From a virus: a DNA stretch of 37,128 nucleotides. The translations under genes were made by a program, and so were the position numbers. The first letter of the stretch is position 1, and each line of letters opens with the position of its first letter. The stretch spans positions 1-37,128 of the IMG/VR virus record IMGVR_UViG_3300030107_004578, one strand, 5' to 3'. The notes beneath the pieces were generated by a model, which saw only the letters and a list, made by a program, of their open reading frames with translations, was not told where the DNA came from and did no database searches. Positions 1-37,128 of this stretch are shown piece by piece.

Positions 1-187
1 ATACCCTCTAATTGGAGCAAAACAGCCCTTTCCTTGAACGTTGTGAAAAGTTGAATATGTATCCAATTATTTCCGTAGCGTTGAATCTAGGGTTAATATA
101 GCTAAATGAAATACTTTAATGTAGCTTAATTAAATAAATGAATACAGCTAAACTTCCTGGATACAGGTTAAAATGTTGAATCCGGGT
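1..187. repeat. Left copy of imperfect terminal repeat
   Basis: These 187 bases recur without gaps at 36942-37128, with 16 mismatches by my hand alignment (about 91% identity). Mismatches cluster in the first 108 bases, eight of them within 23-40, and the last 79 bases are identical. It shows either circularity of the assembled molecule or a terminal redundancy. True direct terminal repeats are normally identical, so the differences imply population variants or two separate arrays. Confidence 0.85.
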
Positions 188-330
188 TAAGATGTTTAAT
201 ACAAGATTAAAATGTTTAACCCTGGTTCAAATAATTAATACTGCTTAATGTTTATGAAGTAAGATTCACATTGTTTAATAGGTATTCATATCTTTAATGT
301 CAGTTAATATCTTTAATCTGTATTAAGATC
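165..330. repeat. Degenerate tandem array, ~19.4 bp period, TTAA/TTTAAT motifs
   Basis: TTAA (or the variant TTCA) occurs at 168, 187, 207, 226, 245, 265, 285, 304 and 323, with spacings of 19-20 bp. A second half-motif, TTTAAT or close variants such as TTGAAT, occurs at 176, 195, 215, 234, 274, 293 and 312, with a decayed one near 254. A related element thus appears about every 9.7 bp, close to one helical turn. Looser TTGAAT and TTTAAT elements extend back to about 34. The array is non-coding and lies between the terminase genes and, if the ends join, the early arm. It could be iterons of an origin, a terminase-binding packaging site, a partition-like site or phased bent DNA; the sequence does not decide. 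Confidence 0.75.
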
Positions 331-416
331 AGACCCCATACCCCACCATCACTTTACCCACCCCCCATATGTAAAAAAATCGGTCTACCTTTCCGCAGAT
401 ATTCCATGTGTTAGGG
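331..416. other. Non-coding pyrimidine-rich stretch between array and terS operator
   Basis: The top strand is markedly C-rich with several runs of four to six C, then an A7 run, in contrast with the AT-rich array to its left. No open frame with a ribosome site and no convincing sigma70 promoter was seen. It may be part of a packaging site or the terS leader. Confidence 0.4.
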
Positions 417-432
417 GTATACAAAAGTATAC
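417..432. promoter_or_regulatory. Perfect 16-bp palindrome upstream of terS
   Basis: GTATACAAAAGTATAC has two GTATAC arms (417-422 and 427-432) around AAAA and ends five bases before the first possible terS start. Each arm is itself palindromic, so it is both an inverted and a direct repeat. This is the usual form of a dimeric operator. Its ligand is unknown; the phage AbrB-like protein or TerS itself are candidates by inference only. Confidence 0.55.
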
Positions 433-436
433 AGGT

Positions 437-949
437 ATGTTATGGGAAGGTATGCGATCAGTAGGAAGGCCGTCCCGATTTACTCCTGAGCTTGTAGGTA
501 ATATACTTACTTATATACGTGATCACCATTGTAGCCTGTCGGATGCAGCAGCGAGGAGTGGTATCTCCGGGTCTATAGTATCTGTGTGGATGAACTCTGC
601 TGACAGCAAGTACCGTGGGTTTCAGCGGATGATAAGGGCGGCTTTAGCTGAACAGAAGGCTATACTTACTGAGAGTGTTTATAAGCACGCAAGGGAAGAC
701 GGACATCTTGCTTTGAAAGCCTTGCAGAGCCGGTTCCCGGCTGAGTGGGCATCCCACCGTATTCCCCAGAGTCAGAAGGTATTGAACATAGACAACCGTA
801 CTGTTAATGTAAAGGTGTTAAACGAGGGAGTCAGGAGGAAGATACTTGAGTTTATCAGAGCAAGCGAAGGAACTGTTGAACCTGTACAAGTCGGATCCGA
901 TGCTGGTGGATCGGGCGATGTACGCAGTGAAGTTGGGGATAACTCCTGA
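437..949 (+). CDS. terS: Terminase small subunit
   Basis: A protein of about 170 aa that would recognise the packaging site and recruit the large subunit. An N-terminal helix-turn-helix-like segment (roughly residues 8-55, beginning GRPSRFTPEL) is typical of small terminases, followed by an alpha-helical middle and an acidic, glycine-rich tail. An ATG at 452, matching the beginning of the conserved part, is an alternative to ATG 437; neither has an ideally spaced ribosome site. The 3' end overlaps the proposed terL ATPase gene by 104 bases. Its position next to terL and immediately after the AT-rich array fits a packaging-site-binding role. Family assignment rests on the HTH start and context rather than a diagnostic motif. 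Confidence 0.8.
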   Translation: MLWEGMRSVGRPSRFTPELVGNILTYIRDHHCSLSDAAARSGISGSIVSVWMNSADSKYRGFQRMIRAALAEQKAILTESVYKHAREDGHLALKALQSRFPAEWASHRIPQSQKVLNIDNRTVNVKVLNEGVRRKILEFIRASEGTVEPVQVGSDAGGSGDVRSEVGDNS

Positions 950-1664
950 CGAAACGCAGACAGCGTTGCTTGACAGTGACCACCGCAGGGTAATAGTAAA
1001 CGCAACCCGGCAATGGGGAAAGGATACGATAACCAGTATAATAGCCCTGCACACAGCTAAATACTTTCCACAATCTTTAACTTTAATTTTATCCCCGGCA
1101 CAACGGCAGTCACAGGAACAGTTAAGAACTATAAAAAGATTTAAAAGTCAGGATGAAGAGATTAACTTTACCAATGCTGATTCACAAACAGTATTGGAAT
1201 TAACCAACGGATCACGTATAATATCAGTCCCGGCAGGGGATAATATCCGTGGTTTTGCAGCACCCGATATGATTATCATGAACGAGGCCAGTAGGATAGC
1301 GGATGATGTCCTTACGGTAGTACGTCCGATGATGGCGACTAATTCAGCCTGTAGGCTGTTTTATATTTCTACCCCCTATGGTAAGCGAGGCTTCTTCTGG
1401 CGAACATGGGAAGATAAGAAAGGAGGATGGTATAAGCTGGGAGTAACAGCTACCCAGTGTGCGAGGATAAGTGAGGAGTTCCTGCGTGAGGAGTTGTATA
1501 CCCTGCCTGAGTTGTTATACCGACAGGAGTATATGTGTGAATTTGTAGACAGTGTGTCACAATACTTTAACAGTGAGGACATTATGGATGCGATAGGAGC
1601 AGTTAAAACATTAGGCACATCCTACGTAGCGAGGGATGAAAGTGTTAAACCATTATTTACTTAG
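846..1664 (+). CDS. terL: Terminase large subunit, ATPase half (split gene)
   Basis: The 272-aa protein contains only the ATPase half of a large terminase, the motor that pumps DNA into the prohead. The Walker A-like segment is ATRQWGKDT (about residues 53-61). The Walker B-like segment is DMIIMNEAS (about 141-149), with Asn where the usual Asp precedes the catalytic Glu. The coupling motif is STPYGKRGFF (about 175-184). The TTG start at 846 is favoured by AGGAGG seven bases upstream; ATG 900 is an alternative. The frame ends in TAG just where intact TerL proteins pass into the nuclease domain. That domain follows as a separate gene at 1991, after a 104-codon insert. The two halves probably assemble in trans. 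Confidence 0.9.
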   Translation: MSLSEQAKELLNLYKSDPMLVDRAMYAVKLGITPDETQTALLDSDHRRVIVNATRQWGKDTITSIIALHTAKYFPQSLTLILSPAQRQSQEQLRTIKRFKSQDEEINFTNADSQTVLELTNGSRIISVPAGDNIRGFAAPDMIIMNEASRIADDVLTVVRPMMATNSACRLFYISTPYGKRGFFWRTWEDKKGGWYKLGVTATQCARISEEFLREELYTLPELLYRQEYMCEFVDSVSQYFNSEDIMDAIGAVKTLGTSYVARDESVKPLFT

Positions 1665-1675
1665 GGGATATATAC

Positions 1676-1990
1676 GTGGATAACCATCCGCTACCACAGG
1701 AACAACGACAGGATGTAGAAGGGGATGCATCGGCATTTCCTAACTTAGTAGAAAAAGTATTGGGAGAAGAAAGTATGAGTGATTTAGAAGCAAGAGTAGA
1801 GGCATTAGAGAAAAAAGTGGCAGATCTTGCCCCTAAGAACCCGGACAACTACCCTTTTGAAAGGGACTGTAACCGTGGTTGCGGTAAGAAGGTGTGGGTA
1901 CAATACTCAAGAAACAAACAGAAAGAGTACCAGACCAACAGTGATAACTATAAAGACTTCCACAATTGTGGAGATGCTATACCCTTTTAA
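1676..1990 (+). CDS. Small coiled-coil / Cys protein inserted in the split terL
   Basis: I do not recognise this gene. It encodes 104 aa from GTG 1676, preceded by AGGGG, or 71 aa from ATG 1775, which has an even better GGGAGAAG site; both products may be made. From the internal start the protein opens with a leucine-heptad helix (LEARVEALEKKVADL). It then has a compact domain with Cys-x3-Cys and a later HNC, which could bind zinc. It sits exactly between the terminase ATPase and nuclease genes. Its stop abuts the nuclease ATG as TAAATG, so translation is probably coupled. It might help the halves associate, but that is conjecture. Confidence 0.7.
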   Translation: MDNHPLPQEQRQDVEGDASAFPNLVEKVLGEESMSDLEARVEALEKKVADLAPKNPDNYPFERDCNRGCGKKVWVQYSRNKQKEYQTNSDNYKDFHNCGDAIPF

Positions 1991-2701
1991 ATGGAACGGT
2001 TTATTATAGGGGTTGACCTTGGGCAGTCGTCTGACTATACAGCCATATCTGTTTTAGAACGTGTCCCCCGGTTTAAGGAAGATAAGTCAGCCCCTATTAA
2101 CTACCCTGCCCCGATAACTACCTGTGAATACCACCTGCGTTGGCTGGAACGAATACGACACCAGTCCTATGTCGAGGTGGTAGAGAAAATAAAACGTGTT
2201 ATCCTGCATGAGGAAGTACTGGACGAGTCTGTTATGTTAGTGGACTCTACCGGGGTAGGCAGGGGGGTAATGGATATCATGATACAGGAACGTATGCGTC
2301 CTATAGGTATAACCATTCATGCCGGGCATAGGGTATCCGAGTACGATGGTGGCTTTAACATCCCCAAACGTGACCTTGTCGGCTCACTACAGGTGTTATT
2401 CCAGACAGGCAGGATAAAAATACCACAGGAAATAAAACTGATAGACGAATTAGTAGCTGAATTACAAAACTTCAGGGTTAAAATCAAGGATAGTGGGCAT
2501 GATACCTACGAAGCATGGAGAGAAAGTGACCATGATGACCTTGTATTAAGCCTTGCTATGGCATCTTGGTACGCAGGAAGGACAGAAGAATCATTTTTAG
2601 CCTTGCATAAAAAGCAAAAATATACAATACAAAAGAAGTATAACCCATTCTCCACGAAGGAAGTAAAAAAAGTGGTAGAGGGAGGGATGTATGCCAACTA
2701 A
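1991..2701 (+). CDS. terL: Terminase large subunit, nuclease half (split gene)
   Basis: The 236-aa protein is an RNase H-fold terminase nuclease domain, which cuts concatemeric DNA at the start and end of packaging. The three acidic motifs are visible: IGVDLGQSSDYTAI (Asp9), VMLVDSTGVGRG (Asp85) and ESDHDDLVLSLAMA (Asp180, Asp182, Asp183). It starts where an intact TerL would continue, directly after a linker like the one ending the ATPase gene, and it lacks any ATPase motif. Its ATG follows the previous TAA with no gap, and its 3' end overlaps the next small gene by 11 bases. Confidence 0.9.
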   Translation: MERFIIGVDLGQSSDYTAISVLERVPRFKEDKSAPINYPAPITTCEYHLRWLERIRHQSYVEVVEKIKRVILHEEVLDESVMLVDSTGVGRGVMDIMIQERMRPIGITIHAGHRVSEYDGGFNIPKRDLVGSLQVLFQTGRIKIPQEIKLIDELVAELQNFRVKIKDSGHDTYEAWRESDHDDLVLSLAMASWYAGRTEESFLALHKKQKYTIQKKYNPFSTKEVKKVVEGGMYAN

Positions 2702-2867
2702 ACAAATTATGGCTATGCACTTAAAGGCACAGTCAGGTCATCCGTTAAAGGGAAGAGCATTAGGTGACTCGGAAAAGGGTGGACACAAAGATGTGTCCTA
2801 TACAAAAAAGAAGCCACAACAGCCAAGCAAGCGTACAGGAGCAAGCAACGGCAAGAGTCCTGCTTAA
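2691..2867 (+). CDS. Small basic hypothetical protein
   Basis: A 58-aa frame opens at ATG 2691 after a strong GGGAGG site inside the end of the terminase nuclease gene and closes with TAA directly against the portal ATG. The product is Lys/Gln/Ser-rich with a low-complexity basic C-terminal half (from about KKKPQQPSKR) and no hydrophobic segment. I do not recognise it. Small basic proteins between terminase and portal are common in podoviruses; a structural or DNA-binding role is only a guess. The tight junctions support translation. Confidence 0.65.
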   Translation: MPTKQIMAMHLKAQSGHPLKGRALGDSEKGGHKDVSYTKKKPQQPSKRTGASNGKSPA

Positions 2868-4595
2868 ATGCCAAGCAACCCGGATCTAGCTAAGTATATA
2901 AAGAAACGTCTGGCTTTTTTAAAGGATCAGCGTAAGCCGTGGGAAGATGAGTGGGATACCTTATCCGAACTCATCATGCCTACCAGAAGGTTTGACTCCA
3001 ACTACCCTGAGAACAATATGACTGACAGGGGAGATGACATAGGATCGGATATACATTCAAGCTATGCTATGTATGCCAACCGTCTTATGGCTGACGGCTT
3101 CCTTGGACAGATAGTATCTCCGGGTAATCCGTGGTTTAAATCCTTTATCGACCGTACTCCTGAGATGATAGCCGAGGGATTTTATCCTAATGAGCTACAA
3201 CCGATACGGTTATGGCTGGATGAACGTGATGCTATAGTCTATTCAGAACTGGAACGGTCTAACTATTACAGTGAGATGCATATGGCTTTTATGGATGCCG
3301 GATGGTGTGGCACTGTAGTACAAACGGTAGAGGAAGATATAGATAATTCAGTACTTAACTTTCAAACCCAACATATCATGGAGTATTATATCCGTGAGAA
3401 TGCACATGGTAACGTAGATACGGCTTACCGGGTATACAAAGTCAGTGCAAGGGAGATGTTTAAGCGTTGGAACTATGCAGACCTCTCTAAGGCAGTACAA
3501 AAGGCTATAGACGAAGAAGAATGGGATAAAACTTTTACTATTATCCACGCAATAGAGCCAAGAGAGCAGGTAGCAGGACTGCCAGTACGTAAAGAAACAG
3601 CGGTAGACAAGATAAACAAACCTTACTCCTCTATTTATATGGAACCGGATTCACAAGACAGTGTTTTGGAGATAAGTGGCAGGGATGCACCCCCGGTTGT
3701 CTGGCGATGGGTAACTATGGCAGGTGAACACTACGGTAGAGGCCCGGCAAGTTGGGCAAAGAACGATATTAAGGCTCTTAATAACATGACACGGGATATG
3801 TTGGTACGTTCACAGAAAGAAGTAGACCCACCTATGCTCGTAGATGATAGTTTTTATGGAAACTTCTCTACTAATCCGGGTGTTATTAACTATTTTAACG
3901 GTATGTCTACTAAAAGAGTAGCTGAACCTGTACCTTTATCTGGTAATTACTCCATAGCAGGGGAAGAACGCAGACAAAAGATGGACATTATCAGTAAGCA
4001 TTTTCATAATGACTTCTTTGCTATCCTGCAATCTATGGAACAGGGACGAAAAACTGCTGAAGAGGTAAGGGCAATACAAAATGAACAGGCTATTCTGTTA
4101 GCACCTATCACTGGCAGACTGGAACAGGACTTTCTGGACGGTCAGTTAGACCGGGTGATAAACATATTGCAAAATGCAGACAAGTTGCCACCAGTACCTG
4201 AAGAGTTGAAAGACTGGGAGGGAACACCTATGCGAATGAACTACTTAGGTGCTTTACCACAACTACAAAGACGTATGCGTCTTACTTCGGGACTCGGTGC
4301 TTTTAAATCATCACTGGCTAACGTAGCACAGCTACAGCAGATGGCAGCACAAGCACAAGAATCTGTTATGCAGAACTTTGATTTCGATGAAATAATAAGA
4401 ATGGAAGCAGATGCTTACAATCTCCCGGCTAAAGCAAGCAGACCAAGAGCTATAGTCCAGGAAGAAAGAGTAGCGAGACAACAAATGTTAATAGAGCAAC
4501 AGGCTATGGCTCAGGCAAGGGAAGCAGCAAGTGCCCATAAGGATCTTTCTGTAGCCCCTGAAGAAGGGTCACCGGCCGAGGCTCTAGAAGGATAA
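2868..4595 (+). CDS. Portal / head-tail connector protein
   Basis: The 575-aa protein has the size and features of the podovirus head-tail connector, the dodecameric ring at the capsid vertex through which DNA passes and to which tail proteins attach. The N-terminus (about residues 1-60) has the typical helix followed by PWEDEWDTLSELIMPT, as in T7 gp8-like connectors. The C-terminal part is helical and Gln/Ala-rich (about 480-575), as expected of the crown. The gene follows terL and precedes a Bbp19-like gene and the scaffold, which is the standard order. Its start is coupled to the preceding stop (TAAATG); no strong ribosome site is visible. Confidence 0.93.
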   Translation: MPSNPDLAKYIKKRLAFLKDQRKPWEDEWDTLSELIMPTRRFDSNYPENNMTDRGDDIGSDIHSSYAMYANRLMADGFLGQIVSPGNPWFKSFIDRTPEMIAEGFYPNELQPIRLWLDERDAIVYSELERSNYYSEMHMAFMDAGWCGTVVQTVEEDIDNSVLNFQTQHIMEYYIRENAHGNVDTAYRVYKVSAREMFKRWNYADLSKAVQKAIDEEEWDKTFTIIHAIEPREQVAGLPVRKETAVDKINKPYSSIYMEPDSQDSVLEISGRDAPPVVWRWVTMAGEHYGRGPASWAKNDIKALNNMTRDMLVRSQKEVDPPMLVDDSFYGNFSTNPGVINYFNGMSTKRVAEPVPLSGNYSIAGEERRQKMDIISKHFHNDFFAILQSMEQGRKTAEEVRAIQNEQAILLAPITGRLEQDFLDGQLDRVINILQNADKLPPVPEELKDWEGTPMRMNYLGALPQLQRRMRLTSGLGAFKSSLANVAQLQQMAAQAQESVMQNFDFDEIIRMEADAYNLPAKASRPRAIVQEERVARQQMLIEQQAMAQAREAASAHKDLSVAPEEGSPAEALEG

Positions 4596-4600
4596 TATGA

Positions 4601-4912
4601 TTGGAGTCATTTCATAACAGGGCAGTAGAAGACCCGAAACGACAACAGGTTGCCTTACCAGACGAAATACATAGATATTATCGTCATACCTTTTGCAGGG
4701 ACGATACCACTCTTAGCGTACTTGGAGACATAGTGCATAATGAGTTGGGCTTGTTTGCTACAGACGGTAACACGGTAGAGGACTTGATAGAGTTAAATGC
4801 AGCAAGAAGGATCATGGCTAAGTTCGGTGGGTGGGGAAGGTCTGATATGGTAGATACCATAATACAGGCACTCTCAAACCTAAACGTGCCACAAAGGAGT
4901 CAGGATGTCTGA
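4601..4912 (+). CDS. Bbp19-like phage protein
   Basis: A 103-aa protein from a TTG at 4601, with AAGGA upstream and no in-frame ATG near the N-terminus. The pattern YRHTFCRDDTTLSVLGDIVHN followed by a GNTVEDLIELNAARR segment and I-x6-L resembles the small Bbp19 family found beside portal and scaffold genes in BPP-1-like podoviruses. The function of that family is not well defined. Position between portal and scaffold agrees with the assignment. It overlaps the scaffold start by eight bases. Confidence 0.6.
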   Translation: MESFHNRAVEDPKRQQVALPDEIHRYYRHTFCRDDTTLSVLGDIVHNELGLFATDGNTVEDLIELNAARRIMAKFGGWGRSDMVDTIIQALSNLNVPQRSQDV

Positions 4913-5624
4913 TAACGACAGCTTATTATCCGGAGAAACTCCGGTAGAACCACAAAAAGAACAGCAGGTAAATATGGATGAGCCACCACAATGGACTCGC
5001 CAACTGCCTGACAAGTATAAAGATGATGCAAGGTTTCATAAGCATGGAACATTCTCAGCGTTTATAGATCACCACGTAGGTTTGGAAGAGTCAGGAGGCC
5101 AGAGGCAGAAGCCGGAGAGTGTTGATTCATACGTGGCAGAGACTAACGACCTTCCTGAAGGCATGGTAAGGAACGAGGATCTGGAAGGGTTTATGAAGAA
5201 TGTTTCACATGAAATAGGTTTAAACAACGATGAATACAGAAAGATGTACAAGAAAGCCTATGAATTTAACCAGAAACAGGCTGGTGTTATACAGGAATCC
5301 AGAAGATCACAGAAAGAATCAGCAACAGCTACCCTAAAACAGGAATGGGGCGAAGCGTTTGGACGTAACACCGAGCTTGCTAGAAGAGCATTGGCAGCTA
5401 ATGACAACTCAGGGGAGTTCCACGAAATGCTTAGGGAGACAGGCTTGGATAACGACCCACGAACTATTAAATTCCTGCAATACATAGGTGAGAGAACCAG
5501 TGACGATGTGTCTCCACCGGCAGGTGGTTCTTCAGCAGGTACGTCAACAAGTAAAAGATATCCCGGCTCACCAACTATGTGGTCAAGACAAAAAATAAAA
5601 GCTAAACAGGGATTGACAGGTTAA
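4905..5624 (+). CDS. Capsid assembly scaffold protein
   Basis: The 239-aa protein is acidic and hydrophilic, mostly helical, with a disordered Gly/Ser/Thr-rich stretch near residues 200-220. It carries the pattern LKQEWGEAF-x-N-x-ELARRAL seen in podovirus scaffolds. Scaffolds direct prohead assembly and leave before DNA enters. ATG 4905 is preceded by AAGGAG at good spacing. It is the last gene of the first rightward block and is followed by a terminator. The usual neighbour, the capsid gene, lies 2 kb away because an inverted cassette intervenes. Confidence 0.8.
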   Translation: MSDNDSLLSGETPVEPQKEQQVNMDEPPQWTRQLPDKYKDDARFHKHGTFSAFIDHHVGLEESGGQRQKPESVDSYVAETNDLPEGMVRNEDLEGFMKNVSHEIGLNNDEYRKMYKKAYEFNQKQAGVIQESRRSQKESATATLKQEWGEAFGRNTELARRALAANDNSGEFHEMLRETGLDNDPRTIKFLQYIGERTSDDVSPPAGGSSAGTSTSKRYPGSPTMWSRQKIKAKQGLTG

Positions 5625-5664
5625 TAAGCAGATAGTAATATAACTTATCTTGTGTCCGGGAAGG

Positions 5665-5694
5665 CCACTTCTTTAGGGAAGTGGTTTTCTTTTT
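5665..5694 (+). terminator. Rho-independent terminator after scaffold gene
   Basis: Stem arms CCACTTC (5665-5671) and GAAGTGG (5678-5684) enclose a six-base loop, followed by TTTTCTTTTT. It ends the terS-to-scaffold transcript. On the other strand the same hairpin has no U-tract. Confidence 0.85.
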
Positions 5695-5980
5695 AATAGT
5701 CCACTGAGCCGGGTTGTGGTCTACGTTTAAAAAGAGATCTGGACTTAGGCTCAATCATTTCTACATCAAGATCCTTATATACTTGTATATGCTTTTCTTT
5801 GTAGTGGCGAAAACATAACAACTGGTTATCATCTTTAACTATACCGTACATATCGCAACCTTCGTGACTGCAAAATTCTACCCCACCTGCACAATGTAAT
5901 TTGTTTTTTATTCGATACTCCACGTTTGGTCTAGTTCCTCTTTCTGCTTTTTTCGTTATAATCTTGGTATTATATATCAT
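5693..5980 (-). CDS. Small Cys/His protein downstream of the methyltransferase
   Basis: The 95-aa product starts with a lysine-rich stretch and has a small Cys/His-rich core: LHCAGG, FCSHEGCDMYG, then LLCFRHYKEKH (residues about 29-65). The spacing could form one zinc site. A basic, proline-containing tail follows. I do not recognise a family. Its ATG overlaps the end of the methyltransferase by 11 bases, so it is the last gene of the leftward cassette. It may modulate the methyltransferase or bind DNA, but this is inferred only from position. Confidence 0.65.
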   Translation of the reverse strand: MIYNTKIITKKAERGTRPNVEYRIKNKLHCAGGVEFCSHEGCDMYGIVKDDNQLLCFRHYKEKHIQVYKDLDVEMIEPKSRSLFKRRPQPGSVDY

Positions 5981-6788
5981 AATTCTCCCTGTGTATTTTT
6001 GCTATTGCTTCCAGTATTGGAAAAACCTGTTGTGGGACAACTGCATTTCCTAATGCTCTAAGTCTGTGAACCCGGTTTTGAACCCCATGAGCCACTCGAC
6101 CCACGTTGGGTTCAGTGTCCCACGTTTCCATTCTTCCGGGGTAGTACCCCTTATCTCCGGGTGATTGCCTAACATGGCTTGCATTTTCCCTGTTGGAAGT
6201 CCTGCGTGAGCCTCGGTTGCCGAAGGAGTCGGCCATAGCTTTACTGCTGTTGGCAAGTCTCTTTCCGTCCCCTTTAGACTGCGACCTGAACTTCCCTTGT
6301 AATCTCTCGCTTGCGGAGTAGGCCACAATGAATACTCTTGCCCTTTGATGCCACGCACCGATGGCGACAGCTGGTATATTGAAACATTGGACTTCGTAGT
6401 CTTCACTTTCCAGATTAGATAACGTGCGGTCGACCCCCAAATTGACGAAGTTAGCAACATTCTCACCAAGCACCCAAGTCGGCCTGACTTCCTGCACGAT
6501 TCTAAACATTTCCGGCCAGAGGTCACGGTCATCTGAGAACGCCTTTCTTTTTCCTGCTCCGCTGTATGGTTGGCAAGGAAAACCCCCTGACAAAAGGTCA
6601 ATTGTCCCTCGGTATTTTCTTCCATTCAAGCTCCTTATATCGGTACATCTTTCTACATTAGGCCAGTGCTTTTCAAGAACTTTTAAACAGTAGGGGTCAT
6701 TTTCAACTTGTAATAGCGTATTAAACCCTGCCCACTCACTGGCTAAGTCTATACCACCAATCCCGGTAAACAGGCTTATATGGTTCAT
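5970..6788 (-). CDS. DNA cytosine-5 methyltransferase
   Basis: The 272-aa protein transfers a methyl group from S-adenosylmethionine to C5 of cytosine. Motif I is SLFTGIGGIDLA (about residues 5-16). Motif IV is GGFPCQPYSGAGKR with the catalytic Cys72. Motif VI is ENVANF (about 109-114). Motif VIII is HQRARVFIVAYS, and the C-terminal motifs are RVHRLRALGNAVVPQQ. It is slightly short for the family and has a low-complexity recognition region. No restriction enzyme is nearby, so it is an orphan, probably protecting against host restriction. Its ATG directly follows the upstream gene's stop (TAAATG). A second open frame with its own ribosome site lies inside it at 6050-6625. Confidence 0.93.
   Translation of the reverse strand: MNHISLFTGIGGIDLASEWAGFNTLLQVENDPYCLKVLEKHWPNVERCTDIRSLNGRKYRGTIDLLSGGFPCQPYSGAGKRKAFSDDRDLWPEMFRIVQEVRPTWVLGENVANFVNLGVDRTLSNLESEDYEVQCFNIPAVAIGAWHQRARVFIVAYSASERLQGKFRSQSKGDGKRLANSSKAMADSFGNRGSRRTSNRENASHVRQSPGDKGYYPGRMETWDTEPNVGRVAHGVQNRVHRLRALGNAVVPQQVFPILEAIAKIHRENYDI
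6050..6625 (-). CDS. Alternate-frame protein nested inside the methyltransferase gene
   Basis: A 191-codon frame, shifted +1 relative to the methyltransferase, opens at an ATG preceded five bases upstream by AAGGAG lying within the methyltransferase codons. Its product shows motifs I have seen in phage proteins annotated near methylases: two LWPTP segments (one LWPTPQARDYKG), LIWKVKTTKSN, and a C-terminal NPTWVEWLMGFKTGFTDLE. That last motif is encoded by the same bases as GRVAHGVQNRV of the methyltransferase. The start site and motif content argue that it is translated. Its function is unknown; it could be a relic frame retained by constraint on the methyltransferase. Confidence 0.6.
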   Translation of the reverse strand: MEENTEGQLTFCQGVFLANHTAEQEKERRSQMTVTSGRKCLESCRKSGRLGCLVRMLLTSSIWGSTARYLIWKVKTTKSNVSIYQLSPSVRGIKGQEYSLWPTPQARDYKGSSGRSLKGTERDLPTAVKLWPTPSATEAHAGLPTGKMQAMLGNHPEIRGTTPEEWKRGTLNPTWVEWLMGFKTGFTDLEH

Positions 6789-7265
6789 TTACTTAAAAGA
6801 AACTACCTTATTACCAAGGAGTTTCTTCTCTACTATTTCATTCCTTGGCCTGAAAGTTCTTACCTTATCTATGGCAATAAGTTGAGATTGAAACTCCTGA
6901 GCCATCTCTGCTAAAGCGTTACGCTCTGCTGTAAGCTCTTCTACCTTCCCTTCCAGTTCCATAGACTTACCCTTCCACCACATAAAAGCATTGCGTGTTT
7001 TCCAGTGTAGTCTTTCAGTAGCCCTTTCATAAGCCTTCTTAAATAAGACTGTTCTACCTAAAACAAAAGACAAGATAAGCACACTGGCCAAGATGCCAGT
7101 GCCATACGCTAACCAGAGTGGTGGTACTTGTAACAGGATATAAGCAACCCTGTTCATTGTTGGTGATGGTATAGTGTAGTGGACGGTGTTAATGTACGCC
7201 CATAGAAAGAATCCCCCTGCCCCAACTACTATACCAGAGACTAAATAAATAGTTCGTCTAACCAT
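6789..7265 (-). CDS. Membrane protein with C-terminal coiled coil
   Basis: The 158-aa protein has a hydrophobic N-terminal segment (about residues 5-27), a second one (about 45-72, ending in GTGILASVLILSFVLG), then a basic linker and a predicted coiled coil (about 95-140) ending in a Lys/Arg-rich tail. I do not recognise a family. It is the first gene of the leftward cassette, behind a likely sigma70 promoter and a GGGGGAG ribosome site two bases before the ATG. Its TAA abuts the methyltransferase ATG. A membrane-associated superinfection or host-takeover role is possible but not shown. Confidence 0.7.
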   Translation of the reverse strand: MVRRTIYLVSGIVVGAGGFFLWAYINTVHYTIPSPTMNRVAYILLQVPPLWLAYGTGILASVLILSFVLGRTVLFKKAYERATERLHWKTRNAFMWWKGKSMELEGKVEELTAERNALAEMAQEFQSQLIAIDKVRTFRPRNEIVEKKLLGNKVVSFK

Positions 7266-7287
7266 AGCTCCCCCTGTTGGAGTTTAC

Positions 7288-7317
7288 AAAATAGCACAAG
7301 AGCATAGCCGATGTCAA
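7288..7317 (-). promoter_or_regulatory. Sigma70-type promoter for the leftward cassette
   Basis: On the minus strand TTGACA (7312-7317) is followed 18 bases on by TATTTT (7288-7293), about 20 bases ahead of the membrane-protein start at 7265. The -35 is a perfect consensus and the -10 is moderate. Confidence 0.6.
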
Positions 7318-7365
7318 CAATCTCGTCTAAGGATCATTATCTTCACCTATATGTGTTTGGTGTTC

Positions 7366-7394
7366 TTGACAATGTTGGCTATGTAGTAATAATA
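7366..7394 (+). promoter_or_regulatory. Sigma70-type promoter, rightward
   Basis: TTGACA (7366-7371), a 17-base spacer, then ATAATA (7389-7394). Transcription would start near 7401 and meet a strong terminator at about 7520 before reaching the capsid gene, suggesting a short non-coding transcript or an attenuated leader. Confidence 0.6.
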
Positions 7395-7400
7395 ATAGGT

Positions 7401-7520
7401 GGTAATAGTAGTTACCCCACGACATACTCCATATTGATGCCTAATCTACATTAATAACTTTACACTACTATTGTACCTCCTTTTTTCCTCCCGGAGAAGA
7501 TACTCTCCGGGGGGTTTTTT
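7401..7520 (+). ncRNA. Candidate small RNA between promoter and terminator
   Basis: About 120 bases lie between the promoter at 7366-7394 and the terminator at 7487-7520. They contain no frame of useful length: the only nearby ATG closes after two codons. The unit sits in the divergent region upstream of the capsid gene, whose own promoter appears to start after the terminator. A free-standing small RNA or a terminator-controlled leader are both possible. Confidence 0.4.
7487..7520 (+). terminator. Rho-independent terminator upstream of capsid promoter
   Basis: CCTCCCGGAGA (7487-7497) pairs with TCTCCGGGGGG (7504-7514) with one wobble pair and a six-base loop, followed by TTTTTT (7515-7520). 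It is strong and correctly oriented for rightward transcripts. Confidence 0.85.
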
Positions 7521-7524
7521 ACGC

Positions 7525-7551
7525 TTGACACTTTTTTATTTATATTGTAAT
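7525..7551 (+). promoter_or_regulatory. Probable capsid-gene promoter
   Basis: TTGACA (7525-7530) directly follows the terminator U-tract, and TGTAAT (7546-7551, spacer 15) or TAATGA (spacer 17) can serve as -10. It would give a leader of about 135 bases ending in AAGAGG before the capsid ATG at 7693. A dedicated promoter fits the need for abundant capsid protein. Confidence 0.5.
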
Positions 7552-7692
7552 GAACAGATACTGACCTGAAGGGAAAACTGAAACGGCAACCCCAAGGCAA
7601 GAATAGTTACCCTGTATTGGATAGCAACGCTAGCTATAAAGGAACTGTGTTTTAACAGATGGAAGTTATAACATATTTTAAGAGGTTTTTTT

Positions 7693-8667
7693 ATGGCGAC
7701 TGTAGGTGGCAGCATAGTCACACTAGCAGAAGTTGGCAATTTATTTCATGGGGCAACAGAAGTTGCACAGGTAGCGGAAACATTATCTGAGGAGAACCCT
7801 ATTCTCCGTCATGCGATTTGGGTAGAAAGTTCCGAGAACTTTAGTCATCATCACGTACAGCAATTAGCGTTGCCTAGCGTGTCATGGAGAAAGACCAACG
7901 ATGGGGTAACAGCCACATCTGGTCACACCAAGTCAGTTTATGAGCCAATTCTTATAGCTGAGACAAGAAGTGAAGTAGACGAGAGAATCGTAGACTCGTC
8001 AGATAATCCGGCAGCAGTGCGTGACCGATACAATCGGATGCACATTATGGCACTTGCTCAGGAATTCGAAGACAAATTTTTCTATGGAAACGCAGCTTTA
8101 AATCCAGAACAACCAGATGGTTTAGCAACTCGCTATACCACTGCAAATACTACTAACATTATAGACAACGATTCTTCTAACACCGGAAGTGGTGACAATG
8201 TATCTTTGTGGATAATAAACTGGGATGACACTACTGGTGCTTATCTCTCCTATCCTAATGGATCACCTTTAGGAATAGAAGTAGTAGACAAGGATTTAGA
8301 ACGTGTAAGTGGAACTAACACTGGTAATTACTACGCATATACCACTCAGTTCAAGATGGCTTGTGCTATCGCTGTAGCTGATGATCGTGGTGTACAGAGA
8401 ATAGGTTCTATAGACAATGCTTATGGTGAGACCTATGACTTGGATACTAACCATGTTTTAACTGCCCTTGGAAGAATGAAATCTACCAAGAACGCAGCGA
8501 TCTATTGCAACCGTGATCTTTACACTCAGTTAAATATTACTGCTGTTAATAAATCTAATGTCTATTACCTTGCCGATTCACCGTTTGGTGATGGCCCGGT
8601 TCCACATATTATGGGAGTTCCAATCTATCTTTGCGAAGGATTGGTATCAACGGAGGATGCTATCTAA
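7693..8667 (+). CDS. Major capsid protein
   Basis: The 324-aa protein is the main shell subunit, which assembles on the scaffold into the icosahedral head. It resembles the BPP-1 Bbp17-type capsid proteins: an N-terminal stretch about choosing target state (ETLSEENPILRHAIWVESSE), then LPSVSWRKTNDGV, a YEPILIAETRSEVDERI segment, and an EFEDKFFYGN motif near residue 130 that is common in podovirus capsids. The gene has its own upstream promoter and an AGAGG site before the ATG. It is followed without gap by a Bbp16-like cement gene (TAATG overlap). Confidence 0.92.
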   Translation: MATVGGSIVTLAEVGNLFHGATEVAQVAETLSEENPILRHAIWVESSENFSHHHVQQLALPSVSWRKTNDGVTATSGHTKSVYEPILIAETRSEVDERIVDSSDNPAAVRDRYNRMHIMALAQEFEDKFFYGNAALNPEQPDGLATRYTTANTTNIIDNDSSNTGSGDNVSLWIINWDDTTGAYLSYPNGSPLGIEVVDKDLERVSGTNTGNYYAYTTQFKMACAIAVADDRGVQRIGSIDNAYGETYDLDTNHVLTALGRMKSTKNAAIYCNRDLYTQLNITAVNKSNVYYLADSPFGDGPVPHIMGVPIYLCEGLVSTEDAI

Positions 8668-9044
8668 TGATTGACGCACTACAAGAACTTAGCCAAGAGC
8701 AGGTTCTAACATCATCTTCAGCAGATTCTACTAATACTATTAACTTTGGAGCAGCTACACCGTTTTCCGGTGGGGGCTATTTCCCAAGGGTAAAGGCTGT
8801 TATCCATACAGCAATAGTAGGTTCAAGTGGTAACACTACGGTAAAAATTCAGCACAGTTCTGATGATTCAAGTTATAGTGACTTGGTATCAGGTCATGTG
8901 AGTACTACAAATGCCCCTATAGGGGAAGTAATACTTGATGTAGGTTTACCTGCTGAGACAAAACAGTATATTAAACTTGTATATACCAAAGGAAACACTG
9001 TTTCTGCTGGTAAAGCTAATGCTTGGGTATACAATCTAAATTAA
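8667..9044 (+). CDS. Capsid cement (decoration) protein, Bbp16-like
   Basis: The ATG at 8667 overlaps the last base of the capsid stop codon, and GGAGG lies 11 bases upstream; a longer frame running back into the capsid gene is not needed. The 125-aa product begins MIDALQELSQEQVLT and is beta-rich. Its segments VKIQHSSDDSSYSDLV and KQYIKLVYTKGNTVSAGKAN match the pattern of Bbp16-type capsid cement proteins, which bind the outside of the shell and stabilise it. Placement right after the capsid gene agrees with this. Confidence 0.8.
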   Translation: MIDALQELSQEQVLTSSSADSTNTINFGAATPFSGGGYFPRVKAVIHTAIVGSSGNTTVKIQHSSDDSSYSDLVSGHVSTTNAPIGEVILDVGLPAETKQYIKLVYTKGNTVSAGKANAWVYNLN

Positions 9045-9045
9045 T

Positions 9046-9075
9046 AAGTAAGGGGGCTTTATGCCCCCTACTTAG
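9046..9075 (+). terminator. Strong hairpin after cement gene, without U-tract
   Basis: GGGGGC (9052-9057) pairs with GCCCCC (9063-9068) around TTTAT, and the stem extends on both sides with one bulged A. No run of T follows, so it may act as an RNA-stabilising 3' end or partial attenuator between abundant head mRNAs and tail genes rather than a full terminator. Confidence 0.5.
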
Positions 9076-9086
9076 AAGGACAATAA

Positions 9087-9512
9087 ATGCGAAGGCTAAT
9101 CGTAACAAAGGCATATCCTATGAACTATTCGACCTATTCCCGTGATGAAACAGGAGCAGAGGTAGAAACAAGAAGGGTATGTAAGTTTAATCCCGGAGAT
9201 GTTCCAGGGATGGACAATTTACCACAAATTCCTGATGTTCAAATAGAATGGACGGAAGGTGATAAAAAGAAGAAAGGCTCTAAGATAGACAGGCTGATTC
9301 AGCTTGGTATAGTAAGGGAGTACGGCCAGAATACGGCCGTAAAGGAGGCATCGGAAGAAGAGGAACTCCTCGCCCAAATGGAAAAAGAATCAGGTTTGTC
9401 ATCTCAAGAGGTAAAAGACTTTTACAAAACGCAGAAAGCACGTATGCCTTCAACTAAAATGCGAGCATTAGAAAAACTCGCAGGTGTAGGAGCAGGTGGC
9501 GGTAGTAACTGA
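9087..9512 (+). CDS. Virion-module hypothetical protein
   Basis: The 141-aa product is charged, with a basic KKKKGSK segment near residues 60-66 and a helical acidic stretch from about residue 85 to 110. A Gly-rich tail ends it. I do not recognise its family. It lies between the cement protein and tail tube A, a position often held by head-completion or small unknown virion proteins. AAGGA precedes the ATG at 9087. Its last 17 bases overlap the tail tube A gene, which points to translational coupling. Confidence 0.7.
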   Translation: MRRLIVTKAYPMNYSTYSRDETGAEVETRRVCKFNPGDVPGMDNLPQIPDVQIEWTEGDKKKKGSKIDRLIQLGIVREYGQNTAVKEASEEEELLAQMEKESGLSSQEVKDFYKTQKARMPSTKMRALEKLAGVGAGGGSN

Positions 9513-10086
9513 CGCATCTATTTGCAGTCTTGCTTTAGGTAAGATACACCAACAGGCTATTGTAACCTTAGACGAGGATAATACAAGAGCATCAGCGTGT
9601 AATAGATGGTACGACATACTACGTGATGAGTTACTGAGTTTCCATGATTGGGGCTTTGCTACTAAAAGAATAGAAATAAGCAAGGACGAAGACTATACCA
9701 TCGTCGGTACAGACTACCAGTATGCCTATGCCTTACCAACTGATCCGTATTGTTTAGTACCAAGAGAGATGGTAGACGATACGGCAGATTGGTCTATAGA
9801 AAACAGATACTTACTTACTAATGCTGACTCGCCAATAAAGCTACGTTATACAACAAGAGCTTCAGAAAGCATATTTCCTGAATACTTTACTGTAGCATTA
9901 GCTACAAGAATAGCAACGGAGATAGCTTCTGAGTTAGGTGCTGATGTGCAGATGTCACAAGTGTTTGACGCACAGTACAATGGGCCGGGAGGCATACGTG
10001 ACAGGGCTGTGTCAGAAGATATCCGGCAAAAGCAAATGGGGCAAAGGCTACAGGCTAGCCGTGGTACTAGGTTTTGGAGGACGTAA
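9496..10086 (+). CDS. Tail tubular protein A-like (head-tail adaptor)
   Basis: The 196-aa protein resembles T7 gp11-type tail tubular protein A, which forms the ring between portal and nozzle. It has the typical order: helix SICSLALGKI, ACNRWYDILRDELLSFHDWGFATKR, a YAYALPTDPYCLVPR strand, then FTVALATRIATEIASEL and a C-terminal helix rich in Arg/Gln. Initiation is at GTG 9496, with AGGAG just upstream. It overlaps the preceding gene by 17 bases and ends in TAAATG with the next. Confidence 0.88.
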   Translation: MAVVTDASICSLALGKIHQQAIVTLDEDNTRASACNRWYDILRDELLSFHDWGFATKRIEISKDEDYTIVGTDYQYAYALPTDPYCLVPREMVDDTADWSIENRYLLTNADSPIKLRYTTRASESIFPEYFTVALATRIATEIASELGADVQMSQVFDAQYNGPGGIRDRAVSEDIRQKQMGQRLQASRGTRFWRT

Positions 10087-12177
10087 ATGCCAAGATCTGG
10101 AAGTACAACAACCAGTTTCATGGCCGGGGAGATAAGCCAGCTAACTGAAAGCCGTATAGAGATTCCACAGTACCAGTACTCATGCCGAACATTAGAGAAT
10201 GTTTTTATTCTACCTATGGGAGGGGCACAGGGTAGACCCGGAACAAAGTTTGTTGGTGCAGCTCAGGATACTGACAAGGTATCTAATCTTTTTCCTTTTA
10301 ACCGACCTAACGGTGATGCTTATATTATATCTATAGGCAGAAGGTATGTCTGGATATACAAGGATGGAGTAAGACTAACCAGTATAGACGGTGGTGGTGG
10401 AGCACAATTAGACCTTAACTCTATTATTACTTTTGATAGCGATGCAGAAGTATTGGATTTACACTTTGTGCAGATGGATAATGTTATGTACTTTTGTCCT
10501 GACAACCTTAGTGATTTAACAAATGGAGTAGGCCCGGCATTTCAGATTACCTATACCAGTGACACTAGTTGGGCAGCAGCAGCTATAAACTTTGTAGATA
10601 CCGGAAGTGGGGACTGGGTAACAGGGGCTGATTATAATGCAGCACAGGGTACATGGCCAAGTATAATAACTGCACACGAGCAGAGGCTTGTAGTAGGTGG
10701 TGACCAGACCTACCCAAGCAGGGTGATAGGATCTAAGGTTAATACTCCTTTAGAGCATGGTTTAACATCAACTATAGTAGCATCAGATCCTTGGGCTTAT
10801 CATGTTAGGGGTACGTCAGCCAGAGGACTATTGTCATGGACTGGCTTACTTTACTTTTCCTTAGAGTCTGAGTGGAGTTTTGGTACAAGTGTTATAGCTC
10901 CAACATCTTTACCATTATTAAAAAGACAATCACAGAATGGAGCATCCAGAGTACAGCCAGTACTTATGCAGAACACAGGTGCGTTTGTACAGGGTGGTGG
11001 TAAGGTAGTAAGGGAGATAGTATTCTCAAATGATCTACAAGCCTACACAGCAAGGGACTTAACTTCCCTTCATCCTGAAGTAACAGGAGCAACAGGCTTA
11101 CAGGATATGGCATTTCAAACCAATCCTAACTCAGTGCTATGGTGTCTACGTAAAGACGGACAGATAGCCTGTCTTAATATACAGGAAGACGGTAGTAAGG
11201 CATGGACTCGTATTATTACTAACTCAGGAGATTCCTTTGAATCTATCTGTACTGTACGTAAAGGTGCTGAAGATCAGGTATGGGTCTGCGTAAAGAGAGT
11301 TGTTAACGGAGCTACAAAAAGATACATAGAGTACTTTAACGTAAGAGATTACGGCACAGAGGAAGCCGATGCCGTATTCGTAGACTCTGCTTTAACATGG
11401 GACGGTGGTGCAGATAAGACTATTACAGCCATAACCGGAGCAAGTCCCGGAGTTATAACTTCGGCAAGTCACGGTTTAAGTAACGATGACTATGTAAAGA
11501 TATCCGGTGTAGGGGGAATGGTAGAACTTAATACCTTGGACACTGGTAACGGTGAAGGTGTATTCCAAGTAAAAAACAAAACGACTAATACTTTTAGATT
11601 AGCAGCAGGATCGGGAGAGGTAAGCACTAGTGCTTTTACTACTTACACATCCGGTGGAACGATAACAAAGGTTATTAAGACCATAGCTAACGGTACAACG
11701 CTAACAGCAGGTGAAGGCACGACTACAGGGTTAAGTCACTTAGAGGCAGCTTCTCTGTCCATACTGGCTGACGGTGGAGTACACGCATCTAAGACGGTAA
11801 GCAGTGGAGCTATTACACTGGATGGCTTTTTTAATACAGTACATATGGGACTTGGCTATAATCAGAACGTAGAACCAGTACCTATGGAAACGGTGGATAC
11901 AGCCGGGTATACAAAGAACATAGAGAAGTGTTCGATAAAAGTTTACAAGACTCAGGAAGGAATACAGTTAGGCCCGGATGAAGACACGTTAAAGAACGTA
12001 ATATTCAGGCTAACTAAAGACCCTATGTCACAAGCACCCACACCATTTACCGGTATGTTCACCCAAAGCATAGACGGCAAGACTGACAAACTGGTTACTT
12101 TATATTTAAGAAATCCAAACCCGACACCTATGACTGTGTTGGGTATTCGAGCAACGGTGAAAATAAATGATATATAG
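10087..12177 (+). CDS. Tail tubular protein B-like (nozzle)
   Basis: The 696-aa protein resembles T7 gp12-like nozzle proteins, the large hexamer at the tail tip that also contacts fibres. The opening GEISQLTESRIEIPQYQYSC, followed by a GGAQGRPGTKFV segment, is characteristic of podovirus tail tube B. A beta-rich insertion (about residues 445-535) contains ITSASHGLSNDDYVKISGVGG, an FCCH-like module often found in these nozzles. The start is fused to the previous stop as TAAATG. No signal peptide or membrane segment is present. Confidence 0.9.
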   Translation: MPRSGSTTTSFMAGEISQLTESRIEIPQYQYSCRTLENVFILPMGGAQGRPGTKFVGAAQDTDKVSNLFPFNRPNGDAYIISIGRRYVWIYKDGVRLTSIDGGGGAQLDLNSIITFDSDAEVLDLHFVQMDNVMYFCPDNLSDLTNGVGPAFQITYTSDTSWAAAAINFVDTGSGDWVTGADYNAAQGTWPSIITAHEQRLVVGGDQTYPSRVIGSKVNTPLEHGLTSTIVASDPWAYHVRGTSARGLLSWTGLLYFSLESEWSFGTSVIAPTSLPLLKRQSQNGASRVQPVLMQNTGAFVQGGGKVVREIVFSNDLQAYTARDLTSLHPEVTGATGLQDMAFQTNPNSVLWCLRKDGQIACLNIQEDGSKAWTRIITNSGDSFESICTVRKGAEDQVWVCVKRVVNGATKRYIEYFNVRDYGTEEADAVFVDSALTWDGGADKTITAITGASPGVITSASHGLSNDDYVKISGVGGMVELNTLDTGNGEGVFQVKNKTTNTFRLAAGSGEVSTSAFTTYTSGGTITKVIKTIANGTTLTAGEGTTTGLSHLEAASLSILADGGVHASKTVSSGAITLDGFFNTVHMGLGYNQNVEPVPMETVDTAGYTKNIEKCSIKVYKTQEGIQLGPDEDTLKNVIFRLTKDPMSQAPTPFTGMFTQSIDGKTDKLVTLYLRNPNPTPMTVLGIRATVKINDI

Positions 12178-12186
12178 GAGGGAAGT

Positions 12187-12225
12187 ATGCCAAAGAAAAA
12201 GAAAGGCAAGAAACGTCCTTACTAA
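12187..12225 (+). CDS. Twelve-codon basic mini-ORF
   Basis: AGGAGG lies seven bases before an ATG that opens a 12-codon frame, MPKKKKGKKRPY, closed by TAA. The strong ribosome site and lysine-rich content suggest real translation. The frame is the same as that of the next gene, separated only by the stop and an in-frame stretch carrying AAGGAGG. It may be a mini-protein, a leader that couples translation, or the original N-terminus of the internal virion protein, cut by a stop. Confidence 0.45.
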   Translation: MPKKKKGKKRPY

Positions 12226-12240
12226 TATAAGGAGGGTAGC

Positions 12241-12936
12241 GGTTTCTTTGATTTAATATTTGCAGGATTAGGAGCTATAGGCGGAGCTATAGAGGGTGCA
12301 AAAAAGTCTGAAGCTGAAAAGAGACAGGCTAAAGCACAGTTAAAACAAAATGCTCAAGACCGACAACTACTACAGTTACAAACAGAACAAAGTCTAAGCG
12401 GCTTTAGAACACAGCAACGACAGGTACAGCGACAGGCTGACAGGGCAGTAAGAGAAATAGGTAAGCAAGAAGCAGGTGTTCTTGGAGCACAAAGCGTACA
12501 GGCAGGGAAAGTAGGGTTAGCAGGTGGTGGTGGTTCTTTTGCAGCAATGCAGCAACAGGTAAGACAACAGGCAGCAGAGGATGTAAAGAGAACACAGCAA
12601 AGAGCAGGAGAAGATCTGGAACAACTGCAACAGGACATTCAAACAACAAGCAAAATGTCAGATATAAAAATGCAACAAAGTATATTAGGGGATGAAGGGT
12701 TACACCAAAAGGCAGGGCAGAGTTCATTCCTTGCCGGGTTAGGTGGAGCTTTAGGTGGTGGCCTTAGTGGCTTCACAGCAGCAGGTGGGGATGTTGGTGG
12801 TGCTTTACAGGGACTGGGAGCAGGTATAGGAGACTGGGCAAGCAAGGGTATACGGAAATATGGGCAAGGAGAAATAGGTAGATCCTCTCGTAGCTCAAGA
12901 ACTCTTGCTAGAAACGATCTGGGAGGGGGTTTTTAA
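12241..12936 (+). CDS. Internal virion protein A-like; no usual start codon
   Basis: The frame is open and coding-like from just after the TAA at 12223. AAGGAGG ends five bases before a GGT codon at 12241, but no ATG, GTG or TTG occurs in frame until ATG 12547. From 12241 it gives about 231 aa; from 12547, only 129. The upstream portion (FFDLIFAGLGAIGGAIEG then Gln/Ala/Lys-rich helix) matches the N-terminal style of T7 gp14-like internal proteins, so the long form is probably real. It has Gly-rich hydrophobic stretches (such as GGALGGGLSGFTAAGG) typical of ejection proteins that insert in the host membrane. Start coordinate is uncertain. Confidence 0.6.
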   Translation, partial: GFFDLIFAGLGAIGGAIEGAKKSEAEKRQAKAQLKQNAQDRQLLQLQTEQSLSGFRTQQRQVQRQADRAVREIGKQEAGVLGAQSVQAGKVGLAGGGGSFAAMQQQVRQQAAEDVKRTQQRAGEDLEQLQQDIQTTSKMSDIKMQQSILGDEGLHQKAGQSSFLAGLGGALGGGLSGFTAAGGDVGGALQGLGAGIGDWASKGIRKYGQGEIGRSSRSSRTLARNDLGGGF

Positions 12937-15015
12937 ATGGCAGAGATACCACAGTACCAAACCAAATTTGAATACCAGAACAGATATGCAGGAAGAGCAC
13001 AGGCGAAGTTTTCACCCACAGGCTTTCAAGTACCACAAGAGCAGGACACAATAACCGACAGGGTATGGCAGGGTGTAACAGGCAAGGTAATGGAAGTCGG
13101 CTCACAGGTAGCTAAAGAACGTAAATTGTTCGAGGAGCAGAGAACACTAAGCGATAAGACATTAAAAATGAAAATGGATATGGATGATTATCGCAACAAT
13201 ATAAAACAAATAGCAGCAAGTGAGCAAAAGGAAGGGGAAACTTACAGGGAAACATATCAAAGATTATGGACAGCAAAAGCAAAAGAAATAGAAAACAGTC
13301 TGTCTACTTTGCCAGCCGGTAGAATAAGAGACTCGGCTACATCATGGTTTGATACAACTCTGGCTCAGGATACACAGGCTTTGGCAAACGAGGCAGTAGC
13401 AAGGGATGATAGGGAATTTGTAGCTGATACAGAAAACGCAATAACAGCGGCTGTTATGAGTAAAAGCTGGGAAAACTGGAAAGCGGCAGAAGCGTTATTA
13501 GAAAGTCGTCCTGACCTGTGGAATTCCAAACAGGTATCGGAAATAAAAGAGACAGCTTTAACCGACTACGCAAGAACACATTTAAGTGGAAAGTTAGTAA
13601 ATTCTGAAACAGGAGAGCTAAATCCGGGCTGGAGAGAAATCGTACAGGAAGAATTTGCCCAAATGGTAGAAGGGAAAAAACCTAAACCTGATGTAATCCA
13701 CCCTACCACAAGTAGGGAAGAGGAAAAGTTTCTTGAAGAGCAGGAAGTACAACAACCTACCTTAACCAGAGGGTCGCCTATGGATTATAGTGAGCAGGAA
13801 AATCTGGTACAACCTATATCTTTAACTCCGGGAGTAGAAATAAGCACAGAGGAATACAATAAACTGTTACAGCCTTTTCAATCAGGAGGGCTACAGATGA
13901 GTTATGATGATTACGATAACCTGTTAAAACCTAACGACATACAAAAAGCATTAACCTCTATAGGCATGAGAGAGGATGACATAGACTTTGATACTTATGG
14001 CGAACCGGCACAGATACCTCCAACATTTATAGAAGCCAATAGAAATAGATACGGTGACTTTCGCAACTGGCCTACGGTACAACAGTCAGCAATGCCGTGG
14101 AACAGTCGTCTTAAAAAAGAATACCCTGAACAATGGAAAGCAGTGCAAGATTACCGGAAAGAAATATATGAGCAGGCTACAAGGAACTGGCCAGAGCTGA
14201 TAAAGGAGGGGGACAAACCGGCTGACTTAAATCTGACAACTTACGGAACCCCTACTCCAAAACCAGAGATACCCAACCGACCAAGACCTTCCCGGCTATT
14301 AACCAAGGAAGACGACAAAGATGAAACGCAGGCTGTAATGATGGCTTTAAGGCAACACCGTATAGATATGGCTAAACGTGGAGAAGGTAAGTACGAATAC
14401 TCAAGTGAAGTAGTAAAGACATTAGGTGTTACCCCGGAAGAAAAAGAGATATTTAGCGAAATATCAAAAGAAAGGCAAATATACAAACAGACAGTAAAAG
14501 CTATAAGGGACAGGTGGAATGTAGAAGGAGAGCATTCTTGGGCAGGAATGGATGCAGACACAGTGCAGGAGAAAAGAGAGCTAAATATAGAAAAAGCGAA
14601 AGAAGAAGCACAAGAATATGCAGATATAGCTCTCATATACAGGAATGTTCTTAATACAAAAGGTAATAACAGGGAAACGTGGGAAAAGCTGTATGAGGTT
14701 GTATTGAATAACTGGACACAGGCAGAAGAAGTAGGGGCAATAAAAAGGTGGACAAGTAGATGGGGCGAAGACTGGAGAAAGACCTTGGCAACAAGAGAGA
14801 TGGGTCTAACATCAAACGGAGTAGGAATGTCGATTATAGTTGCTGGTAGAATACCTTATGTAAAAGGCAGTACAGCAGAAACGGCTTATAGGAATTTTGA
14901 GAATAATAAATCTCAATACGACAGAGGGGAATTAGGGTACGATGAGTATAAAAAGTCGTGGGACGTATTTATAGACTTAAATTTAAAACCACCGGTAATG
15001 GTAGGTAGCAGATGA
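12937..15015 (+). CDS. Internal virion (ejection) protein B-like
   Basis: The 692-aa protein is hydrophilic, rich in Glu, Lys and Gln, and largely helical with coiled-coil regions. It has no signal or membrane segment, and no lysozyme or transglycosylase motif. Position and length agree with T7 gp15-type internal core proteins, which leave the capsid with the DNA. A weak internal repeat appears near residues 300-330 (EYNKLLQPF and DYDNLLKPN). Its ATG directly follows the preceding TAA. Family assignment is by context and composition. Confidence 0.7.
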   Translation: MAEIPQYQTKFEYQNRYAGRAQAKFSPTGFQVPQEQDTITDRVWQGVTGKVMEVGSQVAKERKLFEEQRTLSDKTLKMKMDMDDYRNNIKQIAASEQKEGETYRETYQRLWTAKAKEIENSLSTLPAGRIRDSATSWFDTTLAQDTQALANEAVARDDREFVADTENAITAAVMSKSWENWKAAEALLESRPDLWNSKQVSEIKETALTDYARTHLSGKLVNSETGELNPGWREIVQEEFAQMVEGKKPKPDVIHPTTSREEEKFLEEQEVQQPTLTRGSPMDYSEQENLVQPISLTPGVEISTEEYNKLLQPFQSGGLQMSYDDYDNLLKPNDIQKALTSIGMREDDIDFDTYGEPAQIPPTFIEANRNRYGDFRNWPTVQQSAMPWNSRLKKEYPEQWKAVQDYRKEIYEQATRNWPELIKEGDKPADLNLTTYGTPTPKPEIPNRPRPSRLLTKEDDKDETQAVMMALRQHRIDMAKRGEGKYEYSSEVVKTLGVTPEEKEIFSEISKERQIYKQTVKAIRDRWNVEGEHSWAGMDADTVQEKRELNIEKAKEEAQEYADIALIYRNVLNTKGNNRETWEKLYEVVLNNWTQAEEVGAIKRWTSRWGEDWRKTLATREMGLTSNGVGMSIIVAGRIPYVKGSTAETAYRNFENNKSQYDRGELGYDEYKKSWDVFIDLNLKPPVMVGSR

Positions 15016-17738
15016 GTGATATAAGCAAGGATTTTTCATTAGAGAATATATACGGAGTAAAGGGTTCGGAAGAAGCAGAGAAGAACTTTGTCAACAGTCT
15101 AAAGCAACGGACTTTAATGCCTGTTATGTCGCAGGGCTATCAGTTACAGAGGCAGGAAGACGCACGTAACGATAGAGCATTATCTATCCAGAGCCGGGAA
15201 GTAAACTCACGTATAGTAACAGCCATCCTAACAGCCCCACAAGATGAGGAGATGACTCTCGAAGAGAGACAACAAGAATTAATAGACAGGTGGAAAGTAG
15301 AAGTAGAGCCACTAAAAACAGATGACGGCAGATCAGTAATGACAGGGCAGGATTTAGCCAGATATCAGGATTTTATAGCAGCAAGGTTTGGCAATTATAC
15401 AGACGAAGATAGAGAATACAACAAAGTAAGCGGAACATTTGCAAATGTACAAGAGAGGATTAAAACAGCTATAGATGGGAACGACATACAAGCTGTAAAT
15501 GATCTCTTATTTGAGTTTCATGTAAGTATATCTACTAACGCTTCTAAGATAGGCGATGCCAACACCAAAAATATGCAAAACCAAGCAAGTATGTTTAGCA
15601 ATATAGCAAAACTAGGCGAGTCGCAAATAGAAGGGGAAATACAGGAAGAGTTGCTACTTATACATATTCCAGAGATAGAGAGAATAATAGAAAATGAAGT
15701 AGCAGCCCATGTGTTTGATCCGAAAAGCCCCCTATCACCCCAGGAAAGTGCAAGAGATAAGGCACAAGACTACATAGAAATATTAAGAGGAAAAGACGGA
15801 TTTAACATTGGGCATTTGCGAACATTAGAACAGTACCTAAATGGAAAATTTGAAGAATTAAGAAGTGACAACACAGATAAAAACGAAGCAGTAGAAAGGC
15901 ATCTTACGCAAGAAGCAGGAGAACTAATAAGCCAGTTTAGACAGATAGAGAGCGAAGATATACCTATGAGCGAAAAAATATTAAAGATGCGTAGTATACA
16001 AAGCGACTGGATAAGTACGGCTCTGCTTCCAAACCAAAAGAACGGTTATATATCAGACTACTCGACTTACAGTAACCTTTTAGACGCTTACATCAAGCCG
16101 ATACAAGATCGCTTTGACGCACTAACTGAAACTGAGAAAGCGGATTTTAATAAAAGAGCCGATGATAGAGCAAAAGAGCATGAAAAAAACCTTAAACTGT
16201 TCTATCAAGAATGGGATGTAAGCGAAATAGGGTTAGGTACAGATCCTTTTACTAATTACAAGCCCATGTTCAGAAGGTTTGCTAACAGTATGGCTGGTGC
16301 GATGATGGACATGGAGTGGCGATTAGACGAATCCGGAGCAGTAATGTCACCGGAGGAGAAAGCAATTATAATGGGCGAAGCCCGGACTTCTTTTTTAGAA
16401 TTAAGAGATAGTTATGCAAAAGGGGCTGATGAAATACTGCAAGGCAGAGGATCTAATGAAGAAAAGGCTGAAGCGTTAAAAAACCTATACAAAAGAATTC
16501 AGACAAACGCAATAAATAATATAGACAGTTCAGCATTAGGTGGCAACAAGGATCTACTGACAACAGCTATACAAAAAATAAATTCCCCTCTTGGTGAAAA
16601 CTTTCTGGTAATAGCCGGAAAGATATGGGCAGAAGGGCATGGTGCTGTTACCCAACAGCAGGGCAGTTACACAACTGCAACTTGGACAGATCCGGCAACA
16701 GGCATTAAGTCAACCGAGTCAGTAAGATTAATCAGGGACGGTGACGACTGGTATTATCCAACCTTGACAGAAGACGGAACTACTGAATGGAGAGTTTTGG
16801 GGGATAGTGGCGACTCAAGGACTCAGGCTATATACCATAGCGTAGCAAGAAACCCTCGTGATTTATTAGAACAGGTAACAAAGATGCCGAGTTCCGTGTT
16901 TTATCCTGATCCGTTTCTTCCTCCAAACAGGAGTCAGGAAGTGTATGAAAAAGCGTTAGGTGGATCGGGAATGGGGAGTGAAAGAATAGGAAACTTTACA
17001 GAACCTATAATGATTCCGGGAATGCAGTATGACCCTTATAACCCACCACAAAGCCGTATGGATATATTTATGGAAACTATCGAACCCCATATAGACGAGG
17101 CTGACAGACCAGTAATAGACAAGGCTAGATCACTACTAAAAGACTTAGCCCATGACCAAGACTTAATAGCAAAAGTGATAGCAGAAAACGGCAATGTCAA
17201 GGACTGGAAGGAAAAGCTACGTTTCTTATACGACCACGAAGTTTGGAGACAAGACGGTATATTCCATCCCGGTTCAGCCCAAGGAGCATTAAAAAAAGTA
17301 TCCATGCAAGCAGATTTCGTAATGAGAACACTGGTTAATGTATCCAAAAATGCCACAGGAGCAGCAATACATGAGCAATGGATTAATAACCCCAGAAGGA
17401 AAGCGTTGGCTGAAGAAATAAACCAAGCGTTTAGCGAGTTGAACAAAGACCCGGCAAACGAAGAACTAAAAGATGAAATAGAAGTACTAAGAAAACGAAT
17501 GAAAGATGATTTCGGTAAAGAACCTCCTAACAACCAAGATTATTTTGTTTCTCATGAAGGTCAATGGAAGACAACATTTAATCCTTTGGACATATTGAAA
17601 CATTTAAACGATATAGAAAACAATTATAATATAAAAAATCTTAAAACCTATCCCAACATACCGTTTGTCAGAGTGGCAGATCCGTCAGGAACAATGTTGA
17701 CGGGAAGGAATACAGGCTTCCCGGACTTGCGAGAGTAA
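15012..17738 (+). CDS. Internal virion (ejection) protein C-like
   Basis: The 908-aa protein starts with an ATG that overlaps the previous stop (ATGA), showing tight coupling. It is mostly alpha-helical and highly charged, with Gln/Glu-rich coiled-coil stretches. A short beta-rich island lies near residues 550-600, around TATWTDPATGIKST and DDWYYPTL. I see no enzymatic motif. Its place between two other large virion proteins indicates a component of the internal core or ejection apparatus. A more exact name cannot be supported from sequence alone. Confidence 0.68.
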   Translation: MSDISKDFSLENIYGVKGSEEAEKNFVNSLKQRTLMPVMSQGYQLQRQEDARNDRALSIQSREVNSRIVTAILTAPQDEEMTLEERQQELIDRWKVEVEPLKTDDGRSVMTGQDLARYQDFIAARFGNYTDEDREYNKVSGTFANVQERIKTAIDGNDIQAVNDLLFEFHVSISTNASKIGDANTKNMQNQASMFSNIAKLGESQIEGEIQEELLLIHIPEIERIIENEVAAHVFDPKSPLSPQESARDKAQDYIEILRGKDGFNIGHLRTLEQYLNGKFEELRSDNTDKNEAVERHLTQEAGELISQFRQIESEDIPMSEKILKMRSIQSDWISTALLPNQKNGYISDYSTYSNLLDAYIKPIQDRFDALTETEKADFNKRADDRAKEHEKNLKLFYQEWDVSEIGLGTDPFTNYKPMFRRFANSMAGAMMDMEWRLDESGAVMSPEEKAIIMGEARTSFLELRDSYAKGADEILQGRGSNEEKAEALKNLYKRIQTNAINNIDSSALGGNKDLLTTAIQKINSPLGENFLVIAGKIWAEGHGAVTQQQGSYTTATWTDPATGIKSTESVRLIRDGDDWYYPTLTEDGTTEWRVLGDSGDSRTQAIYHSVARNPRDLLEQVTKMPSSVFYPDPFLPPNRSQEVYEKALGGSGMGSERIGNFTEPIMIPGMQYDPYNPPQSRMDIFMETIEPHIDEADRPVIDKARSLLKDLAHDQDLIAKVIAENGNVKDWKEKLRFLYDHEVWRQDGIFHPGSAQGALKKVSMQADFVMRTLVNVSKNATGAAIHEQWINNPRRKALAEEINQAFSELNKDPANEELKDEIEVLRKRMKDDFGKEPPNNQDYFVSHEGQWKTTFNPLDILKHLNDIENNYNIKNLKTYPNIPFVRVADPSGTMLTGRNTGFPDLRE

Positions 17739-17749
17739 AACGAAGACAA

Positions 17750-20700
17750 ATGAGTGATTACATCTGGTGGAAAAATCAGGGGCTAACTTGGCAGGAAGAA
17801 GAAAGAAAGAGACGTTTGCAAAGACTGTCAGGATATGGCAGGAATAGAGTTTTTGACAGGGATAACAAGGAAATAACAGGGCAATACCAACAACCGGCAA
17901 TAAGACGGCATGAGCAACAAACGTGGAGTAACTTTGAAAAGAACCAAGCAGTAAGCAATGCAACTGGCAACATCCCCAAGTTTCCCAAATATCAGGAAGA
18001 CTTACCATTATCATCTCGGTTAACTCCGGATACAGAGTTAGAGTTTCCTGAAGATATAGAACATGAAATAAAGAAACAACAGGAAAGTGTTAGTAATATT
18101 GTACGGCCTGACTTTGCTTGGCGACTATGGGAGTCGGGCAGATTTTTACGCAGAGGTAACTTAGCGGCAGCAGCACACATACTGGACCCGGAAGGAAATG
18201 TTATAGGCAGGGAAGCAGAGTATGATGAAAACGGGGAATTCGTCGGCTATAAGCCTATAGGAGGACATCCGTTAGTAGCCCCGGCAGCGTTTTTAATTTC
18301 CAGAGGTGCGTTATTATCTCCTGCTTATGCGTTACCAATGGCAGTGTTAGCGGCAATAAGAATAAAAGAAAAGCACAAAGAAAGAGAACAAAGAGAAGAC
18401 AGGAGTCAAACGGAATTAGAAGCAGACAAGTGGACACCGAAAAGTGAGAAAGAGTTTTTTAAATTTGCCGATCCTGTAAACGAAGCTACCAGATGGGCTT
18501 TGCGTAACATGGGATGGATGCGAAAGTTTGGTGATAAGGGTCAGGCAGAAGAACTATTAGAGTTAAAAAGGTATGAAAAAGAGAACCCGGGACAGGCTAA
18601 AACCTATAATAATGTAACACGCAGAAGTTTCTTGCAGATACAGTACGCAGCTATCGGACAGGAAATGTTAAGCAGTAACGGTAGACCAAGCAGTGAGCTG
18701 GAAGAAAGAGCAAAGAAAATCAGGGAAGAGATAGAACAACTGAATGATGTTATCCCGGAGTTTGGTTTAAAGGCAGTAAACAGGGGAGATGTCAGGTTAC
18801 TGGAAGCAGTTAAATATTTCTGGGCAGAACAAGGCCCGGTATACACATCGGCTTTGGCTACAATGGCAGCCGTAGCTTCTGGCGATGCAGTAATATTCCA
18901 GAAAGGGAATGAAGATATAGCAAGGCTCGGTACGGATTTAACAAGACTACTAACAGGTGCTGGATTAGGGTTTAAACCTTTATTAACTATGACAGTAGGC
19001 GGTTCAGCAGCTATAGGAGCACAGACAGCAGGGTCAACTTATGCTGATCTAATGTTAGAGCAGATAAGAGTACCTATATTTGCTGATGACCGCAACCAGT
19101 TTGGAGTATCCCAAGGTGGACAGGCTACTATAAAGTATCCCGGAGCAGAAACATACCACCGTTTTGATAAAAGCGAAGGAGAGATAATACAGGGTAGAAG
19201 AGTAATTGGGTATGCAACACAGGAAATGCCTATATGGATAGCAAGAAGAGCAGCCATAGCTTCAGGGTTTAACGAAGCGATAATAGAAGCCATATCTCTA
19301 AGGAATCCTTTTATAAAGAATGCCGGATTAATACCGGTAATGAAAAAAACAATACAGGCAGTTACCAGTAATCCATTATATAAGGCAGGGACACGGAATG
19401 TATTGGTAAGAGGTGCTGGTAGATGGGTTCGTGAAGGTGCTTTACAGACCGGTGAAGAAGTAATGCAGGAATTAGGGAATCACTGGATAAAAGTATGGGC
19501 TGAGGAAACCTCTAATGCTCTAAGAGGAACGCAATACCAAAGGTACGAAGGTGAAGTACAACAAATAATAAAAGAAACAATAGATAAAGCAGTAATAGGA
19601 TCGTTGGCACTGGCTTTACCCGGGCAGGGAATAGTTACCGTAGCAGATTATAAGAGACGGTCAGCTATTATGGGTATGGTAGGAAGAAAAGAGTTTGAGG
19701 ATTTATTAGCAGGTCAGGATCTAGATGAAATAACTATACAAGAATTATTCCAAAGAAGAGCAGCTTCTTTAGGTGGTGACATAGACATAGCTTTAACAGC
19801 CGGGCAACAGAGCATAATTAAAAGGCTGTCACAGGGATTAGAGGGCAATCAGTCAATATCGGAAGACAGGCTGAACCAAGAGAAGCAAAAGATAAAAGAA
19901 AGGGTATTGAAAGGGGAGATAACAAAAAAGGAAAGCGTAGAATTAACAGGAAGTGAGACACTATATGACCTGTCACAAAAAGCACAGGAGTTTATAACTG
20001 CCCAAAGCTACGTAAAAACAGTAGACGAAGATATAAAAGTAAGAAAAAAGAAGAGTACAGAAACAGATGAAGAAATAGCGTTAGCCCACTTAGAGACTGT
20101 AGGGGTTGACTTTGACCGTGTGTCAGTAGCGGCTGAAGAAGCCAGTCAGGGACACAGGGATGCAAGGGAAATACAGATACTGCAAACCTCAGCTAAGATA
20201 TGGCAGGAGAGGATAGAGAATCTTGACAGGCTATTGGAAACAGAAACAGACGCAGCAACAATAAGAGAAATAAACCGGCAAAAAAGCGAAGCACAATTAA
20301 ATATTACAGATGAGAAGGCAAGGATAGACGAGTTATTTAAAACAATAAAAAAAGGTGAAGACGTAGTTGTATATGAGGCAAGGGGAAACGAGAGAGCAGG
20401 GGAAATACATTTAGTAAGACATATAAACGACGATCAAAGTATTAGTTGGGAAGTAAGGAATGTACGTCTGGGAGAAATTAAAAACACAGATGTGTTTGGA
20501 ACTATAAGGGAAGCGTTACAATCTATTTACACCAACACACCAGTGCCGTCCCTGTTAGGTGGTATGTATACAGCAGGTGGTATAGCCAACACGACAGACT
20601 GGACTATTAAGGGTGTAGACAGAGCTACTCCGACAGGAAGGGTAGAAAGAATAATTACTACTGATCCGGCTATGCGTGGTTCATTATTAAACAGAGAAGA

Positions 20701-23700
20701 AGATACGGTACGTAGTTTCATGTCCAAACTAATAGACAAGCATGGTATAGGCAAGGAAAACATAGAGGAAATATTAACAAGTATACAAACAAAAATAAAA
20801 AAAGAAGGCTATGGGGAAATAATAGGGAAAGACCTTGGTGCTATAGAACAGGCAGTCAGGAAAGAAATAGCACAAAGAAAACGGAATATAGACAGGGGTG
20901 TAAGACGAGCAGAAAGAATACTAAAAAGCATTCGGGCTAGATCCCCGGAACTCAAAGCAGAGTTAGAACCTTACCAAAGGTATCTGGAAGCATTTGCTAC
21001 AATTAAAAAATTATCAGAAGGCAAGCAGGAAAACATAGAGGAACTGCAAAACATAAACACTGAGATTCAGGAACTTCTTTCTAATAAAGGGTTTAAATAC
21101 TTGTTAAGCAAAACCTTACTGGATGAAACAGAAAGCAGGATAGACTTAGCTATGGCTCTCGCCAAAATGGAAAGGGAGACAGTAGGTTTAGAAAAATCAT
21201 TATTAAAAAATCTGACAGAAGAACAAAAGAAACTACAACCCAACAAAAGGGGCAGGAGTGCCGAGAGGCAACTACTTAAAAAGCTACAGAAAGGGCAATG
21301 GTTTAGCGTAGACCAAAAAAGCATTATCTCTTTTTTACAGGCTATGGATGAAATAGCTACCAGGGAAATGAAACTGGCTAAGAAAGCATCGGCTTGGTAC
21401 AAGAAAGACAAGGTGCTTGACGGAGTAGAAGCAGAGGTTAAAGAAGCAAGTGACCAAGTTAGGAATCTTTTAGAGCGAATAGATACAGCAAGAAGCAAAC
21501 AGGCATGGTTTCTTACTGGAGCTATAGAGGACTTTACTAATGCACTGGACGATATCCAGAGTTCATGGATAGAGAAGAGCGGTAAAGCAGTATTAAACCA
21601 AGACGGACAGTTCAAGAAAGCAATAGCAGGGGTGGAAAAATTATTAGAAGTAAAAGTCGGAACAGGTTTTGAAGGACTACTAAGTGATATTAGCGTGGCT
21701 AACTTACAGTTGGCATCTGATGGTCTGATCAGGATTGCTATGCACGAGCTACATGGCAGGGTGTACCGTGGGCTGGACAACAAGTATGAATTATTAGCTT
21801 CCTTGGTAGGGGATACAGTAAAAGAGATACAGGGGAACAGGGCAGAAGAGGGAGACAGCTTTTCCAGAGAAAAGAAAAGCAGAATGAAAAACATAAAGGA
21901 AACACTAATAGGAGTGTCTTCCAGTTTATACCCGGCACTACTACTAATAGAATCTATAGTACCTAAAGGTTCAATGGCCAGACAAGTATTATTCTTTGGC
22001 AAGGGAGCAGCTAACGTACAATTAAAAAGAGCAGTAGCAGGTAGACAGATACGCTCAAGATTAGAGGCTCACGGAATAGTTTTAAACAACAAGGAAGCAG
22101 AGGAGTATTTAAACGAACAGTCGGGAACAGTAACAGTAACAAAGTTTACTACAAAAGGAAAAAACGAAGTAGTGCTGACTAAGGGTGAGTTAATATCTTT
22201 GGCTGTGCATTTAACTTCCCGGGATAACACGAGACACTTAGTGTACAAAGACCAGGAAGAAGGGACTACAGGTGGCTTTAGTTTAAGAGGCGACACAGAG
22301 GGAATAATACCTGAAGATGTGCTGGTAATAGACGAAGGGGAGTTAAGAACAGATGACCCGGATACTCCAGAACCAACGCTGGGTGAGGATGTAAAGGCTT
22401 ACGAAGAGAAGCATAAAGCATGGGTAAAAAGACAGACGGAAAAACAAAGGGAAGAAGTATTAAGAGCATTAGTAAATGACAACCTGACTGCAAAAGACCT
22501 ACAGTTTGTGGAAGCTGTTAGGGAATTCTACCAGTGGCAGTATAAGGAGTTGAACCGAATCTTCCGGGAAAGGACAGGAGTAGACCTAACTTATATTGAC
22601 AACTATATAGGTATGTCTACGGTTAAATCGCAAAGGGGTGAAGGTGATGTCATAGTAGACACGGCTGGCCTTGATTCTTTAAGTCAAACATTTCTGGCTA
22701 AAGTAGCAGACGGTACAGTGTTCCTGCCCGAAGGTGCTTTACAGGAAAGAACTAAAGCAAGTGGAGCAATATACTTAGATAATATAGCAAGGGTGTTGAA
22801 CCATGCTATTCAGGAGACTGCGGTATATACGAGTTTGGCACACCAAGTGACAGATGCAGTAAGACTGTTAAACGAACCTAAAGTAAAACAGGCTTTAATG
22901 GCAAAGAACCGTAAGTACTATACCCTGCTAAACAAGTACCTGTCTGACGTTGTAGCAGAGCAGATGGCTCACGAATGGTGGGACAAAGCAGTAAGGTTTA
23001 TGCGGAAGAATGCATCCAGGGCTTTTCTTGGATTAAACTGGGGAGTCTCTTTATCACAGGCATTATCAGCAGCAGTAGTTAGTGGCATGGTAAATGAAAA
23101 GTATATGCTTCAGGCTACTACGCAACTATGGGGAGAGGAAGGAAAAGCATGGGAACAACTGTTAGTGGCAACATCCGGGATAATAGCAGAGAGACTGGAA
23201 GGCAGGTTTGATCCTGACGCAGCTTTAAGTTTAGGAGCACAAAAAGATGTAGCTGTTCTAACAGGTAAGTTAAAGCAGCCAATACTTGACAAGGCTTTGT
23301 TCGGTGTACGCTTGGTAGATAAACATACAGTTAAAAGTATTATGATAGCTTCCATACTTCAGGTGATGGATCAGACAAGGAGTGTTGACACTTACAGGAA
23401 ATTACCGTTGGAGCAACGGCAGGAACTGGAACAAAACGTAGGGTTGGACGAACAAGCTATTATCCGGATGATAGAAAGGGATTCAACACTACAGGTAGAG
23501 CTGATAGATTTGGCAGTCAGGTATGCTGAGAGTGTAGTGTGGAGATCACAGCCTATGTTTAACGCAGCTCACCGGTCAGACTTATCCAGAAGAGGAAGTG
23601 AAGCCATAAGAACTATGACTGCATTCCGTGGGTGGCAGGATGCCTTGTTTGGATTAGTAGGTAGGAACATATTAAGTTTTGCCAGAAACGAACAGGGTGC

Positions 23701-24145
23701 TGGCGAGCAGTTGTTACGCTCACTAATGGGTTCAATCTTTGTAGGTGGATTGGGAATGTGGACTATCCTGTCTTTAAGAACCCATCTAAGAAATCTGATA
23801 ACAGGGGACGAAAGAGAACCTGATCCATTATGGAGTAAGTTTTTCGACGTATCGTTTTCAGCAGTTCCATTCGTTAGGGAACTGTACAACGCATTTTCTT
23901 TCTGGTTAAAATCAGGCAGGGGGTCACCACAATTTGTCGGAACAGGGTTAGCGACACAGAGTTTAAGAGATTTTTCAGATATGTTTTATCATATAAAGAG
24001 AGCAATGGAATCAGAAGGAGAGGCACAGGATTACCATTCATGGGAGGCTTTCTATCAGGCGTTTAAAACAGCTATGATAGGGGGTGGTTTACCGTATGTC
24101 TTTACATACCCGGTAAAAGGAATTATACAGAGAGGGAGAGAATAA
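17750..24145 (+). CDS. Giant internal virion protein, 2131 aa
   Basis: This is the largest gene, about 17% of the window. The product has hydrophobic stretches near residues 172-204, 362-384, 400-430 and 614-634, then a long charged helical middle, and a C-terminal part with further hydrophobic segments (about 1992-2010, 2032-2054). It lacks the transglycosylase motif seen at the N-terminus of T7 gp16. Similar very large proteins at the end of the internal-protein block occur in many podoviruses and are taken to be ejected with DNA to form a trans-envelope conduit. The ribosome site is weak. The TAA abuts the fibre ATG. Confidence 0.75.
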   Translation: MSDYIWWKNQGLTWQEEERKRRLQRLSGYGRNRVFDRDNKEITGQYQQPAIRRHEQQTWSNFEKNQAVSNATGNIPKFPKYQEDLPLSSRLTPDTELEFPEDIEHEIKKQQESVSNIVRPDFAWRLWESGRFLRRGNLAAAAHILDPEGNVIGREAEYDENGEFVGYKPIGGHPLVAPAAFLISRGALLSPAYALPMAVLAAIRIKEKHKEREQREDRSQTELEADKWTPKSEKEFFKFADPVNEATRWALRNMGWMRKFGDKGQAEELLELKRYEKENPGQAKTYNNVTRRSFLQIQYAAIGQEMLSSNGRPSSELEERAKKIREEIEQLNDVIPEFGLKAVNRGDVRLLEAVKYFWAEQGPVYTSALATMAAVASGDAVIFQKGNEDIARLGTDLTRLLTGAGLGFKPLLTMTVGGSAAIGAQTAGSTYADLMLEQIRVPIFADDRNQFGVSQGGQATIKYPGAETYHRFDKSEGEIIQGRRVIGYATQEMPIWIARRAAIASGFNEAIIEAISLRNPFIKNAGLIPVMKKTIQAVTSNPLYKAGTRNVLVRGAGRWVREGALQTGEEVMQELGNHWIKVWAEETSNALRGTQYQRYEGEVQQIIKETIDKAVIGSLALALPGQGIVTVADYKRRSAIMGMVGRKEFEDLLAGQDLDEITIQELFQRRAASLGGDIDIALTAGQQSIIKRLSQGLEGNQSISEDRLNQEKQKIKERVLKGEITKKESVELTGSETLYDLSQKAQEFITAQSYVKTVDEDIKVRKKKSTETDEEIALAHLETVGVDFDRVSVAAEEASQGHRDAREIQILQTSAKIWQERIENLDRLLETETDAATIREINRQKSEAQLNITDEKARIDELFKTIKKGEDVVVYEARGNERAGEIHLVRHINDDQSISWEVRNVRLGEIKNTDVFGTIREALQSIYTNTPVPSLLGGMYTAGGIANTTDWTIKGVDRATPTGRVERIITTDPAMRGSLLNREEDTVRSFMSKLIDKHGIGKENIEEILTSIQTKIKKEGYGEIIGKDLGAIEQAVRKEIAQRKRNIDRGVRRAERILKSIRARSPELKAELEPYQRYLEAFATIKKLSEGKQENIEELQNINTEIQELLSNKGFKYLLSKTLLDETESRIDLAMALAKMERETVGLEKSLLKNLTEEQKKLQPNKRGRSAERQLLKKLQKGQWFSVDQKSIISFLQAMDEIATREMKLAKKASAWYKKDKVLDGVEAEVKEASDQVRNLLERIDTARSKQAWFLTGAIEDFTNALDDIQSSWIEKSGKAVLNQDGQFKKAIAGVEKLLEVKVGTGFEGLLSDISVANLQLASDGLIRIAMHELHGRVYRGLDNKYELLASLVGDTVKEIQGNRAEEGDSFSREKKSRMKNIKETLIGVSSSLYPALLLIESIVPKGSMARQVLFFGKGAANVQLKRAVAGRQIRSRLEAHGIVLNNKEAEEYLNEQSGTVTVTKFTTKGKNEVVLTKGELISLAVHLTSRDNTRHLVYKDQEEGTTGGFSLRGDTEGIIPEDVLVIDEGELRTDDPDTPEPTLGEDVKAYEEKHKAWVKRQTEKQREEVLRALVNDNLTAKDLQFVEAVREFYQWQYKELNRIFRERTGVDLTYIDNYIGMSTVKSQRGEGDVIVDTAGLDSLSQTFLAKVADGTVFLPEGALQERTKASGAIYLDNIARVLNHAIQETAVYTSLAHQVTDAVRLLNEPKVKQALMAKNRKYYTLLNKYLSDVVAEQMAHEWWDKAVRFMRKNASRAFLGLNWGVSLSQALSAAVVSGMVNEKYMLQATTQLWGEEGKAWEQLLVATSGIIAERLEGRFDPDAALSLGAQKDVAVLTGKLKQPILDKALFGVRLVDKHTVKSIMIASILQVMDQTRSVDTYRKLPLEQRQELEQNVGLDEQAIIRMIERDSTLQVELIDLAVRYAESVVWRSQPMFNAAHRSDLSRRGSEAIRTMTAFRGWQDALFGLVGRNILSFARNEQGAGEQLLRSLMGSIFVGGLGMWTILSLRTHLRNLITGDEREPDPLWSKFFDVSFSAVPFVRELYNAFSFWLKSGRGSPQFVGTGLATQSLRDFSDMFYHIKRAMESEGEAQDYHSWEAFYQAFKTAMIGGGLPYVFTYPVKGIIQRGRE

Positions 24146-25831
24146 ATGGCTGTATCAGTAACAACAAACAAAAACAGGCTGACAAGTAACGGAAGTACTA
24201 CAGCCTTTAACTTTACGTTTCCATTACCTGATTCAGATACTACGCAGGTAAAGGTAATACTTACAGTGGGTTCGGTGGACACACTACAGGACGTAAGCCT
24301 GTATGCGGTAACAGCAACAAACAACGATTTCAGTTCAGGTGGAACAGTAACCTTTACCACAGCACCAGCGTCTGGAACTATAACTATCTACAGGGATCTG
24401 GCTACCACACAAACAAGTGACTACGTACCCGGAGGGGCATTAGACGCAGACACCTTGGAAGGCAACTTAGATAAGCTGACCATGTTAGTACAGGAACAGC
24501 AGGATGCGATAGATCGGTCGATAAAGTTTCCGGTTACAGACGCTACTTCTCTAACTTCCGAGATACCTAACTCTTCCGGCAGGGCAAGCAACACCCTTAT
24601 CTTTGACTCATCAGGTAATGTAGGTGCAGGAGATGCAACCACTACCAGTGTCACTACAGGTACAGAGGGGTGGGCTGATACTCTTAACAGCTATGACCAG
24701 AAGGAATGGATCAAGCTGGCAAGTTCAGATAATGTAACTATGGACGCAACAGCTACTTATTCTAAAGTTAACATTCTATACATAACCACCAGTACAAATA
24801 CCAGAACAGTGACTCTGCCAGCAGAAGCAAGCAGTGACGGCAGGTATCTGGCTATAATAAAAGCTGATTCAGGTACTGGTACAGTAACGATAAACAACGA
24901 TGGTGGCTCTGCTGTATGTGCCAAGCTAACCAAACAGTACGAGATAGCTCATGTTATTTGTGACGGGACTAACTGGTTTCTTCTTAACCGACCACACAAC
25001 TTAGGTGATGGAGCAATACAGAATTTTGGTGCAGATGGGGATGTAAGTCTGACTCATGTAGCTGATACCGGGTTACTGCTTAACTCTACAATGCAGCTTC
25101 AATTCAACGATGCCAGCCAGAATATACAAGCACCGAGTGCAACCGTATTAGATATAAACGCTACAGATGAAATAGAATTAAACGCTACTTTAGCAGACGT
25201 TAATGCAAACTTGGACGTATCGGGTACTGGAGTCATAGGTTCTGCTACAGATTCTACTAGTACTACATCAGGAGCCTTAACAGTAGCAGGTGGATTAGGG
25301 ATAGCTAAGAATGCACACGCAGGAAACTTTAAACTCTTTGGTTCAGTTAACCCTACCCCTGTAGATTTTGCGGTGGTAAATAACTCGACAGGATTCCAGA
25401 ATGCTATAGCAGGATTGGGTACAGGGTATGGTGAGTGTGCTGGTGGGGGAAGAATGGTAGCCAGTTACCCGACAGGCGGAGAACTTAAGATAACTTTCAC
25501 TAACGCTGGGGTCTATTTATTGTGTGTACAGATGGGTAATGGAACTATGGGTGGAAACGATGTAACACGCATAGAATTCAAGGTTAATCTTGAAAGTGAA
25601 ACTGATGCGACCGTAGTGGACTTAGGTTTTTCAGGTAATGCAGATGACAGGATATTTGCATTAACAACTGACGGCCTAACAGGTGGTAACATTTCAGGGT
25701 CTGGTTGGTATAACATAACAGCAACAGCAGGGCAGTTTATACAGATGTGTCCCAAAGCTGAGTTTACCACCTCAGATGACGGTGAAGATATAAACCAGAA
25801 AATTTTTACAGCCTTTATGGTATGGGGGTAA
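24146..25831 (+). CDS. Tail fibre / receptor-binding protein with T7-like adaptor
   Basis: The 561-aa protein starts with VSVTTNKNRLTSNGSTTAF, and continues with the beta-sandwich and ALDADTLEGNLDKLTMLVQEQQDAIDRS helix of T7 gp17-like adaptors (about residues 1-125), which fix fibres to the tail. The middle (about 130-400) is Thr/Ser/Gly-rich, with TSTTSGALTVAGGLGI, a motif frequent in phage fibres. The last ~130 residues are beta-rich, ending in FTAFMVWG like C1q/TNF-type trimeric heads, and probably bind the receptor. It follows the ejection proteins and precedes a chaperone-like gene. Confidence 0.87.
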   Translation: MAVSVTTNKNRLTSNGSTTAFNFTFPLPDSDTTQVKVILTVGSVDTLQDVSLYAVTATNNDFSSGGTVTFTTAPASGTITIYRDLATTQTSDYVPGGALDADTLEGNLDKLTMLVQEQQDAIDRSIKFPVTDATSLTSEIPNSSGRASNTLIFDSSGNVGAGDATTTSVTTGTEGWADTLNSYDQKEWIKLASSDNVTMDATATYSKVNILYITTSTNTRTVTLPAEASSDGRYLAIIKADSGTGTVTINNDGGSAVCAKLTKQYEIAHVICDGTNWFLLNRPHNLGDGAIQNFGADGDVSLTHVADTGLLLNSTMQLQFNDASQNIQAPSATVLDINATDEIELNATLADVNANLDVSGTGVIGSATDSTSTTSGALTVAGGLGIAKNAHAGNFKLFGSVNPTPVDFAVVNNSTGFQNAIAGLGTGYGECAGGGRMVASYPTGGELKITFTNAGVYLLCVQMGNGTMGGNDVTRIEFKVNLESETDATVVDLGFSGNADDRIFALTTDGLTGGNISGSGWYNITATAGQFIQMCPKAEFTTSDDGEDINQKIFTAFMVWG

Positions 25832-25832
25832 T

Positions 25833-26021
25833 ATGACAAACGCAGAACACCAGCGAATGCGACGAGACAGTATACTGAAAGCAACAGACTGGACAGTACT
25901 ACCGGACTCACCTTTCACTGGCAGTGCCTTGGCTTCATGGAAAACTTTTAGACAGGCACTCAGGGATATACCTGATCAGGCAGGTTTCCCGGATAATATA
26001 ACGTGGCCGAGAAGAACGTGA
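25833..26021 (+). CDS. Phage tail assembly chaperone-like protein
   Basis: The 62-aa protein matches the short C-terminal domain of phage tail assembly chaperones (Phage_tail_APC type): RRDSILKATDWTVLPDSP, WKTFRQALRDIPDQAGFP and a final NITWP. These usually accompany fibres or tail proteins and assist folding or assembly. It starts one base after the fibre stop, so it is co-translated with the fibre. The free-standing minimal size is common for such proteins. Confidence 0.78.
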   Translation: MTNAEHQRMRRDSILKATDWTVLPDSPFTGSALASWKTFRQALRDIPDQAGFPDNITWPRRT

Positions 26022-26041
26022 TTATTAAGGAGAAACCTACT

Positions 26042-26146
26042 ATGACAGAAGTTGAGCAACAATTACTACAGAGAATGCAACGGATAGAGAAAGATTTACA
26101 GAATCTTAAAGAGCAGGTGAAGATCATGGACAAGAGGAAGTCGTGA
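26042..26146 (+). CDS. Small coiled-coil peptide
   Basis: A 34-aa frame with AAGGAG nine bases upstream of its ATG. The product is one amphipathic helix (VEQQLLQRMQRIEKDLQNL) with a basic tail. Its stop overlaps the next GTG as GTGA. I do not recognise it. In the lysis-like cassette it may pair with a membrane protein, but the function is unknown. Confidence 0.6.
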   Translation: MTEVEQQLLQRMQRIEKDLQNLKEQVKIMDKRKS

Positions 26147-26274
26147 AGGAATGGCTATGGTTAATAGCTATGCTGACTGGCTATGCCTTGTTAGCAACAC
26201 TGATAATAACGGTAGCCAAGTATCGCCAAGAGAAGAAACATGGAAAGCATAGAGATAGCAAAAGAAGCCTTTAG
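26143..26274 (+). CDS. Small single-span membrane protein
   Basis: A 43-aa product from GTG 26143, overlapping the preceding stop (GTGA). It consists of one hydrophobic segment (about residues 4-26) and a strongly basic tail. The form suggests a small holin, pinholin or accessory lysis protein, but no family motif is visible. Its end overlaps the start of the next gene by 35 bases. Confidence 0.55.
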   Translation: MKEWLWLIAMLTGYALLATLIITVAKYRQEKKHGKHRDSKRSL

Positions 26275-26584
26275 TGGATTTAGTCCTACCCTGATAATGA
26301 ATGGGCTGGGAATCATTCTTGGCTATATGGGTTTCCAATTTCTTACAGCTACTATAAAGAACTACATACTATATGTTAGGGTAAGAAGTGGTAGCCTTGG
26401 TTACCAGAGTCGGATACTTTTTAAAGGGGTCGAGTACAAGCTATTAGGGTATGACAGGAAGAGTGCAAGGTTGGTCAACCACACACAAGAGGTATACATT
26501 CCTCTCGAAACATGGAGTGAGATGATTAAGATTCTACCTTTAGATACGCACGAACCACACGAAACAAGATTAGACAAGGAGTAA
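26240..26584 (+). CDS. Membrane protein of the lysis region
   Basis: The 114-aa protein has one hydrophobic stretch (about residues 15-46, including IMNGLGIILGYMGFQFLTA), then a small beta-rich soluble part with GVEYKLLGYDRKSARLVN. I do not recognise its family. It is located among other small membrane genes and just upstream of a putative cell-wall enzyme, so it may be holin-like or may modify lysis timing. Its start lies in the end of the previous gene; a clear ribosome site is not seen. Confidence 0.6.
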   Translation: MESIEIAKEAFSGFSPTLIMNGLGIILGYMGFQFLTATIKNYILYVRVRSGSLGYQSRILFKGVEYKLLGYDRKSARLVNHTQEVYIPLETWSEMIKILPLDTHEPHETRLDKE

Positions 26585-26586
26585 GT

Positions 26587-27012
26587 ATGATAGGACAACG
26601 GTCAGAACTATTAAAATATAGAGCTGATATACACCCTTACGGCTGTTACATGATGTCACTTATTATGTTGGCATGGGAATTCATGGACGCAAGTGAAAGC
26701 ATAACCTCGGAAGAGATTATAGACTTCTATGATTGGTCAAGAGAACATGACTATATGGGGAAGCATTGTTACATTAAGAACCCACAGGCTATGGTAGATT
26801 ACTTTTGTCCTGATAGACTTGAATTTAAAGGTAAGGAAGACGGTGGCTATCCAGTGAAAAAAGATCAAAGAGCTATACAACTATGGATTTTAAATAGGAG
26901 TAAGGGTGGAATTTCTAAGCATTTTTGCTACGGAAGTTTTGATCCTTGGCCTAGATCGCAGACAAAAAGATTTGGTTCGATAGATTCTATTAGATTATTT
27001 GAGGTTTTATAA
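26587..27012 (+). CDS. Possible papain-like (DUF261-type) peptidase or amidase; candidate endolysin
   Basis: The 141-aa protein shows PYGCYMMSL with Cys20, a later SKHFCYGSFDPW with His112 and Asp119, and helices between. Cys at the N-terminus of a helix followed by His and Asp is the arrangement of papain-like and C39-like hydrolases, and the overall look resembles DUF261. No other endolysin can be identified in the genome, and small membrane genes surround this one, so it is the best endolysin candidate. This is inference from residue order and context. ATG 26587 is preceded by AAGGAG. Confidence 0.5.
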   Translation: MIGQRSELLKYRADIHPYGCYMMSLIMLAWEFMDASESITSEEIIDFYDWSREHDYMGKHCYIKNPQAMVDYFCPDRLEFKGKEDGGYPVKKDQRAIQLWILNRSKGGISKHFCYGSFDPWPRSQTKRFGSIDSIRLFEVL

Positions 27013-27257
27013 TGGCAGATAATAACAACGCACCGTTAAGTATAAAAGAACAGATGGCTATGCCTTGGGGAAAGTTAATAAAGAGTACCCTGAAAAGACC
27101 AGTGGCTCTTATCAGTAAGGCTGTATCCTTTAAGGGTGCTACTGTAGCACTGGCTACCATACTCGTACTACGTGGAGCTATAGAGTCATGGCATTGGGTG
27201 ATGATGGTTAGTGCAATAGTACTTGGTCGTGACATACTGGATAAGTTAAAGAAATGA
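27012..27257 (+). CDS. Holin-like membrane protein
   Basis: The 81-aa protein has a soluble, basic N-terminal part, then a hydrophobic region (about residues 43-71, from GATVALATILVL to VMMVSAIVLG) that could be one or two membrane spans, and a charged C-terminus. Size and topology agree with a small holin. The ATG overlaps the preceding TAA (TAATG). The stop overlaps the next start by four bases. No family-specific motif was recognised. Confidence 0.6.
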   Translation: MADNNNAPLSIKEQMAMPWGKLIKSTLKRPVALISKAVSFKGATVALATILVLRGAIESWHWVMMVSAIVLGRDILDKLKK

Positions 27258-27574
27258 AACTATGGAAATGGTTAGCACTGGTAGCTGGAGGCATAGCTAC
27301 AGCCTTATTAGTAAGAAGACCTAAGACTTATTTAGATACTATGCCTGAACTGCAAGAAACAGTAAAAAAAGCAGTGAAGAAAGCAGAGGAGGAGAATAAG
27401 GTTGCATTATCTAAGAAGACAGAGAAAGAAATTGTTGCTGATTCTAATGTTAATCACGATGCCACTATTGAGCGAGGGAAGGCAGACATCGACTCAGCCT
27501 CTGCACGAGCCAGAGCTAATATCGCTAGACGAGTGCGTTCTCATAGCTCACGACGAGATAGCAACACTAACTGA
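27254..27574 (+). CDS. Spanin-like inner-membrane protein (Rz-like)
   Basis: The 106-aa protein begins with a hydrophobic span (about residues 5-20) and continues as an alpha-helical, highly charged region with Lys/Glu-rich coiled coil and a basic tail. This is the topology of an inner-membrane spanin subunit. The last 173 bases overlap, in another frame, with the next gene, an arrangement well known for Rz/Rz1 pairs. No sequence motif proves the identity, so it rests on architecture and position in the lysis region. Confidence 0.5.
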   Translation: MKLWKWLALVAGGIATALLVRRPKTYLDTMPELQETVKKAVKKAEEENKVALSKKTEKEIVADSNVNHDATIERGKADIDSASARARANIARRVRSHSSRRDSNTN

Positions 27575-27794
27575 AGAAGCCAAGGAAGCCCTGGTTAAGG
27601 CAGTAACGGAAGCAGTAGCTAACGAGAGGAGAGAGTTACTACCTATAATAGCAGGACTTGAAGAAGAGGCAGCACAGTGGAAAGCTGAGGCTACTCCATC
27701 CTTTTGGGATGAACATGGTTTAGCAGTAGCCGGGGTCAGCTTAGTTGTGGGCAGCATACTGACCTCGGTTTTGTTTTCCGTTATCCCTGAGTAG
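27402..27794 (+). CDS. Overlapping spanin-like protein
   Basis: A 130-aa frame opens at TTG 27402, with AGGAGG about nine bases upstream, inside the preceding gene and out of frame with it. The N-terminus looks like a signal peptide (basic HYLRRQRKK, then LLLILMLITMPLL). A charged helix (about residues 55-90) follows, and the C-terminus has a membrane span (about 105-127). A signal plus C-terminal anchor recalls unimolecular spanins, but no lipobox cysteine is seen. An internal ATG (27459) would omit the signal-like part. It is the last gene of the rightward arm. Confidence 0.5.
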   Translation: MHYLRRQRKKLLLILMLITMPLLSEGRQTSTQPLHEPELISLDECVLIAHDEIATLTEEAKEALVKAVTEAVANERRELLPIIAGLEEEAAQWKAEATPSFWDEHGLAVAGVSLVVGSILTSVLFSVIPE

Positions 27795-27866
27795 ACGCTA
27801 TATATTAAACGTGTCCAAGTACCACTTAGTACCACAACGTTCAAGGAAGGGGCTATTTTGGAGCAA
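27795..27866. other. Junction between convergent gene arms
   Basis: Only 72 bases separate the stop codons of the two converging transcription units. A weak hairpin with AGGGG/CCCCT arms straddles 27855-27884, but it has no T-run on either strand. I see no convincing terminator, so transcription may read into the opposite arm. Confidence 0.4.
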
Positions 27867-28334
27867 CTATCCCCTAAACATACTGGTATCAGGTGGTTTA
27901 CCAGGGTCATCCACCTTATCCCTGTAGTGATTCACTATTGTTTGGCAAGTCTTACATCGGACAGCGTTACTGGTGATAAACTCTTCAGGAAAACTATTGC
28001 CACAGTCCCTGTCTATCCTGACACGCTCACCTCGTGATATGATATTACCTCTATCGTTTCTCTTAGTAGTAGTCATGGCATCCATGTGTACCCCCGGACA
28101 GCGAGGATAGCACCTGCACGAGGGACGATAGTAAGTAAACTTACCATGCTTGTTATCTACATTTACTTGTTTGAAAGGTTTCTGACAGCGTGGACAATCT
28201 CCACCTGCGAACTCCTTATCAATATGTGTGCATACCTCAGCAGGGAGGTTGGCTCTCATATATGCATCTATTATAGCTTGGTGAGCCTTATCTAACAGCT
28301 CTTGGGTTATACCAAGTTTAGTATCTTGATCCAT
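27867..28334 (-). CDS. Zinc-ribbon-like protein of the replication arm
   Basis: The 155-aa product has an N-terminal helix, then a Cys-rich region with DCPRC (about residue 47), SCRCYPRCPGVH (about 73-84) and, near the C-terminus, CKTC. The spacing suggests two zinc-binding sites. It overlaps the replication initiator gene upstream by 17 bases and is the last gene of the leftward arm. It could be a nucleic-acid-binding partner of the initiator in place of a helicase loader. I do not recognise a named family. Confidence 0.65.
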   Translation of the reverse strand: MDQDTKLGITQELLDKAHQAIIDAYMRANLPAEVCTHIDKEFAGGDCPRCQKPFKQVNVDNKHGKFTYYRPSCRCYPRCPGVHMDAMTTTKRNDRGNIISRGERVRIDRDCGNSFPEEFITSNAVRCKTCQTIVNHYRDKVDDPGKPPDTSMFRG

Positions 28335-28965
28335 CTAGTATCTCCTCTTTTAATTTCTTCAGCCCAACTTCGTAGTAGTTCTCCATCTTAGTACCAAACA
28401 AAGTGAGAGGTCTAAGAAACTTAGACATCGTTGCATCCTTACCCCACTCATGGTGCATAGCATCTATTACTAACTTGAATCCCTTAACTGTGAACTTTTC
28501 CTTTAGTCTGGCATTTATTAATTGTTGGGTAGCTCTGCTCTCATACCTGAAGCTGCTCTCTGTTCTCGCATTCAAATAATTTATGATCTCCTTATATTGT
28601 TCTTTATTCTTGTTAACTAAGTCTTGTTTAATCGGAGTCTCTCCGACGACCTTATCGGAGTTATTCCGTAAGGTAGTCGTAGCTTTGCCGATACAGTACA
28701 GGGTAGAGGTGTTAGACCTACGCTGTCGGCTGATCCATCCTGCTGATTCTAATTCCCTGATAGCTTTAGTTACAGGCTTATCAGTTAGCCCTGCCTTGTC
28801 TTGTATAGTAGCTATGGTAGGGTAGCATTTGTCAGTCTGTGAATTAGAAAAGAAAGCGAGAACCATATATACTGTCTTAGCATTACGGCTTAGACTTTCA
28901 TCACTGATAAGTTCATTCTCTACTACGGTGAACCCACCGTTATCACGAGCAGCTTTAATCCTCAT
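28318..28965 (-). CDS. Replication initiator with winged helix and Phg_2220_C domain
   Basis: The 215-aa protein starts with a winged-helix segment (about residues 20-90, including YPTIATIQDKAGLTDKPVTKAIRELESAGWI). It ends with the pattern of the conserved phage C-terminal domain Phg_2220_C (about 125-200): IINYLNARTESSFRY, INARLKEKFTVKGFKLVID and FLRPLTLFGTKMENYY. Proteins of this kind act as replisome organisers that bind the origin and load replication proteins. As no phage polymerase or helicase is visible, this would be the main link to host replication. Confidence 0.82.
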   Translation of the reverse strand: MRIKAARDNGGFTVVENELISDESLSRNAKTVYMVLAFFSNSQTDKCYPTIATIQDKAGLTDKPVTKAIRELESAGWISRQRRSNTSTLYCIGKATTTLRNNSDKVVGETPIKQDLVNKNKEQYKEIINYLNARTESSFRYESRATQQLINARLKEKFTVKGFKLVIDAMHHEWGKDATMSKFLRPLTLFGTKMENYYEVGLKKLKEEILDGSRY

Positions 28966-29536
28966 CAGATTGTAGTAATCCTTTAGCCTGACCTAATAGT
29001 ATTATCCTGTCTCTGGCTTCTTCAGGGCAGACGAAGTCGCCATTCTTATTTAACTCTGATAGCCACTCAACGTATTCCTCTAGTAGAGCGTGGTACTTTT
29101 TAACAACTGGAGAGGATAACTCTTCGGATACTATCTGTTTTACTGCACCTGAAAAGGTGGCAACAAGGTGTTTAGAGATTTTGTAAGGCATATCTGCTAC
29201 CTGTTTTCTAATTTCTTTTAATAGATCGTAAGACATTTCCCACTCACTTACTTCTTTCACTAGATACTCTATTTTAATTTTTAAATCACGACCTGTACTT
29301 TTTAATTCAAAAAATGCTTCAAGTATGTCTGTTTGTCCGTTCTTAATAACATTAGCCGAGTAAGCATCACGTTGGTCAAATAAAATTATTAAAAACTTCT
29401 CTTCCTCTTTTGCAACTACTGCTTTTTGTAAAGCTGCAACAAGAGTAAGTAATTTCTTGTTTTTCAGCACTATCACTAAATCTTCTAAAACACTGTCAGT
29501 ATCACTGCGTTTCTCTCTTTTACTTTTTATACTCAT
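28955..29536 (-). CDS. Hypothetical helical protein
   Basis: The 193-aa protein is predominantly helical and charged, with basic N-terminal KSKREKRSD and alternating Leu/Val-rich helices. No signal, membrane span or catalytic motif is seen. I do not recognise it. It overlaps the gene before and after by 17 and 11 bases and belongs to the leftward replication operon. Confidence 0.65.
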   Translation of the reverse strand: MSIKSKREKRSDTDSVLEDLVIVLKNKKLLTLVAALQKAVVAKEEEKFLIILFDQRDAYSANVIKNGQTDILEAFFELKSTGRDLKIKIEYLVKEVSEWEMSYDLLKEIRKQVADMPYKISKHLVATFSGAVKQIVSEELSSPVVKKYHALLEEYVEWLSELNKNGDFVCPEEARDRIILLGQAKGLLQSDED

Positions 29537-29717
29537 TATGTTTTAACTCCATTGCAATACCTGCTAATAGCCCCTCAACCTCTTTACCTATAGCTTGCAG
29601 GTGCTCTTGGGTTTTCTCTATGGGTACTTCGGTACACTCATAGAGTTCGTTAATATCTGACATGATAGAAACTTTAAGTTTGTCTATGTTTCTGCTTCTG
29701 CTTTTTCTACTTCCCAT
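29520..29717 (-). CDS. Small hypothetical protein
   Basis: A 65-aa product with a basic N-terminus (GSRKSRSRNIDK) and an amphipathic helical remainder. It overlaps both neighbours in the leftward operon. No family is recognised; the opening is suggestive of nucleic-acid contact only. Confidence 0.6.
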   Translation of the reverse strand: MGSRKSRSRNIDKLKVSIMSDINELYECTEVPIEKTQEHLQAIGKEVEGLLAGIAMELKHNEYKK

Positions 29718-29943
29718 TTTCTTGTAGCTCGTATTCCATAGACCGGTGAGCAGGAACGATAACCAAGTTGTTATCTCTATCTAAAAAGACACACACCTCA
29801 TCCCCTGGCTCCAAATGGTTAGCCATTAGGAACTCTTTGCGTAAGGTTATAACAGGTGAACCTGAACCTTTACGAGTGTAGTCTCTAATTATATAGCTGT
29901 CGTTCTCGCTCTTATGTACTGGTAATTTTTTTGCTAACTTCAT
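29707..29943 (-). CDS. AbrB/SpoVT-like DNA-binding protein
   Basis: The 78-aa protein contains a swapped-hairpin AbrB-like motif (about residues 28-63): SPVITLRKEFLMANHLEPGD, EVCVFLDRDNN and LVIVP. Such dimers bind palindromic operators and often control transition genes or act as antitoxins. No toxin gene is adjacent, so a transcription regulator is more likely. The palindromes at 417-432 and 35970-35992 are plausible targets but unproven. It overlaps its upstream neighbour by four bases. Confidence 0.72.
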   Translation of the reverse strand: MKLAKKLPVHKSENDSYIIRDYTRKGSGSPVITLRKEFLMANHLEPGDEVCVFLDRDNNLVIVPAHRSMEYELQENGK

Positions 29944-30230
29944 ATGTTCTCACTCCATTTAATATTCATATCTTTTACTGTTCCTTTAATATTATAGGTT
30001 CTCCCTTGAGCCTTAGTCCCATAGAACCAATAGATAACAAACTCGTCCTCGCTAATCTTTTCAACCGTTTCTATAACAGTGGCAAGAGTAGTAAAGAAAA
30101 ACCAGGGTGAACCCATCCTGTTGTCTTCGTCAAGGACAACTCTGGCTGACCCCGGCCTGACTAAGACGGTGTGACTGCCGAAGTCAAGACTCCATTCACT
30201 AGACTTACTTCGGTTATTCTTACGTGCCAT
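29940..30230 (-). CDS. Hypothetical protein
   Basis: The 96-aa product has a basic start (ARKNNRSKSS) followed by a beta-rich body (HTVLVRPGSARVVLD, FVIYWFYG). The start at 30230 is well supported by AAGGAG eight bases upstream, even though it lies 70 bases inside the preceding nuclease frame. No family recognised. Confidence 0.65.
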   Translation of the reverse strand: MARKNNRSKSSEWSLDFGSHTVLVRPGSARVVLDEDNRMGSPWFFFTTLATVIETVEKISEDEFVIYWFYGTKAQGRTYNIKGTVKDMNIKWSENI

Positions 30231-30532
30231 AATTTATTCTCCTTTCTTTTAGCTAACTTTCTCCACCCATGTATCTCTATGCTGTTGCCGGTGGACAGCC
30301 ATAGTTTGGTAATAGGATTGTCCATTACTTTATGTAGCCTTGCACTGGCATTACTACCTGTCGTTGTTTGTATACCGAGCACTCCAGTTGTCCCTGCTTT
30401 TATACCTACCAAGTCAAACATATAGAATAAGTCTTTACGCTTGTGCGAGAAGGTGTCGAAGTGTTCGACAATATCAACCGCATATCCTTCTTGGATAAGG
30501 TATTGCTTAGACCTCTGGGTTGGGCTGCTCAT
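30161..30532 (-). CDS. PD-(D/E)XK-like nuclease
   Basis: The 123-aa protein resembles small phage nucleases related to resolvases: KRKDLFYMFDLVGIKAG, VLGIQTTTGSNASARLHK, WLSTGNSIEIHGWRKL. The Asp of MFDLVGI and the segment LGIQTT occupy the positions of the catalytic Asp and (D/E)xK, the latter modified to QxT, as I recall for this family. It may trim or resolve recombination intermediates. It overlaps the exonuclease gene upstream by 26 bases. Confidence 0.6.
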   Translation of the reverse strand: MSSPTQRSKQYLIQEGYAVDIVEHFDTFSHKRKDLFYMFDLVGIKAGTTGVLGIQTTTGSNASARLHKVMDNPITKLWLSTGNSIEIHGWRKLAKRKENKLWHVRITEVSLVNGVLTSAVTPS

Positions 30533-31232
30533 GCTTATACTTGTAAAAACCTAGTAAGGATAAGAACTTCTTCTCAATTCTTTCAGAGAAAGAGAAAGCC
30601 ATAAGGTCATACCTGTCCCTCTGTGCAGGTGGGTGTCCTGAGTGCCCTATCCTTACAACCATAGCCTGTCTTGGTGGGTCGTAATCACGAGAAAGATTCT
30701 CAGTAAACAAAATGTTATAAGCATGAAGCTGCATCTCCACAGCATCTGGTATTATTTGTTTAGAGGTCTTGAAGTCGACTAAAGTTGGGACGTTATTGAT
30801 CGTACAGTATAGGTCAAACGTACCCCCAAATCCATACTCCCGGGAGACTAAACTATTCTCATGCAATATTGGCTGCGGATTGTACGCTACCTTCCAGTTG
30901 CAGTAGTTAGCGTATGCCTCTCTGCCCTTCACCTGAATATCAGTAACAGGGTCGGGCTGTTCCTGACCATCTTCTGCAATAAGTCGATGTGCCTCAGTAC
31001 CTATCTTACCTGCTTGATCCCGCAAGGCTCGATAGTCTATACCTGCCACCCCACATCCGAATGCCCACTCTATCAGGGCAGGGGCAGATTCTTCTTTCAG
31101 TACGGTAGTCACAGAGGGAAGTATCCTTCCGCTTTCACTGCGGTATACTGTGTGTATCCCTAAGTGTTTAGGGGTATTCTTGTGGAGTTTTAATTTGCGT
31201 TCCTTTATTTCTCTACTAATTTTGTGCTTCAT
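30507..31232 (-). CDS. RecB/Cas4-type PD-(D/E)XK exonuclease
   Basis: The 241-aa protein has the motifs of this family: GTEAHRL (His82), GFGGTFDLYCTINN (Asp140), TLVDFKTSKQ (Asp153-x-Lys155) and AVEMQLHAYN (Gln/Tyr motif). These are the metal-binding core of phage and Cas4-like exonucleases. Beside an ERF annealing protein it would make 3' single strands for annealing, as in lambda Exo/Beta. It overlaps the genes at both ends. Confidence 0.85.
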   Translation of the reverse strand: MKHKISREIKERKLKLHKNTPKHLGIHTVYRSESGRILPSVTTVLKEESAPALIEWAFGCGVAGIDYRALRDQAGKIGTEAHRLIAEDGQEQPDPVTDIQVKGREAYANYCNWKVAYNPQPILHENSLVSREYGFGGTFDLYCTINNVPTLVDFKTSKQIIPDAVEMQLHAYNILFTENLSRDYDPPRQAMVVRIGHSGHPPAQRDRYDLMAFSFSERIEKKFLSLLGFYKYKHEQPNPEV

Positions 31233-31515
31233 GTATCTTCTCCTTTAGGTCGGGAGCATGAGAGATAACCCATGACCAACCTTTGTTGTGTTGTTTCTGG
31301 TGGCACGAAAGGCAGAGGGAGAGCAGGTTGCTACTCTCATCTGATCCCCCTGATCCTCGTGATTTTATATGGGCAGGAGCAACAGCAGTGCCAAAGCACA
31401 TCTCGCATAAAGGATTAGTAATCCAATACCGGGTATAGGACTCAGCCCACCCCTGCTTCTTGCCTATTTTCTTTTTGTCCTCGCTGTCGGTGGCGAGGTC
31501 CCGGAAGTTAAGCAT
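31216..31515 (-). CDS. HNH endonuclease
   Basis: The 99-aa protein holds an HNH motif with zinc-binding cysteines: CEMCFGTAVAPAHIKSRGSGG, then SNLLSLCLSCHQKQHNKGW. The two CxxC pairs bind zinc, and His of AHIKSRG, Asn of SNLL and a C-terminal His form the active site. It lies in the recombination block between exonuclease and NinB-like genes, so it probably handles branched DNA rather than homing. Confidence 0.85.
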   Translation of the reverse strand: MLNFRDLATDSEDKKKIGKKQGWAESYTRYWITNPLCEMCFGTAVAPAHIKSRGSGGSDESSNLLSLCLSCHQKQHNKGWSWVISHAPDLKEKIHEAQN

Positions 31516-31900
31516 ACTGAGTTACTTCCCGGGTGATATCTACACCGTTCTCTATACAGTCTACCTTAATTCTTTTCAGGAATTCGTCGAACTCCACTGT
31601 TGTGTACTGAGCTGTACTTAGTGGTGCGTCATCCTGAAAGATACCGAAACGCTCACACAGGTCACGCTTCTCCTGCTCGACGGCAGCCTTCGTACCTGCC
31701 AAGCTGTTGTGTAGAAGTCTCGCTCTTGCTAAAGCATAGAAGAAGTCATTCTGTTTATTACTCCTACGTTTTCCCATCCTGATCCATACTGTTTGTCCTG
31801 CTACTCTTGGTATCTGCGAGAGAACGTGCGGTGGCACAGGTACTACCACCGCTCCGTCTTCCTGACTGTGCAGGGATGAGGTAAAACTAATAGATTCCAT
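31508..31900 (-). CDS. NinB-like recombination protein (tentative)
   Basis: The 130-aa protein has RMGKRRSNKQNDFFYALA near residues 46-63, similar to the RS-x-x-QN segment of lambda NinB, and LSTAQYTTVEFDEFLKRIK near the C-terminus, comparable to its STS-M-x-EF segment. NinB (Orf) mediates loading on SSB-coated DNA. Its place between ERF and HNH genes supports a recombination role; the sequence likeness is modest. It overlaps ERF by 14 bases. Confidence 0.45.
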   Translation of the reverse strand: MESISFTSSLHSQEDGAVVVPVPPHVLSQIPRVAGQTVWIRMGKRRSNKQNDFFYALARARLLHNSLAGTKAAVEQEKRDLCERFGIFQDDAPLSTAQYTTVEFDEFLKRIKVDCIENGVDITREVTQYA

Positions 31901-32657
31901 CAGGTATCTCGTCTAGTTCCGGCTGATCAAGACCAAGAGCGTTCTCGATTCTTGAGGTTGCCTTATTGTCAAGGACTTTCTCAGGCACTGGCTTGACTTC
32001 CTTGTTCTCCTTCCAGTCTTTGTAAACCGGTCGCATACTGGACTGAAAGTTTTCTAGCTTAGACTCTAAGTTAGCCATCTCGGAGACTAGGTCGGTATGG
32101 GATACACCTGTTGCCTTCATATCCTCAATCAATTGACCATCGTCATCAGCTAAATCGGTAGCTTCAGAGGGAAAGATACCCAAGATAGCCAACACCCCAT
32201 ACCTCTTGCCGTATGTCTCACACGTACCAAGGTCTTGTGGTGATCCGCTCGGACTCCAATAGGTAGACCCTGCGTTGTGTTGTTTCACTACCTCGTACCC
32301 GGAAGGAAGGTTGTCTCCTGCCCACAGGAGCGTGGTGGATACCGTTACTGAATACTCCGGGATTTCCTCTTCTGTTATGGTAGTTACCTCGCTACCGTCT
32401 GGCTCTTTCTTTATAGTGGTAGTCTTTTTAGTACGCAGTGTTTTCTTAGACTCGCATGACTGCGTAAGGAATAGCCCCTGCTCACTGAGTGCAGGGATAA
32501 TTACGGACAGGAGTTTGTCCAGGGTTGCATAGGTGTACCTTCCCTTTATTCCTTCCTTGTTTTTGCCTATCCCCGGAATCGAATTCCTCGCATCTATAAG
32601 AACCTGAATAAAGTTCTTCTTCTTAGGCGAGGTCTTATTAGTTGGTGCTGTAGCCAT
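31887..32657 (-). CDS. erf: ERF-family single-strand annealing protein
   Basis: The 256-aa protein shows ERF-family features: YTYATLDKLLSVIIPALSEQGL (about residues 40-61), a beta-rich centre, and a QDLGTCETYGKRYGVLAILGI motif (about 141-161) followed by ADDDGQ. ERF proteins anneal complementary single strands and promote circularisation and recombination of phage DNA. Together with the RecB-like exonuclease it forms a typical two-component system. The C-terminal part is charged and variable. Confidence 0.88.
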   Translation of the reverse strand: MATAPTNKTSPKKKNFIQVLIDARNSIPGIGKNKEGIKGRYTYATLDKLLSVIIPALSEQGLFLTQSCESKKTLRTKKTTTIKKEPDGSEVTTITEEEIPEYSVTVSTTLLWAGDNLPSGYEVVKQHNAGSTYWSPSGSPQDLGTCETYGKRYGVLAILGIFPSEATDLADDDGQLIEDMKATGVSHTDLVSEMANLESKLENFQSSMRPVYKDWKENKEVKPVPEKVLDNKATSRIENALGLDQPELDEIPDGIY

Positions 32658-32943
32658 AGTATCTCCTTATATATTTAACGATACGACTGAGTATCACTGG
32701 TTCGAGTGTGTCCACACTTAAAAATTCATAGACTTCTGCCACTGTCAGGGATGCAATCATGAAAATATCACTGCATCTGTGTTGCTGACAGAGCACCCTA
32801 CTTAGTTCTATCCCCTCTATCACCCCCTGTAAGTAAATCTTTCTCGTCTCTATATCTAAGTCATAGAAGTCAGCACTGCTCATATCAGCACTGGCTACTA
32901 CAGCTATGAGAAAACATATAGTTATCCAAGTAGCTTTCATCAT
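32638..32943 (-). CDS. Exported small protein in the early arm
   Basis: The 101-aa protein has a signal peptide-like start (TWITICFLIAVVASADMSSA, cleavage probably after an Ala near residue 19-24) and a helical mature part with two Cys (VLCQQHRC) that could form a disulphide in the periplasm. An early operon is an unusual place for an exported protein; superinfection exclusion is a reasonable guess. The segment IYLQGVIEGIELS faintly recalls Rap1a/Tai-type periplasmic domains. Its start overlaps the preceding stop (ATGA-type). Confidence 0.6.
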   Translation of the reverse strand: MMKATWITICFLIAVVASADMSSADFYDLDIETRKIYLQGVIEGIELSRVLCQQHRCSDIFMIASLTVAEVYEFLSVDTLEPVILSRIVKYIRRYYGYSTN

Positions 32944-33245
32944 AACCTGTCGTGTTCTATGACAACGTACAAATCTTTCATCTTGATAATATGCGAGTCA
33001 ATCGGGACAAGTGTTGGCTTGCTATACACACTCACTGCTTCGTACACAGTGAGAGCATCGAAATCATAGGTGTTATCGTACTGTTCTAGGTAGTCAAAAA
33101 CCTTGCTCCAGATTTCGTAGTCTATGCCACTCCAGACTGCTGAAGTGTAGCCACCCTGAGTCTCAGAACCCTCACCAGTATAGTTATCTTCCTTTACGGA
33201 CTTCATGTAATCTATAAACTTGTCTTTAGTTATTACCTGTATCAT
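32940..33245 (-). CDS. Hypothetical acidic protein
   Basis: A 101-aa acidic, Tyr/Asp-rich protein with no signal, membrane span or recognised motif. AAGGAG precedes its start. It overlaps the exported-protein gene by four bases. Acidic small early proteins can be DNA mimics or host-takeover factors, but nothing here demonstrates that. Confidence 0.6.
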   Translation of the reverse strand: MIQVITKDKFIDYMKSVKEDNYTGEGSETQGGYTSAVWSGIDYEIWSKVFDYLEQYDNTYDFDALTVYEAVSVYSKPTLVPIDSHIIKMKDLYVVIEHDRL

Positions 33246-33255
33246 TTGTATCTCC

Positions 33256-33414
33256 TTAAGTTTCGTCCTCGTCTATCCATCCTGTGCCTTCACAGGACAG
33301 GCATGGGTTGTCGTCTGGGTCACGATATCCCGGGTTAGTTCGGCAATAGGGGCACTCCACCATCTCCACATCGTCGTCACCCTGGTGAGCCTCTAAGTAT
33401 TCTTCAACTGTCAT
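33256..33414 (-). CDS. Mini zinc-ribbon protein
   Basis: A 52-aa frame fills the gap between two larger genes. It contains ECPYCRTNPGYRDPDDN and PCLSCEGTGWID, two CxxC pairs in a DnaJ-like zinc-ribbon arrangement, framed by acidic ends. It overlaps its upstream neighbour by 11 bases. A small adaptor that binds a protein or nucleic acid is likely. Confidence 0.65.
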   Translation of the reverse strand: MTVEEYLEAHQGDDDVEMVECPYCRTNPGYRDPDDNPCLSCEGTGWIDEDET

Positions 33415-33625
33415 AGCCTTGTATCTCCCTTAATCGTTGCACTTCAAATGCTTCCTTGTCTTGCTGTAAGACCAGTCTACGCAGGTCGTTTGCTGTCATC
33501 TTTACCAGTAGTTTAACCACATAAGTTGTCCTATCAGTATCCAGATTCTGGTGTCTGGCTAAGGTATTTACTAACTCCTCTATCACTGCCTGCTGTTCAG
33601 GTGGTAGTTCTTTAAATCTTTCCAT
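33404..33625 (-). CDS. Small helical hypothetical protein
   Basis: A 73-aa, all-helical product (ELPPEQQAVIEELVNTLARH, LLVKMTANDLRRLVLQQ) without recognised family. Its ATG overlaps the last base of the preceding stop, so it is coupled to it. Confidence 0.6.
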   Translation of the reverse strand: MERFKELPPEQQAVIEELVNTLARHQNLDTDRTTYVVKLLVKMTANDLRRLVLQQDKEAFEVQRLREIQGYDS

Positions 33626-34077
33626 CAGTTAATCCTTTTTATAATTTTCTGGTTGTTGTCTATAAGATCAAGGAGACACATGGCTGAGTAATAATCACTG
33701 TAGCAGATGTTGATATTATTATAGTAGTACTGGAGGAAGTCGAACTCCTTGTCTAGCTTGATCCATATATTCAGTTGGTCTATATGTCCGGCAAGGATGA
33801 CATCGGGTGCATCCCTGCCATCGCTGACTACTCCTGTTAGTCCTCGCAGGTTAACTGTCATCTGGTACTTCAGGTCAGGAGTCTTGTCCAAGGACAACGC
33901 TTCAGGATACCTGTCAACACTGCCTAATAACTCCTGTTCCGTCCTGTCCCCTGCGTCCGTCCACTCAGGAAAGTCAATTACCTGAATTACATCGTCGATA
34001 AATTTTACTTTATCTCCATCGTTTAATTGTCCCTCGGCTAGGTCTAAAGTTTTTACTTCCCTATGCATCTTCGTCAT
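33625..34077 (-). CDS. Hypothetical protein
   Basis: A 150-aa acidic protein with a beta-rich centre (YQMTVNLRGLTGVVSDGRDAP) and a Tyr/Asp-rich C-terminal helix region (FLQYYYNNIN, YSDYYSAMCLLDL). The centre and end faintly resemble the 144-aa protein at 35299-35733, so the two may be distant paralogues. No function is recognised. It overlaps the upstream gene by 17 bases. Confidence 0.6.
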   Translation of the reverse strand: MTKMHREVKTLDLAEGQLNDGDKVKFIDDVIQVIDFPEWTDAGDRTEQELLGSVDRYPEALSLDKTPDLKYQMTVNLRGLTGVVSDGRDAPDVILAGHIDQLNIWIKLDKEFDFLQYYYNNINICYSDYYSAMCLLDLIDNNQKIIKRIN

Positions 34078-34225
34078 CTCCTCTTAATTCCTGCATCTCT
34101 TCGTCACAGCCCATGCGGTCTTCCCACTCTTCCTCTACTTGCTGTCGTCTCTCCTCTTCGGTGAGTTCTCGTGGCTTGTACGGTTTCTCTATCGCATCAA
34201 GCACCTGTTTAAAATCAAACTCCAT
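34061..34225 (-). CDS. Small acidic protein
   Basis: A 54-aa frame follows a very good ribosome site (GGAGG, four bases from ATG) and a likely sigma70 promoter, making it the first gene of a leftward unit. The product is Glu-rich and helical (ELTEEERRQQVEEEWEDR), with a single Cys. The strong initiation signals suggest abundant early expression. Function unknown. Confidence 0.7.
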   Translation of the reverse strand: MEFDFKQVLDAIEKPYKPRELTEEERRQQVEEEWEDRMGCDEEMQELRGDDEDA

Positions 34226-34249
34226 ACTTCCTCCTCTTGCGTATGATTA

Positions 34250-34278
34250 ACAATAGCAGACTATAAATAAGTAGTCAA
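34250..34278 (-). promoter_or_regulatory. Sigma70-type early promoter
   Basis: Minus-strand TTGACT (34273-34278), 17-base spacer, TATTGT (34250-34255). Transcription would begin near 34243, about 18 bases before the start codon at 34225, and run through the recombination genes. Confidence 0.65.
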
Positions 34279-34290
34279 CTAAAAAATTTT

Positions 34291-34455
34291 TTACCTGCCC
34301 CCGGATTCAGGCTTCCCCTTCTTATGTAATAGCCTGACCGCAGCTTTCCTTGGTGTTTTAGCGGTACACTTCCCATCGTCGTAGTACCGGCACTGCCCTG
34401 CGTAGCAGTAGTGCCCCCCTAATATGGGGCACTTGCTTTTATTTACCAACTCCAT
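34291..34455 (-). CDS. Cys-rich mini-protein
   Basis: A 54-aa frame starting in the end of the preceding gene (13-base overlap). It contains KCPILGGHYCYAGQCRYYDDGKC, given here only by its key residues: four Cys at about positions 9, 17, 22 and 30 plus a His at 16. It then has a basic tail. It looks like a small metal-binding domain. The ribosome site is weak and it is probably coupled to the methylase-like gene. Confidence 0.58.
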   Translation of the reverse strand: MELVNKSKCPILGGHYCYAGQCRYYDDGKCTAKTPRKAAVRLLHKKGKPESGGR

Positions 34456-35042
34456 TGGTCAGCCATAGCGTTGGCAATTCCAGTATAGGTTTTGCTTCTT
34501 ATCTTCCATCTGTCCTTACTAGGTGGCAGGTAGTGTAGTCGCATTCGCTGATTGCGTGGCAGTGCATCATGCTGTGCCTTCACATCATGGCTTGGCTGTA
34601 GCTTTGGCAGGTTGTGTAGCCATAGTCCTGTCTTCTTACTTTCAGGATGCCCATGCTCGTATGGTTGTATGTACTGGGTTGGCTTTATCGGTAATACTCC
34701 GACTGGGTTCTCCATACATACCTTGTCGCTGTGCTCTAGCATGAGATGCCATAAGTCTATAGTCCACTCTACCGCATCCAATCTCAACTGGTGCTTAGGC
34801 ATACCTTTGCCGTAATGTGCGTTGCCACTAACAGCCAAGCACGTGCATGGTGGGTGGGCTATTATCAAATCGAATCCCTTACTCCTAGTTATCACACCCC
34901 TTATGTCCTGTTGGTAATGCCTACCAGTTATTCCGTTGGTCGATTCATCAGGAAGTAGGTCGCATGAGTATGCGTCTGCCCCCTTCCTGATAAAGGCATC
35001 TCTCACAGTGCCTGAAAATTCACAGGCTATTAATACTTTCAT
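34443..35042 (-). CDS. DNA cytosine methyltransferase-like protein
   Basis: The 199-aa protein begins VLIACEFSGTVRDAFIRKGADA, a variant of the SAM-binding motif I, described here by its key residues (CEFSG near 7-11). It continues with IIAHPPCTCLAVSG (about 60-73), a PPC motif equivalent to the catalytic Pro-Cys, and MENPVGVL (about 110). Such short methylase-like proteins are frequent in phages, usually annotated as DNA (cytosine) methyltransferases. Whether this minimal form is active is unclear. With the gene at 5970 the phage has two methylase-type genes and no cognate nuclease. Confidence 0.72.
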   Translation of the reverse strand: MKVLIACEFSGTVRDAFIRKGADAYSCDLLPDESTNGITGRHYQQDIRGVITRSKGFDLIIAHPPCTCLAVSGNAHYGKGMPKHQLRLDAVEWTIDLWHLMLEHSDKVCMENPVGVLPIKPTQYIQPYEHGHPESKKTGLWLHNLPKLQPSHDVKAQHDALPRNQRMRLHYLPPSKDRWKIRSKTYTGIANAMADQWSW

Positions 35043-35296
35043 TATCTATTACTCCTCTTATAGTCTGATATATCAGCAGTTATTTTGTAGCAGTCTTCGA
35101 CCTCGCCTACCTCTACAATTCTGGGGCAACTGTCCATTAAGTCCAACGCCTTTTCTCCTGCGTACTGTCCGTCATTTTTTAGATATGCTACTACAACCCA
35201 GTCTTGTATGGTGTCGTCGTAGTAGCTGTCAACTAGCACTATCTCTCCTTTCAAGTTTAGCTGTTTGACTAGCTCGTTTGTCCGTTCAATTTTCAC
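35042..35296 (-). CDS. Hypothetical protein
   Basis: An 84-aa mixed alpha/beta protein with EIVLVDSYYDDTIQDWVVVAYL in the middle (a beta hairpin-like region; key residues only) and a Cys in each of the later strands. No family recognised. Its stop shares a base with the next ATG, so it is coupled to the methylase-like gene. Confidence 0.6.
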   Translation of the reverse strand: MKIERTNELVKQLNLKGEIVLVDSYYDDTIQDWVVVAYLKNDGQYAGEKALDLMDSCPRIVEVGEVEDCYKITADISDYKRSNR

Positions 35297-35298
35297 TT

Positions 35299-35733
35299 TT
35301 ATATCTCCTTATGATAGGACAAAGCTCGCAAGTCTAAATTAGCTATTAATTCTATATGTCTTTGCTTATTGAATATCATGTCATATATCAGAGCGTAGTC
35401 GTTATCATAACTGCCGATGGTTATAATGTCGGCTGTGTCCTCATTATAGTAGTCCTTGCTAAACTCCATTAGTATACTTTGTATATGTGGGTCACCTATC
35501 ACTTTGTCGAAGTTCAGTACTTGAAAGTCAATTCTAAAATAGTTGTCTCCCATCACTGGGGAGTGTGGACTAATCAGTGTGGTCGGCTCATCTAAATCAT
35601 AGGTGCTGTTAGTATCGCAGGAATATCTGACAATCCCATACAATCCACTTAGGTCTATCTCCGATCTATCAATAGTTACACTTGCCTGTTGAAATCTCAC
35701 TAGGTCTCTTTTCTTTAGTGTAAATTTATTCAC
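35299..35733 (-). CDS. Hypothetical protein
   Basis: A 144-aa protein, beta-rich and acidic, without recognised domain. AAGGAG precedes the start at good spacing. It shares a faint pattern (LSGLYGIV and later Tyr/Asp-rich helices) with the 150-aa protein at 33625-34077, suggesting an early gene duplicate, but I could not align them convincingly. Confidence 0.6.
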   Translation of the reverse strand: MNKFTLKKRDLVRFQQASVTIDRSEIDLSGLYGIVRYSCDTNSTYDLDEPTTLISPHSPVMGDNYFRIDFQVLNFDKVIGDPHIQSILMEFSKDYYNEDTADIITIGSYDNDYALIYDMIFNKQRHIELIANLDLRALSYHKEI

Positions 35734-35744
35734 TTTGTATCTCC

Positions 35745-35936
35745 TTAAAATAATTTTAACTGGCTGTCATTCTCTTCTCTATATGGGATTACCTTCTTAA
35801 TCTGTGGTAATTCTGATAGTCCCAAGCTGTCTCGAAGGCTATCTCTTTCTACTGTTCCCAAGTCTTTAGCAATAATTATCTGCTTTACTATTTCATCTTG
35901 TGCAGTAGCTATTATTGTTTTTCTGAATGTATCCAA
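35745..35936 (-). CDS. Small hypothetical protein
   Basis: A 63-aa helical protein, ending in a basic/acidic tail with SQLKLF. It is the first gene after a promoter overlapped by a palindrome. An AAGGAC site lies 12 bases before the ATG. No family recognised; the final SQLKLF-type peptide (Q-L-x-L-F) resembles the clamp-binding motif of proteins that bind the sliding clamp, which would be worth testing. Confidence 0.58.
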   Translation of the reverse strand: MDTFRKTIIATAQDEIVKQIIIAKDLGTVERDSLRDSLGLSELPQIKKVIPYREENDSQLKLF

Positions 35937-35969
35937 ATTATACCGTCCTTATTTTTTTAGTTTCCTGAT

Positions 35970-35997
35970 ACCATAACACTGGCTGTTATGGTTTCAA
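35970..35997 (-). promoter_or_regulatory. Promoter with embedded palindromic operator
   Basis: Minus-strand TTGAAA (35992-35997) and TATGGT (35970-35975) are 16 bases apart. A perfect inverted repeat with nine-base arms ACCATAACA (35970-35978) and TGTTATGGT (35984-35992) and a five-base centre covers the spacer and -10. This is the classic form of a repressible promoter. The hairpin has no T-run on either strand, so it is not a terminator. Confidence 0.55.
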
Positions 35998-36028
35998 TAG
36001 GTAACAAACCTATATCATCAGTCAGGAT

Positions 36029-36820
36029 TTAGTGCATTACAAAAGTTGGCTTCTTTTTAGTTATGCAATACTTGCAGACACTACAAGTAAGTTTAGGTGG
36101 TTGAAGTTTTTTGGCTTTGGCTAGGTATTCTTTAGACTTAGTTGGATCGCTATCTTTTAGACTGTCACCTAGTTTTTTTAAATGGTTACCTTTAGTAATA
36201 GGACATAATAAACCCTTGACCGATTTTGCAAGCTGTTTCATATCATCATAACTACCAAAGTTTAACACTTCTTTATCTGCAACCTTTACAAAACTATTAA
36301 TGATATTAAAATTTTTAGGTAAAATACTTCTATCAATTTGTGGGGCTTTACTGTAGGTAAAAATATTTACGCTTGGGAAGTGATTAGCAATATTTACCCA
36401 CATCATAAAATATTCCCTACTATAAAAATCTCCGCTCGAATGAATTCTTATATTCTTAATTTTCTTTTTTATTATTTCTTTCTTTAATTCAGATTCTAAA
36501 TAATCAATATCATGCAAGGCGATTGCAAAGTTGTAGGTATTAGATTTCTTAGTTGATGGGAATAAGAAAGTTCCTTGATTTGCGTAACATTCTTTAAAAC
36601 ACGAATCACTATCGGGACAGCTCGAAATAGCCAAAAGATCAAAACTAAATATACCACGCCCTAGCTTAGAATTGTAATTCTTTAAGAATCCCTTTTCCTT
36701 TTTATATGCTTTTATTGCTTCTACTTGTGCAGTAGAATATTTAATAATCTGGTACGCTGTTTCAAAATGTTTGTTATTTTTAACACTTTGATCGTTTAGA
36801 TACAAATGTTGTGATTTCAT
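36029..36820 (-). CDS. GP88-like protein with Cys clusters
   Basis: The 263-aa protein resembles the phage GP88 domain family: an SSCPDSDSCFKECYANQG cluster (Cys68, 74, 78), IRIHSSGDFYSREYFMMW (about 124-141), a FTYSKAP segment and a C-terminal TCSVCKYC cluster. Function in that family is unknown; the cysteine groups could bind a metal or iron-sulphur cluster. It is visibly more AT-rich than its neighbours and lysine-rich, hinting at separate origin. AAGGAAG precedes the ATG at good spacing. It is the first gene of the leftward arm, next to the AT-rich array. Confidence 0.72.
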   Translation of the reverse strand: MKSQHLYLNDQSVKNNKHFETAYQIIKYSTAQVEAIKAYKKEKGFLKNYNSKLGRGIFSFDLLAISSCPDSDSCFKECYANQGTFLFPSTKKSNTYNFAIALHDIDYLESELKKEIIKKKIKNIRIHSSGDFYSREYFMMWVNIANHFPSVNIFTYSKAPQIDRSILPKNFNIINSFVKVADKEVLNFGSYDDMKQLAKSVKGLLCPITKGNHLKKLGDSLKDSDPTKSKEYLAKAKKLQPPKLTCSVCKYCITKKKPTFVMH

Positions 36821-36873
36821 TTGGTTTACTTCCTTTATTTTTGGATATTATCAACATCCTTATTTGTATAGAT

Positions 36874-36902
36874 ACGCTATCAATTAACTACAGCATAGTC
36901 AA
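36874..36902 (-). promoter_or_regulatory. Possible promoter for the GP88-like gene
   Basis: Minus-strand TTGACT (36897-36902) followed 17 bases on by TAGCGT (36874-36879), about 55 bases before the start codon. The -35 is good and the -10 weak. The remainder of 36821-36941 is AT-rich without a gene. Confidence 0.4.
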
Positions 36903-36941
36903 TAAAAAAAGATAATAAATAGAAAAGTTTTTTAAAAGTAA

Positions 36942-37128
36942 ATACCCTCTAATTGGAGCAAAATGGGGCGTTGTTTGAATGTTGTGAAAAGTTGAATATG
37001 TATTCAATTATTCTGGTAGCATTGAATCTAGGGTTAATGTAGCTTAATTAAATACTTTAATGTAGCTTAATTAAATAAATGAATACAGCTAAACTTCCTG
37101 GATACAGGTTAAAATGTTGAATCCGGGT
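36942..37128. repeat. Right copy of imperfect terminal repeat
   Basis: Second copy of bases 1-187, starting at the shared ATACCCTCTAATTGGAGC and running to the last base of the window. It stops in the middle of the phased AT-rich array, so the array probably continues beyond the window or joins base 188. No gene is visible in it. Confidence 0.85.

Follow-up and report, generated by a model that had tools for sequence, protein, structure and literature searches.

The locus analysed here raises the question of what is represented by a row of short TTAA-like boxes in the non-coding DNA that extends from the left end of a viral contig to its terS gene (positions 1-436 of the window, by which we mean the whole stretch of 37,128 nucleotides). 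The row is real, unusually regular and without a settled explanation. The features needed to approach it at this end of the window are the following:

166-330, no strand assigned: regular array of 17 TTMA-type boxes, one every 9.75 bp, in units of about 19.5 bp with the consensus TTMANATNTTTAAY
34-165, no strand assigned: left extension of the array, with TTGAAT/TTAAT boxes out of phase with the regular part
334-436, plus strand: terS-proximal C-rich block with a CCTTTCC(R)CAGAT..CCATGTGTTAGGG element, mostly (from about 340) kept in the relatives that hold terS
437-949, plus strand: terS, likely start 452, with an N-terminal HTH half diverged from relatives and a conserved C-terminal part

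The boxes in 166-330 read TTAA or TTCA, with a few TTGA and TGAA, and start at 168, 177, 187, 196, 207, 216, 226, 235, 245, 255, 265, 275, 285, 294, 304, 313 and 323; a straight-line fit to all 17 (168-326) gives a step of 9.75 +/- 0.026 bp. The 19.5-bp unit is a direct repeat composed of TTMANATNTTTAAY and a G/C-containing spacer, and tandem units of 19 and 38 bp are detected in the array, whose GC content is 24.8% and whose TA steps are periodic. Spectral power over 34-330 reaches 5.96 at 9.6-9.7 bp, above the maximum of 4.69 in 1000 dinucleotide shuffles, this short-period signal being the strongest anywhere in the window, and at a lag of 19 the self-identity, 0.475, lies above the 99th percentile of the shuffles (0.40). 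Likewise, the longest chain of TTMA boxes with steps of 9-11 or 19-20 bp contains 15 boxes, compared with at most 6 in 5000 shuffles and at most 10 in 20,000 random placements of an equal number of boxes. A previous, sequence-only reading had described a phased AT-rich array at 34-330 with a period of about 19.4 bp, and had named autocorrelation as a check and AT-matched shuffles as the control that could refute it. The periodic TTAA/TTCA array withstands both, and its period corresponds to the unit of about 19.5 bp; the box step is 9.75 bp, and strict regularity is confined to 166-330, the extension at 34-165, which contains a 23-bp repeat at 93-152, being out of phase. The region is not the only large non-coding one, as had been stated, since 7266-7692, between divergent genes, is another stretch of about 430 bp with no clear gene. 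No Rfam or tRNA match was obtained.

The contig is broken within the array region, so that the array may be of a different length in the genome itself. Two further features belong to the other end of the contig:

36942-37128, plus strand: second, diverged copy (91%) of 1-187
36029-36820, minus strand: GP88 (PF17338) gene, the first leftward gene beside the array, itself lying in DNA of about 30% GC

An end repeat, as previously described, is thus present but imperfect, being exact only for the last 79 bp (37050-37128, equal to 109-187), and the two end copies may be population alleles or a true duplication. GP88 was not found in this phage's relatives and has no close relatives in viral or genome contigs, only distant ones being found, in phages and plasmids. 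A 28-bp element (93%) is also found at 18-45 on the plus strand and, inverted, at 27833-27860 on the minus strand, at divergent and convergent transcription switches, and the convergent copy lies within a stretch conserved in G011, a relative introduced below.

The units of the array are not uniformly conserved. In the nine units the columns TT.A..T are invariant and a further A is kept in eight, and the neighbouring columns are near random. The variance of the majority counts is 4.5 where 1.8 is expected, a value reached in none of 5000 uniform-decay simulations and one whose exact P value is made optimistic by the anchoring of the units; for the non-anchor columns alone it is still 3.8. That some columns are fixed and others drift argues against a tandem repeat that has simply decayed. 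No inverted symmetry was found beyond that of the self-palindromic TTAA, flank complementarity being at chance level, and both a 17-bp dyad unit (7-3-7), whose symmetry is TTAA's own, and an array of dyad operators were rejected for this reason.

With regard to the helix, the phase coherence (R) of the boxes is 0.74 at 9.75 bp, 0.58 at 10.0 and 0.16 at 10.5. The boxes, which had been proposed to lie on one face of the DNA, are therefore incoherent at 10.5 bp per turn and do not share a face of relaxed B-DNA; from their coherence at 9.75 bp we infer that the DNA is over-twisted by a partner or that the partner winds slowly around it. Phased bending, also suggested earlier, finds little in its favour, as the static curvature predicted by a wedge model with standard twist is low (15th percentile of the window; the values are indicative only). 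Phased A-tract curved DNA fails on the same percentile and on the R of 0.16. Only with the helical repeat set to 9.7-10.0 bp in this model is the array predicted, again indicatively, to be among the most coherently bent stretches of the window.

The neighbouring gene offers the most direct clue to a partner. The array was rightly placed beside terS, lying 107-271 bp upstream of the ORF start at 437 and 122-286 bp from the likely start at 452. The gene is identified by profile (phrog_4102), and a low-confidence model of its product best matches the TerS of Shigella phage Sf6 (prob 0.94, E 0.08). Four related contigs comprise the TerS/TerL relatives L001/G001, L002/G002 and L003 and the early-region relative L025/G011. 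The first 63-66 residues of TerS, which carry the HTH, are 48-59% identical to those of the relatives and the remainder 81-91%, and DNA identity to L001 jumps at about 720-780, reaching 97-98% near 780; accordingly, the half of TerS that binds DNA and the sequence upstream of its gene differ together. In lambda-like phages, exchanges of packaging specificity are known in which these two parts diverge together, and the divergent HTH joined to a conserved C-terminal part makes such an exchange likely in this phage.

Upstream of terS, BLAST homology begins at 334-357, which is the right edge of the array. The proximal block (334-436) is kept in relatives, its CCTTTCC-CAGAT..CCATGTGTTAGGG motif being found in viral contigs only in this phage and those relatives, and it is itself a good candidate for a packaging site. 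In G002 and L003 the DNA is complete as far as the next leftward gene and contains no array, so that the spacing, whose conservation in relatives had been taken as a touchstone, is not conserved in either phage with a full upstream region; L001, which starts 440 bp before terS, shows no array, and such repeats as precede terS in L003, L002 and L001 do not reach significance. L002 and L003, neither of which has the window's own type of TerS HTH, have HTH halves that are 95% identical and upstream DNA in common over about 110 bp only, beyond which it is unrelated. As they also share no array, their TerS must rely on the proximal block or on some other feature. In the distant TerL relatives (L009-L015) terS is mostly inside an operon, and they consequently offer no comparable region.

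No comparable array was found in the viral and genome contigs searched. A search for GTTTAAT triplets in viral contigs returned 88 stretches, those inspected being other kinds of perfect repeat with units of 9 or 19-20 bp, and a two-unit pattern returned 26 viral and at least 119 genome stretches, in which the matches with long box chains were rejected as simple repeats of 9 bp or as a coding repeat in infB. Intergenic arrays of 17/19-bp GTTTAATATGATGGGG-type repeats were observed in eight unrelated viral contigs (L052, L054, L059, L069, L081, L088, L092 and L097), and L025 contains early-region repeats of about 60-110 bp (366-466, 745-851, 1013-1117 and 2649-2732), possibly leader or RNA elements.

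A protein assembly on the array, as the sequence-only reading had it, is the best kind of explanation, and TerS, by its position and the co-divergence of its HTH, is the best named candidate. We tentatively propose that the array is a site wrapped and recognized by TerS in the manner of the SPP1/SF6 pac, and that it would form the pac or cosB part of a packaging start site. In such a site, successive HTH domains, from one TerS ring or several oligomers, would read a long series of weak TTAA contacts, each about one helical turn from the next, the flexible TA step would make TTAA a favoured motif for wrapping, and cutting would start near the array, where bound TerS would probably also damp the surrounding early and late promoters. 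In SPP1 and SF6, the HTHs of TerS stand about one B-DNA turn apart on a ring with a circumference of about 300 A and make weak contacts, while pac, with AT runs interspersed with GC pairs, is chosen by bendability and covers the terS promoters and start, TerS-pac repressing that operon (PMC4737164). The likeness is one of layout, with no claim of sequence similarity: like the array, pac (pacL, boxA) adjoins or lies upstream of terS, combines AT runs with GC, offers contacts about one turn apart and overlaps promoters, but it has three sets of direct repeats and no long even row, whereas here 17 boxes follow at 9.75 bp. This step (about 33 A) numerically fits nine subunits on a circumference of 300 A, a fit that is suggestive and not diagnostic since the axis of the DNA runs at a larger radius and this TerS may have another number of subunits. 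TTAA is also a core high-affinity wrap motif in nucleosomes, and nucleosome-positioning DNA resembles the array in having TTAA or TA steps about every 10 bp, albeit with a period of about 10.2 bp (PMC2880596) that exceeds the 9.75 bp found in this phage DNA, for which no histone is known.

Recognition by TerS is favoured by the contrast between fixed and variable columns, which goes far beyond uniform decay. The clear counter-argument comes from L002 and L003, whose HTH halves are 95% identical although they have neither the array nor common DNA far upstream; further points against it are the proximal block as a competing site, a step shorter than the period of nucleosomal DNA, the low static curvature that the wedge model predicts and the example of HK97, whose TerS uses a short 15-bp site and not a long wrapped array (PMC11331095); TerS-DNA binding modes vary among phages (PMC11331095, PMC7672466). 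Small terminases may find their start site by its letters or by DNA mechanics, and by wrapping the DNA or threading it, and a natural array whose 17 boxes keep one fixed step would allow an unusually clean test of these alternatives.

Possible too, and nearly as likely as the TerS site given how weakly the evidence separates them, is an array of operators, on which a phage (or host) DNA-binding protein would coat the region between the leftward early and rightward late operons and switch transcription. The array does sit between divergent operons, TTGAC-type leftward promoter-like sites are kept in the corresponding interval of the relatives, and candidate binders exist in an AbrB/MazE-like protein (PF04014, encoded at 29707-29943) and several early proteins without family. 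Nevertheless, 17 regular boxes are many for this purpose and have no inverted symmetry beyond TTAA, no repressor or integrase family was detected among the proteins scanned, no convincing extra copies stand at other promoters, and promoter matches in 1-460 are at chance level only. Should a regulator bind the array, it would show just as cleanly how a cooperative filament controls a divergent promoter region. Unlikely is a protein filament or wrap for which 9.75 bp is the register, over-twisting the DNA or following a left-handed spiral of about 14 boxes per turn, and possibly combining packaging start with early/late switching; we know of no described counterpart for such a phage nucleoprotein track. 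It is also unlikely that a host protein of the nucleoid or the xenogeneic-silencing kind uses the array as its binding track, or that the array is a centromere-like site: either would suit the AT-rich DNA with its periodic TA steps, but known silencers need no register this strict, and neither the ParA, ParM or TubZ family, expected of the partition-like protein once suggested, nor a centromere-binding protein was detected among the 30 proteins scanned with Pfam, several structural genes being left out of that set.

The array would be an AT-rich tandem repeat under almost no selection, enlarged by slippage and now decaying, with some distortion perhaps introduced by the assembly at the ends of the contig, if its tandem 19/38-bp units, its absence from relatives and the position of both mutually different contig ends within the array region were all that had to be accounted for; its conservation is, however, concentrated in certain columns and its boxes keep a half-unit register that pure decay would not hold, and we consider this origin unlikely. 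Very unlikely is a replication origin in which the units serve as iterons for the HTH_36/Phg_2220_C initiator. The unit length is iteron-like, as in the tandem units of about 20 bp bound by O at the lambda ori, the DNA is AT-rich and intergenic, and the initiator, encoded at 28318-28965, is a true member of phage initiator families (PF13730 and PF09524; phrog_428). Its gene, however, already contains O-like dyads:

28630-28692, minus strand: three dyad iterons of the TCGGA-n5-TCCGA type, the third degenerate, in the inter-domain linker of the initiator gene

These dyads are likely to be the origin iterons, an arrangement inside the initiator gene that is the same as in lambda O. They are of the TCGGA-n5-TCCGA type here and in G011 and read GTGGAG-n3-CTCCAC in G002, at 8253-8313 in L025 and 30545-30604 in G002 (L116/L117), and since G002 shares little of the linker's amino-acid sequence with the other two phages, the repeats look like iterons at the DNA level. 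A second dyad cluster in the early region of G002 (676-734) is shared with L003 (413-471). The initiator, which had been listed among the possible binders of the array, thus has its own site 8 kb away and probably does not bind the array: the TTAA array shares no sequence with the TCGGA/TCCGA dyads, its units are not dyads beyond TTAA, and G002 has an initiator 50% identical, yet no array. GC skew, proposed as a check for an origin, follows the gene strand (negative over the minus-strand genes at 5.7-7.3 kb), gives no strand-independent switch and marks no origin.

In the packaging genes themselves, TerL is split into an ATPase gene (846-1664) and a nuclease gene (1991-2701) with a 104-aa ORF between them (1676-1990), and L002 and L003 align over the same parts.

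Follow-up and report, generated by a model that had tools for sequence, protein, structure and literature searches.

A probable two-subunit large terminase, with ATPase and nuclease encoded by separate genes, in an IMG/VR virus and its relatives

The window analysed here is the whole 37,128-base stretch of IMG/VR virus record IMGVR_UViG_3300030107_004578 (positions 1 to 37,128). Between a small terminase (TerS) gene and a portal gene, the position of a large terminase (TerL) gene, it carries two genes that code separately for an ATPase and a nuclease, together with a third, small gene. The features of the locus are the following:

437 to 949, plus strand: small terminase (TerS) gene; phrog_4102 (1.4e-10); overlaps the start of the ATPase gene; dN/dS 0.2-0.4
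846 to 1664, plus strand: putative TerL ATPase subunit, 272 aa; TTG start; Terminase_6N and phrog_7579; AF2 model
1008 to 1028, plus strand: Walker A motif RQWGKDT, with Asp (codon 1023-1025) at the usual Ser/Thr position
1269 to 1286, plus strand: Walker B motif MIIMNE, with Asn (codon 1281-1283) at the usual Asp position and the catalytic Glu kept
1676 to 1990, plus strand: middle gene (MID), 104 aa; GTG start; homologs in three close relatives
1991 to 2701, plus strand: putative TerL nuclease subunit, 236 aa; phrog_27743 (1.7e-44); AF2 model
2015 to 2539, plus strand: codons of the nuclease catalytic Asp residues D9 (2015-2017), D85 (2243-2245) and D183 (2537-2539), from alignment with G20c
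2868 to 4595, plus strand: portal (head-tail connector) gene; PF12236 (4e-105)

In tailed phages the TerL motor and nuclease are normally parts of one protein, and TerL serves as a universal single-chain marker. At this locus the two domains are found in separate frames with their own stop codons, so the pair is better described as a two-subunit variant than as an ordinary TerL. A scan of the window for promoters and terminators gave no clear excess over shuffled sequence. Elsewhere in the window, a 191-aa ORF (6050-6625, minus strand) is nested in another frame of the same strand within a DNA methyltransferase gene (5970-6788), possibly by chance.

The TTG start of the ATPase gene at 846 lies 7 nt after an AGGAGG (833-838), and its product matches Terminase_6N (6e-7) and phrog_7579 (2e-44). 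AF2 models of the ATPase and the nuclease were built from alignments of 69-70 relatives. Residues 14-236 of the ATPase model (pLDDT 90.6) superpose on residues 2-255 of P74-26 TerL (4znl; Z 26.3, rmsd 2.0, 214 residues aligned). R55, G58, K59, E147, T176 and P177, representing the P-loop Arg, the GK pair, the catalytic Glu and the TP motif, are invariant in the 69 ATPase sequences. The nuclease gene starts with an ATG directly 3' of the middle-gene TAA, forming a TAAATG junction; its product matches phrog_27743 (about 2e-44) and also Terminase_6C, the latter at 1e-3, which is below the Terminase_6C cut-off. In its model (pLDDT 84.8), residue 1 corresponds to residue 286 of G20c TerL (5m1o; Z 17.1, rmsd 2.4, 157 residues aligned), and D9, D85 and D183 align with G20c D294, D347 and D429, the three acidic residues of the RNase H fold, which mutation has shown to be indispensable in G20c. 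A gene now filed as 'hypothetical protein' or 'unknown function' would thereby gain a function. Measured against three close relatives, dN/dS is 0.035-0.047 for the ATPase gene and 0.053-0.087 for the nuclease gene, comparable to the 0.05-0.06 of the portal gene.

The ATPase match ends at P74-26 residue 255 and the nuclease match begins at G20c residue 286, so the break falls within the inter-domain linker (256-285). The ATPase tail is 36 residues, the size of a linker, and neither domain loses any part. A first-pass annotation of this DNA had confined the motor to 846-1664 and the nuclease to 1991-2701, with the cut near the domain boundary; these frames are exact, and the models now place the cut in the linker itself. 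It had also described a separate frame between the halves with its own ribosome site, and indeed the ORF at 1676-1990 begins with a GTG behind AGGGGA, just as the ATPase gene is preceded by AGGAGG. The three-gene order was sought in related contigs and recurs in IMG/VR 3300030392, 3300032820 and 3300030329, whose ATPases are 93-99% and nucleases about 94% identical to those of the window. That the split is an assembly error is excluded by its presence in three independent assemblies and on finished plasmids, while dN/dS values of about 0.04-0.09 for the ATPase and nuclease genes argue against a decaying gene.

About 280 loci were gathered from virus and genome collections by profile searches, and their six-frame ORFs were scored. 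The ATPase and the nuclease lie in separate frames at 148 non-identical loci and in one frame at 35, counts that are biased by the use of split members as queries and do not express prevalence; L261, L265, L045 and L014 possibly contain sequencing frameshifts. With 148 such loci, in related viral and prophage sequences, the uniqueness of the split implied by the first-pass annotation does not hold. Record titles of the split loci include Methanothrix, Methanoperedens, Acidobacteriota, Chloroflexota, Bradyrhizobium, Sinorhizobium, Lysobacter, Luteibacter and others. No split members of the window's own clade were found among 50,697 sequenced phage records at the sensitivity used. The pair is also present on two finished plasmids of Salinibacter ruber isolates, pSR14 and pSR31, where it is annotated as 'terminase family protein' and 'hypothetical protein'. 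These plasmids (L267 is pSR14, 14.9 kb with a primase-helicase, and L268 is pSR31) place a split terL on small replicons, possibly phage satellites or plasmid prophages.

The nuclease start lies within 20 nt of the ATPase stop in 88 of the 138 loci with a measurable start, and the commonest spacings among the 138 are a 4-nt overlap (ATGA; 42 loci) and a 1-nt overlap (TAATG; 12 loci). Stop/start overlaps of 1-4 nt are the usual signature of coupled translation. Other arrangements occur as well: 2-kb gene insertions separate the halves in L012 and L013, at least one gene lies between them in L055, L059, L126, L222 and L247, and L231 (5992-7926), alone among the split loci, has its nuclease gene first. 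The reversed order in L231 and the insertions in L012 and L013 rule out a fused product at those loci. Pairwise distances among ATPases and among nucleases are correlated (r 0.69, n=100, 0 of 2000 permutations), which is expected for partner proteins but may also arise from shared phylogeny alone. In L266, whose sister is a split locus, an ATPase and a nuclease of the split type are naturally fused. That the split arose only once is not favoured, as a quick tree with long branches needs 7 changes between the split and fused states and the AU test is mildly against one clade (p 0.03). Ten loci (L008, L138, L196, L202, L203, L207, L209, L212, L237 and L268) have 2-4 tandem stand-alone nuclease genes behind one ATPase gene. 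The Asp triads of these copies are mostly intact, the first Asp being missing from a few (copy 2 of L138, copy 1 of L196), which suggests that mixed nuclease complexes may form.

A broken gene can also be repaired after transcription or translation. In the Jug phages, terL is interrupted by group I introns, and splicing, seen in RNA reads, restores one chain (PMC12363816); in cyanophage Mic1, TerL contains inteins and one chain is restored by protein splicing (PMC7156551). The window, by comparison, encodes two final proteins. The Jug precedent makes it conceivable that the window has one terL gene with a mobile group I or II intron that is removed from the RNA, the middle ORF lying inside the intron, but this is hardly credible here. 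A stop codon closes the ATPase frame and the nuclease has its own ATG; the 1-4 nt gene overlaps in many relatives leave no room for an intron; and the middle ORF, besides being under selection, does not encode a homing endonuclease. Rfam searches found no intron in the window at the gathering score, none relevant at the break with E-values up to 10, and none in six relatives. Thus neither of the two findings that the first-pass annotation regarded as fatal to a split, a spliced intron or an uninterrupted terL, turned up: there is no Rfam intron, and relatives have no continuous TerL at the locus. Nor did a Pfam domain search reveal an intein or homing domain in the ORFs at 846-1664, 1676-1990 and 1991-2701. 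Intein-like inserts do exist in the surveyed loci L170 (2549-5728) and L176 (2222-4747), both with LAGLIDADG_3 and L170 also with Intein_splicing; they lie within the ATPase domain, elsewhere than the ATPase-nuclease break, the nuclease being separate, and the insert is an intein in L170 and probably also in L176.

The middle protein has no match in Pfam or PHROGs, and its homologs were found only in the three close relatives of the window. Its N-terminus (QRQDVEGDASAF) and its C-terminus, which bears C65, C69, H96 and C98, are conserved around a variable, coiled-coil-like centre; the Cys/His pattern makes a zinc-binding accessory protein possible. The first-pass annotation proposed it as a third motor subunit made in equal amounts with the other two, and a stoichiometric complex of ATPase, nuclease and middle Cys protein would fit its retention in all three close relatives, the conserved Cys/His residues, a dN/dS of 0.08-0.22 and the TAAATG junction with the nuclease gene, which is present in the window and in L007. 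We nevertheless consider such a complex improbable. No copy of the gene turned up elsewhere in the split family, where the halves abut directly or have unrelated genes between them, and although selected it diverges faster than both of its would-be partners: the protein is 51-59% identical to those of two close relatives whose ATPase and nuclease are 93-94% identical. Nor is equal synthesis of the three proteins borne out: in L005 and L006 a further small gene of the phrog_13182 family intervenes between the middle and nuclease genes and the TAAATG junction is lost. Small genes seem to collect at this site, and the middle gene is best read as a passenger or accessory of one lineage rather than a core subunit. 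In L005, a 183-aa ORF that is absent from the window lies between the nuclease and portal genes (4093-4644). The middle and nuclease ORFs of the window share one frame with a single TAA between them, a detail that, like the unusual GKD/NE site of the ATPase, escaped the first-pass annotation, and readthrough of this TAA (1676-2701) would give a fused protein of about 341 residues.

We consider it very likely that these genes encode a genuine two-subunit large terminase, in which the ATPase and the nuclease would act in trans as a non-covalent complex. This reading rests on the completeness, conservation and selection of both domains, the cut in the linker, the wide distribution of the layout with its gene overlaps, the correlated divergence and the natural fusion. 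Neighbouring genes would yield an ATPase subunit that ends in what was once the linker, and a nuclease subunit; the two products would meet on the portal as a non-covalent complex, in which the ATPase ring would pump DNA and the nuclease would cut when packaging begins and when it ends. That the halves bind each other and form a single motor is an inference. Association in trans, as the first-pass annotation recognized, is needed if they cooperate; the third subunit of that proposal is not supported.

Against the two-subunit reading stands the behaviour of T4, in which the covalent hinge is essential: once separated, the domains stay active but no longer translocate DNA (PMC9958956). Either the subunits of these viruses hold together strongly without a covalent link, or the nuclease is no more than a recruited cutter. 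The latter variant, with the ATPase alone as the translocase and the nuclease no part of the moving motor, appears somewhat unlikely but deserves to be taken seriously. It would accommodate the 2-4 tandem nuclease genes per ATPase gene at some loci, the variable spacing and the reversed order. It would also fit the unequal divergence between the window and L007 (ATPase dS 0.18 versus nuclease dS 0.42; Fisher p 7e-4), a sign of separate exchange of the two genes and compatible with loosely coupled modules. In T4, however, the translocation groove is thought to lie on the nuclease domain (PMC9958956). A two-subunit terminase challenges the idea that the two halves of TerL must be physically joined to work, and a large natural family without the hinge makes it testable whether the nuclease has a role in pumping or in cutting alone.

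The single-chain TerL proteins of the Thermus phages P74-26/G20c and of T4 (gp17), with Terminase_6N and Terminase_6C, share with the window the same two folds, the nuclease motifs and a neighbourhood of TerS before and portal after; the window differs in having the chain cut in the linker into two genes and, in its clade, in the Walker A Asp and Walker B Asn. Among sequenced phages, the ATPase is closest, at 39-43% identity, to the TerL proteins of Thermus phage Riverbug and Meiothermus phage MMP17 (PQ109080, MH939157), which unlike that of the window are single chains of 415-417 aa. The same halves already exist in PHROGs as separate, unlinked families, 7579 (ATPase, 239 positions) and 27743 (nuclease, 233 positions, of unknown function), and in RefSeq as the separate proteins of Salinibacter pSR14 and pSR31, whose annotation does not link them as one TerL. 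The literature searched, mostly papers outside subscription, yielded no report of a TerL with its ATPase and nuclease as separate final proteins. In annotation lists for actinophages the two TerL domains go by different names, and scattered cases may have been seen. Marker searches that demand a full-length TerL will miss or mis-score viruses with the split form.

In P-loop enzymes, the Walker A Ser/Thr and the Walker B Asp hold the same Mg ion. Among 204 aligned ATPases, Walker A reads GKS or GKT in 193 and GKD in 4, namely the window and its three close relatives; Walker B reads DE in 193, and NE is confined to the same 4 that have GKD. The canonical metal site is thus absent from the window clade; the claim of TerL homology rests on the folds. 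Since both positions hold the same Mg, the GKD/NE pair looks like a carboxylate shifted between the motifs. Judging from these alignments, the metal-binding carboxylate seems to have been relocated from Walker B to Walker A in this clade, under strong purifying selection; being confined to one clade, the pair represents at most one evolutionary event.

A change of both Mg-site residues could also mean that the ATPase has lost hydrolysis and that packaging is driven by something else, and in T4 packaging is abolished even when Asp and Glu are swapped for each other in the catalytic motifs of this site (PMC9958956). This is very doubtful in view of the ATPase dN/dS (0.04-0.05) and of the way the two changes co-occur, which leaves one carboxylate near the metal site, with the other motifs kept. 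Moreover, no second TerL-like ATPase was found in the window. We tentatively propose, with chances a little short of even, that this clade has a motor that both lacks a covalent tie between engine and cutter and has its Mg carboxylate moved from Walker B to Walker A (GKD/NE), in which case the hinge and the canonical metal ligands, both regarded as essential from work on T4, would be dispensable. The GKD/NE pair offers a natural test of how P-loop motors bind their metal. The ATPase gene further stands out as a recombination patch between the window and L007: its product has 98.9% protein identity, and TerS, the middle protein, the nuclease and the portal are clearly more diverged.
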